Origin: Chloroflexi bacterium bin125
GTDB taxonomy: Bacteria; Chloroflexota; Dehalococcoidia; Bin125
Direction: 5' to 3'
DNA length: 57,936 nucleotides
NCBI GenBank assembly: GCA_002239025.1
Contig: MPNM01000018.1
Coordinates: forward strand, 1-57,936
Shown here: positions 1-57,936 of the stretch, piece after piece
How positions within the stretch are numbered: the first letter of the stretch is position 1
Layout of the letters: the number at the start of each line of letters is the position of its first letter
The notes under the pieces: model-generated
Database searches by the model: none
The model's input: only the letters and a program-made list of their open reading frames with translations
Told to the model about the DNA's origin: nothing
Position numbers and translations under genes: made by a program

Positions 1-54
1 CAACGGCTCGATCCGCGCATACTGCTTGTCGCTCAGCGTCGTCTGATAGGTCAT
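1..54 (-). CDS. IS5-family transposase, N-terminal fragment (DUF4096-type)
   Basis: Eighteen codons are visible before the window edge. They read MTYQTTLSDKQYARIEPL, which matches the start of IS5-family transposases carrying a DUF4096 N-terminus (pattern LTDxQWxxIEPLLP). An AGGTG Shine-Dalgarno-like sequence lies just upstream of the ATG. The catalytic DDE domain is outside the window. The gene is partial only because the sequence stops here; whether the full copy is intact cannot be judged. Confidence 0.6.
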   Translation of the reverse strand, partial: MTYQTTLSDKQYARIEPL

Positions 55-124
55 CTGGTCACCTGGACCGCGCCGCCATCCGCCTCCCACTCTGGCACAT
101 CTACGCCGCAATGTGAACAGGCCC
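1..124 (-). mobile_element. End of an IS5-type insertion sequence (partial)
   Basis: The first 124 bases read on the minus strand as the 5' end of an insertion sequence running off the left edge. The outer end, read inward from base 124, is GGGCCTGTTCACATTG and is followed outside by the dinucleotide TA at 125-126, which would fit a TA target site. The transposase start lies about 70 bases inside. The transposase assignment rests on its N-terminal motif; the exact element boundary is my inference, since the other end is not in the window. Confidence 0.55.
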
Positions 125-126
125 TA

Positions 127-315
127 GTCCTGGAAGGAAAGAACTCACCACCGGCAGGCATCGCGGACAAGGCCTACTTTGATCGGCTCCGCGATTTCTT
201 GCGTCAGGACAATTGGCAGCGGCATTCCCAGTTTCCCGTCCCCGATTCAATCGAGGACCCGCTCAGAGGCTCGCCTGCAATCTCCGACGACCAACTCGGC
301 GACGGAGATGGATAA
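127..315 (+). pseudogene. 3' remnant of a gene cut by the IS insertion
   Basis: Immediately outside the IS end an open frame runs to a TAA at 313-315 with protein-like composition (it contains the segment AYFDRLRDFLRQDNWQRH and an acidic, DG-rich end) but has no start codon with a ribosome binding site. I read it as the last roughly 60 codons of a gene whose 5' part was removed or displaced by the insertion. I do not recognise the family. Because it lies directly upstream of the DUF262 gene on the same strand, it may be the last part of a partner gene in the same operon. Confidence 0.4.
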
Positions 316-379
316 CAACGAACTCAGGAAGGCCCACAATGACCTCCCGTATGGGGCAATCGAGGACCAAGACCTATAG
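308..379 (+). CDS. Possible 23-residue ORF overlapping the remnant's stop
   Basis: An ATG at 308 overlaps the TAA of the upstream remnant (ATGGATAA) and opens a 23-codon frame ending in TAG at 377-379; the peptide is hydrophilic (starts MDNNELRKAHNDL). A GGAG lies directly against the start, too close for good spacing. It sits 45 nt before the DUF262 start. It could be a small coupled protein or just spacer sequence. No family is recognised. Confidence 0.2.
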   Translation: MDNNELRKAHNDLPYGAIEDQDL

Positions 380-424
380 TTCCTGAGATGTCCCCCACCT
401 CGACAAAATGGAGGAGAATTGAGC

Positions 425-2353
425 GTGAAGGTCAGCGAGATACTCAATCATGTCGATCATGGATTCATTGCGCTACCCGTGTTTCAGCGGGGCTATGTGT
501 GGAATCGGGATCAAGTGAGGCAACTGTTCACTTCCATGTACCGCTCATACCCCGTTGGTAGTCTTCTGCTCTGGGGTACGCAATCGAACTCAGTTGAAGT
601 GCGCGGAGACTTAGTTCCTGCAGTATCTCCGGTGCAGATGCTGCTCGATGGTCAACAGCGTGTCACCTCCCTTTACGGGGTAATCCGAGGGACGCCACCA
701 CCTTTCTTTGACGGCAATAGGCGAGCATTCGAGGATCTCTACTTCCATCTTGAAGATGAAACGTTCGCATTCAGCCAACCGATGCGAATGAAAGGGGATG
801 TGCGTTGGGTCGATGTCTCGAAGGTGATGCAGGCCGGAGATGACGAACTCCCGCAGTTCGCTTCGAATGCGGCAGGGGAAGACATGGACCTGCTCCTCCG
901 CTATCTCGGTCGATTGGGCAAGTTACGGAACATTCGAGAGAGACACTTCCACGAAGAGGCGATATCGGTAGAGGACCAGTCTCTCGATGTGATTGTCGAT
1001 ATCTTCAATCGGGTCAACAGCGGCGGTACCAAACTCTCCAGCGGCGACCTGGCCCTGTCTCGGGTTTGTGCGGAGTGGCCAGAAGCCCGAGACGCGATGA
1101 AGAGCCATTTGCAGAGATGGGCTGATCTTGGCTACGACAAGTTCGACTTGGTCTGGCTACTTCGCTCGGTCAACACTGTGCTCACCGGTCGCGCCAATTT
1201 CGATGCATTGAGGTCAAGATCTGCGGAAGAGATTCAAGATGGTTTGAGACGGGCAGTGGACGCCATCGAGCGACTACTCAATCTGCTCGGCGATCGGCTG
1301 GGATTGGACCACGCGAGAGTTCTGACGGGCCACAATTCGCTTGCCGTCATGGCTAGATATGTCGATCAGCAGGCCGGAAAGCTGACACTCAAGGAAGAGA
1401 ACCAGCTGTTGTACTGGTACTTAGCTTGCGCCATTCGGAGTCGGTTCTCTGGTTCCCCTGAGAGCACCATGCAGAGTGATCTTACCGCAATGGAGTCGCC
1501 GGACGGCGACCTGGACCGCCTCATTGAGGAATTGCATCTCAGTTCGGGGGAGATCAAGGTCGAGGCCGGCCACTTCGATGCCGCGAGAATCAACTCGCGG
1601 TTCTTCCCGCTGCTCTACGCGCTGACGAGGACAGGCAGCGCGCGCGATTTCTGTTCAGGCCTAGAGCTGAAGAAGCATATGCTTGGCAAGGGCAGCCACC
1701 TTCAGCTTCACCACCTGTTTCCGAAGTCACAACTTCGAGGTCACTATCCGGAGAAACTGATCAATGCACTGGCGAACTTCAGTTTCCTGACGGCGGAGTG
1801 CAACGGCGCGAAGAACATCGGCAACCAACTTCCTCAGGTGTATTTCCCAGAGTGCGAGTCCAACCACCCTGGAGTCCTTGCGTCACAGTGGATACCTGGA
1901 AGCGACGATGCATGGATAGTCAATCGCTATGAAGAGTTCCTGGACCAGCGGAGGGACTTGCTTGCTGATGCTGCGAACGGCATTCTTAAACAGCTTCGCG
2001 AGGGATCGATGCCGTTGACTCACTTGGAGAGCGCCGGTGGCGTAACCGCAGCCGAGGACGAGGAGGCGGTATTGCTTGAACTTGTCGCCTGGGTCACCCA
2101 GCATGGGTTGTCCGCTGGCGAGTTAGGCCACGAGCTGGCGCCTGAGGAAGATGGCCAAGCTGTGCGGGTGCTAGACCTGGCCTGGCCCGAAGGACTTCAG
2201 CCAGAGTTGTCAGAGCCCGTTGCTGTTCTCCTTGACGAACCAAGTGAACTGATGGCCGAAGCAAGCTCCGCAGGCTTTCGCTGTTTCACGGATGCCGACT
2301 CATTTCGCCGCTACGTCCTCACCTTGATTGGAGAATCAGAGGAGGCAGCTTAG
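425..2353 (+). CDS. DUF262 domain protein with C-terminal HNH-like region (GmrSD type)
   Basis: A 642-residue protein of the DUF262 superfamily, which includes the modification-dependent restriction enzymes GmrS/GmrD; DUF262 is a ParB-like nucleotide-using fold. Visible motifs: PVFQRGYVW near residues 18-26 and the hallmark DGQQR at 75-79. Around residue 429 LHHLFPKSQL followed by NFSFLTAECN resembles the HNH-type nuclease region (DUF1524-like) of GmrD. The last 140 residues or so are acidic and unassigned. I start it at GTG 425, 8 nt after the GGAGGAG at 410-416; the TTG at 419 is too close to that site. Codon third positions are less GC-rich than in the neighbours and an IS end lies just upstream, both consistent with an acquired defence gene. 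It ends 47 nt from a convergent gene. Confidence 0.75.
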   Translation: MKVSEILNHVDHGFIALPVFQRGYVWNRDQVRQLFTSMYRSYPVGSLLLWGTQSNSVEVRGDLVPAVSPVQMLLDGQQRVTSLYGVIRGTPPPFFDGNRRAFEDLYFHLEDETFAFSQPMRMKGDVRWVDVSKVMQAGDDELPQFASNAAGEDMDLLLRYLGRLGKLRNIRERHFHEEAISVEDQSLDVIVDIFNRVNSGGTKLSSGDLALSRVCAEWPEARDAMKSHLQRWADLGYDKFDLVWLLRSVNTVLTGRANFDALRSRSAEEIQDGLRRAVDAIERLLNLLGDRLGLDHARVLTGHNSLAVMARYVDQQAGKLTLKEENQLLYWYLACAIRSRFSGSPESTMQSDLTAMESPDGDLDRLIEELHLSSGEIKVEAGHFDAARINSRFFPLLYALTRTGSARDFCSGLELKKHMLGKGSHLQLHHLFPKSQLRGHYPEKLINALANFSFLTAECNGAKNIGNQLPQVYFPECESNHPGVLASQWIPGSDDAWIVNRYEEFLDQRRDLLADAANGILKQLREGSMPLTHLESAGGVTAAEDEEAVLLELVAWVTQHGLSAGELGHELAPEEDGQAVRVLDLAWPEGLQPELSEPVAVLLDEPSELMAEASSAGFRCFTDADSFRRYVLTLIGESEEAA

Positions 2354-2399
2354 AGATGTCGGGCCTACTTGGCCAGCGAGGTTGCGCAAGCTATCCGAG

Positions 2400-3692
2400 C
2401 TAGAGCAGCGCTTCGTAGACGCCCTTCTCGAAGTCGGTCTCGAGATACGCCGCGGGATTGAACTGGTACATGAAGACGTGCGTGAAGAACAGGCCGGCCA
2501 GATTCTCGACCGGGTCGACGAAGAACCAGGTGCCGGCTGCGCCGCCCCAGCCGTATGTCCCGATGCTGCCCGGATACGCCGTTCCCGCGATCCGGTTTCG
2601 CACTGCGTAGCCGAAGCCAAACCCGAACCCTGGACCGGCGAGATCGATCTCCGTACCGCAGATTGCACCCAGATGATTGGCGGTCATCAGCTCGATCGTC
2701 TTTCGACCGAGCACGCGCGCGCCGTCGAGTTCACCCCCGTTGAGTAGCATCGCGGCAAAGCGCGTGTACGCAGCCGGTGTCATCAACACGCCGCCGTACA
2801 AGCCATTGCCTGAAATCTGCTGCCCCAGCGACTCCCGCACCTTGTGCAAGTCCTCCGGCCGCTCGACCGGATTGAGCGCGCCGTCCTCAGACCAGTGGTG
2901 ATTCGTGACCAGGCGATCAGCGTCCTCCGGCGGACAATAGAACCCGCAACCTTCGACCCCTAGCGGACCGAAGATGCGCTCCTGGAAGAGCTCGTCCAGG
3001 TTCCGTCCGGTAGCGCGTTCGAGCACCTGTGTCAAGACATCGAAGTCGGCCGCATACTCCCACGCCGCGCCAGGTTGCCTTGCGTTAGGAAGCTGTGCCA
3101 TCTGCAACACGCGCTGCTCGGCGGAAACCGATGTGTCTACCACGCCCGGATTGGTGATACCGAACTCCGTGCCGCTCCATGCCGGTTCCAGCAGCGGGAA
3201 CATCGCCGACGGGATGTTGCCAAACGACGGCAAACCTGACGTCATTGTCAACAAGTCACGGATCGTGATCTGCCGAGTCATCGGCACCGTCTGACCCATC
3301 AGCAGCCCTTCTCCGCGAACCTTGTTGGGCGGATCAAAGGGAGCCAACACCTGGCGATTCTCGAACTCTGGGAGCCACTTCGTTATTGGCTCGTCGACGT
3401 AGAAGACACCCTCTTCCTGGAGCTGCATCGCCAGTGCTGCTGTTACCGGCTTGGTCTGCGAGTACATCCGGAAGAGTGCGTCTTCTGGCAGCGGATTCCG
3501 ACGCTCGGCGTCGAGGTGACCGTGCGTCGACACATGAGCGACATGACCATGGCGAATCAACACGGTCGTCACGCCGGGAACCTCACCGTTCTCAACGGCC
3601 TGCGCCATTCGGGCGTCCATGCGAGCCAGACGATCGGCGTCAATTCCAAGCGATGCAGGGTCGGCAGAAGGAAGGTTGGCAAAGTCGGACAT
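2400..3692 (-). CDS. Serine hydrolase of the beta-lactamase/family VIII esterase type
   Basis: A 430-residue cytoplasmic serine hydrolase of the class C beta-lactamase/DD-peptidase superfamily (PF00144). The nucleophile motif SxxK is SQTK at residues 78-81. The second motif looks like the YAA of family VIII carboxylesterases rather than YxN, and the WGGAAGTW segment near the C-terminus corresponds to their WGG motif in place of KTG. There is no signal peptide, which also favours an intracellular esterase over a secreted beta-lactamase. An AAGGAG precedes the ATG. It is divergent from the thiolase-like gene, sharing an 83-nt intergenic space, so the two may be co-controlled. The ester substrate is unknown. 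Confidence 0.8.
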   Translation of the reverse strand: MSDFANLPSADPASLGIDADRLARMDARMAQAVENGEVPGVTTVLIRHGHVAHVSTHGHLDAERRNPLPEDALFRMYSQTKPVTAALAMQLQEEGVFYVDEPITKWLPEFENRQVLAPFDPPNKVRGEGLLMGQTVPMTRQITIRDLLTMTSGLPSFGNIPSAMFPLLEPAWSGTEFGITNPGVVDTSVSAEQRVLQMAQLPNARQPGAAWEYAADFDVLTQVLERATGRNLDELFQERIFGPLGVEGCGFYCPPEDADRLVTNHHWSEDGALNPVERPEDLHKVRESLGQQISGNGLYGGVLMTPAAYTRFAAMLLNGGELDGARVLGRKTIELMTANHLGAICGTEIDLAGPGFGFGFGYAVRNRIAGTAYPGSIGTYGWGGAAGTWFFVDPVENLAGLFFTHVFMYQFNPAAYLETDFEKGVYEALL

Positions 3693-3775
3693 CGGAGGCT
3701 CCTTGTTTGTGGGCTAGCGCAATGAGGATATCCGCTGGGATCGCGTAGCCTCAGGTTGATCTGAGGGAGGATGAC

Positions 3776-4987
3776 ATGGCGTATGAGTATGACCGCAACA
3801 TTCGCGACAAGGTGGCGGTGATTGGCGTCGGCGAGACCGAGTATACGAAGCATGGTCGGATTGGCCGTCCTGAGTTTCGGTTGGCGCTTGAGGCGATTCT
3901 CGCTGCCTGTTCCGACGCTGGACTTGAGCCTCGGATGCTGGACGGATTTTCGTCCTACTCTGCCGACCGCAACGATCCCAACCGGCTCTCGACGGCGCTC
4001 GACTTGCCGCACTACGCATTCGCCTCGATGGTCTACGGCGGTGGTGGCGGCGGCGTCTGCGCGGCGATTGGCAATGCGGCGGCCGGTATCGTCTCGGGCT
4101 ACGCCAACTTTATCGTGGTCTATCGAGCGCTCGCGCAGGGCGAGTTTGGCCGCTTCGGTCAGTCGCGTCGCGGTGGACGCTTGCGGGGGCAATACGCGTT
4201 CAACGTCTCACAGGGTCTGATGTCGCCGGCGCAGTTCCTGGCAATGAAGATGCAGCGCCATATGTATGAGTACGGCACGACTTCGGCACAGCTGGGACAG
4301 ATCGCAGTTGCGGCCAACAAGCACGCGCAGAACAATCCACGCGCCGTTATGAACGGACGCCCGATCACGCTGGAAGATCACCAGAACTCGCGCATGATCG
4401 CCGACCCCTACCGCCTCTACGACTGCTGCCTGGAGACCGATGGCGCTGCTGCGATGATCCTGACCACGGCCGAAATCGCCAAGGACTTCACCGACACGCC
4501 GGTCTATCTCTCGGCGTCGGTGCAGGGTTCGGGGCATCGGCAGGGCAACGTCGTCGACGGTTTCTATCACGACGAATTCATGAGTTCGAACTACACGACG
4601 ATGGTTGATCGGCTCTACTCGGCGGCAGGAATGGGACCCGAGGACATCGACTGCGGCCAGTTTTACGAGAACTTCACAGGCCAGGTACTGACCTCGTTCG
4701 AGGATCACAAGTTCTGCGAAGTCGGCGAAGGTGGTCCCTTCTGCGAGGGTGGCCGACTGGAAGCTACGCAGGTAGCCGATCCTAGTGCACCGCACGCTGG
4801 CGAGTTCCCGATCAACACGTCAGGCGGCAACCTGTCCGAGGCGTACACGCACGGCTTCAATCTCGCAGTGGAGGCGGTGCGTCAGTTGCGTGGAGATTCG
4901 TCGAATCCGGTGGACGGTGCGCGGACATGCATCGTCGCAGCAGGTCCGGCTTCGGCGCCGATCTCGACGGCGATCTTTCGCAATTGA
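3776..4987 (+). CDS. Thiolase-like protein (SCP2/Ltp type) without the usual nucleophilic Cys
   Basis: A 403-residue thiolase-fold protein of the lipid-transfer-protein/SCP2-thiolase branch. N-terminal VAVIGVGETEYTK and C-terminal NTSGGNLSEAYTHGFN are typical of the branch. Aligning the helix AIGNAAAGIVSG with the conserved thiolase helix puts glycine (in the GGGGGGVCAAI segment, residues 89-99) where thiolases carry the nucleophilic Cys; Cys95 falls four positions later. Such Cys-less members include the steroid side-chain retro-aldolase Ltp2, which works with a DUF35 partner; a DUF35 protein is encoded at 6282. The reaction is therefore more likely an aldol/retro-aldol step or other acyl-CoA chemistry than thiolysis, but this is inference. 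GGGAGG at 3765-3770 supports the ATG chosen. Confidence 0.8.
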   Translation: MAYEYDRNIRDKVAVIGVGETEYTKHGRIGRPEFRLALEAILAACSDAGLEPRMLDGFSSYSADRNDPNRLSTALDLPHYAFASMVYGGGGGGVCAAIGNAAAGIVSGYANFIVVYRALAQGEFGRFGQSRRGGRLRGQYAFNVSQGLMSPAQFLAMKMQRHMYEYGTTSAQLGQIAVAANKHAQNNPRAVMNGRPITLEDHQNSRMIADPYRLYDCCLETDGAAAMILTTAEIAKDFTDTPVYLSASVQGSGHRQGNVVDGFYHDEFMSSNYTTMVDRLYSAAGMGPEDIDCGQFYENFTGQVLTSFEDHKFCEVGEGGPFCEGGRLEATQVADPSAPHAGEFPINTSGGNLSEAYTHGFNLAVEAVRQLRGDSSNPVDGARTCIVAAGPASAPISTAIFRN

Positions 4988-5032
4988 TCTTTTCAGTCCC
5001 CGGTTCGCGGAGACCTTCGACAACTCCCACAT

Positions 5033-5173
5033 CCCCTCTCCCCCCCCCGCAAGGGGGGGGAGATGTCACGGAGTGACAGAGGAGGATCGGCTGACAATGA
5101 CCAGATAGGGCCCCTTAACAGCGGACCCCCCTTCTGCCTATGGCATCTCCCCAGCAAGGGGGGAGAAGGGGAG
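5033..5173. repeat. Repeat family A, copy 1 (double-hairpin element)
   Basis: A roughly 140-bp element made of a C-tract/G-tract hairpin at each end and the middle motif GACCAGATAGG at 5099-5109. The same element occurs in opposite orientation at 8501-8636: both contain the left arm with AGATGTCAC and GTGACAGAGG, the same core, and the right arm with GGCATCTCCCC. The right arm (CTCCCC-loop-GGGGAG) is followed by TTTTT, so it may also end transcription of the thiolase-like gene. It looks like a MITE or REP-type element; no coding capacity. Confidence 0.75.
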
Positions 5174-5215
5174 TTTTTCAAAGGTCTCCTTGAGGCGGGG
5201 ACAGGATCTAGGAAA

Positions 5216-6238
5216 CTAAGACAGCGCTCGCTTGATGCAGTGGTTGGCTGGCTGTGTCCACTCGCCTGACTCTCGGTGGGCGATGGCGTTGGCGAGGATT
5301 TGGCCGATCTCGTTCTGGAACGCTCGGGAGCCGGTCCAGGAGAGGAAGCTCTCCTGCATGATGGTCACGACGTAACGCGGCTGGCTGCCCTGCCACGGTG
5401 GAGCGAGCCAGATTGCGGCGCTGTTCATCCTGACGATTGCCCGAATCTTGGTCGCCTGACTCTTGAGCGGGGTGTCGCCCTCCTCGACTTCTGCAGCGGC
5501 CTCCGCCTCTGCCAATCTCAGATCATTTAGTAGCGCGGCCTCTTCTTCGTAGCTTCGTGGATCAATTTTGGCAATCGGGTCAGCATCCTCACTTTCAGGG
5601 ATCGTGAAGTTGCCGGTCTTGATCAGCGACTCCCAGCCGTGCAGCGACTGTTCGGGAATGGACGCGCCCCATCGATGGTTGTCGACAACGGCCCGAAGCA
5701 GGTCGAACCCGTCGGACCTGGCGTTGTCGGGAACTGCCTCGGACATTGCCAGGGCGGCGAAGAGTCGGGCCAGATGGACCGGCTCAGCGAGGCTCGCGCC
5801 CCATCGAGTCTGGTGAGTGAGTTCGATTAACTCCGGGACTCCCCAGCGCTCGTAGTACTGCTTGAATCCCGAAAGCCCGCCGACCATGCTGAGCAGCGTT
5901 GTGACATCCGGGTTCTGCGACCAGGCGACCATGTAGAACAGCGCGTCGCGTTGCAGTTTGGTCAGTTCCCGTTGTTGTTCATGCGCGTCAGTCAGCACGG
6001 CCCACGCGATTGGCGGCTTGATCACGCTGTGCAGGGCGTATGGTCCCGAATGACCGCCGCTCCAGATCGTGCCGGACTCGAGGTCATAGACAGCCGCCCC
6101 CATGACGGCGTCGGTGCTCAGGAGTTGGCGTTCAAAGTCAGACGACAGCGCACATAGCGGCGCCTCGGCGGATGCCTTCAATGGAATCGCGAGGCAAACC
6201 AGGAGCGGTGTGAGTGCGAAAATGAGCAATCGGCGCAT
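5216..6238 (-). CDS. Secreted class A beta-lactamase-like serine hydrolase
   Basis: A 340-residue protein with a Sec-type signal peptide (RR, then a hydrophobic stretch to about residue 24). It carries penicillin-interacting enzyme motifs: SVIK (S71-K74), SQN at 107-109 in the place of SDN, and KTG at 207-209. The gap between SxxK and SQN is about 36 residues, much shorter than in true class A beta-lactamases, so the helical domain is reduced, and no clear Glu166 motif is visible. This argues for a peptidoglycan or unknown beta-lactam-like substrate rather than proven antibiotic resistance. The start has no good Shine-Dalgarno site. It is divergent from the DUF35 gene with only 43 nt between. 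Confidence 0.7.
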   Translation of the reverse strand: MRRLLIFALTPLLVCLAIPLKASAEAPLCALSSDFERQLLSTDAVMGAAVYDLESGTIWSGGHSGPYALHSVIKPPIAWAVLTDAHEQQRELTKLQRDALFYMVAWSQNPDVTTLLSMVGGLSGFKQYYERWGVPELIELTHQTRWGASLAEPVHLARLFAALAMSEAVPDNARSDGFDLLRAVVDNHRWGASIPEQSLHGWESLIKTGNFTIPESEDADPIAKIDPRSYEEEAALLNDLRLAEAEAAAEVEEGDTPLKSQATKIRAIVRMNSAAIWLAPPWQGSQPRYVVTIMQESFLSWTGSRAFQNEIGQILANAIAHRESGEWTQPANHCIKRALS

Positions 6239-6269
6239 GCCGATTTAGCCTACAAGGACAAGAAGCCGT

Positions 6270-6275
6270 TACCCT
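6270..6275 (+). promoter_or_regulatory. Candidate -10 box of a leaderless transcript (TACCCT)
   Basis: TACCCT ends exactly 6 nt before the ATG at 6282 and no Shine-Dalgarno sequence is present. The TAnnnT-N6-ATG arrangement places the transcription start at or next to the start codon, the classic leaderless layout. The same spacing is seen before the genes starting at 50591 (minus) and 50627. No convincing -35 was found. Confidence 0.35.
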
Positions 6276-6281
6276 CGCGAT

Positions 6282-6743
6282 ATGACTACTTCGGCTGAAC
6301 GTACGAATTTCCTGGACGCTCCGTTCTTCCCAGAAGGTATGACCACGCCAGAACCCTCCGACCCAATCAACGGCGGCTACTTCGCCGCTGCGGCTGAGGG
6401 CAGACTTGTGGTCCAGGCCTGCGCCGACTGCGGCATGCGGCAATATCCGCCCGAGCTGAACTGCCATGCTTGCTATGGCTTCGAGATGACATGGGAAGAG
6501 TCGGCGGGAACCGGAACCGTGTACTCGTGGGTTGAGGTGGTGCATCCCGCGCATCCGGCCTTGCGCGAGTTTGGCCCCTACATGGTTGCCCTAGTCGAGC
6601 TCGACGACATGCCCGAGATCAAGCTGATGGGCGCGGTCGTTGATGCACCGCTGGGCGGGACCATGGCAATCGGGGCGCGTGTGCAAGTCGTGTTTGAGCA
6701 GACATCGGACGATCTGGCGCAGCCGCGCTGGCAGATGGCATGA
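6282..6743 (+). CDS. DUF35 OB-fold, zinc-ribbon acyl-CoA-binding protein
   Basis: A 153-residue protein of the DUF35 family: N-terminal helices, a rubredoxin-like zinc ribbon (CADC ... CHAC, residues about 47-65) and a C-terminal OB fold. These proteins bind acyl-CoA and form complexes with thiolase-like or hydratase subunits (for example ChsH2/Ltp2 in steroid side-chain breakdown). Here the likely partner is the thiolase-like protein at 3776, separated from it by one minus-strand gene. The stop overlaps the next ATG by 4 nt, so the MFS transporter is translated with it. All four zinc-ligand Cys are present. Confidence 0.85.
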   Translation: MTTSAERTNFLDAPFFPEGMTTPEPSDPINGGYFAAAAEGRLVVQACADCGMRQYPPELNCHACYGFEMTWEESAGTGTVYSWVEVVHPAHPALREFGPYMVALVELDDMPEIKLMGAVVDAPLGGTMAIGARVQVVFEQTSDDLAQPRWQMA

Positions 6744-8461
6744 GCGCTCAAGCGCCGGCTGTTGGGTCGGCAGGTTCGGCTTCCTCGTCGAAGCGTCGCT
6801 GGGCGATCCTGTTGGTCCTGGCCGGCTCGCAGATGCTGGTCCAGCTCGACGCGACGATCATCAACACGGCGTTGCCCGCGATCAAGCGCGCCTTCGAATT
6901 GTCGGAGTCGCAGTCGCTCTGGGTCGCCGACTCCTACATGGTGATGTTTGGCGGCTTGCTGTTGCTGGCCGGAGCGCTCGGCGACCGCTTCGGCCGACGC
7001 AAAATTCTGATTGTCGGCATGGGCATCTTCGTTGCTGCCTCGATCGCCGTGGCCTTTTCGCCTGACGCCAACTTCTTGATCGTTGGGCGGGGACTGCAGG
7101 GGCTCGGCGGCGCGTTGGTCATCCCGCAGACACTCTCGATCCTGACGGCTGTGTTCCCACGCGAGGAACGCAGCCGTGCGATCGGCATCTGGGCAGGAGC
7201 GATGGGCTTCGGCATGGCCTTCGGGCCGCTGGTCGGCGGCATCCTCGTCGACCTGATCGGTTGGTCTGGCGTCTTCTGGGTTCCTGCTCCAATCGCCGCG
7301 CTGTGCATGCTGGGAATGGCCACCGTGCCCGAGTCCCGCTCAATGCAGCACACCAAGCTCGACGTGCCCGGCGCGATCACCGGGACGATCGCGATGATCG
7401 CCATCGTCTTCGCGATCATCGAAGGGATTCAGAAGGGTTGGACCGACCCGCTGATCGTCGGTTCGTTTGCTGTCGCGATCATCTCGACGGTGATGTTCAT
7501 CATCATCGAGCGACGCACTGAGCAACCGTTGCTGCCAATGGCCTTCTTCAAGCAGCGCGACTTCACTGGCTCGATGATCGGCATGTTCTTCATCATGTTC
7601 GCCCTGATGGGCGTGATGTTCTACATGCCTCAGTTCTTCCAACTGGTGCAGGGCATGTCGGCGACCGAAAGCGGCGCTCGATTGATGCCGCTGGCGCTGG
7701 CGATGATGATCTTCGCTCCGATCATGGCCAAGTTGCTGCCCAAGTTGGGGCCGCGATTCATGCTGTTCTGGGCGCCGGCCATCCATGGCGGCGGCGCGCT
7801 GCTCTTGTTCAGCTTCATCCTCGATGTGGATACGCCCTACTGGATGATCGGTCTGGGCCTGGCCTTCCTCGGTATCGGCGGCGCAATGCACATGCCGGCA
7901 ACGACCGACACCGCAATGGCTTCGGTGCCGGTCGACCTCGCAGGCAAGGCATCAGCCGTCAACAACGCCGGACGGCAACTCGGCGGCACGCTGGCGATCG
8001 CCATCCTGGGCTCGTTCGCCGCCGCCGTTTACTCATCCGGGGTGACATCCGGGTTGGAGCCGCTAGGCCTCGCTGAGCAGTCGGTTGATGTCCTCGCCAC
8101 CGGGATCGGCGCCGCCCAACAGGTCTTCCCGACCCTGGACCAGTCCTTGCTCGCGCCCACGCAGCTGGTGCTGAGGGAGGCATTCGTTGACGCCATCACC
8201 GACACCATGCGCTTCGGCATCATCTTCGCGCTGATTTCGGGCATTGTTGGCTGGATCCTCGTGCCCAAACGCCAGCGCCAGACGCAGATGCAATGGATAG
8301 ACGGCAAGCCGGTCGAGTCGCAATCAGAATCAACGCCGGTCGTCGCGATCTCGACGAATGGCGTGTCTGCGAACGGCGCATCTGCCAATGGCCGGCACGA
8401 GGTCGCGCCACTGGCGAGATCGATGGCGTTGGTGCGTCCGCAAAAGTCGGGGCTTCCGTAG
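6740..8461 (+). CDS. MFS transporter, DHA2 (EmrB/QacA-like, 14 TM) family
   Basis: A 573-residue inner-membrane drug:proton antiporter-type protein. It shows the DHA2 signatures: LDATIINTALP in TM1, motif A GALGDRFGRRK between TM2 and TM3, and the Gly/Pro-rich motif C region (MGFGMAFGPLVGGILVD) in TM5. About 14 hydrophobic segments are expected. The C-terminal 60 residues are soluble, with an SANGASANG stretch. It overlaps the DUF35 gene by 4 nt, linking export or uptake to the acyl-CoA chemistry. A close paralogue follows at 8803. Substrate unknown. Confidence 0.9.
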   Translation: MSAQAPAVGSAGSASSSKRRWAILLVLAGSQMLVQLDATIINTALPAIKRAFELSESQSLWVADSYMVMFGGLLLLAGALGDRFGRRKILIVGMGIFVAASIAVAFSPDANFLIVGRGLQGLGGALVIPQTLSILTAVFPREERSRAIGIWAGAMGFGMAFGPLVGGILVDLIGWSGVFWVPAPIAALCMLGMATVPESRSMQHTKLDVPGAITGTIAMIAIVFAIIEGIQKGWTDPLIVGSFAVAIISTVMFIIIERRTEQPLLPMAFFKQRDFTGSMIGMFFIMFALMGVMFYMPQFFQLVQGMSATESGARLMPLALAMMIFAPIMAKLLPKLGPRFMLFWAPAIHGGGALLLFSFILDVDTPYWMIGLGLAFLGIGGAMHMPATTDTAMASVPVDLAGKASAVNNAGRQLGGTLAIAILGSFAAAVYSSGVTSGLEPLGLAEQSVDVLATGIGAAQQVFPTLDQSLLAPTQLVLREAFVDAITDTMRFGIIFALISGIVGWILVPKRQRQTQMQWIDGKPVESQSESTPVVAISTNGVSANGASANGRHEVAPLARSMALVRPQKSGLP

Positions 8462-8500
8462 TCAAGACATTCCTTGGCCCGTAGGAGACCGACCCTTGAT

Positions 8501-8636
8501 CCCCTTCTCCCCCTTGCGGGGGAGATGCCGAAGGCAGAGGGGGGTTCCCAGTTTGCCTTTCCTATCTGGTCGTCGCGAGCCGACCCCCCTCTGTCACTCT
8601 GTGACATCTCCCCCCGCAAGGGGGGGAGAGGGGAGA
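8501..8636. repeat. Repeat family A, copy 2 (inverted relative to copy 1)
   Basis: Reverse complement of the element at 5033-5173, with the core at 8561-8571 (minus strand GACCAGATAGG). Arm sequences agree closely; the spacer on the right of the core differs. It lies in the 341-nt space between the two MFS genes, which otherwise contains only the family B repeat at 8696-8757. Confidence 0.75.
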
Positions 8637-8695
8637 AGTGCATCAGACTCTGTGGAGGCGTGTTCCCCTGGGTTCATCGCTTCCTTGCTGAGCAC

Positions 8696-8757
8696 ATCGA
8701 GATATCCCCGGTCAAGCCGGGGGCAGGCTCCGCGGCAAGCGCGCGTATGACTGAGGT
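8696..8757. repeat. Repeat family B, copy 1
   Basis: Minus-strand copy of a roughly 58-bp element with consensus ends GTCATACCCGCG and GGGGTATCTCG. Two inner hairpins (CCGCG-type and CCCCGG-type) are visible. Other copies: 28866-28925, 48459-48516 and 48809-48866, with a compact relative at 28962-28985. Confidence 0.7.
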
Positions 8758-8802
8758 AGAGAGCACACCCTCTCCGGTGGTTAGTCTTGTGCCAATGCTC
8801 AA

Positions 8803-10512
8803 GTGCCATTCGCCCGCAGGCCGAACGTGAATGCCGCAGCCGACGGTAACGTCGCGTCTGTTGATGTAGGAGCCCGACGCCGCTGGGTAGTGCTATTCAT
8901 CCTGGCTGGGGCTCAGACGATCGTTTTCCTCGACGCGACGATTGTGAATACGGCTCTGCCGACGATCAAGCGCGTCTTCGAAATGACGGAGTCGGAGTCG
9001 CTCTGGGTGCCCGACGCGTACCTGGTCTTCTTTGGCGGACTGCTACTGCTGTCGGGTGCGCTGGGCGACCGTTTCGGCCGTCGCCGACTGCTCGTGATTG
9101 GGTTGGCCGTCTTCACCGCCGCGTCGATTGGTGTGGCATTTTCTCCCAGCGCCGAGTTCTTGATCATCGGTCGTGGGTTCCAGGGATTGGGCGGCGCACT
9201 GGTCATTCCCCAGGGACTCTCGACGGTGACGGCCGTCTTCCCACGTAAGGATCGTGGTAAGGCGTTTGGCATCTGGGCTGGTTCGATGGGGATCGGCATG
9301 GCACTCGGCCCATTCATGGGCGGAGTGCTGGTCGATAACGTCGGTTGGTCTGCCGTGTTCTGGGTTCCCGCTCCACTCGCGGTCATGGCGCTGATCGGCC
9401 TGACGATCGTGCCGTCGACCAAGTCGGTGCTGCACACCAAGCTCGACGTGCCGGGCGCGATCACCGGGACGGTCGGGATGGTGGCGCTGGTCTACTCGAT
9501 CATTGAAGGCATCCCACGCGGCTGGGACGATCCGCTCATCATTACCACCATTTCCGTGGCTGCGATTTCGTTGTCGGCGTTCATCCTGATCGAGCGTCGC
9601 ACGGAGCAGCCTTTGTTGCCGTTGGGATTCTTCCGGCAGCGCGACTTCGTCGGCGCAATGGTCGGCATGTTCTTCATCATGTTCGCGCTGATGGGCGTGC
9701 TCTTCTATCTGCCCCAGTTCTTCCAGCTCGTGCAGGGCGTCTCGGCGACGGAGAGCGGTCTGCGCGTGATGCCACTGGCGGTCGTGATGATCTTCTTCGC
9801 CCCAATCGCGGGATTCATCCTGCCCAAGGTTGGTCCGCGATTCCTGCTCTTCTGGGCGCCGACGATCCACGGCGGCGGTTGTTTGTTGATCCTCGGACTC
9901 GTGCTGGCCGTCGATACGCCCTACTGGATGATTGCCGTCTCGCTGGCCTGGCTCGGCCTGGGTGGCTCGCTGCACATGCCGGCAACGACCGACACGTCCA
10001 TGGCTGCCGTACCGGTCGATATGGCGGGCAAGGCGTCGGCAGTGACCACGACCGGCCAGGAGCTTGGCGGCACCATGTCGATCGCCATCCTGGGCAGCTT
10101 CGCCGCCGTGATGTACGCCTCAGGTGTGCGCGACGGCCTCGGCGGCATGTCACTCTCGGCCATGGATGTCGACGTGCTGGCCTCAGGGATCGGAGCGGCG
10201 CAGCAGGTCTTCCCAACGTTGGATCCCTCGCTGATCGGGGAAGTGCAGGCTGCACTGACAGAGTCGTTCGTCCAGGCAATCAAGCGAACTTTCCTCTTCG
10301 GAATCTCATTCGCGGTCATCGCCGGAGTTGTCGGCTGGATCCTCGTACCCAAGCGTCAGCGCCTGGAACAGGCGACATCGTTGGGTGGTTCCCAGGTAGC
10401 GGCCATGCCAGCAGTGGCGACCAATGGAGCGTCGCCGAATGGCGCAGGGGCATTCGCTCCATCGGCCAGGTCAGTGGCATCCGTGAGGCCGCAGAAGTCA
10501 GCGGTTCCATAG
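8803..10512 (+). CDS. MFS transporter, DHA2 family, paralogue of the preceding one
   Basis: A 569-residue paralogue of the 6740 gene, co-linear over its length: LDATIVNTALP in TM1, GALGDRFGRRR motif A, MGIGMALGPFMGGVLVD motif C, shared RTEQPLLPxxFFxQRDF and an identical last-residue context (SVASVRPQKS). A tandem duplication is the simplest explanation. Start is uncertain: GTG 8803 gives the longest frame, GTG 8827 gives a start closer to the paralogue's length before TM1. Unlike its neighbour it stands alone behind 341 nt of repeat-filled DNA, so it probably has its own promoter. Substrate unknown. Confidence 0.88.
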   Translation: MPFARRPNVNAAADGNVASVDVGARRRWVVLFILAGAQTIVFLDATIVNTALPTIKRVFEMTESESLWVPDAYLVFFGGLLLLSGALGDRFGRRRLLVIGLAVFTAASIGVAFSPSAEFLIIGRGFQGLGGALVIPQGLSTVTAVFPRKDRGKAFGIWAGSMGIGMALGPFMGGVLVDNVGWSAVFWVPAPLAVMALIGLTIVPSTKSVLHTKLDVPGAITGTVGMVALVYSIIEGIPRGWDDPLIITTISVAAISLSAFILIERRTEQPLLPLGFFRQRDFVGAMVGMFFIMFALMGVLFYLPQFFQLVQGVSATESGLRVMPLAVVMIFFAPIAGFILPKVGPRFLLFWAPTIHGGGCLLILGLVLAVDTPYWMIAVSLAWLGLGGSLHMPATTDTSMAAVPVDMAGKASAVTTTGQELGGTMSIAILGSFAAVMYASGVRDGLGGMSLSAMDVDVLASGIGAAQQVFPTLDPSLIGEVQAALTESFVQAIKRTFLFGISFAVIAGVVGWILVPKRQRLEQATSLGGSQVAAMPAVATNGASPNGAGAFAPSARSVASVRPQKSAVP

Positions 10513-10566
10513 ATCTATCCGCGAATTTGCCCTCCGGCGTTGGGAGCAGTGCCCAGTCCCTGACCC

Positions 10567-10705
10567 GTCCCCGCCACCGAGCGGGGACCTGCTCCATCCC
10601 CGGCGCTAGCGAAGCGAACGTGCTTGTGGTCGGTAGGTGGCCAGATGTGACCAGTTGATGCTGTCGATGCCCAGCCCAAGCGGGTCCCGGCTCGGGGGCC
10701 GGGAC
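10567..10705. repeat. Repeat family C, copy 1
   Basis: Begins with a perfect hairpin (GTCCCCGC at 10567-10574, GCGGGGAC at 10581-10588) followed by CTGCT, and ends with a second hairpin (GTCCCGGC at 10684-10691, GCCGGGAC at 10698-10705) preceded by AGCGG. The same plan is seen at 14945-15042. It occupies most of the 254-nt space between the convergent MFS and GMC genes and may help end transcription. Confidence 0.6.
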
Positions 10706-10766
10706 GGGAATTGGAGCCGCGCATCAGTCTTTCGGAAACTGAGAATCAAGAGTGCGCATTGCTGCT

Positions 10767-12296
10767 TCAGTCGGTCTGCAACGACTCAGCCACTCGCTCG
10801 CCGATCATGATGGCGGTCAGGTTTGTGTTGCAACTGACGATGTCGGGCATAATCGACGCATCCGCCACGCGCAGGTTCTCGGTCTGGTGTACGCGCCCTC
10901 GCTGATCGGTGACGGCCAGCGGGTCGGTCGACAGACCCATTCGTGCCGTGCCGCAGATGTGCCAGGTCGTTGAGGTGGTTCGGCGGATGTAGTCGGCCAG
11001 GGCGTTGTCCGACTCCATCACTTCCGGCCTGGGCGCGATCACACGCTCGGTGAACTGTGCGATCTCATCGGAGTGCATGATCTCCCAGCAGAGACGCGCG
11101 CCGTCCATCAACCGGCGCAGGTCCTCGGGGTGCGAGGCGTAGTTCATGTCGAGTTGCGGTTGCTCCGACGGGTCGGTCGAGCGCAGTGTCACCGAGCCAC
11201 GCGAAAGCGGACGCTGGATCACCGCGCCGATGCCAAACGACGGATGCTGTCGTGGCGCCTCTGTCAGGCCGCGCACCTGTTCCTCGTCCCAGATCGTCGA
11301 GATCGCGAGTTGCATGTCGTTGAACTGATCGGAGCCCGGCGCGGTGTAGCGCACGCCGATCTCGGTCACCACGTCGGGGTCATGCACAACATCGGGCTTG
11401 GGGAACGCTTGCACGCCGGTGCCGAAGTGGTCAATCAGGTTCTCGCCGACGCCCGGCAGGGCCACGCGTTGCTTGATCCCGTGAGGAGAGAGCTTCTCCG
11501 CCGGACCAATCCCACTGCGCATCAGGATCGCCGGCGACACCGCTGAGCCAGCCGAAACACAGACACGCTCGCCGCTAATCACTTCGCCGTCGCTGAGGAT
11601 CACACCGTTGACACGAGCGCCGGAGTCGCCGTCGAAGCTCAGTCTGTCGACAAGCACGCCATGACGGATGGTCAGATTCTCGCGGTCGCGGATTCCGAGC
11701 AGGTAGGCAATGTTGGTTGAGATGCGATTGCCGTTGCTGCGGTTGCGCGGCCACGGTCCGACGCCGCTGGCGTCGGGCAGATTGTGATCCCAGACATCTT
11801 CGAAGCCATTGTCGCGGCAAGCGTCGTAGAAGGCGCGCTGCAGCGGTTGCCAGTTCCCGGATGGCTCCCGTTCGATCGGAACGGGACCCGATTGCCCGTG
11901 GAAGTCGCCGCCCTCGGGATCAGATTCGAGGCGTCGGTAGTAGGGCAGGACATCCTCGAAGCGCCACTCGTCGCAGCCGTGCGCGACCCATGACTCGAAA
12001 TCGCCGGGCACACCGCGCAGCGCGATCGTTCCGTTGACCGCCGACGAACCGCCCATCACCTTGCCCCGATGCAGCGGGAACTCGCGGCCATGTCGGGCAT
12101 TGGCCTGGAATCCCCAGTCGTGGTCGCGCCACGAGACCCAGGGCTTGAGCAGGTCACGAGGCATGTCCTCGACGCGGGTGTAATCCGGCCCAGCCTCAAG
12201 CAACAGCACGCGACGATTCGGGTCTTCGGACAGCCGGGCTGCAATCACCGCTCCCGCTGATCCCGCGCCGATGATGATGTCGTCGTACGTCGCCAT
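10767..12296 (-). CDS. GMC-family FAD-dependent oxidoreductase (choline dehydrogenase-like)
   Basis: A 509-residue flavoprotein of the glucose-methanol-choline family that oxidises alcohols. FAD-binding GAGSAG is at residues 10-15, followed by the E of LLLEAGP; the GMC signature region GKVMGGSSAVNG is present; the C-terminal catalytic His is in TWHICGTARMG and the partner Asn in CNTNLTAIMIGE. No signal peptide, so it is cytoplasmic. AGGGGA lies 4 nt before the ATG. It is divergent from the CaiB-type gene. The substrate cannot be read from sequence; an alcohol in a catabolic route for recalcitrant organics is a reasonable guess. Confidence 0.88.
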   Translation of the reverse strand: MATYDDIIIGAGSAGAVIAARLSEDPNRRVLLLEAGPDYTRVEDMPRDLLKPWVSWRDHDWGFQANARHGREFPLHRGKVMGGSSAVNGTIALRGVPGDFESWVAHGCDEWRFEDVLPYYRRLESDPEGGDFHGQSGPVPIEREPSGNWQPLQRAFYDACRDNGFEDVWDHNLPDASGVGPWPRNRSNGNRISTNIAYLLGIRDRENLTIRHGVLVDRLSFDGDSGARVNGVILSDGEVISGERVCVSAGSAVSPAILMRSGIGPAEKLSPHGIKQRVALPGVGENLIDHFGTGVQAFPKPDVVHDPDVVTEIGVRYTAPGSDQFNDMQLAISTIWDEEQVRGLTEAPRQHPSFGIGAVIQRPLSRGSVTLRSTDPSEQPQLDMNYASHPEDLRRLMDGARLCWEIMHSDEIAQFTERVIAPRPEVMESDNALADYIRRTTSTTWHICGTARMGLSTDPLAVTDQRGRVHQTENLRVADASIMPDIVSCNTNLTAIMIGERVAESLQTD

Positions 12297-12439
12297 AATG
12301 TCCCCTACTTGCGTCCCGACCCGTGGGCTGAGGATACGTCAGCATTGCGCAGGAACTTGATCAGCGAGGCGAGATCATCCGATAACGTGACGCAGGAATG
12401 ACGAGATTGCCATGAGGCACCGAAATGATGAGGACTTGA

Positions 12440-14887
12440 GTGAGCGACTCCATGCCTGACGATCTCGTCCCCGCGTATGAAGGCTTGGTCGTCGTTGACC
12501 TATCGCGGCGTCTCTCGGGAGCGTTCGCGGGGCGGTTGTTTGCAGATCACGGCGCCGACGTCGTCATGCTGGAGCCGCCAGAGGGTCATCCCTTGCGGCA
12601 TGAAGCGCCGTTCCTCAACGACGAACCGGGTGCGGAGCGCTCTGCGCTGCATGCCTATGCCAACTGGAACAAGCGCTCGGCGGTGATTGCCGATCCGTCC
12701 GAATCCGAGCCCTGGATTGCTGGCGCTGATGTCGTGATCACCACCGATGGCCCGGCGGCGCTCGCGGTATGGCCGCTGTCGGGGATGCGATCCGACGCGG
12801 TGCATCTCTCGGTGACGCCCTTTGGCCTGGATGGTCCGCTGGCCAACGCCCCGGGCGGCAACCTGACAATCAATGCGCGCTGCGGCTGGGCCTACATCAA
12901 CGCCATGCAGGACGAAGCTCCGGTGACGCTGCCCTCTCGACAGGCTGGCCTCGTTGGCGGCCTTGCTGCGTTCGTGGCAGGGTCGGCGGCGCTGAGACGG
13001 CGATGGGAATCGCAGCTGCCGGAGGTGTGCGATGTTCGTGAGATGGAGGCGCTCACCCACACCGGTTATCCGTGGTCAATCGGCGCGATTTGCCAGGGCA
13101 TGGGCTGGTCGCGCGGCGCAGCCGGCGGTCGTCCTCGCGGAGAGCCCGGTCCGCTGTTCGACGCCGTCGACGGACGAATGAACTTCGGCTTCGGCGATTG
13201 GCACAACTGGCAGCAAGCGATGGTGCTGCTCAATCTGCCCGATCAGGCTGCGCGGGAAGAGCTGCATGCGCACGACGGCCGTTACTCGAAGGACCTCGAA
13301 CCGGTCCGAGCTGGCGTCGCCCGTGAACTTGTCCAGATCGAAAAGTGGCCCTTGTTTCATAGCCTGGCCAAGCTGCGCTGCATCTCGGGCGTGCTGCAAA
13401 CGATCCCCGAACTGGTCGAGAACGAGCAACTGCAATCGCGGAACTTCATTGTTGAGACCGAGCTCGACGGCGAGACGGTCCGAGCCTCGGGCAATCCGCA
13501 TCCGTTGTCGCCGCCGAGCTGGTCGCTGCGGTTTCCGGCGCCGGAGCTCGGCTCTGACAGCGTCGGTCCGCTTAAGTCCAATGCCGAGCAAACCGATGTC
13601 GCTCCGACGATGAAGGGACCGTTGGACGGCGTGCGAGTCCTGACATTCACCCAGGCCTGGAGCGGCACGTTCTGCACCGAGCTACTCGGTTTCCTGGGCG
13701 CAGACGTGGTGCAGATCGAGGCCTTGCAACGCGTTGACATCTGGCGCACGGTCGGCCCTCGGGTACCGACCGCCATTCTGGACGACGCGAAGCGACAACA
13801 CTCCCTCAACACCCAGGGTCTCTACAACGCGGTCAATCTGAACAAGCGAGCAATCACACTGGACCTGCGCTCGGACGAGGGCAAAGAGCTGTTCTGGCGA
13901 ATGGTTCCCCAGTTTGATGTCATCGCCGAAAACTTCCGGCCCGGCGTCCTCGATGGTTGGGGCATCACGCTGGACGCGCTGGCTGAACAGCGCCCCGACA
14001 TTATCCTGGCCAGGATCTCCGGCTACGGCATCACCGGTCCCTATGCGCCTTATCCAGCGAACGGCGCGACCACCGAGCCAATGTCCGGGTTGTCGTCGAT
14101 TCATGGGTATGAAGACGAGCCGGGCATGAACACCGGCGGGCTCTATCCCGATCCAATCTCTGGATACTCGGCTGCGTCCGCAATCACTGCCGCCATCGCG
14201 CGTCGGGAACGCGTCGGTGGGCCACAGGAGATTGATGTCGCGATGCTCGAAGCGATGGGCGTGGTGGTCGGCGATGCGATCGCGGAACACGACGCGACCG
14301 GCCGGACTCCAGGGCCGCTTGGCAATCACGACCGACAGCGGGCTCCGCACAACATCTATCCCTGCACCGGCGACGATGAGTGGGTCGCCGTTTCAGTGGA
14401 AACGGACGACGAGTGGCGAAGTCTGTGCCTGGAGATGGACGCCGCCGGCCTCTCTGAAGATGCGCGATTCGTCGATGCCGCATCGCGCAAGGCGAATGAG
14501 TCGGCGCTGGACACGATTGTCGCGGAGTGGACGTCAGCCCAGGACTCAACGGACGTGGAGCGACGATTGCTTGGGATCGGCATCGACGCGGCACGTGTGA
14601 GTCCGATGTACGACCTGTTCGATTCGCCTGATCCATATCTGGAATCGAGCGGCTTCGTCCAGTCAGTCGATCACCCAGAGGTCGGCCCCTCGTGGTTGCC
14701 GGGAGCCCCTTGGCGCTTCAGCGGATCGGAAGATCGCCTGCTGAGACCGGCGCCATGCGTGGGTGAGCACTCGTTCGAGGTGTTGTCGCAAGAGCTGGGC
14801 GTCAGCGAAGCTGAGTATCAATCGTTGGTGGAACGCCGCATCACAGGAACGCTGTACGAGGCCGCGGCGGCAGAGGCAGCAGACTGA
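12440..14887 (+). CDS. Two-domain CaiB/BaiF (family III) CoA-transferase
   Basis: An 815-residue protein made of two consecutive CaiB/BaiF units: residues about 10-385 (LVVVDLSRRLSGAFAGRLFADHGADVV) and about 395-805 (VRVLTFTQAWSGTFCTELLGFLGADVV). Family III CoA-transferases use an Asp to form an acyl-enzyme anhydride; both halves keep an Asp at that place (VCDVREMEAL in the first, EIDVAMLEAM in the second). The usual enzyme is an intertwined homodimer of 400-residue chains, so this fusion is an internal pseudo-dimer. GTG start with AGG 6 nt upstream; an in-frame ATG lies four codons later. The next gene is a CoA-ester carboxylase, suggesting activation followed by carboxylation, but substrates are unknown. 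Confidence 0.85.
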   Translation: MSDSMPDDLVPAYEGLVVVDLSRRLSGAFAGRLFADHGADVVMLEPPEGHPLRHEAPFLNDEPGAERSALHAYANWNKRSAVIADPSESEPWIAGADVVITTDGPAALAVWPLSGMRSDAVHLSVTPFGLDGPLANAPGGNLTINARCGWAYINAMQDEAPVTLPSRQAGLVGGLAAFVAGSAALRRRWESQLPEVCDVREMEALTHTGYPWSIGAICQGMGWSRGAAGGRPRGEPGPLFDAVDGRMNFGFGDWHNWQQAMVLLNLPDQAAREELHAHDGRYSKDLEPVRAGVARELVQIEKWPLFHSLAKLRCISGVLQTIPELVENEQLQSRNFIVETELDGETVRASGNPHPLSPPSWSLRFPAPELGSDSVGPLKSNAEQTDVAPTMKGPLDGVRVLTFTQAWSGTFCTELLGFLGADVVQIEALQRVDIWRTVGPRVPTAILDDAKRQHSLNTQGLYNAVNLNKRAITLDLRSDEGKELFWRMVPQFDVIAENFRPGVLDGWGITLDALAEQRPDIILARISGYGITGPYAPYPANGATTEPMSGLSSIHGYEDEPGMNTGGLYPDPISGYSAASAITAAIARRERVGGPQEIDVAMLEAMGVVVGDAIAEHDATGRTPGPLGNHDRQRAPHNIYPCTGDDEWVAVSVETDDEWRSLCLEMDAAGLSEDARFVDAASRKANESALDTIVAEWTSAQDSTDVERRLLGIGIDAARVSPMYDLFDSPDPYLESSGFVQSVDHPEVGPSWLPGAPWRFSGSEDRLLRPAPCVGEHSFEVLSQELGVSEAEYQSLVERRITGTLYEAAAAEAAD

Positions 14888-14944
14888 ACCAGGGACCGGT
14901 GTAAATCCCGGCCTCGCTGTGCATGAACCCGTTTCGCTTGTTCT

Positions 14945-15042
14945 AGTCCCCGCTTTACGCGGGGACCTGCTTTGGCGTGGCAACCCATCTGCGGGTTTAT
15001 GACGCGCAGGGAAGGAGCGGGTCCCCGCGTATAGCGGGGACT
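14945..15042. repeat. Repeat family C, copy 2
   Basis: Two perfect GTCCCCGC/GCGGGGAC hairpins (14946-14953 with 14959-14966, and 15021-15028 with 15034-15041) flank a 54-nt middle. The first hairpin is followed by CTGCT and the second preceded by AGCGG, as in the copy at 10567. The rest of this 249-nt intergenic space shows no gene. Confidence 0.6.
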
Positions 15043-15136
15043 GGGGCTGAGGCACGTCAAGAAGAGAGGCGCTGATATCGTGGCGACAGTTGACGAGACT
15101 GAATTTGCTTCGTCCCGACTAAATCTGGAGTGATGT

Positions 15137-18100
15137 ATGCCGCCGAGTGGATCTGTGTCGCCCGTTTCCAAACTGTTGATTGCCAATCGTGGCGAGATTG
15201 CGATTCGTGTGGCTCGTGCGGCCTCCGATCTGGGCATTGCCACCGTCTCCGTCTACTCCAAGGACGACGCCAGGTCTCTGCACGTTCACGCCGCCGATGA
15301 AGCGGTCGGGCTCGATGCTCTGGGCGTCCAGGCATACCTCGACATTGACGGCCTGATTGAGGCCGCGCAATCGACCGGCTGCGACGCGGTGCATCCCGGT
15401 TACGGATTCCTGGCAGAGTCGGCAGAGTTTGCCCGACGCTGCCGAGACGCGGGCATCACCTTCGTCGGTCCGACGCCGCATCTGCTTGATCTGTTTGGAG
15501 ACAAGGTCCGCGCCAGGCAGGCTGCGAGGGAAGCTGGCGTGCCGGTGATTGAAGGCTCCGACAAGGCAGTCACCCTGAGCGAAGCGGTTGAGTTCTTTGA
15601 GACGCTGGGCGAAGACGCGGCAGTGATGCTCAAGGCGGTGGCAGGCGGCGGCGGACGAGGCTCGCGGGCAGTCACCGACATCAACGATCTAGAGGCCGCC
15701 TGGGAGCGCTGTGAGTCCGAGGCGCGCATGTCGTTCGGCTCCGGAGCGCTGTACATCGAGCAGCTCATTCCTCGTGCCCGGCACATCGAAGTGCAGGTCA
15801 TCGGAGACCTGCACGGCGGTGTCGGTCACCTGTGGGAGCGCGAGTGCTCGGTCCAGCGGCGTTTCCAGAAGATCGTAGAAATCGCGCCGGCGCCACACCT
15901 GGAAACATCCACGCGCGAAGCCATCGTCGAGGCGGCCGTACGTATCGCACGCGACGTGGGCTACTCGTCTCTGGGCACGTTTGAGTTCCTGTTGGATGCC
16001 TCAGACGGCTCGAATGACGCCTTTTTCTTCCTGGAGGCGAACGCACGACTACAGGTTGAGCACACCGTGACCGAACAGGTCACCGGAGTCGACCTGGTCC
16101 AGTCCCAACTGCGAGCAGCGCAGGGCGCTTCAATCTCCGACCTCGGCCTCGACGATCCGTCCTGGCTGCGCCCACGTGGGTTCGCGATTCAGACTCGCGT
16201 CAACATGGAGACGCTGACACCCGATGGCTCCGTTCTTCCAGCGTCGGGGACGCTCAAGGCCTATGAAGCGCCCTCCGGACCGGGCGTTCGCACCGACGGC
16301 TTCGGATACGTTGGTTATCAGACATCCACTTCGTTCGACTCGCTGTTGGCAAAGGTGATCGCCCACGCTCCGGCGCCAAGATTCGAGGATGCGCTAACGC
16401 GCTCGTTGCGAGCGCTGTCCGAGTTCCGGATTGAAGGCGTCGCGACGAACATTCCGTTCCTCACCAACGTGCTGGAGCACGAAGACCTGGTCGAAGGACG
16501 CGTCCACACACGCTGGGTTGACGAGCAGATGGCAGAGCTGGCGACGTTCAACGGCGCGCAACGAGTGCGCTATCTGCAGACGGAAGCCCCAACGGCGGAC
16601 AGCGGATTCGCCGGCGCGCGCGTTGATTCGCGTGATCCGTTGGCGCTCTTTCAGCACGACCAGGAAGTCAAGCAGCAGCAGTCCTTGCAGGTCGTCGAGG
16701 AACAGGCGCCGGACTTGACCGGTCCGGAAGGCTCAATCGGTCTGCCCGCGCCGATCCAGGGCACGATTGTATCGATCATGGTCGAAGAGGGTCAGGAAGT
16801 GCGGAAGGGCCAGGACCTCGTCGCGATGGAAGCGATGAAGATGGAGCATGTGATCTCCGCCGACCGCGACGGGATCGTCAAGGCGTTGGGCTGCTCCATC
16901 GGCGACGTGATCCGTGAGGGATTCCCACTCGTCTTCATCCTCGAGGCGGAAGTCTCGGTTGAGGCGATCGGCGGCGACGACCTGATCGATCCCGATTTCA
17001 TCCGACCCGACCTGCAGGAAAACTACGACCGACACGCCTACACGCTGGACGAAAACCGGCCCATCGCTGTGTCCAAGCGTCGCGGACGCGGCTACCGAAT
17101 GCCGCGCGAGAACATTGAGCAACTAGTCGATCCCGGTTCGTTCCAGGAATACTGGCCGCTGATCGTGGCGCGTCAGCATCAGCGCAACACCGACGAACAG
17201 CTTCGCGAGAACACACCCTCCGATGGTCTGCTCGCCGGCACAGCGACGATCAATGGCGACCTGTTCGAGGACGAGCGCGACGCCCGTGCGATTGTCGTGC
17301 ATTACGACTACACGGTTCTTGCTGGCACGCAGGGCGGACGCAATCACTACAAACAGGATCGCATGTTTGAAATGGCGCGCCGCTTCAACTTCCCCATCGT
17401 CTTCTACACCGAGGGCGGCGGCGGACGGCCCGGCGACGACCGAACTGGCCCCGGCGTGGCGTTCGACACTTACACGTTCACGCAATTCTCGAAGCTCTCG
17501 GGCCAGGTACCGCTGGTCGGTGTGACAAACGGTCGCTGTTTCGCCGGCAACACGGCGCTGCTGGCCTGCTGCGACGTGATCATCGCCACCGAGGGATCGA
17601 CCGTCGCGATGGGCGGTCCGGCGATGATCGAGGGCGGCGGACTCGGCATCTACACGCCGGAAGAAGTCGGGCCGATGTCGTTCCAGGTCCCCAATGGCGT
17701 AATCGACATCCTCTGCAAGGACGAGGAAGAAGCGACCGACATCGCCAAGAAGTACCTGAGCTACTTCCAGGGGCCGATCAAGGAATGGACGGCGCCCGAT
17801 CAACGTCGCCTGCGCCACATCGTGCCGGAGAACCGGCTGCGTCTCTACGACATGAAGGAGATCATCCACACGATCGCCGATGAAGGCTCGGTGCTGGAGA
17901 TTCGCGAGAAGTTCGGGATCGGGATCATCACTGCGTTCATTCGCGTCGAGGGACACCCGATCGGTGTGATCGCCAACAACCCGCATCACCTGGCCGGCGC
18001 GATCGACTCCGACGGCTCCGACAAGGGCGCACGCTTCCTCCAACTCTGCGACGCGTTCGATATTCCGGTGCTCAGCTTGATGGACTGCCCTGGGATGATG

Positions 18101-18559
18101 GTCGGACCCGACGTTGAGGCGACGGCGCTTGTGCGTCACTGTGCGCGAATGTTCAACACGGGCGCCAACCTCAGCGTGCCGCTGTTCGGTGTGGTTGTGC
18201 GTAAGGCGTATGGACTCGGAGTCCAGGCGATGTGCGGCGCGAGCGCGCTGGTCGGATTCTTCACGGTCGCCTGGCCGACGGCGGAGTTCGCCGGCATGAA
18301 CCTCGAGGGATCGGTCAAGCTGGGCTATCGCAAGGAACTGATTGCCATCGAGGACGCCGAGGAGCGGATTACGACCTACGAGAACATGGTCACCAGGGCC
18401 TACGACAATGCCAAGGCCGTCAACGCTGCCGCCGGCGGAGGTCTCGACGACGTGATCGATCCCGCCGAAACGCGAACCTGGATCGCAAACGGTCTCAAGC
18501 GCCTCCCACCGACGCCGGAGCGCACTGGGAAGAAGCGTCCATATATCGACACGTGGTAA
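15137..18559 (+). CDS. Single-chain biotin-dependent acyl-CoA carboxylase (BC-BCCP-CT fusion)
   Basis: An 1140-residue enzyme carrying all activities of an acetyl/propionyl-CoA-type carboxylase. Residues about 10-480 are biotin carboxylase (LIANRGEIAIRV, HPGYGFLAE, glycine loop GGGGRGSR, ECSVQRRFQKIVE). Residues about 530-605 are the biotin carrier, with biotinyl Lys568 in EAMKMEH. Residues about 640-1140 are a crotonase-fold carboxyltransferase with both N and C halves (GGGGRPGDD, GGPAMIEGGG, VVVRKAYGLG). Single-chain forms of this size are known in some bacteria. The acyl-CoA substrate cannot be inferred from the motifs. It lies 249 nt behind the CaiB gene. The BC segment EANARLQVEH has Ala where NTR or NPR is usual. 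Confidence 0.9.
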   Translation: MPPSGSVSPVSKLLIANRGEIAIRVARAASDLGIATVSVYSKDDARSLHVHAADEAVGLDALGVQAYLDIDGLIEAAQSTGCDAVHPGYGFLAESAEFARRCRDAGITFVGPTPHLLDLFGDKVRARQAAREAGVPVIEGSDKAVTLSEAVEFFETLGEDAAVMLKAVAGGGGRGSRAVTDINDLEAAWERCESEARMSFGSGALYIEQLIPRARHIEVQVIGDLHGGVGHLWERECSVQRRFQKIVEIAPAPHLETSTREAIVEAAVRIARDVGYSSLGTFEFLLDASDGSNDAFFFLEANARLQVEHTVTEQVTGVDLVQSQLRAAQGASISDLGLDDPSWLRPRGFAIQTRVNMETLTPDGSVLPASGTLKAYEAPSGPGVRTDGFGYVGYQTSTSFDSLLAKVIAHAPAPRFEDALTRSLRALSEFRIEGVATNIPFLTNVLEHEDLVEGRVHTRWVDEQMAELATFNGAQRVRYLQTEAPTADSGFAGARVDSRDPLALFQHDQEVKQQQSLQVVEEQAPDLTGPEGSIGLPAPIQGTIVSIMVEEGQEVRKGQDLVAMEAMKMEHVISADRDGIVKALGCSIGDVIREGFPLVFILEAEVSVEAIGGDDLIDPDFIRPDLQENYDRHAYTLDENRPIAVSKRRGRGYRMPRENIEQLVDPGSFQEYWPLIVARQHQRNTDEQLRENTPSDGLLAGTATINGDLFEDERDARAIVVHYDYTVLAGTQGGRNHYKQDRMFEMARRFNFPIVFYTEGGGGRPGDDRTGPGVAFDTYTFTQFSKLSGQVPLVGVTNGRCFAGNTALLACCDVIIATEGSTVAMGGPAMIEGGGLGIYTPEEVGPMSFQVPNGVIDILCKDEEEATDIAKKYLSYFQGPIKEWTAPDQRRLRHIVPENRLRLYDMKEIIHTIADEGSVLEIREKFGIGIITAFIRVEGHPIGVIANNPHHLAGAIDSDGSDKGARFLQLCDAFDIPVLSLMDCPGMMVGPDVEATALVRHCARMFNTGANLSVPLFGVVVRKAYGLGVQAMCGASALVGFFTVAWPTAEFAGMNLEGSVKLGYRKELIAIEDAEERITTYENMVTRAYDNAKAVNAAAGGGLDDVIDPAETRTWIANGLKRLPPTPERTGKKRPYIDTW

Positions 18560-18596
18560 AGCGCCGCTTGGGTACCGCCTGACATTCTCAGTTCTG

Positions 18597-19616
18597 TTGC
18601 TGGCGACCCTCTTCGTTGCGTGTGCAAGCGACGAACGGCAGGAGCAGCCGTCACTCGAATCGACGAATGAACAGCCGCAGTCGGCACTTCAGCCTCTGAC
18701 GGCTATGGATCTGGCAGGAATGTCAGTCGCCGAAATGATGCGCGAGTTGTACAAGCTCAACATGGCCGACTTCCCGTCGGTTTGTGCGTACGTGCTGGAC
18801 ACGGGAGTTCGTGGGCTGGCACAGCTTCTGGAGCCAGCGACTCTCCCGCCGGAAACTGTTTCTGAGCTCGTCGGCGGCTGGACCGGTTCCATCTGGATCG
18901 GACAGTTCTCAGACTATGAGCTTGCCTGGACGGAAGAGAAGCGGATTGTGCTCGTCTCGACCAAGGGCGTCCCGCCCCCACATCAGGGCTTCTACGAAAC
19001 AGTCGGCAATGCTCTTGAGTTCGTGCGTATTCGCGGTGACTGGGAGCTACACGGCATCGGGCGTCTGTTCGACTGCCGGGATTCCAGTGCTCCACTTCCG
19101 GACGGTATCGGCACGCTTGCGCGCCGAATCGAAGGGGCGGACGGCTACTTTCCCTATGAAGTCGAGGAAGTAGTAGACGACGACCATCCGTCCGATGATC
19201 AGGCTGAAGACTGGTACTCGATCCTGGAGGTTGCCGACCACAGTGATTGGCCTCCAGCGGTTGATCTGCCCGAAGTGGCCGACTTATTGACAGAGACCGC
19301 ACGAGAGCATTGGTCGGCGGACTTCGTCTGTGTGAATGTGACGAGGCGGCCGGTAGATTCGGGCGAAGCCGGGACTGGTTTGACGGCTGACTCGCCACTA
19401 CCCGAAGCATTCCTGCGAATATTCGACGAGCTCCGATACAAGCCTGGGGAGGCAACACTGCGGCTGATCGGGACACGCAACATTGTCCTCGCCTGGGTCG
19501 AGTCGAATGACGATGCCGGGTGGGTGACCGCAGCCGAGTTCGTCAGGAGCGAGGACGGCGATTGGTCTGAACGGACTTGGGTGTCCATGTATGGCTGCGA
19601 TGCGCTGGGCGGATAA
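18597..19616 (+). CDS. Putative lipoprotein of unknown function, 5' end probably mis-framed
   Basis: The frame gives 339 residues from TTG 18597 with a lipobox-like FVAC at residues 6-9, too short for a working signal peptide. The in-frame codons upstream of the TTG encode a normal signal hydrophobic core and basic region (…GYRLTFSVLLLATLFVAC) but contain no standard start. A GTG at 18553 overlapping the stop of the carboxylase gene begins MVKRRLG in the next frame, so one missing base between about 18570 and 18580 would produce a perfect lipoprotein start. The mature protein is acidic, rich in W, D and E, with no domain I recognise. Its frame is well supported by composition to the TAA-like end at 19616. 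Confidence 0.55.
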   Translation: MLATLFVACASDERQEQPSLESTNEQPQSALQPLTAMDLAGMSVAEMMRELYKLNMADFPSVCAYVLDTGVRGLAQLLEPATLPPETVSELVGGWTGSIWIGQFSDYELAWTEEKRIVLVSTKGVPPPHQGFYETVGNALEFVRIRGDWELHGIGRLFDCRDSSAPLPDGIGTLARRIEGADGYFPYEVEEVVDDDHPSDDQAEDWYSILEVADHSDWPPAVDLPEVADLLTETAREHWSADFVCVNVTRRPVDSGEAGTGLTADSPLPEAFLRIFDELRYKPGEATLRLIGTRNIVLAWVESNDDAGWVTAAEFVRSEDGDWSERTWVSMYGCDALGG

Positions 19617-19727
19617 GGGCCCGGGATCGACCCGGTTCGCGGCGGAGCAGCGCCGACACCCTGCGCGTCAGTTACGGCGCGCGGCGCTAAAGCGCAGCTA
19701 TTGGTCAAAAGCCAGAGGGGAGTTGAG

Positions 19728-19804
19728 TGGCGACCCCGAGCGGATTCGAACCGCCGGTCTCCACCTTGACAGGGTGGCGTGTTAGGCCGCTACACCACGG
19801 GGCC
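19728..19804 (-). tRNA. tRNA-Asp (anticodon GUC)
   Basis: Read on the minus strand, a complete 77-nt cloverleaf: acceptor stem GGCCCCG pairs with CGGGGTC, anticodon stem CCACC/GGTGG closes a seven-base loop CTGTCAA with GTC at positions 34-36, the T arm contains GGTTCGAATCC, the discriminator is G and the 3' CCA is encoded. It stands alone between a lipoprotein gene and the small basic membrane protein. Confidence 0.95.
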
Positions 19805-19879
19805 GTATGGCCAGTTTAGGCCGACTAGCCGGATTCGGCAACAGCGCATAAGGTGTAAGCAGAGCGTCGGAGGTTGCAA

Positions 19880-20254
19880 ATGGCTCGCGGATCACGACGA
19901 GGACGAGGCGGCTCGAATCGCGCGCAACAGGCCGGCAGGCCGCAGGGCCGGCGCGGTCGCAGAGGCCGGGAAGACACGTTGCCGACGGCACAGGCCGGCG
20001 CAGCCAATGCTCCGGTCGGGGCGTCGCTGAGCGGAAACATTCAACAGCCGACTCGGGCGGGTCGAGCTGGCGGAGCGGCAGGTGGTCCGCGTGGAGGCGC
20101 AGTCGGCGCACACGAGCGCCGAGATCGCCGAGCGCGCGCCGCCGCCGCGATGCACGATTTCCATTACGTCAGTGGCGATCTGCGCTGGGTCGCAATCACG
20201 ACCGTGGCCAGCGTCGCCCTGGTGCTGGCGTTGTGGGCGGCCATTTCGCTTTAG
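19880..20254 (+). CDS. Small Arg/Gly-rich protein with one C-terminal membrane segment
   Basis: A 124-residue protein with a long Arg/Gly/Ala-rich disordered N-terminal part and a C-terminal module: a short polar stretch (HDFHYVSGDLRWVA) followed by about 20 hydrophobic residues at the very end, giving a tail-anchored topology with the basic part in the cytoplasm, where it could bind nucleic acid. GGAGG at 19869-19873 sets ATG 19880 as the start, not the TTG at 19874. The DLRWVAI plus membrane helix pattern resembles small uncharacterised proteins I associate with Chloroflexota, but I cannot name a family. Confidence 0.6.
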   Translation: MARGSRRGRGGSNRAQQAGRPQGRRGRRGREDTLPTAQAGAANAPVGASLSGNIQQPTRAGRAGGAAGGPRGGAVGAHERRDRRARAAAAMHDFHYVSGDLRWVAITTVASVALVLALWAAISL

Positions 20255-20331
20255 TCCGAAACTCGTCTGTCGTCTTCCACGGTCGCAGCCCTGGAGGGTA
20301 TCTCTGGGTGTAGACCCCACTCGGCAATATC

Positions 20332-20356
20332 CAGTCCCCGCATCACGTGGGGACTG
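20332..20356. terminator. Hairpin between convergent genes (CAGTCCCC/GGGGACTG)
   Basis: An 8-bp perfect stem (20332-20339 and 20349-20356) with a 9-nt loop lies 24 nt past the stop of fabZ and 78 nt past the small membrane-protein gene. No T-tract follows on either strand, so termination is only a possibility. The arm resembles the GTCCCC arms of repeat family C. Confidence 0.4.
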
Positions 20357-20380
20357 AGAGGTTGGCCTCAGTTCTGGTGA

Positions 20381-20845
20381 TCAGGACTCCGTCGGCGGAT
20401 CAACTAACGCGAACGTCAAGCGACCTTCTGCTGCGGTCTCGCCTTCAACCGTCGCCTTGGCGCTGGCTCGTCCGATCCCGCGACGCAGACGATCCATCTC
20501 GACTTCCAAACGCAACTGATCTCCGGGCACCACCTGACGCCGGAAACGAACGCCGTCGATTCCGGCGAACAGCCCAAGCTTGCCCTTGAACTCGTCTGCT
20601 GACAGGGCCGCGACTGCGCCGGTCTGGGCGAGCGCTTCGATGATCAACACGCCTGGCATGATCGGGTTGTCAGAGAAGTGACCCTCAAAGAACCACTCGT
20701 TGGTCGTCACGTTCTTGAGACCGACGGCGCGTTTGCCCGGCTCCAATTCGACGATCCGGTCGACCAACAGGATTGGATATCGGTGCGGGATGATGCGTCG
20801 AATGTCTCGTACATCCAGCGGCAGTTCGTAGTCGGCCATGGTCAC
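20381..20845 (-). CDS. fabZ: 3-hydroxyacyl-ACP dehydratase FabZ
   Basis: A 154-residue hotdog-fold dehydratase of fatty-acid synthesis. [10 protein letters not shown] at residues 21-30 and the active-site helix [11 protein letters not shown] with His56 and Glu70 (in LIIEALAQ) match FabZ. The GTG start overlaps the TGA of the upstream PHP gene by 4 nt, suggesting coupled translation; an in-frame ATG two codons later is an alternative. It is the last gene of the rny-PHP-fabZ group. Being alone without lpx genes, a role in lipid A synthesis is not indicated. Confidence 0.93.
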
Positions 20846-21672
20846 AGGTCCTTGAGGATGTTGATGATCTGTTCGGCGGCATGGTCGGGCATCGGCACGT
20901 TGGCCGGACGAATCTCGTCAGGATGCAGTCCGTGATAGTCGGAGCCAATTGTCGGCGTTAAGCCAAGCGATCTGGCGAGCTGCTGGCCGTTCGCAATCTC
21001 GTCGGGTCCGTCGTTTCGGTAGTAGATTTCGAGACCGTCGCCGCCTGCGTCTGCGAAGGCAACTGTTGCGCTCGTCGGCTCGTCATAACGGGTGGGATGC
21101 GCCAGTGAGGCGAATCCGCTGGCTGCGTGGATCATTGCCAACGAGTCGGTCAGACTCAGCAGCGTTCGAGGAATGTAAGCAGGGCCGTCGTTGCGTAGAA
21201 ATCGATTGAATGCATCCGGAACAGACTCGACATGCCCGGCCTCGACGAGCGCCCGCGCTACATGGGGACGGCCAATCGATGCTCCGTCGGCGATGGCAGC
21301 AACTCGCTCATAGTCAATCTCGAGGCCGAGTTCGCTCAAACGCTCCACGGTTCGCCGCGCCCGAGATTGGCGTTCACGACGGTAGTCGCCAAGTTGGCGC
21401 TCGAGGTCGGAAAGTGGGGCATTCGCCGGGAAGTAGCCGAGCACATGCAACTCGCCGAGTACCGGGTCATTGACGCCGATTTCGACTCCTGCGATCACTT
21501 CGACGCCTCGTCGGCGGCCTTCCGCCTGCGCAAACTCGACGCCCAACAGGGTGTCATGATCGGTGAGCGCCAATAGTTCAGCGCCACACTCGGCGGCTTG
21601 CTGCACAACCCACTCCGGGGGCCTCACGCCGTCGGAGTGAGTGCTGTGCGTATGCAGGTCGAGCCGGGCCAC
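20842..21672 (-). CDS. PHP-domain phosphoesterase
   Basis: A 276-residue PHP-domain metal-dependent phosphoesterase. The metal motifs are visible: [10 protein letters not shown] near residues 6-15, LTDHDT near 36-41, the Glu of AGVEIG near 62 and a C-terminal SDYHG. The family includes 3',5'-nucleoside bisphosphate phosphatases and the 5'-3' exonuclease RNase AM (YciV). Its position directly behind RNase Y (21 nt) makes an RNA-turnover function attractive. Its stop overlaps the fabZ start. Confidence 0.85.
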
Positions 21673-21693
21673 AGGCCGCCTTGCGCCTTCCAG

Positions 21694-23184
21694 CTAGCGG
21701 GCGTACTCGGCGGCGCGGGTTTCGCGCAGGACGGTGACGCGAATCTGGCCGGGGTATTGCAGCGATTCCTCGATCTGCTTCGAGATGTCCCGCGCCAGTC
21801 GCATCGCGCCGAGATCGTCAATCTCGCGCGGGTCAACGACGACGCGGACTTCGCGGCCGGCCTGGATGGCGTACGCCTGTCCGACGCCGTCAAAGGACGT
21901 CGCAATGTCCTCGAGTGCGCGCAGTCGCTCGATATAGCGCTCGACCGATTCGCGTCGCGCGCCCGGGCGACCGCCCGAAATGGCGTCGGCCATCTGCACG
22001 ATGATCGCCTCGACTGAACGAATCTCGACTTCGTCGTGGTGAGCTTCGATGCAGTGCGCGATGTTCTCAGACATCTTGAACCGGCGAGCTAGATCGCCAC
22101 CGATGATGGCGTGGGTGCCTTCGACCTCATGGTCGATCGCCTTGCCTACGTCATGCAGCAGTGATCCGCGTCGCGTGACTTCGACGTCCGCGTGGATCTC
22201 CTGCGCGATCATCGCGCCGATGTGCGCCGTTTCGACTGCGTGTCGGAGCTGGTTCTGTCCGTAGCTGGTGCGGAAACGCAGGCGGCCGAAGATATCGAGC
22301 ATTTCGCGCGGCAGCCCACTGCAGTGCGCCTCGATCGCCGCTTCGTCGCCCGATTCGCGAATGATGCGGTCGACATCGCGCTGCGCCTTGGCGACGGTTT
22401 CCTCAATCCTCGTCGGGTGGATACGTCCGTCGGCGACGAGCCGGCTCAGCGACAAACGACCGATCTCGCGGCGCACCGGATCGAACCCGGACACTGTCAC
22501 GACATCGGGAGTGTCGTCGATGATCAGGTCGCAACCGAGCGCAGCTTCGAGGGCGCGAATGTTGCGACCTTCACGACCGATGATGCGTCCTTTCATCTCG
22601 TCGGAGGGGATTTGCACCACCGAGACGGTTGATTCGGTCGTCACCTCTGAGGCGACACGCTGAATTGCCGTGGCGACAATCTTGCGTGCGCGGGTTTCCG
22701 CCTCGTCCTTGGCCTTCTGTTCGGCCTCACGCACGAGACGGCCGGCTTCATCGGAAACTTCCTGCTCGACTCGCTCGAACAGCACGGTTCGCGCTTCGTC
22801 ACGGGTGAGGTTGGAGATTTCTTCCAGCCGTTGGTCGTGTTCGGCTTCGCGCTCGTCGAGCTCGGCGCCGCGACGCTGGAGTCGCTGGTGGTCGCGATTC
22901 AGCTTGGAATCGCGGTCGTCGAGCGATTTGACCCGGTCATCCAACGAAGCCTCGCGCCGGTCAAGGCGATCCACAGCTCGCTGTAGGTCGTCACGCGCCC
23001 CGCGAACATCCGCGAGGATTTGGTCTCGTTCAGCTTGCGCTTGTTCCCGCGCGTCTTCTAACCGCTCACGCGCCTCCCGATCGGCCTGTTCTCGGGCCTG
23101 TTGGATGATGCGTTCGGCTTCGAGCGTGGCCTCGATCCGTGGATCTGGCCCGCCGCGCAGGAGCCGCATAATGGCTCCCAACAT
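21694..23184 (-). CDS. rny: Ribonuclease Y lacking the N-terminal membrane anchor
   Basis: A 496-residue endoribonuclease that starts mRNA decay. Order: long charged coiled coil (about residues 15-170), KH domain with GRIIGREGRNIR at 199-210, HD domain with His344-Asp345 in LLHDVGKAID, and a conserved C-terminus. RNase Y normally begins with a membrane helix; here the protein begins MLGAIMRLLRGGPDP and an in-frame TGA sits just upstream of the GAGGA-supported ATG, so no anchor is encoded. The enzyme should be soluble or only peripherally bound through the short amphipathic start. Confidence 0.93.
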   Translation of the reverse strand: MLGAIMRLLRGGPDPRIEATLEAERIIQQAREQADREARERLEDAREQAQAERDQILADVRGARDDLQRAVDRLDRREASLDDRVKSLDDRDSKLNRDHQRLQRRGAELDEREAEHDQRLEEISNLTRDEARTVLFERVEQEVSDEAGRLVREAEQKAKDEAETRARKIVATAIQRVASEVTTESTVSVVQIPSDEMKGRIIGREGRNIRALEAALGCDLIIDDTPDVVTVSGFDPVRREIGRLSLSRLVADGRIHPTRIEETVAKAQRDVDRIIRESGDEAAIEAHCSGLPREMLDIFGRLRFRTSYGQNQLRHAVETAHIGAMIAQEIHADVEVTRRGSLLHDVGKAIDHEVEGTHAIIGGDLARRFKMSENIAHCIEAHHDEVEIRSVEAIIVQMADAISGGRPGARRESVERYIERLRALEDIATSFDGVGQAYAIQAGREVRVVVDPREIDDLGAMRLARDISKQIEESLQYPGQIRVTVLRETRAAEYAR

Positions 23185-23362
23185 GGTGTCCTCTGCTCAA
23201 TTGGGTCGGCATTGCCGTTGCGTTGCCTGTTGTCACGTTGAATCTCGCTCTGCCGGGCCTGTCGTACCGGTTGAGGCTGCCCGGTTCCAACATGGGCAGG
23301 TCGTCGACAGGTGGCCAGTAGCACCCAGAGTACGCCCGTTGACGATCCGGCGCTAGTGGTGA

Positions 23363-23854
23363 TTATTCGAGGTCGGACCACGCCTGTCGTAACGATGCGT
23401 CGGTATCCGCCATACCGAATCCACGCAGCGAGAGGCGCCTGGTGTGCAAGCGCCGATATCTGGCCCAGGTCAAGTCAGGGTCGCGTTCGAGCGTCAGACG
23501 CAGACTGCGACGGGCGATCTCCAGCGCGACGGCGTAGTCGCTGAGGTTTCCCTGTGCTTCGAGCGTGTCCAGGGCCGTGTCCACGTCCTGTTTCGAGATG
23601 CCGGCCATCTGCAGTTTGACGGCGATTTCCTGCCGGCTGTAGCGCTGTCTGGCAGCCAGTCGTTGGGCTTCGTGTAATGCGAGATCGTGGGAGGCGGACT
23701 CGCGGAGCCGATCGATGAAGACTGGATCGATCTGCTGGCCACGCTCGATCCTCGAACGCTGAGCGAACTCGCGGGTGCAGCGAATGGAACTGCCGTCGTC
23801 AAAATCGACCGTTGACAGTGCGCCGGTGGGCCGGATAGAGACGACGGCAGTCAT
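23363..23854 (-). CDS. recX: RecA regulator RecX
   Basis: A protein of 163 residues made of three-helix repeats typical of RecX, which binds and caps RecA filaments. Conserved features include the RxxYSRQEIAVKL repeat and the C-terminal RYRRLxxRxLSLRGF. I prefer ATG 23854, which has GGAG at a 6-nt distance; the frame extends to a TTG at 23890, 8 nt past the recA stop, without a good ribosome site. It follows recA and is almost surely cotranscribed with it from the promoter at 25215-25243. Confidence 0.85.
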   Translation of the reverse strand: MTAVVSIRPTGALSTVDFDDGSSIRCTREFAQRSRIERGQQIDPVFIDRLRESASHDLALHEAQRLAARQRYSRQEIAVKLQMAGISKQDVDTALDTLEAQGNLSDYAVALEIARRSLRLTLERDPDLTWARYRRLHTRRLSLRGFGMADTDASLRQAWSDLE

Positions 23855-23898
23855 GGTTCGCTCCGCGTTGAGTGGCGTCTGGCTGCTCAATGAGCTCG

Positions 23899-25146
23899 TT
23901 AGCTAGCCCGCGCTCGGCCCTTCTTCTTGGGTGGGGGTTTGGCGATCGGTGTCGCCTTGGGAGCGCCTTCTTCGGCCATCAGCGACTTGGCGTTGGGCAG
24001 TCCGCGTTCTTCGCGGATGCGCGCTTCGATCTCTTCTGCCATGTCAGTGTGTTCGCGCAGGAAGGCCTTGGTCCGTTCGCGACCCTGGCCGAGTCGTGTT
24101 TCGCCATAGGAGTAGAAGGTGCCCTGCTTCTTGATGACCGACGGTGTGCCGGCCGGAGAACCCGGTGTCGGTTCAGTCCCAAGGTCAATCAGGCAGCCGG
24201 TCTTGGAGATGCCGTACTCGTTGGCGGTGAACATGAGATCAAACTCGGCCGTGCGGAACGGCGGCGCAACCTTGTTCTTGACGACTTTCGCCTTGACCCG
24301 TGAGCCAATCACGAGCTGTCCATCCTTCAGCGTTTCAGCGCGACGCAATTCGATTCGGACCGAGGAGTAGAACTTGAGCGCTCGACCGCCGGGTGTGGTC
24401 TCGGGGTTGCCGAATACGATGCCAACCTTTTCCCGCAACTGGTTGATGAAGATCAAGACTGTTTTGGAGCGTGCCACCACGCCGGTAAGTTTGCGCAGCG
24501 CCTGTGACATCAGGCGCGCTTGCAGACCGACCTGCACATCGCCCATTTCCCCTTCGATCTCAGCTCGCGGCACCAGTGCAGCTACCGAGTCCACGACGAC
24601 GACATCGATCGCATTACTGCGAACCAGCGCTTCGGCAATCTCCAGCGCCTGCTCGCCCGTGTCCGGCTGGGCAATGAGCAATTGCGAGATATCGATTCCC
24701 AGCCGCCCTGCGAACTCAGGATCAAGCGCATGTTCGACATCGACGTAGGCAGCCTGACCGCCCAGGCGTTGCGCCTCGGCGATGACATGCTGGGCGACGG
24801 TTGACTTTCCGGCCGATTCCGGTCCGTAGACCTCAACGATGCGACCACGGGGTAATCCGCCGATGCCGAGCGCGACATCAAGCGACAACGCGCCAGTTGG
24901 TATGCCGTCGACGATGAGTCGAGAGCCGGTGTCGCCGAGGCGCATCAGGGCGCCCTCGCCGAAGCGTCGTTCCATATCGCCGAGCAGTTCTTCAACCGCG
25001 GGCGGTGGTTCGTTTGCCGCTTCGTCGGACTTGCTGCTCGATGTGCCGCTGGACTTGCTGTTGGTTGTGGTCATGGGCAGTGGCTCTTGTGCATCTGTCG
25101 CCAGAGCGATGGGCTCGACGCCGTTGTCGGTCTTGCTAGGTGTCAT
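23899..25146 (-). CDS. recA: Recombinase RecA with N-terminal extension
   Basis: A 415-residue RecA. The core starts near residue 50 ([21 protein letters not shown]); Walker A GPESAGKS is at 108-115; the L2 and MAW-type regions ([24 protein letters not shown]) are present. About 50 residues of Ser/Thr/Lys/Glu-rich sequence precede the core, which is unusual for the typical 340-350-residue protein, and the C-terminus is Lys/Arg-rich ([12 protein letters not shown]) rather than acidic. ATG 25146 is supported by GGAGGAG about 8 nt upstream; the frame continues upstream to a GTG-like start in the promoter region that would be non-coding. An internal ATG at residue 25 could give a shorter form. 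Confidence 0.95.
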
Positions 25147-25204
25147 AATATGCGCTCCTCCACGTAGCTGAGTTTGGTCGACGAGTGGCGATCGTGCGAA
25201 CGCC

Positions 25205-25217
25205 TGTGCTGCGCACA
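25205..25217. promoter_or_regulatory. Palindrome over the recA -10 region (candidate operator)
   Basis: TGTGCGCAGCACA on the recA strand is a perfect 5-3-5 inverted repeat that begins inside the -10 box and covers the expected start point. A dimeric repressor bound here would block the polymerase, so this is a candidate LexA or other DNA-damage operator. It does not match the classical LexA boxes of Bacillus or E. coli. Confidence 0.35.
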
Positions 25218-25243
25218 CTAGGCAACACTCTGGCTAATGTCAA
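25215..25243 (-). promoter_or_regulatory. recA promoter (TTGACA-17-TAGTGT)
   Basis: On the minus strand TTGACA (25243-25238) is followed after exactly 17 nt by TAGTGT (25220-25215), a near-consensus housekeeping promoter about 70 nt before the recA ATG. Confidence 0.65.
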
Positions 25244-25274
25244 GCAAACGTTCTATGAAAGGGGGCGCGAGAAA

Positions 25275-25541
25275 TCAGGCGCTGCTCAGCAGCGCGTTAC
25301 CGATGATTTGCAGGCCGATTAGCGCAACCAGGGGCGAGAGGTCGATCATCCCGATGACGAGATAGCGGCGCAGCGGCGACAGCACCGGCTCCGTGACGTC
25401 GAGTAGGAACTTGACGAACGGGTTGGATGGGTCGAGCGGGCGATTGGTGAACATCGGCACCCAGCTCATCAACACTCGCGCGAGCAGGATGAAGGAGTAA
25501 ATCTGGATCGTGATGCCCAAAATGCTCAGGACTTCGCTCAT
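25275..25541 (-). CDS. YggT-family membrane protein
   Basis: An 88-residue protein with two hydrophobic helices, the first carrying LLARVLMSW typical of the YggT family, and PLDPSNPFVKFLLDVTEPVL between them. Function is uncertain; the family is linked to osmotic shock and, in some bacteria and chloroplasts, to membrane organisation near the division genes. It overlaps proC by 4 nt. The order yggS-proC-yggT is a widely conserved cluster. Confidence 0.9.
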   Translation of the reverse strand: MSEVLSILGITIQIYSFILLARVLMSWVPMFTNRPLDPSNPFVKFLLDVTEPVLSPLRRYLVIGMIDLSPLVALIGLQIIGNALLSSA

Positions 25542-26338
25542 TGCCGGCCCAGCTCTTCCGCTCGTTGATGTGCCGCAGCCACGGCGTCGATGAACGCGGC
25601 GCGGACGCCCTGTTGTTCCAGCACTCGCAGCCCGGCCGCGGTCGTGCCACCGGGAGAAGTCACCATATCCTTCAATACCGCCGGATGCTGCCCTGACTGG
25701 GACGCAAACTCGCTGGATCCGGTCACCGTCTGCAACACCATCCGCCGCGCGTCATCGGGTCGCAGCCCGATGTTCACGGCTGCATTGATCATCGCTTCGA
25801 TGACCAGAAACACATACGCCGGACCGCTGCCCGAAACAGCCGTGATCTTGTCAATCGCCGACTCGTCAGCGACATAGAGTTGCTCACCCATCGTGTCGAG
25901 CAGTTGGCTGACCAACGCCCGCTCATCCTCTGTCACACCTTCGGTGGCCGTCCAAGCTGTGAATCCCTTGCCGACCTGAGCCGGAGTGTTAGGCATCGCC
26001 CGAACCACACGGTCGGCGCCGGTTGACGCCTGCACGTCGGCAATCGTTGAGCCGGCCAAGATCGAGATCAGCAGCTTGGCAGCCGTGCCTCCAGTGCTGT
26101 TCAGCGAAGGAAGATCCTGCGGTTTGACTGAGAGATAGACAACCTCACCACCGTTGATCGCTTCGGCCTGGTCGCCGGTGACGGAGATTCCGCTGAATTC
26201 GCCTTCCAGCCAACCCCGACGCTCGGGCAGGACTTCACAAACAGTCAGGTCATTCATCGAGATCACGCCGGCACTGGTCACAGCGCGAACAAAGGTCGCG
26301 CCCATGGTCCCACCGCCGATTACGGCAATCTTGGTCAT
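25538..26338 (-). CDS. proC: Pyrroline-5-carboxylate reductase
   Basis: A 266-residue NADPH-dependent enzyme of the last step of proline synthesis. N-terminal Rossmann motif IAVIGGGTMG and the C-terminal signature of ProC (VTSPGGTTAAGLRVLEQ) are visible; AVSGSGPAYVF carries the substrate-binding region. It overlaps yggS and yggT by 4 nt on either side, so it belongs to the same coupled unit. Confidence 0.95.
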   Translation of the reverse strand: MTKIAVIGGGTMGATFVRAVTSAGVISMNDLTVCEVLPERRGWLEGEFSGISVTGDQAEAINGGEVVYLSVKPQDLPSLNSTGGTAAKLLISILAGSTIADVQASTGADRVVRAMPNTPAQVGKGFTAWTATEGVTEDERALVSQLLDTMGEQLYVADESAIDKITAVSGSGPAYVFLVIEAMINAAVNIGLRPDDARRMVLQTVTGSSEFASQSGQHPAVLKDMVTSPGGTTAAGLRVLEQQGVRAAFIDAVAAAHQRAEELGRQ

Positions 26339-27015
26339 GCTGGACCTCCGGCATGAGTCTCTCGCTGGCCGAAGATCGCGCGCCCAATTCGGACCATCGT
26401 GGAACCTTCCTCGATGGCTACAGCGTAATCGTTGGACATACCCATGCTGAGTTCAGGAAGCGTCAACTCTTCGGCAAGCGCTCGCAGTTTGCGAAAGACG
26501 GGACGCACCTCTTCCGGGTCCTCGACCTCGGGCGCCACCGTCATGAGCCCAACTACTCTCAAATGTGAGAGTAGTTGGGTGCTTGCCAGTGCATCCTTCA
26601 CTTCTTCGAGCTTGAACCCATGTTTTGACGGCTCCTCCGCCACATTCACTTCCAACATCACTGTCAAATCACTCTCAAGCCGACTCGAAACTGCCTGCGC
26701 CAGACGCACACTGTCGACCGACTGCACCGTCGCAAAGCGACCGGCAAATCGCGCCTTGTTGCGCTGCAAGTGACCGATCAGGTGGATCTCAGCCTCGACG
26801 CCGAGTCTGGGTAGCTGGTCGAGTTTGGCCAGACCTTCCTGCACTCGATTCTCGCCGAAGTGCCGCTGTCCGGCCGCCGCCGCTTCGGCGATGGCTTCGA
26901 CTGGAAACGTCTTCGAGACCGCGATCAGTTGGACATCCGATGGGTCGCGGCCGGCTCGTGCGCAGGCATCGTCAATCTGCTCATTGACTCGACGCAGATT
27001 GTCCGCGATCGACAC
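26335..27015 (-). CDS. yggS: YggS/PROSC-family PLP-binding protein
   Basis: A 226-residue PLP-homeostasis protein with a single TIM-barrel domain. The PLP Lys is K35 in IAVSKTF; HFGENRVQE, HLIGHLQRNK, and SMGMSNDYAVAIEEGSTMVRIG are the family signatures. I start it at GTG 27015, one base after the TGA of the upstream radical SAM gene; the longer open frame is not coding. The stop overlaps proC by 4 nt. A perfect 14-bp inverted repeat lies inside the gene at 26548-26579. Confidence 0.92.
   Translation of the reverse strand: MSIADNLRRVNEQIDDACARAGRDPSDVQLIAVSKTFPVEAIAEAAAAGQRHFGENRVQEGLAKLDQLPRLGVEAEIHLIGHLQRNKARFAGRFATVQSVDSVRLAQAVSSRLESDLTVMLEVNVAEEPSKHGFKLEEVKDALASTQLLSHLRVVGLMTVAPEVEDPEEVRPVFRKLRALAEELTLPELSMGMSNDYAVAIEEGSTMVRIGRAIFGQRETHAGGPA
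26548..26579. repeat. Perfect 14-bp inverted repeat inside yggS
   Basis: The arm CCCAACTACTCTCA (26548-26561) is repeated as exact reverse complement at 26566-26579 with a 4-nt loop (AATG). In the yggS mRNA this is a 14-bp hairpin covering the codons for the QLLSHLRVVG segment, in the part of the protein just before the conserved GLMT. It has no T-tract. Confidence 0.9.
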
Positions 27016-27016
27016 C

Positions 27017-28780
27017 TCAGACTCCAACGACAGCTTCCGCAGTGACGGTTTCCAGGGGCACGATGGTGGGTGAGTACGAGGGAATCTCGTTGCCGCCGCA
27101 GACGCCACACATGTTGCAGCCAATCTCTGGCGGTGGACAAGCGATGGTCGCTTTCTCGCGCAGGTGCTTGGACAGCTCGCGCTCGAAGAAACGAGCCGTA
27201 ATGCCTGTCTCCACAGCCGACCACGGACTTGGTCCGCCGCCCCAGGGCAGCGGTCCGTCGAGATTCCATTCCCCGGCGGCTCGCATCCACTCGCGGGCCG
27301 ACGGCGCTTCCATCTCGAGGATCGCGTGCGCCAGGCGTTGGTCGGAGCGCGAGCAGATGTCGTCGATCCGTGCCCAGGTGGGACTATCACCGCGCAGCCG
27401 GATGCCGGTCTTGCGGAAGGCGTGTTGCAGAATCTGTTGGCGATGCTTGACCAGTCCGGCCTCGGATTGCACCAGTTCCTGGTAGGCGGTCGCCGGCTTG
27501 GGAACGAGCGGACCGACCGACATCACCAATTCGGTTCCGTGACCGTGAGCGTCGAGCCGTTCCTTGACGGCAAGTCCGAGATTGGCCATCGCCTCCACAT
27601 CTTCGTCCTCTTCGTCGGGCAGGCCGATCATGAAGTAGAGCTTGAGTCGGTTCATCGCCGCTGAGCCGACCTTGTCGGCCGCCTCGATGATCTGGTCTTC
27701 CGAGACGGCCTTGTTGATCCGCTGCCGCATCCGCTCAGAACCAGCCTCGGGCGCGAGTGTGACCGTTCGCGTGCCTCCGCGCGAGAGCACGTCCAGCAGT
27801 TCGGGGGCGAGATTGTCTACACGCAGCGACGACACCGACACACGACCGCCGAGCTTGTCCGCCTGGACGGCGAGCTCGGCCAACTGCGGATGGTCGGCGA
27901 CAGCTGCGCCCAGCAGTCCAACCCGATCGGTCCGCTTCAGGCCTTCTTGCACCTGGTTAAGCAGCGATTCCAGCGGTCGGTATCGAGGCGGTCGGAAGAC
28001 ATAGCCGGCGATGCAGAATCGGCAGCCCCGACCGCAGCCGCGTGCGGCCTCAATCAGCGTCATTTGGTTGAACTCGGTCTCGTCGGTGAGCACCAACGAC
28101 ATCGCCTCGGTCGTTGAGATGTCGCGCACCCACTGCCGCTCGACACCGTCGCCTGACCCCAGGGCCGGCACAAACACGCCGGGAATCCTGGCCAGCGCCT
28201 CGAGCTGATCGGCGCGCGGACTGTATGCGTACTCCTGCAGCGTGTCGATCAACTCTTCGAGAATCGGCTCCGCTTCGCCGATCACGAATGCATCAAAGCA
28301 GTCCGCTAGCGGCAACGGATTGGTAATCACAGCCGCGCCGCCAGCAATGATCAGCGGATCGCCATCGTCGCGGTTGATGCTCAACGGCTCAATCTGGGCC
28401 GCCTGCAGCGATCGAACGACGTGGTAGTAGTCGATCTCATACGTCAGCGTGTAGGCGACTACGGGAAAGTCGGCCAGGGGTCGCTGCGATTCGATCGTCA
28501 CTGGACCCAGCGAGGGATCGTCGCCTCGTTCGGACTTGTGCGGCGGATCGTAGAAGGCGCGCTCACAAACGATGTCGCTGCGATTGTTCAGCAGGCCATA
28601 CAGGGTCTGCAGACCCAGATTCGACATGCCCAGGTAGTAGGAGTTGGGATAGACCAGGGCCAGGGGCAGCCTGCCGCCCCAGTCCTTGATTACGGCGCCC
28701 TGTTCGGCGTCCAGACGTTGTCGAGCCAGCGAGATCGTGCGCGAGAGATTACGTTTAGCCATTGTCGCCAGTGTAGGCAT
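27017..28780 (-). CDS. B12-binding-type radical SAM protein of unknown substrate
   Basis: A 587-residue protein with an N-terminal cobalamin-binding-like domain (about residues 30-200), a radical SAM domain with the cluster motif CGRGCRFC (C-x3-C-x2-C), and a C-terminal Cys-rich end (CPPPEIGCNMCGVCGG) that may bind another cluster or zinc. This matches the uncharacterised large radical SAM family found next to DUF2344 proteins in many bacteria; no DUF2344 gene is here. Two in-frame ATGs (28780 and 28762) are both possible starts. It is probably the first gene of the unit yggS-proC-yggT. Confidence 0.85.
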   Translation of the reverse strand: MPTLATMAKRNLSRTISLARQRLDAEQGAVIKDWGGRLPLALVYPNSYYLGMSNLGLQTLYGLLNNRSDIVCERAFYDPPHKSERGDDPSLGPVTIESQRPLADFPVVAYTLTYEIDYYHVVRSLQAAQIEPLSINRDDGDPLIIAGGAAVITNPLPLADCFDAFVIGEAEPILEELIDTLQEYAYSPRADQLEALARIPGVFVPALGSGDGVERQWVRDISTTEAMSLVLTDETEFNQMTLIEAARGCGRGCRFCIAGYVFRPPRYRPLESLLNQVQEGLKRTDRVGLLGAAVADHPQLAELAVQADKLGGRVSVSSLRVDNLAPELLDVLSRGGTRTVTLAPEAGSERMRQRINKAVSEDQIIEAADKVGSAAMNRLKLYFMIGLPDEEDEDVEAMANLGLAVKERLDAHGHGTELVMSVGPLVPKPATAYQELVQSEAGLVKHRQQILQHAFRKTGIRLRGDSPTWARIDDICSRSDQRLAHAILEMEAPSAREWMRAAGEWNLDGPLPWGGGPSPWSAVETGITARFFERELSKHLREKATIACPPPEIGCNMCGVCGGNEIPSYSPTIVPLETVTAEAVVGV

Positions 28781-28865
28781 GTGATCCGTTGCAACGTTGT
28801 TCCAACAACGTCAGACCAGCAGATCACACCGACTTACAGGCAGCAATCTCCGTCACACCTCCCGC

Positions 28866-28925
28866 CGACCACCGTCATACCCGTGCTTGCGGCGGCGCCT
28901 GCCCCCGGCTCGAACGTGAGTATCT
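28866..28925. repeat. Repeat family B, copy 2
   Basis: Starts with CGTCATACCCG and ends with GAGTATCTCG; the middle carries GCCTGCCCCCGGCT, as in the other copies. It is the most diverged copy (outer hairpin arm changed). It lies in the 254-nt space between the moaB-like and radical SAM genes. Confidence 0.6.
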
Positions 28926-28961
28926 CGACGAGTCCACTACGACCGTTGAGCACACGTCGAG

Positions 28962-28985
28962 ATTGCCGCGCCGGAGCGCGGCAAT
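28962..28985. repeat. Perfect 10-bp hairpin, compact relative of family B
   Basis: ATTGCCGCGC (28962-28971) and GCGCGGCAAT (28976-28985) pair perfectly around CGGA. Read on the minus strand it begins CCGTCATTGCC and ends GGCAATCTCGACG, sharing the family B ends (CGTCAT and ATCTCG), so it looks like a single-hairpin version placed tail to tail with copy 2. Confidence 0.65.
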
Positions 28986-29034
28986 GACGGATCCTGCTGC
29001 CTTTGTCTCAACAGCCGCTTGCTTATCCTGCCTG

Positions 29035-29532
29035 TCAGTGCTCGGTGTCGCCACCGATGAGTTGCAGTGCGTGAGGCAGGACTGGCGCCAGCGCGTCCAG
29101 ATTTTCTCGAACTGCTCGCTCGGAGCCGGGCAGATTGACAATCAACGTTCGACCCGCGATTCCACAGAGACCACGCGACAACGCGGCCATGGGCGTCTTG
29201 CGTAGACCCTCGGCCCGCATCAGTTCGGCCAGGCCGGGCGCGTCCCGCTCGATCACTCGACGCGTCGCCTCGGGCGTGTTGTCGCGGGGGCCGAAGCCGG
29301 TGCCTCCCGTGGTCACGATCAGGCTGACTCCATCGGCGACCCATTGTCGAAGCCGCTCCACGGTTGCGTCGGGGTCGTCCGACTGGATGGCATGGTTACT
29401 GACCGTGATGCCCATTTCCGCCAATCGCTCTCGAATGGCGGGTCCTGACGTGTCCTCCCGCCGGCCCGCAGCGCCCTGATCGGAGAGGGTGAGGACAGCA
29501 GCATTGAAATTCTGTGGGCTGGTTTGAGACAT
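29035..29532 (-). CDS. MoaB/Mog-family molybdopterin-binding protein
   Basis: A 165-residue MoCF-fold protein of molybdenum-cofactor synthesis. TTGGTGFGPRDNTPEA is the family signature (residues about 73-88), and GRTLIVNLPGSE follows. MogA adenylylates molybdopterin; MoaB is its close relative, and the two cannot be told apart here. The gene is alone, with mraZ divergent from it across 260 nt that carry DnaA boxes and the mraZ promoter. Confidence 0.88.
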   Translation of the reverse strand: MSQTSPQNFNAAVLTLSDQGAAGRREDTSGPAIRERLAEMGITVSNHAIQSDDPDATVERLRQWVADGVSLIVTTGGTGFGPRDNTPEATRRVIERDAPGLAELMRAEGLRKTPMAALSRGLCGIAGRTLIVNLPGSERAVRENLDALAPVLPHALQLIGGDTEH

Positions 29533-29574
29533 GTCGGCTGTTCTATCTGGTTGTTCTGAGTTTCTCAGTCGAAG

Positions 29575-29592
29575 TTATCCACATTATCCACC
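29575..29592 (+). promoter_or_regulatory. Two adjacent DnaA boxes
   Basis: TTATCCACA (29575-29583, a perfect consensus box) is followed without spacer by TTATCCACC (29584-29592, one mismatch). A weaker inverted box (TGTGGACCA) is found about 37 nt downstream. They sit about 100 nt before the candidate mraZ promoter. Confidence 0.55.
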
Positions 29593-29685
29593 ACTTGTGG
29601 CATCTCTTTAGGGCTTGCTCCGCCCCTTTTGTGGACCAATTTCGTTCCCTTTCGAGAACTGGGAGCGTTTTCCCTGAATCTGGCC

Positions 29686-29715
29686 TTGAAATCCCTTCCA
29701 TAATGTGCATACAGT
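29686..29715 (+). promoter_or_regulatory. Candidate mraZ/dcw promoter (TTGAAA-18-TACAGT)
   Basis: TTGAAA at 29686-29691 and TACAGT at 29710-29715 with an 18-nt spacer, about 80 nt before the mraZ GTG and upstream of the candidate MraZ boxes. AT-rich compared with surrounding sequence. Confidence 0.45.
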
Positions 29716-29733
29716 GCGTTATCGACAGACTGA

Positions 29734-29771
29734 TGGGGACAAATGGGAAACGCGGCATAACGTGAATGGGA
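29734..29771 (+). promoter_or_regulatory. Candidate MraZ operator (TGGGN repeats)
   Basis: TGGGG at 29734 and TGGGA at 29744 are spaced by exactly 10 nt, as in the E. coli MraZ operator, where TGGGN boxes repeat every turn of the helix. A third TGGGA at 29767 is off this phase by 3 nt. Location between promoter and mraZ fits autorepression. Confidence 0.5.
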
Positions 29772-29792
29772 AGGGCACACAGGGCTTCAAAC

Positions 29793-30260
29793 GTGGCGAC
29801 GATCGACTTCACCGGGGAGTACGAACATCGGCTGGACGACAGAGGTCGTCTGGCGATTCCGTCCCCGTATCGGGGTCTGTTCGAGCACGGTGGATTCCTG
29901 TTGCCGGGACCGGACGGGCAGATCGAGCTCTACACCCCCGAGGCATACGCCGCAGAGAAGCAAGTGCGGACCGTGGACGACAAACTGAGCGCTTCGGCCA
30001 GACGACTGGCGCGCAGCTTCTTCGGACGAGTGCGACGCGTGGAAACCGACCGTCAGGGACGGATCTTGATTCCGCCGCAGATGCGCCAGGAACGCAATCT
30101 CAACGGCGACACCGTGATCATCGGCATGGGCGATTACCTGGAAATCTGGAACTCCGAGGCCTGGCACAGCGAACAGGCAGAAATCGACGAGGGCTACGCC
30201 GAACTGCTCCAGCAGCTCGCCGAGGCAGCCGCCGCTCCGAACAGCTCGGAGGAGTCGTAA
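29793..30260 (+). CDS. mraZ: Transcriptional regulator MraZ
   Basis: A 155-residue protein with two AbrB-like SWAPT motifs: FTGEYEHRLDDRGRLAIPSPYR near the start and VETDRQGRILIPPQMRQ in the second half. MraZ forms rings and represses the dcw promoter. I choose GTG 29793 (AGGG 8 nt upstream, and MATIDFTGEYEH fits the usual N-terminus); the frame extends to ATG 29766, which lacks a ribosome site. Its stop overlaps the rsmH ATG (TAATG). Confidence 0.93.
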   Translation: MATIDFTGEYEHRLDDRGRLAIPSPYRGLFEHGGFLLPGPDGQIELYTPEAYAAEKQVRTVDDKLSASARRLARSFFGRVRRVETDRQGRILIPPQMRQERNLNGDTVIIGMGDYLEIWNSEAWHSEQAEIDEGYAELLQQLAEAAAAPNSSEES

Positions 30261-31177
30261 TGACTTCTCAGCATCAGCACATCCCGGTCATGGTGGACGA
30301 AGTCCTGGCCATGCTCGATGTCAAGTCGGGCGGTCGCTACCTCGACGCAACGGTCGGACTGGGCGGCCACGCCGAGGCAGTGCTGAGCGCATCCGGCGCT
30401 GACGGCCGATTGCTCGGCTGCGACGCCGACCCGGACGCGATTGCCGCAGCTTCGAAGCGTCTGGCTCCCTTCGGCGATCGCGTCAGCCTCCAGCAGTGTT
30501 GGATGGATGACGCCGCGAACGCCGCAACCGATGCTTCGATCACGCCATTGGATGGCGTGCTCTGCGACCTCGGCGTCTCTTCACTACAACTTGATACGCC
30601 GGAACGCGGATTCTCCTTCCAGGCTGAGGGTCCGTTGGATATGCAGTTGGGCCCGTCCGAGATTGCCGGCGCTTTCGACACGTCTGACCGCGCGACTGCC
30701 GACGAGATCGTCAACGAGTGGTCATCCGACGACCTGGCCAACCTGATCTACGAATACGGCGAAGAGCGTCGCTCTCGCCGAATCGCGCGAACGATCGTGG
30801 CGCGACGCCCAATCGCGACGACTACCGAACTGGCTCAGGCCGTGGTCGATGCCGTCGGCATCCGACCGGGCGCGAGGGTTCATCCCGCGACACGTGTCTT
30901 CCAGGCAATTCGCCTTGAGGTCAACCGCGAGCTCGAACGCCTGGCGACGTTCCTGTCGCAGGTGCGAGGCGTGATGCGTCTCGGCGGTCGGCTGGTCGTG
31001 ATCGCGTTCCACTCGCTTGAGGACCGGATCGTCAAGCGATTCCTGCGGGAACAGTCGGCAAGCGCTACGCCGGCGTTCCGCACCTTGACTCGACGAGTAC
31101 TGCGGCCGACGGCGGCTGAAGTCGAACGAAATCCACGGGCGCGCAGCGCGCGCCTTCGCGCAGCGGAGGCAATCTGA
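30260..31177 (+). CDS. rsmH: 16S rRNA m4C1402 methyltransferase RsmH (MraW)
   Basis: A 305-residue SAM-dependent methyltransferase acting on the decoding-site cytosine 1402 of 16S rRNA. N-terminal HIPVMVDEVL, SAM motif YLDATVGLGGHAEAVL, LCDLGVSSLQLD, and the C-terminal VIAFHSLEDRIVKRF are all present. A GGAGGAG in the end of mraZ serves its start. It is followed by an unusual 451-nt gap before the FtsL-like gene. Confidence 0.95.
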   Translation: MTSQHQHIPVMVDEVLAMLDVKSGGRYLDATVGLGGHAEAVLSASGADGRLLGCDADPDAIAAASKRLAPFGDRVSLQQCWMDDAANAATDASITPLDGVLCDLGVSSLQLDTPERGFSFQAEGPLDMQLGPSEIAGAFDTSDRATADEIVNEWSSDDLANLIYEYGEERRSRRIARTIVARRPIATTTELAQAVVDAVGIRPGARVHPATRVFQAIRLEVNRELERLATFLSQVRGVMRLGGRLVVIAFHSLEDRIVKRFLREQSASATPAFRTLTRRVLRPTAAEVERNPRARSARLRAAEAI

Positions 31178-31628
31178 TGCCACGGCTGCAATACCAGGCA
31201 AGTACGGAACGAGAAGAACAGGAGCGACTGGAGCGTCGGGAGCACGCTCGGAAATCGTTGAGCGGATCGTGTGCAGGGGACTACCTAACAGCCACTACAG
31301 TGAAGGAGAAGCCCCGCCGCCAAACCACTGGATCACGGTTGCGCGTGGCCCTGGGCCATGACGATCGTGGACCACGTCCCCCAGTCTGCGCGCACGATCC
31401 GCTCAACGATTCCCGAGCGCTTTCACACCAGAGTCTGGTGTGTGCATCCCACTTTACGTCGAATTGGCGGCACCGACGCCGAATACTCCCAACTTTCCGT
31501 AACCATTCCAATGCTCCGACGTTGAAGCCATTGACTGGCTCAATCGAGCACGTCTCTTGCCTACCCGGCGACACCCTAGTTGGCGATACCTGCTCGCGCG
31601 GAACTTCTCGACGCCGAACGGCGTTTCG
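31178..31628. other. Unexplained 451-nt gap inside the dcw cluster
   Basis: No convincing gene. A frame opens at 31177 (TGATG overlap with rsmH) and runs 151 codons; its first roughly 50 residues are charged and helix-like (STEREEQERLERREHARKS), the rest looks non-coding. The stretch contains a perfect 19-nt palindrome at 31424-31442 and a smaller one (CGTGG-A-CCACG, 31366-31376). It could hold an internal promoter, an RNA leader for ftsL, or a decayed gene. Confidence 0.4.
31424..31442. promoter_or_regulatory. Perfect 19-nt palindrome (CACACCAGA-G-TCTGGTGTG)
   Basis: Nine-base arms with a single central base, exact. It has the form of an operator for a dimeric regulator of the TetR or GntR type. 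It lies about 190 nt before the FtsL-like start and far from any T-tract, so a terminator is unlikely. Confidence 0.55.
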
Positions 31629-32141
31629 ATGACAACGGCGAAACCCAGCACGACGCTCGATGCGTCGTTGCCCACCTCGGCGGCGAGTGACTCTCACCAT
31701 GCGCTTCCCCGACCCGTCCTGCCGCGCCGGCCTCGCTACACGGGCCGCATGCCCGCCTGGGCCTGGCTGGCCGTCTTCGGACTCTGCATCGCGGCAACGT
31801 TACCGGTCATCCGCACGTCGAGCGTGACCGAGAGCGGAAGCGAACTGCGAATCCTGGAAGCGGAACGCGAGCGCCTGAACTCTGAAATCCGATCCCTCGC
31901 GGCGCATGTCGGGCAACTTGGCTCGTTGGCGCGAGTCAAGCACCAGGCGGAGGAGCGACTCAACATGGTTCCCGCCCGCCCGACTGCCGTGCTGGAAGTC
32001 AAACAACCTCCGCCGGCTCGCACATTGCCTTCGCGATTCTTACCGCCATCAGACGCAGCCAACGCTGGCTTGACCGATTCCACGTCAACGGCCGGCCAGT
32101 CGATCTGGGCTGGGATCTTCGACGTGCTGATCTTTGAGTAA
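31629..32141 (+). CDS. FtsL/DivIC-like division protein
   Basis: About 170 residues: a variable cytoplasmic N-terminus, one membrane helix (WAWLAVFGLCIAATLPVI), then an extracellular heptad-type coiled coil (ESGSELRILEAERERLNSEI) and a Pro/Ser-rich tail. Size, topology and its place between rsmH and ftsI identify it as the FtsL-type partner of FtsQ and DivIC/FtsB in the divisome. Sequence identity to known FtsL is low, as is usual for this family. The ATG at 31629 has no clear Shine-Dalgarno site; the frame is open upstream to a TTG at 31557. Confidence 0.65.
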   Translation: MTTAKPSTTLDASLPTSAASDSHHALPRPVLPRRPRYTGRMPAWAWLAVFGLCIAATLPVIRTSSVTESGSELRILEAERERLNSEIRSLAAHVGQLGSLARVKHQAEERLNMVPARPTAVLEVKQPPPARTLPSRFLPPSDAANAGLTDSTSTAGQSIWAGIFDVLIFE

Positions 32142-32166
32142 GTGGTGATGCAGAAAGGGCAGGGCA

Positions 32167-34074
32167 GTGGCGAGTCCGTCCTCGGGCAGCGGCTTTGAGT
32201 CTGTCTCCACGTGGCGGATGCGCGTGGTCATTGCCCTGCTGTTTGGACTTGCGGTCGTCGTCGTAGTCCGCCTGGTCATGATCCAGGTGATCGAGCACGA
32301 GCGACACGAATCTTTCGCCGACCGGACCTGGGCCATCGAAACGAAGGGTCCACGCGGCGCCATCCTCGACCGCAACGGCTTCCCGCTCGCGACCTCGATT
32401 GACGCGTGGGAAGTGCACGTCGACACGCGACTCTGGGCCCGATCGCAGTTCCAGCCGACAGATGCGTCGCGACGCCTGGCCGAGTTACTCCGCGCACCCG
32501 AGGCGGTCGTCCTGTCGCTGGCCGCGCAAGCAGCCGCCGACGGCGGTCACGACGCCCTGATCGCATATGGGCTGTCAAACGCCCTCGGCGCACAAATCCA
32601 CGCCGAGGCCCTGCACGGAGTGCAGGTGCGAAAGACGTCTTCGCGTCGCTACATCGAAGGCTCAATGGCCGCGCCGGTGATCGGTCTGGTCGGCCGCGAC
32701 GAGCAAGGCCTGGCCGGAATCGAGTACGAACTTGACGGTCTGCTGGCCGGAGAGGCGGGCTTGCTCGTCCAGGAAGTGGACGGCCTGGGACAACCGATCC
32801 CCTTTGGCCCTCGCGCTGAACTGCCCTACGAGCATGGCGCATCGGTCGTACTGACCATCGACCGCAACCTGCAGTGGATCGCAGAAACCACGTTGCTCAA
32901 GGCCGTCGAGCAGTGGAACGCCCGAGGCGGCCACATCATCATGATGGACCCGCGTAACGGCGACATCCTGGCGCTGGCCTCGTTGCCGACCTACAACCCG
33001 TCAACCATCGACCTCGACCTGCCGGAGTCGATGGCTCTGCTCCGCTCGCGCGCCGCCTCTGACATCTACGAGCCCGGCTCGACCATGAAGGTCATCACGA
33101 TGGCCGCGGCCATCGATGCAGGCATCGTCTCTCCCAACACAACGTTCGTCGATACCGGCGCTGTCGTGATCGACGACCGCACGATCCAGAACTTCGACCT
33201 CTCCTATCACGGCGAGCAGACCATGACCCAGGTGTTGCAGCGGTCGCTCAACACGGGAACCGTCTGGGTGGTGCAACAACTCGGCGCTCGCACCTACTAC
33301 GAATACCTGTACAAGTTCGGGTTCGGAGAGACGACCCATTCCGGGCTGCCCGGCGAAATCGGCGGCGTCGTGACTGATTCGACCGACATCACCTGGTCAC
33401 CGGCGCAACTGGCGACAAACTCCTTCGGCCAGGGCATCGCGGTGACGCCGCTGCAGGTCGTGCAGGCTTACGCGACTATCGCCCGAGGCGGCGTCCCGAT
33501 CCGTCCACGCCTGGTCACTGCCGTGATCACCAACGACGGCGTCGAGCTGATCGAGCCGCACACCGGACCACGCGCCATCAGCCGTCAGACGGCGGCCACG
33601 GTGACCTGGATGATGCAGGCCGTCGTCGATGGCGTCGCCGGACACCCCGCACGGGTAGAAGGCTGGCCGGTCGCGGGCAAGTCGGGCACCTCGGATGTCG
33701 TTGAGGGTGGTCAATACCTGGAGAACGAATCCCTGGCATCATTTGCTGGATTCGCACCCGCCAACGATCCGCGAGTCGTCGTCCTCGTCCGGATCGACCG
33801 ACCGCAGGGTGAGATCTACGGCGGTATCGTCGCGGCGCCCATCTTCTCTGACTTGATGTCGCGAGTCCTGCCTTACCTCGGTGTGCCTCCAACGGCCTAC
33901 ATCGCCGACACCGATGCCTGGAACACTGCGCCACAGACGGACCCCAACGGTGACAACGCAGCACTGGATGACAACGAAGATCAAGCGGCGCTCACGGCCG
34001 ACGTTGACGACGAAGCGGAAGACGCCTCACCTGTGACGTACATCCAGGACGATGCCGAGGAGGAAGCCGAGTGA
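32167..34074 (+). CDS. ftsI: Peptidoglycan transpeptidase FtsI (PBP3-type)
   Basis: A 635-residue class B penicillin-binding protein of the divisome. One membrane anchor near residues 18-40, a pedestal domain beginning with GAILDRNGFPLATS, and a transpeptidase domain with S305-T-M-K308, SLN starting at S360, and KSGT starting at K505. The C-terminal 50 residues are strongly acidic and unusual for FtsI (TDPNGDNAALDDNEDQ onward). No PASTA domain is present. GTG start behind an AGGGC. Overlaps murF by 4 nt. Confidence 0.93.
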   Translation: MASPSSGSGFESVSTWRMRVVIALLFGLAVVVVVRLVMIQVIEHERHESFADRTWAIETKGPRGAILDRNGFPLATSIDAWEVHVDTRLWARSQFQPTDASRRLAELLRAPEAVVLSLAAQAAADGGHDALIAYGLSNALGAQIHAEALHGVQVRKTSSRRYIEGSMAAPVIGLVGRDEQGLAGIEYELDGLLAGEAGLLVQEVDGLGQPIPFGPRAELPYEHGASVVLTIDRNLQWIAETTLLKAVEQWNARGGHIIMMDPRNGDILALASLPTYNPSTIDLDLPESMALLRSRAASDIYEPGSTMKVITMAAAIDAGIVSPNTTFVDTGAVVIDDRTIQNFDLSYHGEQTMTQVLQRSLNTGTVWVVQQLGARTYYEYLYKFGFGETTHSGLPGEIGGVVTDSTDITWSPAQLATNSFGQGIAVTPLQVVQAYATIARGGVPIRPRLVTAVITNDGVELIEPHTGPRAISRQTAATVTWMMQAVVDGVAGHPARVEGWPVAGKSGTSDVVEGGQYLENESLASFAGFAPANDPRVVVLVRIDRPQGEIYGGIVAAPIFSDLMSRVLPYLGVPPTAYIADTDAWNTAPQTDPNGDNAALDDNEDQAALTADVDDEAEDASPVTYIQDDAEEEAE

Positions 34075-35435
34075 TCTCTTCCAACGACCTCGCGCGTCTC
34101 CTCGCAGAACGCCTGCTCAATGAGCCTCAGGTCACCAACGAGCCCTTCATTGACATCGTCGTCGACTCGCGACAGGCCAGCCCCGGATCACTCTTTGTCG
34201 CCCTGCGGGGAGAGACGCAGGACGGCCACCAGTACGTCGAAGATGCGCTCCGCAGCGGAGCCTCAACCGCGCTCGTTTCAAAAGCATCGGGACTGCGTGG
34301 TTCGTCGTTGTTCGTCGTCGACGACCCGCTGTCTGCCTTGCAAGAGGCCGGTCGCCGTTGGCGAATGCAGTGCTCGGCGCAGGTGATCGGCATCACCGGC
34401 AGCGTCGGCAAGACGACTGTCCGCGAGTCCACGTACCAGCTTCTGTCGCAGCACTTCCCCACCCACCAGTCGCCGCGCAACTTCAACGGCGACATCGGCC
34501 TGCCCATCGCTCTGCTCGGTATCGCTCCTGAGGATCAATGGGCGGTCATTGAGATCGGACCGTATTCCCAGGAAGAAATGGAACTGCTGGTCTCGTCGGC
34601 CAGGGCCGACATCGGCATCGTCACCAACGTGGGACCAACCCATCTCGAACGGTTCGGCACGCTGGACGACACCGAACGGATCAAGGGGCTGCTACCCGAG
34701 TCCATTCCCCCCCAAGGCCTGGCCATCCTCAACGGTGACGATCCGCGAGTCCGCCGCATGTCGCTCCGAACCCAGGCCGATGTCGTCACATTTGGATTCA
34801 ACCAGCACTGCGACTTGCGCGCGTCAGACGTACAGGCTCGTGGTTTCGACGGCCTCGATTTCTTGCTCCATGACACGCGTGACTACAAACAGGCGAGGGT
34901 CAGCACGCCCCTGATCGGCGCGCACCAGGCGATGACCGCGCTCGCCGCGACCGCTGTTGGTTTGCGCGCTGGTCTCTCGCTCGAACATCTCGCCGAGTCA
35001 TTGGGTCGCCTCCAGCCAGGTTCCCGACTGGCCCGACGCACCGCCTGGAATGGCGCAACGATCATCGATGACGCCTACAACGCCGCGCCCCTCTCGATGC
35101 AAGCAGCTCTCGATCTGCTGTCTGCCAGCAAGCCGCGGCGCATCGCCCTGCTCGGCGACATGTACGAACTGGGCACGCAAGAGCGACAGGCGCACAGGGA
35201 ACTCGGCGCATACGCCGCCGAGAAATGCGACTGGCTGATCGGCGTCGGCGAGCGATCGCGCGACATGGTCGAGGCGGCTCGACAGTCCGGACACTCAGAG
35301 GCCTGCTGGGTCGCCGAGGCGGAGCAGGCGACAGACATCCTGCGGCACTCGCTCGAACCTATCGACACCTTGCTCGTCAAAGCCTCGCACGCGATGCACC
35401 TCGAACGAGTCGTGGAGAGGTTGGCCCAACAGTGA
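34071..35435 (+). CDS. murF: UDP-MurNAc-tripeptide:D-Ala-D-Ala ligase MurF
   Basis: A 454-residue cytoplasmic Mur ligase that adds D-Ala-D-Ala. N-terminal DSRQASPGSLFVALRGETQDGH, ATP loop GITGSVGKTT, and NFNGDIGLPIALL (the MurF NFN-type motif) separate it from MurE. No DNPR-type MurE selectivity motif is present. The P-loop has Val where Asn or Lys is common. The GTG start overlaps the ftsI stop; its own stop overlaps mraY by 4 nt. In most dcw clusters murE lies just before it; here it does not. Confidence 0.9.
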   Translation: MISSNDLARLLAERLLNEPQVTNEPFIDIVVDSRQASPGSLFVALRGETQDGHQYVEDALRSGASTALVSKASGLRGSSLFVVDDPLSALQEAGRRWRMQCSAQVIGITGSVGKTTVRESTYQLLSQHFPTHQSPRNFNGDIGLPIALLGIAPEDQWAVIEIGPYSQEEMELLVSSARADIGIVTNVGPTHLERFGTLDDTERIKGLLPESIPPQGLAILNGDDPRVRRMSLRTQADVVTFGFNQHCDLRASDVQARGFDGLDFLLHDTRDYKQARVSTPLIGAHQAMTALAATAVGLRAGLSLEHLAESLGRLQPGSRLARRTAWNGATIIDDAYNAAPLSMQAALDLLSASKPRRIALLGDMYELGTQERQAHRELGAYAAEKCDWLIGVGERSRDMVEAARQSGHSEACWVAEAEQATDILRHSLEPIDTLLVKASHAMHLERVVERLAQQ

Positions 35436-36421
35436 CCACCTTCTCCCTGGGCACTGCCGGTATCGCCTTCGTCCTGGCTCTGCTGGTAGGGCCGTTCATC
35501 ATTCGCTGGCTGGAGAGCCGCAGCGCCGGCAAATCGATCTCCGACGAGGGCCCATCTTCACATCAGGTCAAGGCAGGAACTCCGACGATGGGCGGGCTGA
35601 TCTTCCTGATTCCCATCGTCGTATTGACCATCGTGGCCAACCTCGTCGAAGGCGACCGCTGGTCGATTCTTCTGCCATTGGTCGGAGTCATTGCGCTGGG
35701 CGCCATGGGCTACTTCGACGACCTCGGCACGCTGATCGGCCGAGCGCAGACCGGGCTGACCTGGAAGCTCAAGTTCAGTCTGCTGGCGCTCTTTTCAATC
35801 GCGGTCGGTCTGGTGCTCTACTTCGCGCTCGATGTGGAGTCGCTCAACGTGCCCTGGGCCGGACAGTATTCACTCGGTCCGATCTACATCGTGATCGCCG
35901 CTGTCACCGTGTTTGCCACCGTGATCTCCGTCGCCATCTCCGATGGCCTCGACACGCTCTGTGGCGGCACGGGCGCGATTGCGATCGCATCCTTCGCCGT
36001 CATCGCCGTCGGACAGGAACAGGATTTCCTCGTGCGATTCGGCTTCACCACCGTTGGCGCGCTATTGGGATTCCTCTGGTTCAACGCGCACCCGGCAAGG
36101 GTCTTCATGGGCGACACCGGCGCGATGGCGCTAGGTGGCACGCTGGCAATCATCGCCTTGATGACCGGCCACTGGCTGTTGCTGCCCGTGATCGGCATCG
36201 TCTTCGTGCTCGAAGCCGCCTCCGACATCGTGCAGGTTGGCTGGTTCAAGTGGACGCGCCATCGCACCGGCGAGGGCCGGCGCATCTTCCGCATGGCGCC
36301 GCTGCACAACCACTTTGAGATGGGCGGCTGGTCCGAGCCGCAGATCGTGACACGGTTCTGGTTGATCGGAATGGCCGGAGGCATTCTCGGAATCGCTCTG
36401 GCATTGCAGGTGCCCAAATGA
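35432..36421 (+). CDS. mraY: Phospho-MurNAc-pentapeptide transferase MraY
   Basis: A 329-residue, ten-helix inner-membrane enzyme that makes lipid I on undecaprenyl phosphate. Conserved sites: HQVKAGTPTMGG, the DD of GYFDDLG, the SDGLDTLCGG region, NAHPARVFMGDTG, and the C-terminal PLHNHFE. The last is usually PLHHHFE; the middle His is Asn here. I start at GTG 35432, overlapping the murF stop by 4 nt (GTGA); the open frame upstream lies antiphase inside murF and is not coding. Overlaps murD by 4 nt. Confidence 0.93.
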   Translation: MTTFSLGTAGIAFVLALLVGPFIIRWLESRSAGKSISDEGPSSHQVKAGTPTMGGLIFLIPIVVLTIVANLVEGDRWSILLPLVGVIALGAMGYFDDLGTLIGRAQTGLTWKLKFSLLALFSIAVGLVLYFALDVESLNVPWAGQYSLGPIYIVIAAVTVFATVISVAISDGLDTLCGGTGAIAIASFAVIAVGQEQDFLVRFGFTTVGALLGFLWFNAHPARVFMGDTGAMALGGTLAIIALMTGHWLLLPVIGIVFVLEAASDIVQVGWFKWTRHRTGEGRRIFRMAPLHNHFEMGGWSEPQIVTRFWLIGMAGGILGIALALQVPK

Positions 36422-37770
36422 CCCTCCCACTTCCCGTCGAAGCGCCCGATACCTTTAGCGGCCAGACCATCGCCGTGCTCGGCATGGGCATCGAAGGCCG
36501 TGATGCGGCGCGCTTCGCAACGCGCGACGGGGCAGGCGTGATTACGGTCGACCAGCATCCCGAGCGAGCCGATCGAACCCAGGACGACCTCGACCTCCTT
36601 GGCGAAGTCGATGGCATCATCGCCAGCCAGGGAGTTCCCTACAACATCCCCCTTCTGGTCGAAGCGAACCGCAGGGGCGTGCCGGTCTACGGGCCCATGC
36701 AAATCTTCCTCGAGCGCTGTCCCGCACCCGTCATTGGCATCACCGGCAGCGCCGGTAAGACAACCACGACCACACTGGTCTACGAGATGCTGTCGTCTGC
36801 CGGTGTGCCCTGCATTGTCGGAGGCAACATCGGACAGGGATTGCTCGGTCAACTGCCGGAAATCGGTCTCGACACCACCGTTGTGGCCGAAATCTCGCAT
36901 TCCCAGCTACTGCGAACAACACGCAGTCCGCACCTGGCGGCGGTCACCAACATCACGCCGAACCATCTCGATCAGTTCAGTTGGGCGGACTACCAGGCGC
37001 TCAAACTCCGCATCGTCAGGTACCAGTCCTCGCTCGATACGGTCGTGCTGCCCTTCGAAGATGAACTGGCCCGCAACGCTGCGGACTTCACGGAGGCCAG
37101 CCAGCGTTGGTTCGGCCTCGGACGACCGTCCCTGCCCTGGTACTGCGCCGTCTGGAGCGATGGCCGTGACATCCTGCACAACGAGCATCACGTGATGAGC
37201 GTCGATGAGTTGCTGATTCCCGGCGAGCACAATCTGCTCAACGCACTCGCCGCACTGGCGATCGTCGCCGACCGCGTCCCACGCGACGTAGCCGCGCAAG
37301 TCTTGCGTTCCTTCAATGGAGTCCCTCACCGGCTCGAACTAGTCGCGGAAGTCGACGGAGTCCGATTCATCAACGACTCCATCGCCACCACGCCCGAACG
37401 CACGCTCGCAGGACTGCGCGCAACGACCGGCGAGATTGTGCTCATGCTCGGTGGTCGCGACAAGAATCTGCCCCTTGATCCCCTCATGACTGAGCTGGAG
37501 CGTCACGTCTCACAGGTCGTGCTGTTCGGCGATGCCGCATCCGAGTGGACAGCGTGGCTGTCGCGACGAGGCATCAACGCATTCGACGCCGGCACATTCG
37601 ATTCGGCCTTCTCCTGCGCGGCTCGAACGGCGAGATCGGGGCAAACAGTGTTGATGTCGCCCGGTGGCACGTCATTCGACGCCTATCCAAACTTCGAGGC
37701 CCGCGGACAGCACTTCCGCGACCTGGTCGCCCAGTGGGCGAAGGACAGGAGCGCGGACGATGACCGTTAA
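36418..37770 (+). CDS. murD: UDP-MurNAc-L-Ala:D-Glu ligase MurD
   Basis: A 450-residue Mur ligase that adds D-Glu. ATP loop GITGSAGKTTTT (from about residue 105), NDSIATTPERTLAGL, GGRDKNLP and the C-terminal MSPGGTSFDAYPNFEARGQHF are MurD signatures. SPGGTS replaces the frequent SPACAS. It overlaps mraY by 4 nt and ftsW by 11 nt. Confidence 0.93.
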   Translation: MTLPLPVEAPDTFSGQTIAVLGMGIEGRDAARFATRDGAGVITVDQHPERADRTQDDLDLLGEVDGIIASQGVPYNIPLLVEANRRGVPVYGPMQIFLERCPAPVIGITGSAGKTTTTTLVYEMLSSAGVPCIVGGNIGQGLLGQLPEIGLDTTVVAEISHSQLLRTTRSPHLAAVTNITPNHLDQFSWADYQALKLRIVRYQSSLDTVVLPFEDELARNAADFTEASQRWFGLGRPSLPWYCAVWSDGRDILHNEHHVMSVDELLIPGEHNLLNALAALAIVADRVPRDVAAQVLRSFNGVPHRLELVAEVDGVRFINDSIATTPERTLAGLRATTGEIVLMLGGRDKNLPLDPLMTELERHVSQVVLFGDAASEWTAWLSRRGINAFDAGTFDSAFSCAARTARSGQTVLMSPGGTSFDAYPNFEARGQHFRDLVAQWAKDRSADDDR

Positions 37771-39130
37771 TCGAGCAGCCGTACCTGAGGCAGGAGCTGA
37801 GAGTAGTGGGGTACTCGGACGCGTCCGAGTACCGAATCCTCGCTCTACACGAGAGCTGATCGAAGGCGAACGGTTCACCGTCGGCCGACGCATCATCCAT
37901 CGGCTGCGCCGTCCCGCGTCACCGCCCGACTGGGTGCTGGTCGTCTCGGTCATGGCGCTGGTCTTCATTGGACTGATCTTTGTCTTCTCCAGCTCATTCG
38001 CGATTTCGCAGGAGTTGCACGGCAACACCCGCTACTTCGCCCTCAGACAACTGATCGGTGCAGGCATCGGACTTGTGGCCTTCCTCTTGCTCGCCCGGAT
38101 CGACTACCGCATCTGGCAACGACTCTCGTCGCCGATCATCTGGGTGTCGCTGCTGCTGCTCGCTGCCGTGCTCGTGCCCGGCATCGGCCACGAAGAAAAC
38201 GGCGCGACACGCTGGATTCAGTTTGGCTCGCTTCCCGCGCTGCAGCCGTCCGAGTTCGCCAAGCTGGCAATCTGCATCTACGTCGCCGCCTGGCTCGCCG
38301 CCAAGGGCGATGAGATCAAGCGCATCCCACTCGGACTCGCGCCGTTCTGCATGATCATCGGCGTCATTGGCGGACTGCTCATGCTTGAGCCCGACCTCGG
38401 CACCTTCGCCGCCATCGCTTGCACGGGCGTGGTCATGTTCTTCCTCGCCGGCGCAGCGCTCCGACACATGGTGATGCTCCTGGTCGGCGGCTCGGCGGTG
38501 CTGTTCGCCATCGTCGCCGGCGCTGGCTACGGCATGGAACGCATCCGCACGTTCTTCAACGCCGAGGACGTCGCCCAGGAGGCCGGCTTCCAGATCATCA
38601 ATCTCGTCTCGACTCTGGGCTCCGGCGGCCTGACCGGCGTTGGACTTGGCGCGTCGCGGCAGAAGTTCTTCTATGTCCCCTCCGCCCATACCGATGGCGT
38701 CTTCGCGATCATCGGCGAGGAGACCGGCATGCTCGGCGCGATGATCGTGCTGACAATCTTTGCGGTGCTGATCTATCGAGGCATCCGCGCGGGCATGCGA
38801 GCCGAAGATCGCTTCGGCACCCTTCTTGCCTTTGGCATCGTCGCCTGGTTTGCGCTCCAGGCATTCTTCAACGTTGCCGGCGTCATGCGCACGATCGTCC
38901 TGACCGGCATTCCTCTGCCATTCCTCAGTTTCGGCTCCTCGGCCCTCATTTCATCTATGGCCGCCGCCGGCATCCTGGTTTCCATCTCCAGGCACGGTCG
39001 AGGCAGAATGCCCGACCTGGCCGACCCACCGCTCCACGACGCAGCACCAACGCGCGATGTCGCGCCCATGCGAGAAACCAAACAACCAGGACCTTCACCG
39101 TTCCACAGCGGACGCGGAGACGGCAGCTGA
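37760..39130 (+). CDS. ftsW: Lipid II polymerase FtsW (SEDS family)
   Basis: A 456-residue SEDS glycosyltransferase with about ten membrane helices. The catalytic-loop Asp lies in LEPDLGTF and the family signatures GLTGVGLGASRQKFFYVPSAHTDGVFAIIGEE and GIPLPFLSFGSSALISSM are clear. The cytoplasmic N-terminus of about 60 residues is longer than usual and holds a perfect 24-bp palindrome at DNA level. Start ATG 37760 lies inside the end of murD; the upstream open frame is not coding. Partner of FtsI. Confidence 0.93.
   Translation: MTVNRAAVPEAGAESSGVLGRVRVPNPRSTRELIEGERFTVGRRIIHRLRRPASPPDWVLVVSVMALVFIGLIFVFSSSFAISQELHGNTRYFALRQLIGAGIGLVAFLLLARIDYRIWQRLSSPIIWVSLLLLAAVLVPGIGHEENGATRWIQFGSLPALQPSEFAKLAICIYVAAWLAAKGDEIKRIPLGLAPFCMIIGVIGGLLMLEPDLGTFAAIACTGVVMFFLAGAALRHMVMLLVGGSAVLFAIVAGAGYGMERIRTFFNAEDVAQEAGFQIINLVSTLGSGGLTGVGLGASRQKFFYVPSAHTDGVFAIIGEETGMLGAMIVLTIFAVLIYRGIRAGMRAEDRFGTLLAFGIVAWFALQAFFNVAGVMRTIVLTGIPLPFLSFGSSALISSMAAAGILVSISRHGRGRMPDLADPPLHDAAPTRDVAPMRETKQPGPSPFHSGRGDGS
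37810..37833. repeat. Perfect 24-bp palindrome inside ftsW 5' end
   Basis: The 12-base arm GGTACTCGGACG (37810-37821) is followed directly by its exact reverse complement (37822-37833). It starts 50 nt after the ftsW ATG and encodes the GVLGRVRVP segment of the variable cytoplasmic tail. It contains ACGCGT at the centre. Confidence 0.9.
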
Positions 39131-40257
39131 TGCCCACTGAGGGAAACGCAAGGAGATTTCGAATCCTGCTCTCCGGCGGAGGTTCGGGCGGGCATGTGTT
39201 TCCCGCATTCGCCGTATCCGATGCCCTCCGCCAACTGATCGAGGAACGGGGCAACGCCGTCGAGTTCCGCTTCGCTGGCACCGCCGACGGTGTCGAGTCG
39301 GAGCTTGCCGCTGAGGCTGGGCTGCCCTACGCCACGATCGCGGCACGAGCCCTACGCGGTCGAAACATCCTCTCCAAAATGCTCTCGGTTGGAGCAACAG
39401 CGACCGGCGTACTAGACGCCCTCTCCCTGATGCTGCGCTACCGACCGCATGCCGTCTTCCTCACCGGCGGCTACGTCTCCGCTCCGGTCGGTATCGCCGC
39501 CTGGTTGGCCCGACGACCGATCGTTCTGCTCCAACCGGACATCGAGCCTGGCTGGACGCTGCGCGCATTGACTCCGTTCGCCAGCAAGATCTGCGTGACC
39601 CACGAGCGCTCGACCGAGCGCTACGCAGAGGGGAAGTCGGTGGTCACTGGCTATCCCCTGCGCCCAGGTTTCGAGGATCTGGACAAGCCACTGGCTCGCG
39701 CATATTTCCAACTCAATGGCGGACCGGCATTGTTGGTCACCGGAGCCGTTCGTGGTGCGCAGCGAATCAACGATTGCATCGCCAATCAGCTTGAACAGTG
39801 GCTTGAGCGCACGCAGTTGATTCACATCTCGGGAGTAAACGACTACCCGCGCTTGTCGAGTCTGCGCGAATCACTTCCTGCCAAACTGCAGTCTCGGTAC
39901 CGCCTCTACACGTACATGGCCGAAGAGATGCCGCTGGCCATGGCCGCCTGCGATCTCGCCGTGTCGCGTGCCGGTGCGTCGGTAATGGGCGAGTACCCGG
40001 CCGCTGGACTGCCAGCCGTACTCGCTCCGCTGGGCGAGGCCGGCGGACACCAACGCTACAACGCCGAACTGCTGGCCGACGCCGGTGGCGCCGTCGTGAT
40101 CGACAACGATCGTGTGTCCGACGAGCTGTATGAGACCACAACACAACTATTGGCCGACCACCAACGGCTGCAATCCATGCGTGAGTCCATGCTCAACCTG
40201 CGTCGCATTGACGCGGCCCGACGCATTGCCGAAGTGATCCTTGGTGTGGCAAAGTGA
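39130..40257 (+). CDS. murG: Lipid II synthase MurG
   Basis: A 375-residue membrane-associated GT-B glycosyltransferase that adds GlcNAc to lipid I. Glycine loop LLSGGGSGGHVFPA near the start, LTGGYVSAPVGIAA, and the C-domain SRAGASVMGEYPAAGLPAVLAPLGEAGGHQRYNA (UDP-GlcNAc site) are present. The second glycine loop reads VTGAVRGAQRIND instead of the usual GGSxGA. The ATG overlaps the ftsW stop (TGATG). Confidence 0.9.
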   Translation: MPTEGNARRFRILLSGGGSGGHVFPAFAVSDALRQLIEERGNAVEFRFAGTADGVESELAAEAGLPYATIAARALRGRNILSKMLSVGATATGVLDALSLMLRYRPHAVFLTGGYVSAPVGIAAWLARRPIVLLQPDIEPGWTLRALTPFASKICVTHERSTERYAEGKSVVTGYPLRPGFEDLDKPLARAYFQLNGGPALLVTGAVRGAQRINDCIANQLEQWLERTQLIHISGVNDYPRLSSLRESLPAKLQSRYRLYTYMAEEMPLAMAACDLAVSRAGASVMGEYPAAGLPAVLAPLGEAGGHQRYNAELLADAGGAVVIDNDRVSDELYETTTQLLADHQRLQSMRESMLNLRRIDAARRIAEVILGVAK

Positions 40258-40264
40258 CGTAACG

Positions 40265-41623
40265 ATGACATTGAACGTTCATTTCGTCGGAATTGGCGGG
40301 ATTCATATGTCCGCCCTCGCGCACATTCTCTTGGATGACGGGCTCGTTGTATCTGGTTGCGACCGTGTCGATGCTCCAATCTTGCAACCGCTCCGCGACC
40401 GAGGCGCGCGGATTGTCATTGGTCATAACGAGCACCACGTCACGACGGCAACGCAAGTTGTACGCACGGCTGCCGTCCCCGAGTCGCATCCGGAGATTTC
40501 ACGAGCCATCGAATTGGGCATTCCGCTACAAACTCGAGCAGAGCTGCTGGCCGAGATTGCGTCATCGAGAGATGTGATCGCCGTCGGCGGCTCGCACGGC
40601 AAGACCACCACCACCGCGATGATCGCATACGCCATGAGAGCCTCAGGCCGCGACGCCGGCTACGTGATCGGCGGCGAAGCGCCCGACTTCTGCGTCCACG
40701 CCCGACGAGGAACCGATCGCTGGCTGGTGTTAGAGGCCGACGAGTACGGTCGAGCCTTCCATCACTACACACCGGAGATCGCAATCCTCACCAACTGCGA
40801 ACCCGACCATCTCGACTACTACGGCTCCCAAGCTGCGTTGGAAGAAGCGTTTCTGCAGTATGTCCGGACCGTGAAGCAAGGCGGCGCGCTCGTGGTTGGT
40901 GTCGATTCGCCATTGGCCGACCAGATTGCATCAACCCTTCATGCCGAGCGCCCTGACGTACAACTCATTACCTGCTCATCACAATCGTCGGCCGACTACC
41001 AGATAGACGGAACTGACGATTCCTACGAACTGACTACACCCGACGCGACAGTCGGTGGATCTCTCGTACAGCCGGGTCAGTACCAACGTCAGAACGCCGC
41101 GACCGCATTGGCAGCCCTCGTAACCGCCGGGTTCGACCTGTCGGATTCAGTAGATGCTCTGAAGATGTTCAACGGCGTCAATCGAAGATTCCAATTGCAC
41201 GGCCAGTGCAATGACATCGTTGTCCTCGACGACTACGCGCACCATCCCACCGAGGTCGCCGCGGCCATTGCCGCCGCTCGCCAGCGCTGGCCTGATCGTC
41301 GCATGGTCGTACTGTTCCAGCCGCACACATACACCCGCACGTCCTATCTGATTGACGGCTTCCGCACCTGTTTCTCTGCGGCGGATGTCGTCTACACGGT
41401 CGACACGTACGCTGCCCGCGCCATGACCGGCGAAGAAATGACGTCAGAGCAATTGGCCAGCGAGATCGTAGCTCCCGACGCGATCTACGCCGGCTCAGTT
41501 GAAGACTCGGGAAGGCTGGCGGCGGCCAACGCGCAGCCTGGCGATCTGCTGATCACAATGGGCGCCGGCGACATCGACGGCGCCGGCCCAATCATTCTCT
41601 CAGCGTTGGAAGCCGCGACATGA
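40265..41623 (+). CDS. murC: UDP-MurNAc:L-Ala ligase MurC
   Basis: A 452-residue Mur ligase for the first peptide residue. N-terminal FVGIGGIHMSALA, ATP loop GSHGKTTTTAM, LEADEYGRAF, NCEPDHLDYY, and DDYAHHPTEV are MurC signatures. ATG 40265 gives the usual MxxxxHFVGIGG start, 7 nt past murG; a GTG at 40241 in frame would overlap murG. Overlaps murB by 4 nt. Confidence 0.93.
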   Translation: MTLNVHFVGIGGIHMSALAHILLDDGLVVSGCDRVDAPILQPLRDRGARIVIGHNEHHVTTATQVVRTAAVPESHPEISRAIELGIPLQTRAELLAEIASSRDVIAVGGSHGKTTTTAMIAYAMRASGRDAGYVIGGEAPDFCVHARRGTDRWLVLEADEYGRAFHHYTPEIAILTNCEPDHLDYYGSQAALEEAFLQYVRTVKQGGALVVGVDSPLADQIASTLHAERPDVQLITCSSQSSADYQIDGTDDSYELTTPDATVGGSLVQPGQYQRQNAATALAALVTAGFDLSDSVDALKMFNGVNRRFQLHGQCNDIVVLDDYAHHPTEVAAAIAAARQRWPDRRMVVLFQPHTYTRTSYLIDGFRTCFSAADVVYTVDTYAARAMTGEEMTSEQLASEIVAPDAIYAGSVEDSGRLAAANAQPGDLLITMGAGDIDGAGPIILSALEAAT

Positions 41624-42555
41624 CTCGGACACGAATTCTTCAGGCGCTGATGCAGGAGCTGGGTGCGCTCGGTGCAGAGCCACTGAGTCGTCACACCTTC
41701 GTCCAGGTCGGCGGACCGGCCGACTGGTTCGTCGTCGCGCGCGACAGCCAGGCCCTGAGCGCGGCAGTCAGAACCGCGCACTGCGCCGGAACCCCACTGA
41801 CCGTCCTGGGATCAGGCTCAAACGTCCTGATCCGCGATGGCGGAATTCGCGGCGTCGTCTTGCGCAACGAATCGAAGCGTTGCCGCAAAGTTGGCGACGC
41901 AATGATCGAGGTCGAGTCGGGCTACCGATTCGCCGCACTCGCGCGCTCGACTGCTCGTGCCGGACTGGCCGGGTTGGAATGGGCCGCGGGCATCCCCGGA
42001 GCGATCGGCGGTGGACTACCCACAAACGCCGGCGCCTACGGCTCCGACCTCTCCGATGTGCTGGTCTCGATCCGCACGGTCTCGCCTGAGGGCGAGTCCT
42101 GCCATTTCGAGGCCGACGAACTTGCACTCAAATACCGAGACTCCAGGTTGCGCAGCGGCTCGCTCGCTGGACACGTCATTGTGACCGTCACACTGCAACT
42201 CCAACACGGCGATGTCTTTGCTTCGCTCGCCGAGATCGACAGGGTCGAGTCGCTACGCAAGCAGAATGCACCGACTGGACCATCGTTGGGCTCAACCTTC
42301 AAGAATCCGACAGGCAATGCCCGCAGCGCTGGACAGCTCATCGAGGCTGCCGGACTCAAAGGCACACGAATCGGAGCGGCGCAGGTCTCGGAACTGCACG
42401 CCAACTACATCCGCAACGTTGACGTAGCCCACGCACGCGCCACCGATTTCCTCGCACTGATTTCGCAAATCCAGGAACAAGTGGAAGATCGCTTCGCCGT
42501 CAGACTCGAACCCGAGATCGCCATCATCGGTGAGGAGCCGCACGATGGCGAGTGA
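41620..42555 (+). CDS. murB: UDP-N-acetylenolpyruvoylglucosamine reductase MurB
   Basis: A 311-residue FAD enzyme that reduces enolpyruvyl-UDP-GlcNAc to UDP-MurNAc. TFVQVGGPADWFV, LGSGSNVLIRDGG, GIPGAIGGGLPTNAGAYG, and the C-terminal GSTFKNPTG and ASEL-type region indicate the MurB family (type II-like, with the Ser-containing GSTFKNP). MurA is not in the window. Overlaps murC by 4 nt and ddl by 11 nt. Confidence 0.94.
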   Translation: MTRTRILQALMQELGALGAEPLSRHTFVQVGGPADWFVVARDSQALSAAVRTAHCAGTPLTVLGSGSNVLIRDGGIRGVVLRNESKRCRKVGDAMIEVESGYRFAALARSTARAGLAGLEWAAGIPGAIGGGLPTNAGAYGSDLSDVLVSIRTVSPEGESCHFEADELALKYRDSRLRSGSLAGHVIVTVTLQLQHGDVFASLAEIDRVESLRKQNAPTGPSLGSTFKNPTGNARSAGQLIEAAGLKGTRIGAAQVSELHANYIRNVDVAHARATDFLALISQIQEQVEDRFAVRLEPEIAIIGEEPHDGE

Positions 42556-43654
42556 GCATCGGACTCTGGGAATTGTCCTGGGCGGCGCATCCGTCGAGCA
42601 CACCATCTCGGTGCGCTCTGCCCGCGCGGTGATGTTGGCGGCCAGTCCCGAGCGTTGGCGAACGTTGCCGTTTGCCGTCACTCGCGAGGGTCGCTGGCTG
42701 ACCCCTGAAGAGTCACGCTCGTGTCTCGAAGCCATCGAGTCCGGTGCGCCGGAAGAGATCACTCAGTCAAACACCAACCGCGCTCAATACATCAGCGCAG
42801 AGACAACGACTGCACTGGCGGCGTGCGATGCCGTCTTCCCGCTCATTCATGGCACAACTGGCGAGGACGGCACGCTCCAGGGATTCTTGGAAACGCTGGG
42901 TGTTCCATACGTCGGACCCGGCGTCGCAGCCTCGGCGATCGCCATGGACAAAGCCCGCTGCAAGCAGATTCTCCGCGAGGCCGGCATTCCGGGCGCGCCC
43001 TCCATCGCGATCACCTGCGACGAATGGCGCGCCGACCCCATCGCTGTCACGCGCCGTGCTGCCGAGCTTGGCTACCCCTACTTCGTCAAACCTTCTCGGG
43101 GTGGATCGAGCATCGGTATCAGCCGGGTCAGCTCGCGTGAAGACTCCAGCGAAGCGATCACAGCGGCATTCGCGTGCGATTCGGAAGTACTGATCGAAGA
43201 GGCTATGCCCTCGCCCCGCGAGATCGAATGTGGTGTGCTGGGCGGCCTGGGAAGCGATCCATCTATCGTCTCGCCGCTCGGTGAAATACGCACGAACCGA
43301 GAGTTCTACGACTACGAAGCCAAGTACGAGGACCCTCAGACCCAGTTGATCGCTCCAGCAGACGTTGACACTGAAATTGCAGAGCGCATGCAACGTATCG
43401 CGCTCCAGGCGTATCGCGCCATTGGCGCGGAAGGCATGGTCCGCGCCGATTTCCTGCTTGGACGCGACGGACAGATGTGGTTGGGCGAGCTCAACACCAT
43501 CCCCGGATTCACTTCGGCGTCGATGTATCCCCGATTGTTCGAAGTCGCTGGCATCCCGCTCTCCGAGCTGGTTGATCGTCTGGTCGAACTAGGACTTGAC
43601 CGCTACCGGCGCAGTCGTCCGGCCATTCGTGCGGATCGCGAGCATCGTCAATGA
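42545..43654 (+). CDS. ddl: D-alanine:D-alanine ligase
   Basis: A 369-residue ATP-grasp ligase that supplies D-Ala-D-Ala for MurF. LGGASVEHTISVRSA (phosphate and first D-Ala region), FPLIHGTTGEDGTLQG, the ATP-grasp loop KPSRGGSSIGISRV, and the metal-binding LGELNTIPGFT are clear. The family often has VLHGxxGEDG and NTxPGMT; here Phe follows Gly (PGFT), which is also common. ATG 42545 lies inside the end of murB. Confidence 0.93.
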   Translation: MASEHRTLGIVLGGASVEHTISVRSARAVMLAASPERWRTLPFAVTREGRWLTPEESRSCLEAIESGAPEEITQSNTNRAQYISAETTTALAACDAVFPLIHGTTGEDGTLQGFLETLGVPYVGPGVAASAIAMDKARCKQILREAGIPGAPSIAITCDEWRADPIAVTRRAAELGYPYFVKPSRGGSSIGISRVSSREDSSEAITAAFACDSEVLIEEAMPSPREIECGVLGGLGSDPSIVSPLGEIRTNREFYDYEAKYEDPQTQLIAPADVDTEIAERMQRIALQAYRAIGAEGMVRADFLLGRDGQMWLGELNTIPGFTSASMYPRLFEVAGIPLSELVDRLVELGLDRYRRSRPAIRADREHRQ

Positions 43655-44556
43655 GCGAAACTCCAACAACTCCCGAGAACGAGGCTCCAGTCACCGAAGA
43701 TGTCGTCGTTCAGCCCGTGCCGCTCACTCGACGACAACGCGTTGGCCAAGGCATCGCATCGCTACCAGCCTTGTCCTGGCTGCCTCGGTTGAGAGTTGCC
43801 TGGCCGAGATTTGCGCTGGCGGCCATTGTGATTTCAGTCGCCTCGCTCGCCGTGATGCTGGCGCTGCTCAATTCGCCGTTGCTTGAGATCGAGACGGTTG
43901 ACGTAGAAGGCACCGACGTGATTTCGGCCGCCTCGGTCAAACAGCTCGCCGGACTCAAGGGTGAACACGTACTGTTGGCCGATCTCGAAGCTGCCGAACG
44001 CCGAATCGCCGCACTGCCGATGGTCAAAGAAGTCAGTATCGGTCGGGACTGGCCGAATGGCGTCCGAGTTGTCATAGTGGAACGGACACCGTGGGGCCGG
44101 TGGCGGGCCAACGACACAGTGTGGGCATTTGATTCTGAGGGTGTGATCCTGGAAGGCGCTGCGCCTGCGTTCGACGGACGGATCGTCACGCAGACCTCAG
44201 CCTTGCCGGCGATTCGTGCCGGTGCGCAGATCGATCTGACCGCCGTCGCGATGGTCGCCGAACTACACAAGCGCGGCGCTCCCTTGCCGTTGCCCAGCGT
44301 GCTCGCCTACGAGTGGTCGTTGACCGACGGACTCGTGGTGGTCACTGAACACGGACACATCATCTTCGGCGATGCCGACGGACTCGACTTCAAGTACGCC
44401 GTCTGGGATCTCCTCGAGCGGGAGGCCCAGGGACGCGGAGAGCCGCTGATCCTGGCCGACTTGCGATTCGGTCTCCGACCACGGGTCGAGATCGGACTGA
44501 ATGTTGGTCGAGACATTCGGATCCAGAACCACGCCACCGCAAGCATCCCGGAATAG
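43651..44556 (+). CDS. ftsQ: Division protein FtsQ/DivIB
   Basis: A 301-residue bitopic membrane protein: 60-residue cytoplasmic N-terminus, one helix (FALAAIVISVASLAVMLALL), then the POTRA domain (IETVDVEGTDVISAASVKQLAGL) and the beta domain. The motif ERTPWGRWRAND fits FtsQ/DivIB. It overlaps ddl by 4 nt and closes the overlapping run of genes begun at ftsI. Confidence 0.85.
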   Translation: MSETPTTPENEAPVTEDVVVQPVPLTRRQRVGQGIASLPALSWLPRLRVAWPRFALAAIVISVASLAVMLALLNSPLLEIETVDVEGTDVISAASVKQLAGLKGEHVLLADLEAAERRIAALPMVKEVSIGRDWPNGVRVVIVERTPWGRWRANDTVWAFDSEGVILEGAAPAFDGRIVTQTSALPAIRAGAQIDLTAVAMVAELHKRGAPLPLPSVLAYEWSLTDGLVVVTEHGHIIFGDADGLDFKYAVWDLLEREAQGRGEPLILADLRFGLRPRVEIGLNVGRDIRIQNHATASIPE

Positions 44557-44597
44557 CTCACTAGCGAAATCAACGAACGACGAAGCCTGGAGCAGTT

Positions 44598-45878
44598 ATG
44601 CCGCCAACCTCTACCGCCAGCGTCGCCATCGATCTTGGGTCGTCGGTCATTACCACGGTCGTCGGTGAACGCCACGAACTCGGCCATCTGCACATCCTCG
44701 GTGTCGGCCAGGCGCCGTCGGTCGGCATCGAAGCCGGGCAGATCACCCATGTCTCCCGGGCCGCCGCGGCCATTCGCAATTCGCTCGACCAGGCCGAGGC
44801 CTCCTCTGCGCGTGAGATTCTCTCCGTCGGCGTCGCCGTCTCAGGACCGCACCTGCAGAGCATGAACAATCGCGGCGCGGTCGCGCTGCCGTCCTTCGGC
44901 GAACCGATCCGCGACTCCGACCTGATTCGAGCCATCGATTCCGGCCGGGCAGTCACGATCAACACGGCAAGCACGTTGCTCCACGCAATACCGCGCTTCT
45001 ACGTCGTCGACTCCGAGCGTCGGTCCTTTGATCCACGCGGACAGCATGGACAACGGCTCGACGTCTCAATGCACCTTGTCACGGCCTCGCAGAGCGCGAT
45101 TCAGAATGCGGCGCACTGCGTCCAGAACGCTGGCGTCGATGTCGAACTGATCGCCGCCAAGCCGGTCGTCGCGGCAGAACGCGCCATTCGATCGGACGAG
45201 AAAGAGTTCGGCGGACTGGTCATTGGACTCGACGCCGGCGTGACCAGCCTCACCGCATATGAGGATGGCGCCATTTCGCACACATCGGCGATGCAGATAG
45301 GCACAGCTCACATTGCTCGTGACCTCTCGATCGGTCTGCACTGCACCAACGATGAAGCGCGCCGCGTGATGCAATCGCACGGCTACGCCATTCCACAGCT
45401 CGTACCTGATTCGGCGCCGGACATTGAGCTGCACGGCTTTTCGCCCGATCCCGACCAGTCGCAAGTCATCGCGGCTGGCTTCGTTGCTGAGATCATCTAC
45501 GCCCGCGTCTGCGAGATCATCACCATGATCGCGAGCAGGGTCACCGAGCACCAACTGCAGCACGCTGTCAACGGCGGAATCATCTTGACCGGCGCCGGAG
45601 CGCTGCTCAACGGCGTCGACCTGCTCTTCAGCAAAGGCCTTGAGACACCAGCGAGGGTGGCGAGCGTCGGCGATGTCTATGGACTGACGGACAAGCTCAG
45701 CAAACCCGACTCGTTCGGCGCGGTCGGCATGCTGGACTGGATGCTCGATTCCGGCGATGCCATGCGCGCTAACCAGTCCAGCAATCTGCGCAGACATGCT
45801 GAGGGCGCTGGCTCCATGTTCGGTTCGCTCGCTTCGGGCGTGGCCGGACTGGCCCGGGTCTTTAGTCCCAACTCATGA
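44598..45878 (+). CDS. ftsA: Actin-like division protein FtsA
   Basis: A 426-residue ATPase that tethers FtsZ to the membrane. Phosphate-1 motif VAIDLGSSVITTVVG near the start, the 1C-type insertion, phosphate-2 VIGLDAGVTSLTAY, and adenosine motif IILTGAGALLNGV are present. The C-terminus (MFGSLASGVAGLARVFSPNS) can form the membrane-targeting amphipathic helix. GGAG precedes the ATG; 41 nt separate it from ftsQ. Confidence 0.92.
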   Translation: MPPTSTASVAIDLGSSVITTVVGERHELGHLHILGVGQAPSVGIEAGQITHVSRAAAAIRNSLDQAEASSAREILSVGVAVSGPHLQSMNNRGAVALPSFGEPIRDSDLIRAIDSGRAVTINTASTLLHAIPRFYVVDSERRSFDPRGQHGQRLDVSMHLVTASQSAIQNAAHCVQNAGVDVELIAAKPVVAAERAIRSDEKEFGGLVIGLDAGVTSLTAYEDGAISHTSAMQIGTAHIARDLSIGLHCTNDEARRVMQSHGYAIPQLVPDSAPDIELHGFSPDPDQSQVIAAGFVAEIIYARVCEIITMIASRVTEHQLQHAVNGGIILTGAGALLNGVDLLFSKGLETPARVASVGDVYGLTDKLSKPDSFGAVGMLDWMLDSGDAMRANQSSNLRRHAEGAGSMFGSLASGVAGLARVFSPNS

Positions 45879-45975
45879 ACCCACAACCGGCAAGGTCGTC
45901 CAATGTGCGGACGGCGGCCACCAGCACATCGATTGACGAACGCAGCAACGACCGACGAACGAGAGGATCGCGCAG

Positions 45976-47259
45976 ATGACCAGACGAACTTCCAACAGCC
46001 GGAACGAAGGCATTCCCCCCATCACCGTCGTAGGAGTCGGCGGCGGCGGATGCAACGCGGTCAACCGGATGATCACCGACAAGATTCGAGGCGTCGAGTT
46101 TGTCGCGGTCAACACCGACAACCAGCAGCTTTCCGATTCCAAGGCGGAGACGATCATTCGTATCGCGGACGCAGAGTCAGACGGCCTCGGCGTCGGCGGC
46201 GACCCTGAGCGTGGCGCTCGCGCGGCAGAAAACAGCCGCGACGAGATTCGCGGTCTCTTCGCCGACATCGACATGGCCTTCATTACCGCCGGCATGGGTG
46301 GCGGCACCGGGACCGGCGCAGCCCCGATCGTGGCCGAGATGGCGCGACAGGCAGGCGCGTTGACGATCGCCGTCGTCACCCGACCCTTCGAGTTCGAGGG
46401 TGTGCCCCGCGCGTCGGCAGCCCAGGAAGGCATCGACCGCCTCAATGATGTCGCCGACACAGTCATCGTGATTCCCAACCAGCGGTTGGTCGACAAGAAC
46501 GACCGCAGCTTGACCGTGACCCAGGCCTTCAATCGCGCCGACGACGTGCTGCGCCAGGCAGTGCGCGGCATCTCTGATGTGCTCACGGTGCCGGGCGAGA
46601 TCAACCTCGACTTCAACGACGTCAAGAAAGTCATGGGCGGCGGTGGACACGCGCTGATGGCGTTGGGCCACGGCTCCGGTGATAACCGAGCACTCGACGC
46701 GGTCGAGGAAGCAATCCACTCGCCGCTGCTCGAGAACAGCATTCACGGCGCGACACGAGTGCTCTACAACATCACTTCCGCCGGAGACCTCGGCATGCTC
46801 GAGCTCCAGCAGGTTGCCGATTTCGTCCGAGAGAAGGTCCATCCCAACGCCGAGATCATCATGGGCACCGTGATCGACGAGTCGCTCGACGGCGACATCC
46901 AGATGACACTGATCGCCACCGGCTTCGTCGACGCGAGCGAGCAAGCCCATGGACAATCCATGCCGAGCTTCGCAGCGGCAGGCGCCCCGTCGGCGCCCGC
47001 CTACAACGAACCGGCCCCCTCGCAACGCTCGCGCGAGGACATCCTCGAGAGCCTGACGTTCAAACCCGCCGAACCGCGTAGCCCTGAGGAACTGGCCACG
47101 CCTGCATTCCTGCATCGGCGACAAACCGTGGCCAGCACGAACGGTGCGCCCCCCAGCAGTTCCAGCAACGGCGGCCACGGAGGCAATGTCGGCAACGCTG
47201 GCAATGGCAGCCGCGGCAGTCGTCGCTGGGACCCGAACGACATCTTCGGGCGCGAATGA
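45976..47259 (+). CDS. ftsZ: Tubulin-like division protein FtsZ
   Basis: A 427-residue GTPase that builds the Z ring. The G-box GGGTGTG is at residues 108-114 and the T7 loop NLDFND at 210-215 with catalytic Asp. After the globular domain (to about 320) a linker leads to TPAFLHRR at 375-382, which looks like the usual C-terminal FtsA-binding peptide, but about 45 more residues follow: a Ser/Asn/Gly-rich stretch and a charged aromatic end ([12 protein letters not shown]). Start ATG has GAGAGG upstream. It overlaps trmD by 4 nt. Confidence 0.96.
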
Positions 47260-47960
47260 GAATCGACGTCGTCACGATCTTTCCGCCGCTACTCGCGGGC
47301 GCGTTTGAGCACAGCATCATCAAGCGCGCTCGCGACCGAGGCATCGTCGATATCCAGATACACGATCTGCGCGACCACACCGACGACCGGCACAGAACCG
47401 TGGACGACTATCCCTACGGCGGAGGTGCCGGCATGGTGATGAAGCCTGAGCCCTGGTTTCGAGCTGTCGAATCCCTGCGTGATCAAGGCAATCCTGGCCG
47501 TGCGATCCTGCTCACTCCGCAGGGCAAACGTCTGGATCAGAGCCTGGTTCAGCGCTTGGCGTCCGAGGATCGACTGATCATCCTTTGCGGTCGCTACGAA
47601 GGCGTCGATGAGCGCGTGCGCGAGCACCTCGTCGACGAAGAAGTCTCTATCGGCGACTACGTACTCTCCGGCGGCGAGCCCGCTGCCGTCGTCCTCGTGG
47701 ATGCGGTCGTGCGCCTGCAGCCGGGCGCATTGGGCTCTGCCGAGTCCACGGTCGAGGAGTCGTTCGCCGACGGCTTGCTCGAGTATCCGCAATACACCAG
47801 GCCGCCAGAGTTCCGAGGCTGGCGCGTTCCCGACATCCTGCTCAGCGGCGATCACGGCGCGGTCGAGCGCTGGCGTCGCGAGCAACAGATCGAGCGAACC
47901 CGTCAGCGCCGTCCCGACCTCCTGGATGAGTCCGATGATGTGTCAGGGGCAACGACCTGA
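47256..47960 (+). CDS. trmD: tRNA (guanine37-N1)-methyltransferase TrmD
   Basis: A 234-residue SPOUT methyltransferase with a trefoil knot that makes m1G37 to prevent frameshifting. [41 protein letters not shown], and the knot [14 protein letters not shown] are signatures. TrmD usually lies in rpsP-rimM-trmD-rplS; here its ATG overlaps the ftsZ stop by 4 nt and rplS follows 99 nt later. Confidence 0.95.
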
Positions 47961-48059
47961 GCAACAAATCACTGCCCGATTCGGCTAGTCCAAAGGCTGT
48001 TTGCTGGCCTAAGCTGAGTTAACAAGTTCTCATCCCATCCTTCTGTTCCGGAGCTGATC

Positions 48060-48428
48060 ATGGACCGCAGCGATCTCCTGACCCTTGAACGCAATCCGGA
48101 CATCGAAGAGTTTCAACCCGGTGATACCGTTCGCGTCCACGCCGTCATCGTTGAGGGCGACCGCGAGCGAACCCAGGTCTTTGAAGGTGTCGTCATCCGC
48201 CGCAAGAAGCAGGGTTCATCCTCGAACTTCACGGTCCGCCGGGTGACCAAGGGCATCGGTGTCGAGCGCACCTTCCTCTACCACTCGCCCAGAATCGAAA
48301 AGGTCGAGGTCACCCGCCGAGGCCGAGTCCGACGTTCACGCCTTTACTACCTCCGAGACCGAACCGGCCGAGCCGCCAGAATCCCGCAGCGGCCCCGAAA
48401 CGCCAAGCGCGCCGTCCACTCGTACTAG
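48060..48428 (+). CDS. rplS: Ribosomal protein L19
   Basis: A 122-residue L19 of the 50S subunit. [29 protein letters not shown] and [28 protein letters not shown] are characteristic. GGAG is 7 nt before the ATG. The preceding 99 nt contain no clear terminator; they could carry a leader. A family B repeat begins 30 nt past the stop. Confidence 0.96.
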
Positions 48429-48458
48429 GCGGACGCGACAGCTTCGTCCCGTAACCCC

Positions 48459-48516
48459 GTCATACCCGCGTTTGACGCGGAGCCTGCCCCCGGCATGACC
48501 GGGGGTATCTCGTAGC
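48459..48516. repeat. Repeat family B, copy 3
   Basis: Clean copy: outer ends CGTCATACCC and GGGGGTATCTCG; inner hairpins CCGCGT-TTG-ACGCGG and CCCCCGG-CATGA-CCGGGGG. It may serve as terminator behind rplS. It forms an inverted pair with the copy at 48809. Confidence 0.75.
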
Positions 48517-48601
48517 GTCCAGCAAAGCGGTTGTTCTACCGACTCCGCTCCCCCTTTGGGAAACCTACCCATAGTCCTGTTTCCGGTCGTTCTGAGCTTC
48601 T

Positions 48602-48694
48602 GTAGGGGCGACCCTTGTGGTCGCCCGCGTTGGAGAACACAAGGCTGACCAGATAGGCGTTACACAGCAGGCGACCACAAGGGTCGCCCCTACG
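48602..48694. repeat. Repeat family D (GTAGGGGCGACC element)
   Basis: A 93-bp inverted-repeat element: left arm GGGCGACC-CTTGT-GGTCGCCC, right arm GGCGACC-ACAAG-GGTCGCC, outer ends GTAGGGGCG and CGCCCCTAC. Its middle holds GACCAGATAGG at 48647-48657, the same core as in family A. It lies between two inverted family B copies. The flanking intergenic bases (48429-48871) contain no gene. Confidence 0.75.
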
Positions 48695-48808
48695 AGGTGG
48701 CCGAAAGCACGCCGAGCGAATCAGGCGCAGGTCTCCACTGGGAAAAACCCCACAAAGCATCAACTCCGTGATTGTCGCACTCAGCGCAGACATCCCTGCT
48801 CAACTCAG

Positions 48809-48866
48809 CGAGATACCCCCGGTCAAGCCGGGGGCAGGCTCCGCGCCAAGCGCGGGTACGACGAGA
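48809..48866. repeat. Repeat family B, copy 4 (inverted)
   Basis: Minus-strand copy with CCCCCGG-TCAAG-CCGGGGG and CCGCGC-CAA-GCGCGG hairpins. Loop bases vary while stems compensate relative to copy 3 (GCGT/ACGC against GCGC/GCGC), suggesting selection for pairing. Confidence 0.75.
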
Positions 48867-48871
48867 TTGGC

Positions 48872-49240
48872 CTATGAAGACCCATGCAACGACACCGCGT
48901 CCGACACCAACGACCGAATCGACTCCGCTGGAAACTCCCGATCACACCAGACCTTCAAATGCCGCATCCCTTTCCCGGTTCCCTCCAGCCGTGACTCCGT
49001 CCGCGGCAATTCTGCGCCACGGAAGAATTGCAATCGAACGTATCCGTTGGCGCCCATGATGCTGCACACATTGCCGTTCTTACCCTCATGCACCCAGGCC
49101 GGATAGTTCCACTTGGTCGTCTCCGTAATCTTTGGATTCTGGCCGACCGCCTCCCTCACCGCTTCACGAACCGCAAGCGCGACACGCCGCTCAGCCTCTT
49201 CGAGGCCGTCGAAGTACAGATCGAACTTGGACTCACTCAT
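48872..49240 (-). CDS. DUF1801-family protein (YdhG-like)
   Basis: A 122-residue single-domain protein of the DUF1801/YdhG-like fold. TKWNYPAWVHEGKNGNVCSIMGANGYVRLQFFRGAEL fits the family core, in which a Tyr/Trp-Pro segment leads into the beta sheet. Members have been suggested as iron chaperone-like proteins, but the function is not settled. The start overlaps the end of the NfeD gene by 8 nt, so it is translated with it. Confidence 0.8.
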   Translation of the reverse strand: MSESKFDLYFDGLEEAERRVALAVREAVREAVGQNPKITETTKWNYPAWVHEGKNGNVCSIMGANGYVRLQFFRGAELPRTESRLEGTGKGMRHLKVWCDREFPAESIRSLVSDAVSLHGSS

Positions 49241-50591
49241 CTGCGTCCTCAGGAGGCTCCGTCGATTCCACGATCGCCGTCAGTCCCTCCATCCCGACCA
49301 CCTTGATCGATGACCCTTCGCCGATCTCCACACCGCCGGCAGATCGCGCCGACCACAACTCCGCTTCCACCATGACTGTGCCTCCGGGAGCCAGCGCAAT
49401 GTGCGCCACGCCCTCTTTGCCGACGATGCCCTGAGACGCCTGGAACGACCATTTCGGTCTGCGCCGATCGACCGCGACCAATGTGCCTAGCCCAAACACG
49501 ACCACACCGACCAATCCTGCGCCTACAATCAGCGCCCAGATCGAGACCTTCTCCGCGTCCACCGACGCATCTCCGATCAGTAACAATCCGCCCAGGATCA
49601 ATGCAATGATCCCGCCAATGCCCAGGAACCCGAATCCGGCGACAAACACCTCTGCAATCAACAGCACCAGGGCCAACACGAGCAATGCGATCCCAGCAGG
49701 ATTCGTGTCCAACGGGCCCAGAGCGAAGAAACCGAAGATCAGCATGATCACGCCGAACACGCCCGGCCCGACCAAGCCAGGCGAGAACGCCTCGATCAAC
49801 AGCAACAGGCTGCCAATCGACGTGAAGATGAAGGCGATATTCGGGTCCGCGATCACGTCGAGGATCGATTCAGCCAGGTTGTAGTTGGTCTCTACGATCG
49901 GAGCACCGGCAAGCTCCAGCGTGATCGTCTCGCCATCTGGATCGAGCAGAATCTCACGGCCATCGATCTGGTCGATCAGGTCTTGCAGATTGTACGCGGT
50001 CAGATCGACGACATTCAGTTCGACGGCTTCATCACCAGTGATCGAGACGGATTCGCGCACCGCTTCCTCAGCCCAGTCCTCGTTGCGTCCGCGATGTTTG
50101 GCAATACCTCTAATGTCCGCGGCAGCATCGTTGGTTACTTTCTCGCGCAGGTCACCGTCAATGTCGCCGCCGCTGCCGGAGATCGGATGGGCCGCACCGA
50201 TCTGAGTGTTCGGCGCCATCGCCGCGATGTGCGCCGCCATCGTGATGAACGTCCCCGCCGACGCTGCGCGAGCGCCGGCCGGACTGACGAAGATGATCAC
50301 AGGAATCTCGGCAGCCAGGATCCGTTGAACAATGTCGTCGGTCGACGAAATCAAACCGCCCGGCGTGTCCATCATGAGGATCCAGGCGGCAGCATCCTGA
50401 CGCTCGGCGCGATCAAGGGCGCGGGTGACGAAGTTGGCCGACACCGGCCCGATTTCCTGCGCCATGCTCGAGACGTGGACCGCTCCGGGCGGATTGTCCG
50501 AACCGCAGCCCGAGAGCAAGGCAGAGCCCAGGCCGAGGCCCAGCAGGACCAGAGCCAGCGCTCGCATTGGACGGTGAAGCAACCACCTCAT
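49233..50591 (-). CDS. NfeD-family membrane serine protease (lipoprotein-type signal)
   Basis: A 452-residue long-form NfeD protein. A signal sequence with lipobox LSGC (Cys29) precedes a ClpP/SppA-like protease domain with catalytic Ser111 (in AASAGTF) and Lys151 (in EKVTND). Four to five membrane helices (about 255-370) and a C-terminal OB fold follow. Such proteases work with SPFH/stomatin proteins in membrane quality control; no SPFH gene is adjacent. The start appears leaderless: TATTCT ends 6 nt before the ATG. Divergent from the gene at 50627 with 35 nt between. Confidence 0.88.
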   Translation of the reverse strand: MRWLLHRPMRALALVLLGLGLGSALLSGCGSDNPPGAVHVSSMAQEIGPVSANFVTRALDRAERQDAAAWILMMDTPGGLISSTDDIVQRILAAEIPVIIFVSPAGARAASAGTFITMAAHIAAMAPNTQIGAAHPISGSGGDIDGDLREKVTNDAAADIRGIAKHRGRNEDWAEEAVRESVSITGDEAVELNVVDLTAYNLQDLIDQIDGREILLDPDGETITLELAGAPIVETNYNLAESILDVIADPNIAFIFTSIGSLLLLIEAFSPGLVGPGVFGVIMLIFGFFALGPLDTNPAGIALLVLALVLLIAEVFVAGFGFLGIGGIIALILGGLLLIGDASVDAEKVSIWALIVGAGLVGVVVFGLGTLVAVDRRRPKWSFQASQGIVGKEGVAHIALAPGGTVMVEAELWSARSAGGVEIGEGSSIKVVGMEGLTAIVESTEPPEDADE

Positions 50592-50597
50592 ACGTCA

Positions 50598-50603
50598 AGA
50601 ATA
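50598..50603 (-). promoter_or_regulatory. Candidate -10 box (TATTCT) of the NfeD gene
   Basis: On the minus strand TATTCT is followed by 6 nt and the ATG at 50591, with no Shine-Dalgarno site, indicating a leaderless transcript. Eleven bases separate it from the -10 box of the divergent gene. Confidence 0.4.
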
Positions 50604-50614
50604 CGCAGGCGCGA

Positions 50615-50620
50615 TAAACT
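50615..50620 (+). promoter_or_regulatory. Candidate -10 box (TAAACT) of the gene at 50627
   Basis: TAAACT ends 6 nt before the ATG; no Shine-Dalgarno site. Same TAnnnT-N6-ATG layout as at 6270 and 50598. Confidence 0.4.
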
Positions 50621-50626
50621 CCGGTC

Positions 50627-51391
50627 ATGCCTCCCCTGGTTACCCACATGATTGCCGCCGTCCGCGCGGGTGGACAGATCGGCCCCGTTGACGCGCCACT
50701 CGATTTTGAGAACGGCGACTACCTGCTCGGCGCGACGACACCCGACATCCGCGTGCTCACCCGATGGGATCGCGAGCGCACCCACTTCTTCGACATCTAC
50801 GACGACGGCCACCAGGACTGTGTCGAGAAATTCTTCAACGCCCACCGCACGTTTCGGGACCCGTCCAACCTGTCTGCGCAGACCCGCGCCTGGGTCGCCG
50901 GATACCTCACGCACGTGATCATGGACCAGGAATACGTCCTAAAGATCTACCGACCGTTCTTCGGCAGCCGATCCGTGCTCGGAGGTAGTTCACACGCCAA
51001 CCTGCTCGACCGCGTCCTGCAATACGAAATGGATCGCCGCGAGCGGGAATCGGGCGATCAAATGCACCAAATCAGGCAGTCACTGTTTGGCTCGGCCGTC
51101 GAGATTGACGCCGGCTTCGTCGACCGTCCCTTGCTCACGAAATGGCGAGACACCACCGCAGCCATGACCGAGCACCCGCCAGACTGGGAACGCTTCTCAT
51201 TCATCGCCTCACGGCACCTGAAGAGCGCCGGGATTGAAAGCGAGTCTGGACTACAGGACTTCATGGACAACATCCCACAACTGCTCGACGACACCATGTC
51301 ACACGTCGATCAAAGCGCCCTGGACGGCTTCTTCGAATCAACGGCGGAACTTACGGCAAGCGTTCTCCGCGACTGGCTGGGCACAGACTGA
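50627..51391 (+). CDS. Zinc-dependent phospholipase C-like protein
   Basis: A 254-residue helical protein matching the zinc-dependent phospholipase C/S1-P1-nuclease-like domain (PF00882). THM near the start, GATTPDIR, RTHFF, and AGYLTHVIMDQEY hold the His and Asp residues expected to bind zinc. There is no signal peptide, unlike secreted PLCs, so it is probably cytoplasmic; substrate unknown. Its last base is the first base of hisD (TGATG). Confidence 0.75.
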   Translation: MPPLVTHMIAAVRAGGQIGPVDAPLDFENGDYLLGATTPDIRVLTRWDRERTHFFDIYDDGHQDCVEKFFNAHRTFRDPSNLSAQTRAWVAGYLTHVIMDQEYVLKIYRPFFGSRSVLGGSSHANLLDRVLQYEMDRRERESGDQMHQIRQSLFGSAVEIDAGFVDRPLLTKWRDTTAAMTEHPPDWERFSFIASRHLKSAGIESESGLQDFMDNIPQLLDDTMSHVDQSALDGFFESTAELTASVLRDWLGTD

Positions 51392-52761
51392 TGGTTAGCG
51401 CCACCGACAAGGTTGTAATCCAAATCCCGATCTGGCGCGGCGCAGCGGAAGCGCGTGAGCAGTTGCTCTCGCGCAGACGTCCGGATGACGACGAACTGAG
51501 CGAGATCGAGCGCACCATTCTGCGTCGCCTCTTCGACGACGAGCCGGAGTTCGAGGAAGCTGTGCGCCGGATCATCGAGCGCGTCCGCAGCGGTGGCGAT
51601 GAAGCCGTCCGGCAGATCGCCGAAGCGATTGACGGCGCCGCGCCGGATTCGATCGTGGTCACGGAGGAAGAGTTTGCCCAGGCTCGCCGCGAGGTGTCGC
51701 CTGAGTTGGTCTCAGCGCTCCAGCACGCCGCCGAGCGTGTTCGCCGATACCACGAAATGCAGCTCGAACACGCGGCCAAATCGTTCTCCAGCGACGGTCT
51801 CGGCCAGGTCGTGCGGCCGCTCGCGCGCGTCGGTCTCTACGTGCCGGGCACAGCCGCTGTGTACCCGTCAACGGTGCTGCACACCGCCATTCCAGCCCAG
51901 GTTGCGGGCGTGCCCGAGGTTGTCATCGCCTCGCCGGCCGTGCCATCCGAAGATGGTACCGCGACCGTCAACGCGCTCAAGCTGGTCGCTGCAGAAATCG
52001 CCGGCGTCGACACGGTCTACAAAGTCGGTGGCGCTCAGGCCATCGCGGCGCTGGCCTACGGTACTGAGTCAATCGGCGCCGTCGACAAAATCTTCGGACC
52101 GGGCAACCGTTTCGTCACAGCGGCCAAGCGACGGCTATACGGAGTCGTCGGCATCGACGCGATCTACGGTCCCACCGAAACCCTGATCGTCGCCGACGAC
52201 ACCGCAAACCCAGAACTCGTCGCCGCCGACCTGCTCGCTCAGGCCGAGCATGACAACTTCGCCGCGCCGATTCTGATCGCGACCAGTGAACCACTCGCCA
52301 AATCCGTCGTCGCGCACCTGATTGAACAGACCACCGACCTGCCACGCCGCGAGATCGCGCTCAACGCCGTCCGCAATCGAGGTGGCCTCGCCTTCGTTCC
52401 CAACCTCGAAGAAGCGCTGGCCATTGCCAACGAGTACGCGCCCGAGCATCTCGCGCTCGTCGTCAAGGACGCACACCAGCGCATTGGCGATGTGCGAAAC
52501 GCTGGTGGTTTGTTCGTCGGCGAAGCCTCGCCCGAGGCGCTGGGCGATTACGTCGCGGGACCGTCACACGTCATGCCCACCGGTGGCTCGGCGCGCTTTG
52601 CGTCGGCGCTCAATGTCGGCGAGTTCATGAAGATCACGACAGTCGTCCAGGTCACTGACGACCTGCTCGACGAAATCGCTGGCGACGCCGAACTGATCGC
52701 CCACGCCGAGCACCTCGACGCCCACGCCCGCTCACTCGAACGTCGACGCCGAGACCGATGA
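51391..52761 (+). CDS. hisD: Histidinol dehydrogenase
   Basis: A 456-residue zinc enzyme that converts histidinol to histidine with two NAD. VGLYVPGTAAVYPSTVLH, KVGGAQAIAALAYGTE, GPGNRFVTAAKR, the zinc-site QAEHD, and the C-terminal MPTGGSARFASAL are signatures. Overlaps the PLC-like gene by 1 nt and hisC by 4 nt. Other his genes are not in the window. Confidence 0.95.
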   Translation: MVSATDKVVIQIPIWRGAAEAREQLLSRRRPDDDELSEIERTILRRLFDDEPEFEEAVRRIIERVRSGGDEAVRQIAEAIDGAAPDSIVVTEEEFAQARREVSPELVSALQHAAERVRRYHEMQLEHAAKSFSSDGLGQVVRPLARVGLYVPGTAAVYPSTVLHTAIPAQVAGVPEVVIASPAVPSEDGTATVNALKLVAAEIAGVDTVYKVGGAQAIAALAYGTESIGAVDKIFGPGNRFVTAAKRRLYGVVGIDAIYGPTETLIVADDTANPELVAADLLAQAEHDNFAAPILIATSEPLAKSVVAHLIEQTTDLPRREIALNAVRNRGGLAFVPNLEEALAIANEYAPEHLALVVKDAHQRIGDVRNAGGLFVGEASPEALGDYVAGPSHVMPTGGSARFASALNVGEFMKITTVVQVTDDLLDEIAGDAELIAHAEHLDAHARSLERRRRDR

Positions 52762-53873
52762 GTTCCACTCCACCATCGATCCGTCCGCATCTCGCCCAAC
52801 TGCCTGGCTACGCGCCGGTTGTCCCGCTCGCCGATCGCGCACGCCAGGCTGGTCTCGAACCCGAGGACTGCCTCAAGCTCGACGCCAACGAGAATCCCTA
52901 CGGGATGCATCCAAGAGTCCGTGAAGCGCTGGCCACAGGTTTGTCCGACCCCAACTTCGGCTCCATCTATCCCGACCCCAACCAGGCGACGCTCCGAGCG
53001 GCGCTGGCCCGACACACCGGCATCGACGCCTCCATGATCGTCGCCGGCGCCGGCGCCGACGAGCTGTTGGATCTCACCTTGCGAGCATTGCTGAGACCCG
53101 GCGCTTCAATCATTACTTGCTCACCCTCGTTCGGGATGTATCCCTTTCTCGCCGATCTGAACGAACTCAACCTCATCGACATCCCTCGAGACCACGACTT
53201 CGCACTTCCAACCGACGCGCTCTTGGACGCGGTGAGCCAGAGCAAAGGCGATTCCGTCGTCGTTCTCACGTCACCCAATAATCCCAGCGGCGATCTGGTC
53301 CCAGTAGATGTGATCCGAGCACTCCTGACTTCGGGCGCAACGCTGATGTTGGACGAGGCGTACATCGAATTCGCCGGGCTCGAGATGTCGGCGCAACACC
53401 TGCTCGCCGAGTTCCCCCGCCTCGTCATCATGCGAACCTTCAGCAAATGGGCGGCAATCGCCGGCCTGCGTCTCGGCTACACACTGGCCAATCCCGACCT
53501 CGTCGCCGACCTGATCAAGGTCAAGCAGCCGTACAACCTCAATCAGGCGGCGGAAATCGCCGGCATCGCAGCGATTGATGCAGCGGAAGAAATCGGCGAG
53601 CAGATCGACGTCATCCGCCAGACCCGTGATTCCCTGTACGAAACACTGCAGAGCATTGAGGGCTTGAAGCCTCTGCCCTCGCAATCCAACTTCATCCTGA
53701 TCGAAGTCGATCCGGCGATCGGAACCGGACGAGAGCTGCACGATCAACTGGCCAATCTCGGAGTCTTCACGAGAACCTACAGCGATCCGGCTCTCGCCTC
53801 CTACCTCCGAATCTCGATGCCACGACACGATCAGTTGAACACGCTGATTGAGCGTCTCAGCAGCCTCGTCTGA
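52758..53873 (+). CDS. hisC: Histidinol-phosphate aminotransferase
   Basis: A 371-residue PLP enzyme of fold type I. KLDANENPYG at the N-terminus, the PLP phosphate-binding AGAGADELLDL, SPNNPSG, DEAYIEFAG, and the PLP Lys in TFSKWAAIAGLRLGY are typical of HisC. It follows hisD with a 4-nt overlap, giving steps 7 and 9-10 of histidine synthesis together. Confidence 0.95.
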   Translation: MSSTPPSIRPHLAQLPGYAPVVPLADRARQAGLEPEDCLKLDANENPYGMHPRVREALATGLSDPNFGSIYPDPNQATLRAALARHTGIDASMIVAGAGADELLDLTLRALLRPGASIITCSPSFGMYPFLADLNELNLIDIPRDHDFALPTDALLDAVSQSKGDSVVVLTSPNNPSGDLVPVDVIRALLTSGATLMLDEAYIEFAGLEMSAQHLLAEFPRLVIMRTFSKWAAIAGLRLGYTLANPDLVADLIKVKQPYNLNQAAEIAGIAAIDAAEEIGEQIDVIRQTRDSLYETLQSIEGLKPLPSQSNFILIEVDPAIGTGRELHDQLANLGVFTRTYSDPALASYLRISMPRHDQLNTLIERLSSLV

Positions 53874-53928
53874 CGCACTATCCTGCGCACGCTCAATCTT
53901 CACTTGAGCAGCGATGCAGGAGGATGCG

Positions 53929-54489
53929 ATGCGGATCTCGGAACCACGATTGCAACCATTGACGGTTGAGACGGCGGAAGGCGAGTCCAAGGCGCAACTG
54001 GAGCGCGCCGAGGCTCGCGGCGGACGAGTTTTGAACATCACCAGAACGCTGGCCCACTATCCCGAGCTCTCCTCTGCCTGGGGACGCTTCGCCCGACACG
54101 TGCTGGCCGGATCGTCGCTGCCCGAGCGAGAACGCGAGCTGATCATCCTGCGCATGGGCTGGAACTGTCAGTCCGGCTACGAGTTTGGCCAGCATCGACG
54201 CATGGGCCAAGAAGCCGGACTCAGCCTCGACGAAGTTGAGCGGGTCAAGGAAGGACCCGGGCACGACGCCTGGACCTCGCACGAAGCTGCTCTTCTGCAG
54301 GCCGCCGACGAATTGCACTCAGACGCTTTCGTCAGCGACGCGACCTGGAACAAGCTGGCCGAGCGCTACAACACGCAGCAGATGATGGATGTAGTGTTCG
54401 CCGCCGGACAGTACAACCTCGTCTCGATGGCGCTCAACACCCTCGGCGTGCAGCTTGAGCCGGGCACCCCCGGCCTCGAACTCGCCTAG
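53929..54489 (+). CDS. Carboxymuconolactone decarboxylase-family (AhpD-like) protein
   Basis: A 186-residue all-helical protein of the CMD/AhpD-like family. NCQSGYEFGQHRRMG matches the RxxCxYEWxxHxxxA core, with one Cys and the His, not the CxxC of true AhpD peroxidase partners. GGAGG at 53919-53923 sets ATG 53929 as start, 5 nt on. It lies 18 nt before the CoA-transferase gene, so both are probably in one transcript. Reaction unknown. Confidence 0.85.
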   Translation: MRISEPRLQPLTVETAEGESKAQLERAEARGGRVLNITRTLAHYPELSSAWGRFARHVLAGSSLPERERELIILRMGWNCQSGYEFGQHRRMGQEAGLSLDEVERVKEGPGHDAWTSHEAALLQAADELHSDAFVSDATWNKLAERYNTQQMMDVVFAAGQYNLVSMALNTLGVQLEPGTPGLELA

Positions 54490-54506
54490 ACCAGCAGGGA
54501 GCCCAC

Positions 54507-55709
54507 ATGCCCGGTCCGCTCGACGGTTTGCGCGTCCTCGACTTCACCTGGGCGCTCGCCGGCCCTTACGGCTCAATGATCCTCACTGACCTCGGCGCCG
54601 ATGTCTACAAGGTCGAACACGTCGATACCAACGAGCGCCACCGTGGTGCTGGACCATATGTACACGGCGTCTCGACCTACTTTTTCAGTGTCAATCGGGG
54701 CAAGAAGTCGGTCACCCTCGACCTCAAGCATCCTGAGGCAGTGCAGATCATCAAAGATCTGATCGACCCTGCATCCGGTGGCATCAACGTCCTGACCGAA
54801 AACTTCCGTCCCGGCGCGATGGAGCGGCTCGGCCTCGGCTACGACGCGCTCTCGGGCATCAATCCCGGACTGATTTACGCCTCAACCTCGGGCTTCGGAC
54901 ACACCGGCCCCTACCAGCACCGACCCGCCGTCGATGTGATTGTGCAGGGCATGGGCGGTGTGATGAGTATCACCGGACACCCCGGCGGACCGCCCGCGCG
55001 ACCTGGCTACAGCATCGGCGACATGGCCGGCGGGATGTATACGGCAATCGGAGTGCTGGCTGCCTTGCACGAGCGACATTCGTCTGGTCTGGGACAGCAC
55101 GTCGACGTCGCCATGCTCGACGCGCAAGTCGCGCTGCTGGAAAATGCTGTCGTCCGCGCCGCCAACACCGACGAGGTGCCCGGTCCAATCGGTACCCGGC
55201 ACCCGCTGGTCACGCCCTTCCAGGCCCTGCCGACCGCGGACGGCTGGATGGTGATCGCCGGCGTCAAAGACTGGCAGCTCTTCTGCGTCAAGATTGAGCG
55301 CGATGACTTGCTCCACGACGAACGCTTCCAGACCAATCCCGACCGCACCGAGCATCACGCCGACCTCGAACCGATCCTCTTCGAAGCCTTCAAGAAGCGA
55401 ACTACTGCCGAGTGGGAGGCCGAACTCGAAGGCGTCTGCATCGCCGCGCCGATGAACACGATCCCGGAGATCATCAACGACCCACACATCGCCGCCCGAG
55501 GCATGATCGCCGACCTCCCCGTCGCCAAGTCCCAGAAATCAATCAAAGTCTCCGGTTCCCCCGTCCACCTCTCCCGAACGCCAATAGAACTCAACCGAGG
55601 AGCCTCCGCCATCGGAGAACACACCAGGGAGGCGCTGGAACTGATCGGCCGGACGCCGAAAGAGATCGATAAGCTGGTCGCGGGTGGTGTTGCGTCGGTG
55701 GACCAGTAG
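54507..55709 (+). CDS. CaiB/BaiF (family III) CoA-transferase
   Basis: A 400-residue single-unit family III CoA-transferase. VLDFTWALAGPYGSMILTDLGADVYKVE, NRGKKSVTLDLK, TENFRPGAMERLGLGYDAL, and VDVAMLDAQ with the catalytic Asp are conserved. GGGAG lies 5-6 nt before the ATG. It differs from the two-domain protein at 12440, being a normal homodimer-forming chain. CoA donor and acceptor cannot be inferred. Confidence 0.92.
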   Translation: MPGPLDGLRVLDFTWALAGPYGSMILTDLGADVYKVEHVDTNERHRGAGPYVHGVSTYFFSVNRGKKSVTLDLKHPEAVQIIKDLIDPASGGINVLTENFRPGAMERLGLGYDALSGINPGLIYASTSGFGHTGPYQHRPAVDVIVQGMGGVMSITGHPGGPPARPGYSIGDMAGGMYTAIGVLAALHERHSSGLGQHVDVAMLDAQVALLENAVVRAANTDEVPGPIGTRHPLVTPFQALPTADGWMVIAGVKDWQLFCVKIERDDLLHDERFQTNPDRTEHHADLEPILFEAFKKRTTAEWEAELEGVCIAAPMNTIPEIINDPHIAARGMIADLPVAKSQKSIKVSGSPVHLSRTPIELNRGASAIGEHTREALELIGRTPKEIDKLVAGGVASVDQ

Positions 55710-55741
55710 TGGTCCGACGCGCTTGATCGGATGACAAGTTC

Positions 55742-57823
55742 ATGGCTCCGCCTACGCGGCTGAGCGCCGGCCTCTTCGTCGTCGTACTCGCGGTGATCGG
55801 CGTCATCCATTTATCCAACCAACCCGCTGCAGCGTCTGAAGACAGCTTCACGGACTTCCTCTATCCGGGATGGAACCTGATCGGCTGGATCGAGGAACCG
55901 ACTGATGTCGTGGTGATGTTTGACACTCTTCCGCAACTAGTTGCTATCCACGACGGCACAGGAAACAGCATCCATCGACATGACGACCAGGCACTTGGGC
56001 ATCTGTGGGTTCTCAAACCAGGGCACGGCTATTGGTTTGAGGTGGAATCGCAATTGCCGGTCGCCTGGCAACGGCGGTTGAGTCTAGCCAACCGGATGAT
56101 CGAGCTGCAGGCTGGGGAGCAACTCGTTGCCTGGACTGGGCGCGACGACATTCCGATTGCTGAGGCCCTCGACATAATCGGAGAGCGATTGAACATTGCT
56201 TGGTACTGGGATGCTTCGACGCAACGCTTCACGCCATGGACTCGCACTGCGCCATTCAGCAGTCTCGGGGAACGTGCCCTCAGCTACGGGGACGGCATCC
56301 TGCTGAGGATGGTCGATTCAAGTCGTTGGCTCCAGCCGTCTGGGGCGCTTCCTAACATCCTGATCCCCGACGACCTGGATCCTGTATTGATCGAGCGGAT
56401 TGAGTCTGACATTCGTGACGCAGAGGCACTCTTCGCCGCCGAGTTCGAACTGCCTATAGATCAGCAGCGGATCACGATTTACGTTTCAAGCGACGAACGC
56501 TTCAATCCCAGAGTGCCCTGCTGCCGCCCTCCTGAGGGTTGGCCGTACGTGATTCGACAGCCGGATGGCGGCCACCACTACCAACTGGTGATCCCGGAGA
56601 CCAGGTGGCAGCAATCAGACTGGAGAACTCCTGACCTGGGGGCGTGGGACGGTTACAGAGAACTCGTGCACATGTACTTTCGCGTGATCCAGCACGAACT
56701 CAGCGGACCAGTGATCGATTCGATTCCTCGCTGGCTAGTTGTAGGCACCTCGAATTCGCTGATAAAGGAGTTGGGCCCGACACTGCAGTTCGATTTTGCA
56801 ACTGAACTCATGACCAACCAGTTAGAGCTCAGTCTGTCGACAGTACCCGGGCCGAACGATGAGAATTTGGGAATTGCATACGTCGACCGATTGGTTAGGC
56901 AATCGCATCCACAGTCCTACATGACTTTCTGGCGCTCAATCGATCAAACTCAGAGCGCCGATGTCGCCTGGCGACAGGCATTCCTTGCCGCCTTCGGAGT
57001 TAGTGCCGACGAATTTGTCTCTCAGGTCAACAAAGAGCGCCGAGCAGCATTCTCCGATGTGACTGGCCCGCTCGTTGGTGATGTTGCAAGCTCCGCCGGT
57101 GCGATTCGGGTTTCGGCATCCTCGCTCCTGCCGTTGATCTGGGCTGAATTCGAGGGGAGTGTGTCAGTTGACGGGTCCTACACCGTGAGAGTGCCGCGAA
57201 ACTATCCGTTTGTGCTGGAGGTAGGAGTACCTCATCACTCATGCGGGCTTTTCTTGGGTCAGCAGGCCACGCTAGTTGCGCGCGATGAGGCCGACCCGCA
57301 AGAGACGGATCAATTGGAAACGGTTGGTCCGACAATCTCGATCCCAGCAGGATTCTGCGAGCAGCAGATCGCGGTGAATGTCTCTGGGTCCCGGGATCAA
57401 ATCCCGACAGGCCTCCGGCTCGACCTATGTTCGCCGAGCGGCGAGTCATGTACACGTATGTACATAAGGGGGAGCGGAAGTTTCTCGGCGAGAGTAGCGA
57501 TTCCAGGTCCCCGGATCGTCAAAGTGACCAGCCGCGAGCATGTTTGCCCGAGTTACCTGTCTGCCTCTGGTCTCTCCCACGATCTGGCGGGTGCACTTCG
57601 CCTCGACTCCGCGGTGAACCCAACTCCGGCAACACTGCATTTCGACGAACACCAGCAGTTCTGTTCGGTCGCAATTCGCGGGCAATTCACGGGTAGATCG
57701 GCCCAGTGGTTCGATGGCAGAACCCTGCGTGCGTACCCGGCCGGCGGCGGGTCACCAACCTTTGCCGTCATTGATGCTGACGGCCGCTTTGAACTCCAGG
57801 TTCCGTCACTAGCAGGCTGCTGA
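55742..57823 (+). CDS. Secreted protein with degenerate peptidase-like region, 3' end in an IS-like terminus
   Basis: A 693-residue protein with an N-terminal signal (hydrophobic 9-24, cleavage near AAAS). Residues about 38-180 contain two PGWNLIGW-type repeats (also RMIELQAGEQLVAWTG) ending GHGYWFEV, a module I associate with secreted Chloroflexota proteins. Residues about 220-440 resemble an MA-clan metallopeptidase (ELVHMYFRVIQHELSG then PRWLVVG) but lack HExxH, so it is probably not catalytic. The C-terminal 250 residues are beta-rich with paired Cys. The last codons SLAGC and the TGA at 57821-57823 lie within a sequence typical of an IS end, so the original C-terminus may be lost. Confidence 0.65.
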   Translation: MAPPTRLSAGLFVVVLAVIGVIHLSNQPAAASEDSFTDFLYPGWNLIGWIEEPTDVVVMFDTLPQLVAIHDGTGNSIHRHDDQALGHLWVLKPGHGYWFEVESQLPVAWQRRLSLANRMIELQAGEQLVAWTGRDDIPIAEALDIIGERLNIAWYWDASTQRFTPWTRTAPFSSLGERALSYGDGILLRMVDSSRWLQPSGALPNILIPDDLDPVLIERIESDIRDAEALFAAEFELPIDQQRITIYVSSDERFNPRVPCCRPPEGWPYVIRQPDGGHHYQLVIPETRWQQSDWRTPDLGAWDGYRELVHMYFRVIQHELSGPVIDSIPRWLVVGTSNSLIKELGPTLQFDFATELMTNQLELSLSTVPGPNDENLGIAYVDRLVRQSHPQSYMTFWRSIDQTQSADVAWRQAFLAAFGVSADEFVSQVNKERRAAFSDVTGPLVGDVASSAGAIRVSASSLLPLIWAEFEGSVSVDGSYTVRVPRNYPFVLEVGVPHHSCGLFLGQQATLVARDEADPQETDQLETVGPTISIPAGFCEQQIAVNVSGSRDQIPTGLRLDLCSPSGESCTRMYIRGSGSFSARVAIPGPRIVKVTSREHVCPSYLSASGLSHDLAGALRLDSAVNPTPATLHFDEHQQFCSVAIRGQFTGRSAQWFDGRTLRAYPAGGGSPTFAVIDADGRFELQVPSLAGC

Positions 57824-57936
57824 AGTATTGATGGCCGCAGCCGGGCCTGTCATGATTGACGGCTGTTCTGGGGCTGACCGCTGACAACGGTTGGGGTTCC
57901 GTAGGCCGGAAGTTATGAGTTTGGATTGCAGTTCCG
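57809..57936 (+). mobile_element. Candidate IS end at the right edge
   Basis: TAGCAGGCTGCTGAAG (57810-57825) resembles the terminal inverted repeat of many insertion sequences (TAGCAGGCTGYTGAAAAA type). The following 110 nt hold no recognisable gene; a transposase would begin outside the window. This terminus is not the same as the one at the left edge. Confidence 0.35.

Follow-up and report, generated by a model that had tools for sequence, protein, structure and literature searches.

A conserved structured RNA in a putative translated linker between rsmH and ftsL of Dehalococcoidia, probably relocated from rsmH

Coupled leader or linker open reading frames (ORFs), such as those of attenuator leader peptides, matter through their translation and not through their product. 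Long near-perfect stems that enclose a compact RNA, such as those flanking rRNA, are known as RNase III processing sites. The interval between rsmH (mraW) and ftsL in the dcw cluster of a sponge- or coral-associated Chloroflexota bacterium recalls both systems. Like an attenuator leader, it appears to be a short frame whose translation matters rather than its product, but it comprises ~125-250 codons, is located inside the operon and not at its 5′ end, and wraps a conserved multi-helix RNA. The closing stem of that RNA, P1, is long and near-perfect around a compact RNA, like the RNase III stems; unlike those flanking rRNA, it lies inside coding sequence, and its processing is a proposal made here.

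A structured RNA candidate associated with mraW, the mraW RNA motif, has been described in Actinomycetales (Rfam RF01746; Weinberg et al. 2010, PMC2864571). The element reported here is likewise a structured RNA associated with mraW, but it belongs to another phylum, is found downstream of or inside rsmH in putative translated sequence, and in its gap form does not match RF01746. In E. coli mRNAs, ORF-internal regulatory RNAs and 3′ ends have been reported (Adams et al. 2021, PMC7815308). With these our element shares its location within coding sequence, but it has a covarying long-stem fold found across many families and has apparently been relocated out of the gene. A search of open-licence papers, a scope that makes it weak evidence, returned no description of such an element.

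A structured RNA between rsmH and ftsL

In the window, i.e., the whole stretch of 57,936 nucleotides analysed, the spacing between rsmH and ftsL is unusually long, as an initial sequence-only reading had pointed out. That reading took the gap to be non-coding, but a 151-codon frame spans it entirely and terminates on the ftsL start codon (ATGA). The frame that it saw starting at the rsmH stop does exist and is this same ORF. The features of the region are as follows.

30260-31177, + strand: rsmH (mraW); Pfam Methyltransf_5, E 2.5e-95; the internal hairpin of sister genera is absent in this genus
31177-31632, + strand: linker ORF, 151 codons; TGATG overlap with the rsmH stop, ATGA overlap with the ftsL start
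31245-31419, + strand: structured RNA element, P1 closing stem plus inner helices; covariation; covariance model R1, 184.7 bits
31245-31274, + strand: P1 5′ strand; inverted repeat; 96% of P1 cells paired, compensatory changes in 11 pairs
31276-31281, + strand: P2 5′ strand GGGGAC; consensus structure, covariation
31303-31322, + strand: highly conserved, mostly unpaired segment AAGGAGAAGCCCCGCCGCCA; invariant or nearly invariant alignment columns
31330-31371, + strand: P3 and P4 helices, approximate limits; alignment; compensatory changes in P4 (GTGGCC/GGCCAT versus GTGACC/GGTCAT)
31376-31381, + strand: P2 3′ strand GTCCCC; consensus structure, covariation
31390-31419, + strand: P1 3′ strand; inverted repeat
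31424-31442, + strand: palindrome of the initial reading, forming a 3′ hairpin whose sequence varies; palindrome scan, comparison with relatives
31600-31627, + strand: small hairpin directly 5′ of the ftsL start codon; 3′-flank alignment and consensus fold; GGAAC..GTTCC type in relatives
31629-32141, + strand: ftsL; TIGR02209, E 2e-6 (below the curated cut-off), weak Pfam FtsL match; precedes an ftsI-type PBP gene

The initial reading missed a 30-nt inverted repeat, 93% complementary, between 31245-31274 and 31390-31419, and the gap RNA folds more stably than shuffled versions of it (z -5.4). An alignment of 20 copies of the element yielded a common structure made of P1 (22 pairs modelled), P2 (GGGGAC/GUCCCC), P3 and P4, with 92.9% of cells paired and double changes in 20 pairs and 59 cells. 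Shuffling gave 15.9 double-change cells, none of 500 shuffles reaching the observed number, and sliding the structure along the alignment reduced pairing to 32-41% of cells. The gap therefore holds a conserved structured RNA, whose covariation exceeds that of both the shuffled and the slid controls.

A cmscan search of Rfam 15, RF01746 included, up to E 5 revealed no family at or above its gathering threshold; the only match was a chance one of 19 bits, far below threshold, and a known RNA family was thus rejected. So was a mobile repeat or MITE, as the element is single copy in its own genome and found in relatives at dcw only, and a viral origin, the exact core motif being absent from viral contigs.

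Other conserved or repeated sequences were noted as well. The motifs CACTYTACG and TTTCCGTAAC are conserved 3′ of the RNA element (window 31451-31520, same place in L011-L024). They are separated by a fixed ~43 nt in an ungapped alignment, with variable sequence between them, and no consistent pairing was found for them. The repeat scan also detected a 24-nt perfect inverted repeat with a 44-nt loop at 48602-48693 of the window (GTAGGGGCGACCCTTGTGGTCGCC), and in L128 (G020) a 36-nt perfect inverted repeat with a 3-nt loop at 1097-1171, which contains GAGAAGCCCCCGC.

We located rsmH in 80 related genomes and extracted the rsmH-ftsL interval. The gap was present in 16 relatives, 15 of one genus (g1) and one of its sister genus (g4, G017), with a length of 376-745 nt in all 14 other members of the genus and ~570-670 nt in G017. 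In the other four family members (G015, G016, G018 and G019), ftsL directly follows rsmH. The ~175-nt core is 86-96% identical to the window copy in most genus members, and its flanks are strongly divergent. G007 and G008 have a more divergent sequence but keep the fold, and in G017 the sequence of P1 is largely different but still pairs. Six relatives (G002, G003, G004, G013, G014 and G017) have two tandem copies. Model R1 matched the gap in 16 of 16 g1 and g4 genomes, with no comparable match elsewhere in 393 genomes of the class and 400 of the phylum; a weak match in G543 (E 0.004 among 400 genomes) was put down to chance. A search of the GTDB collection for the exact core motif gave 13 genomes, every one of them among these relatives (Dehalococcoidia/Chloroflexota MAGs), and the gap element was found at one operon position only.

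A similar fold inside rsmH and its relation to the gap element

In sister genera and at least eight further families of the class, the gap element is absent and a similar long-stem fold lies within rsmH, at codons ~183-236. Weaker R1 matches of 27-32 bits fall inside rsmH in precisely those members of the family that have no gap; they are always at the same codons and are seen in family f2 too. Our census of rsmH showed the inverted repeat CGAGCAGGCCGTGGG/CCCACGGCCTGCTCG and variants of it at nucleotide ~552-573 in several families, and its absence there in the rest. A second covariance model, R2, built from rsmH copies only, scored above 100 bits in ~80 of 393 class genomes, the others being at the level of coding homology. 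G117 reached 104 bits without a stem, and the phylum sample contained no further R2 carriers outside the class. On direct inspection, 40 distinct rsmH sequences contained stems of 13-30 contiguous pairs, and those of L010-L025 had none.

The inner hairpins of the rsmH form covary by lineage (GGAGAGCC/GGCTCTCC, GAAGGGCC/GGCCCTTC, GGAGGGCC/GGCCCTCC; GTTAGC/GCTAAC versus GCTAGA/TCTAGC). The rsmH-embedded fold has 27 double-change cells against 8.1 after shuffling (0/500). We also used a codon null in which codons were dealt among rows sharing the same residue at the same column. The mean energy of the fold was -82.3, compared with -74.3 (sd 0.67) under this null (0/60). The gain in P1 pairing alone was modest under the strict codon null (59/2000), and synonymous shuffles of individual sequences were significant in part only. 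In two loci the amino acid is changed and the pair kept, by GAG to AAG with CTC to CTT in L157 and by GAG to GAA with CTC to TTC in L160. Codon choice in rsmH thus supports the fold of the whole element beyond amino-acid constraint. We discarded pervasive intragenic hairpins of GC-rich genomes as the source of the signal, since inverted repeats of at least 13 nt are rare in 20-kb samples.

In a few genomes (L078, L026), synonymous-shuffle energies were low elsewhere in rsmH too. Other stretches of rsmH in L078 (G051) and of its 5′ half in L026 and L027 are more structured than synonymous shuffles, with z down to -6.7, and rsmH of some lineages may therefore contain further embedded structures.

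The two forms exclude each other. Where rsmH contains the stem, the rsmH-PBP distance is short (~450-610); in g1 and G017 the stem is missing and the distance is long (915-1284). G155, G043 and G023, within the wider clade, have neither form. When an RsmH tree was computed with the hairpin columns removed, the genomes with a gap element grouped in a single clade (support 95). Its sister comprised the four members of this family that have an rsmH hairpin (98), and both were nested in a larger rsmH-hairpin group. R2 matched the gap elements at 10-31 bits, and these were the only places outside rsmH that it matched in those loci, apart from one weak reverse-strand match. The P1 5′ arms are alike and in the same codon phase (GTYGAGCxGG..CGTG; VEQAVGRG versus VERIVCRG), and a CCCCGCC core is common to both forms.

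Position, P1 likeness and reciprocal covariance-model matches thus make it likely that the gap element and the rsmH fold are homologous. We do not put this more strongly because sequence-only profiles link the forms marginally or not at all, and so failed as proof of homology, because R1 matches in rsmH are often near-equal on the reverse strand and therefore mostly reflect P1, and because the inner helices differ and primary-sequence similarity is weak. The differing helices and the scarcely connecting profiles would also fit two RNAs of separate origin, one having taken the other's place in the operon, with no relocation. We consider this unlikely, although it is the alternative that fares best: mutual exclusivity on a nested tree, reciprocal model matches, and the shared codon phase and core all speak against it. 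As the gap clade is nested among rsmH-hairpin genomes and the rsmH hairpin is lost there, the simplest history is a single relocation. In the common ancestor of g1 and g4, the RNA probably moved from the rsmH coding sequence to the rsmH-ftsL junction, with partial duplication as the likeliest route, after which the rsmH copy was lost.

Translation through the linker and a proposed role in cis

The frame from rsmH to ftsL is free of stops in 16 of 16 genomes, up to the ftsL start or its last few codons, whereas 3.3-6.7 stops per linker frame are expected by chance. Gap lengths within the genus are all equal modulo 3, and the tandem copies are spaced by 240, 240, 246, 342, 303 and 243 nt, all in phase. 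In G017 the frame is open as well and starts at TAAATG. In contrast with this maintenance of the frame, purifying selection on the linker amino acids of the kind acting on a conserved product was not found among the 16 relatives (omega 0.70-0.87, versus 0.20 in rsmH). The pN/pS values were 0.48/0.58 and 0.47/0.55 for the two flanks, 0.095/0.108 for the core and 0.17/0.55 for rsmH. An open, in-phase frame with near-neutral pN/pS suggests that translation through the interval is selected and the peptide hardly so. The linker thus seems to be a putative translated ORF whose start-stop coupling is maintained in all 16 genomes.

The sequence-only reading had proposed a new small RNA, which was correct in essence in that there is a 175-nt structured element; it is embedded in a putative translated ORF, however. 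A free small RNA of ~115 nt, acting in trans, might be released from the dcw transcript by RNase III-like cutting in P1, as with rRNA stems, linker translation being only anti-polar. The long perfect stem, the tandem copies in six genomes and the very high conservation of unpaired core positions in the genus would suit it. Nevertheless, we find it improbable, as the element always lies within an open in-phase frame, which is unusual for a free RNA, its operon position never varies, and in other families it is part of a coding sequence of an essential pathway, which would be destroyed by such cutting.

Even less probable is a protein gene, whose small, translationally coupled product would evolve fast around a conserved core (SLSGSCAGDYLTATTVKEKPRRQTTG...). 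The frame open in 16 of 16 genomes, its start-stop overlaps at both ends and the phasing of the tandem copies are what a protein gene would show, but a profile search found no Pfam or NCBIfam match for the product, which sets aside a known protein, and the omega values argue against a new one. Moreover, nonsynonymous changes in the P4 stem preserve base pairs, and divergent genus members retain the RNA fold and not the peptide.

The palindrome CACACCAGAGTCTGGTGTG, confirmed at 31424-31442, had been read as a dimeric operator or part of a second, separate ftsL promoter, which is very improbable, since the palindrome, albeit perfect, is not conserved in sequence and is missing in some relatives, has no second site in the genome even with up to 2 mismatches allowed, and lies in a gap in which no operator or repeated site was found, nor any promoter in a scan for sigma-70-like sites. 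Palindromes of this size are not rare in the genome: one perfect 9-1-9 palindrome occurred in each of three genome stretches checked (20-58 kb), i.e., ~1 per 20-58 kb, so that ~100 are expected genome-wide and one is not notable alone. At its position relatives have other stems (GAAGCCC/GGGCTTC, GACCCC/GGGGTC) or none. The comparison of the gap in relatives thus showed that the frame and the folded RNA are kept, in contrast to the palindrome sequence. The latter forms a 3′ hairpin that varies between relatives and is not the main feature of the gap.

On balance, we favor the view that the gap is a putative translated linker ORF carrying a conserved structured RNA of the dcw mRNA, relocated from rsmH and acting in cis. 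Its action in cis on that mRNA is inferred from the translated setting upstream of ftsL in both forms, the hairpin before ftsL in gap genomes and the kept overlaps, which make a traffic-dependent cis element the most economical proposal. Translating ribosomes would open the RNA element. If translation through the linker falters, the RNA would fold, forming a GC-rich stem with an accessible C-rich core, and the folded element might be cut by an RNase III-type enzyme, bound or otherwise read. Expression of ftsL and of the downstream division and cell-wall genes could then be set separately from that of mraZ-rsmH, through cleavage, binding or polarity. Ribosomes would be passed on to ftsL thanks to the start-stop overlaps at the two linker ends; the ftsL start itself sits behind the small hairpin.

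A broader proposal is more tentative, and we would not yet rely on it: an mRNA structure locked in rsmH would have been relocated to a putative translated linker ORF, giving rise to a new class of translation-embedded cis-regulatory RNA, possibly recognized by RsmH via the C-rich core. The core (CCGCC) presumably resembles the surroundings of C1402 of 16S rRNA, the RsmH target.

The locus joins two things that are rarely linked, a deeply conserved fold within the coding sequence of a core gene and, in one lineage, a closely similar fold outside that gene. It also indicates that translation itself, and not the peptide, can be the reason why a frame stays open. If relocation is true, rsmH was freed from a double constraint. 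If both forms are the same RNA, the relocated copy could be studied and altered by mutation while RsmH stays intact, which would make the function of a coding-embedded structure directly testable. Together, these observations point to a further, so far undescribed level at which ftsL and the division operon are controlled in Dehalococcoidia.
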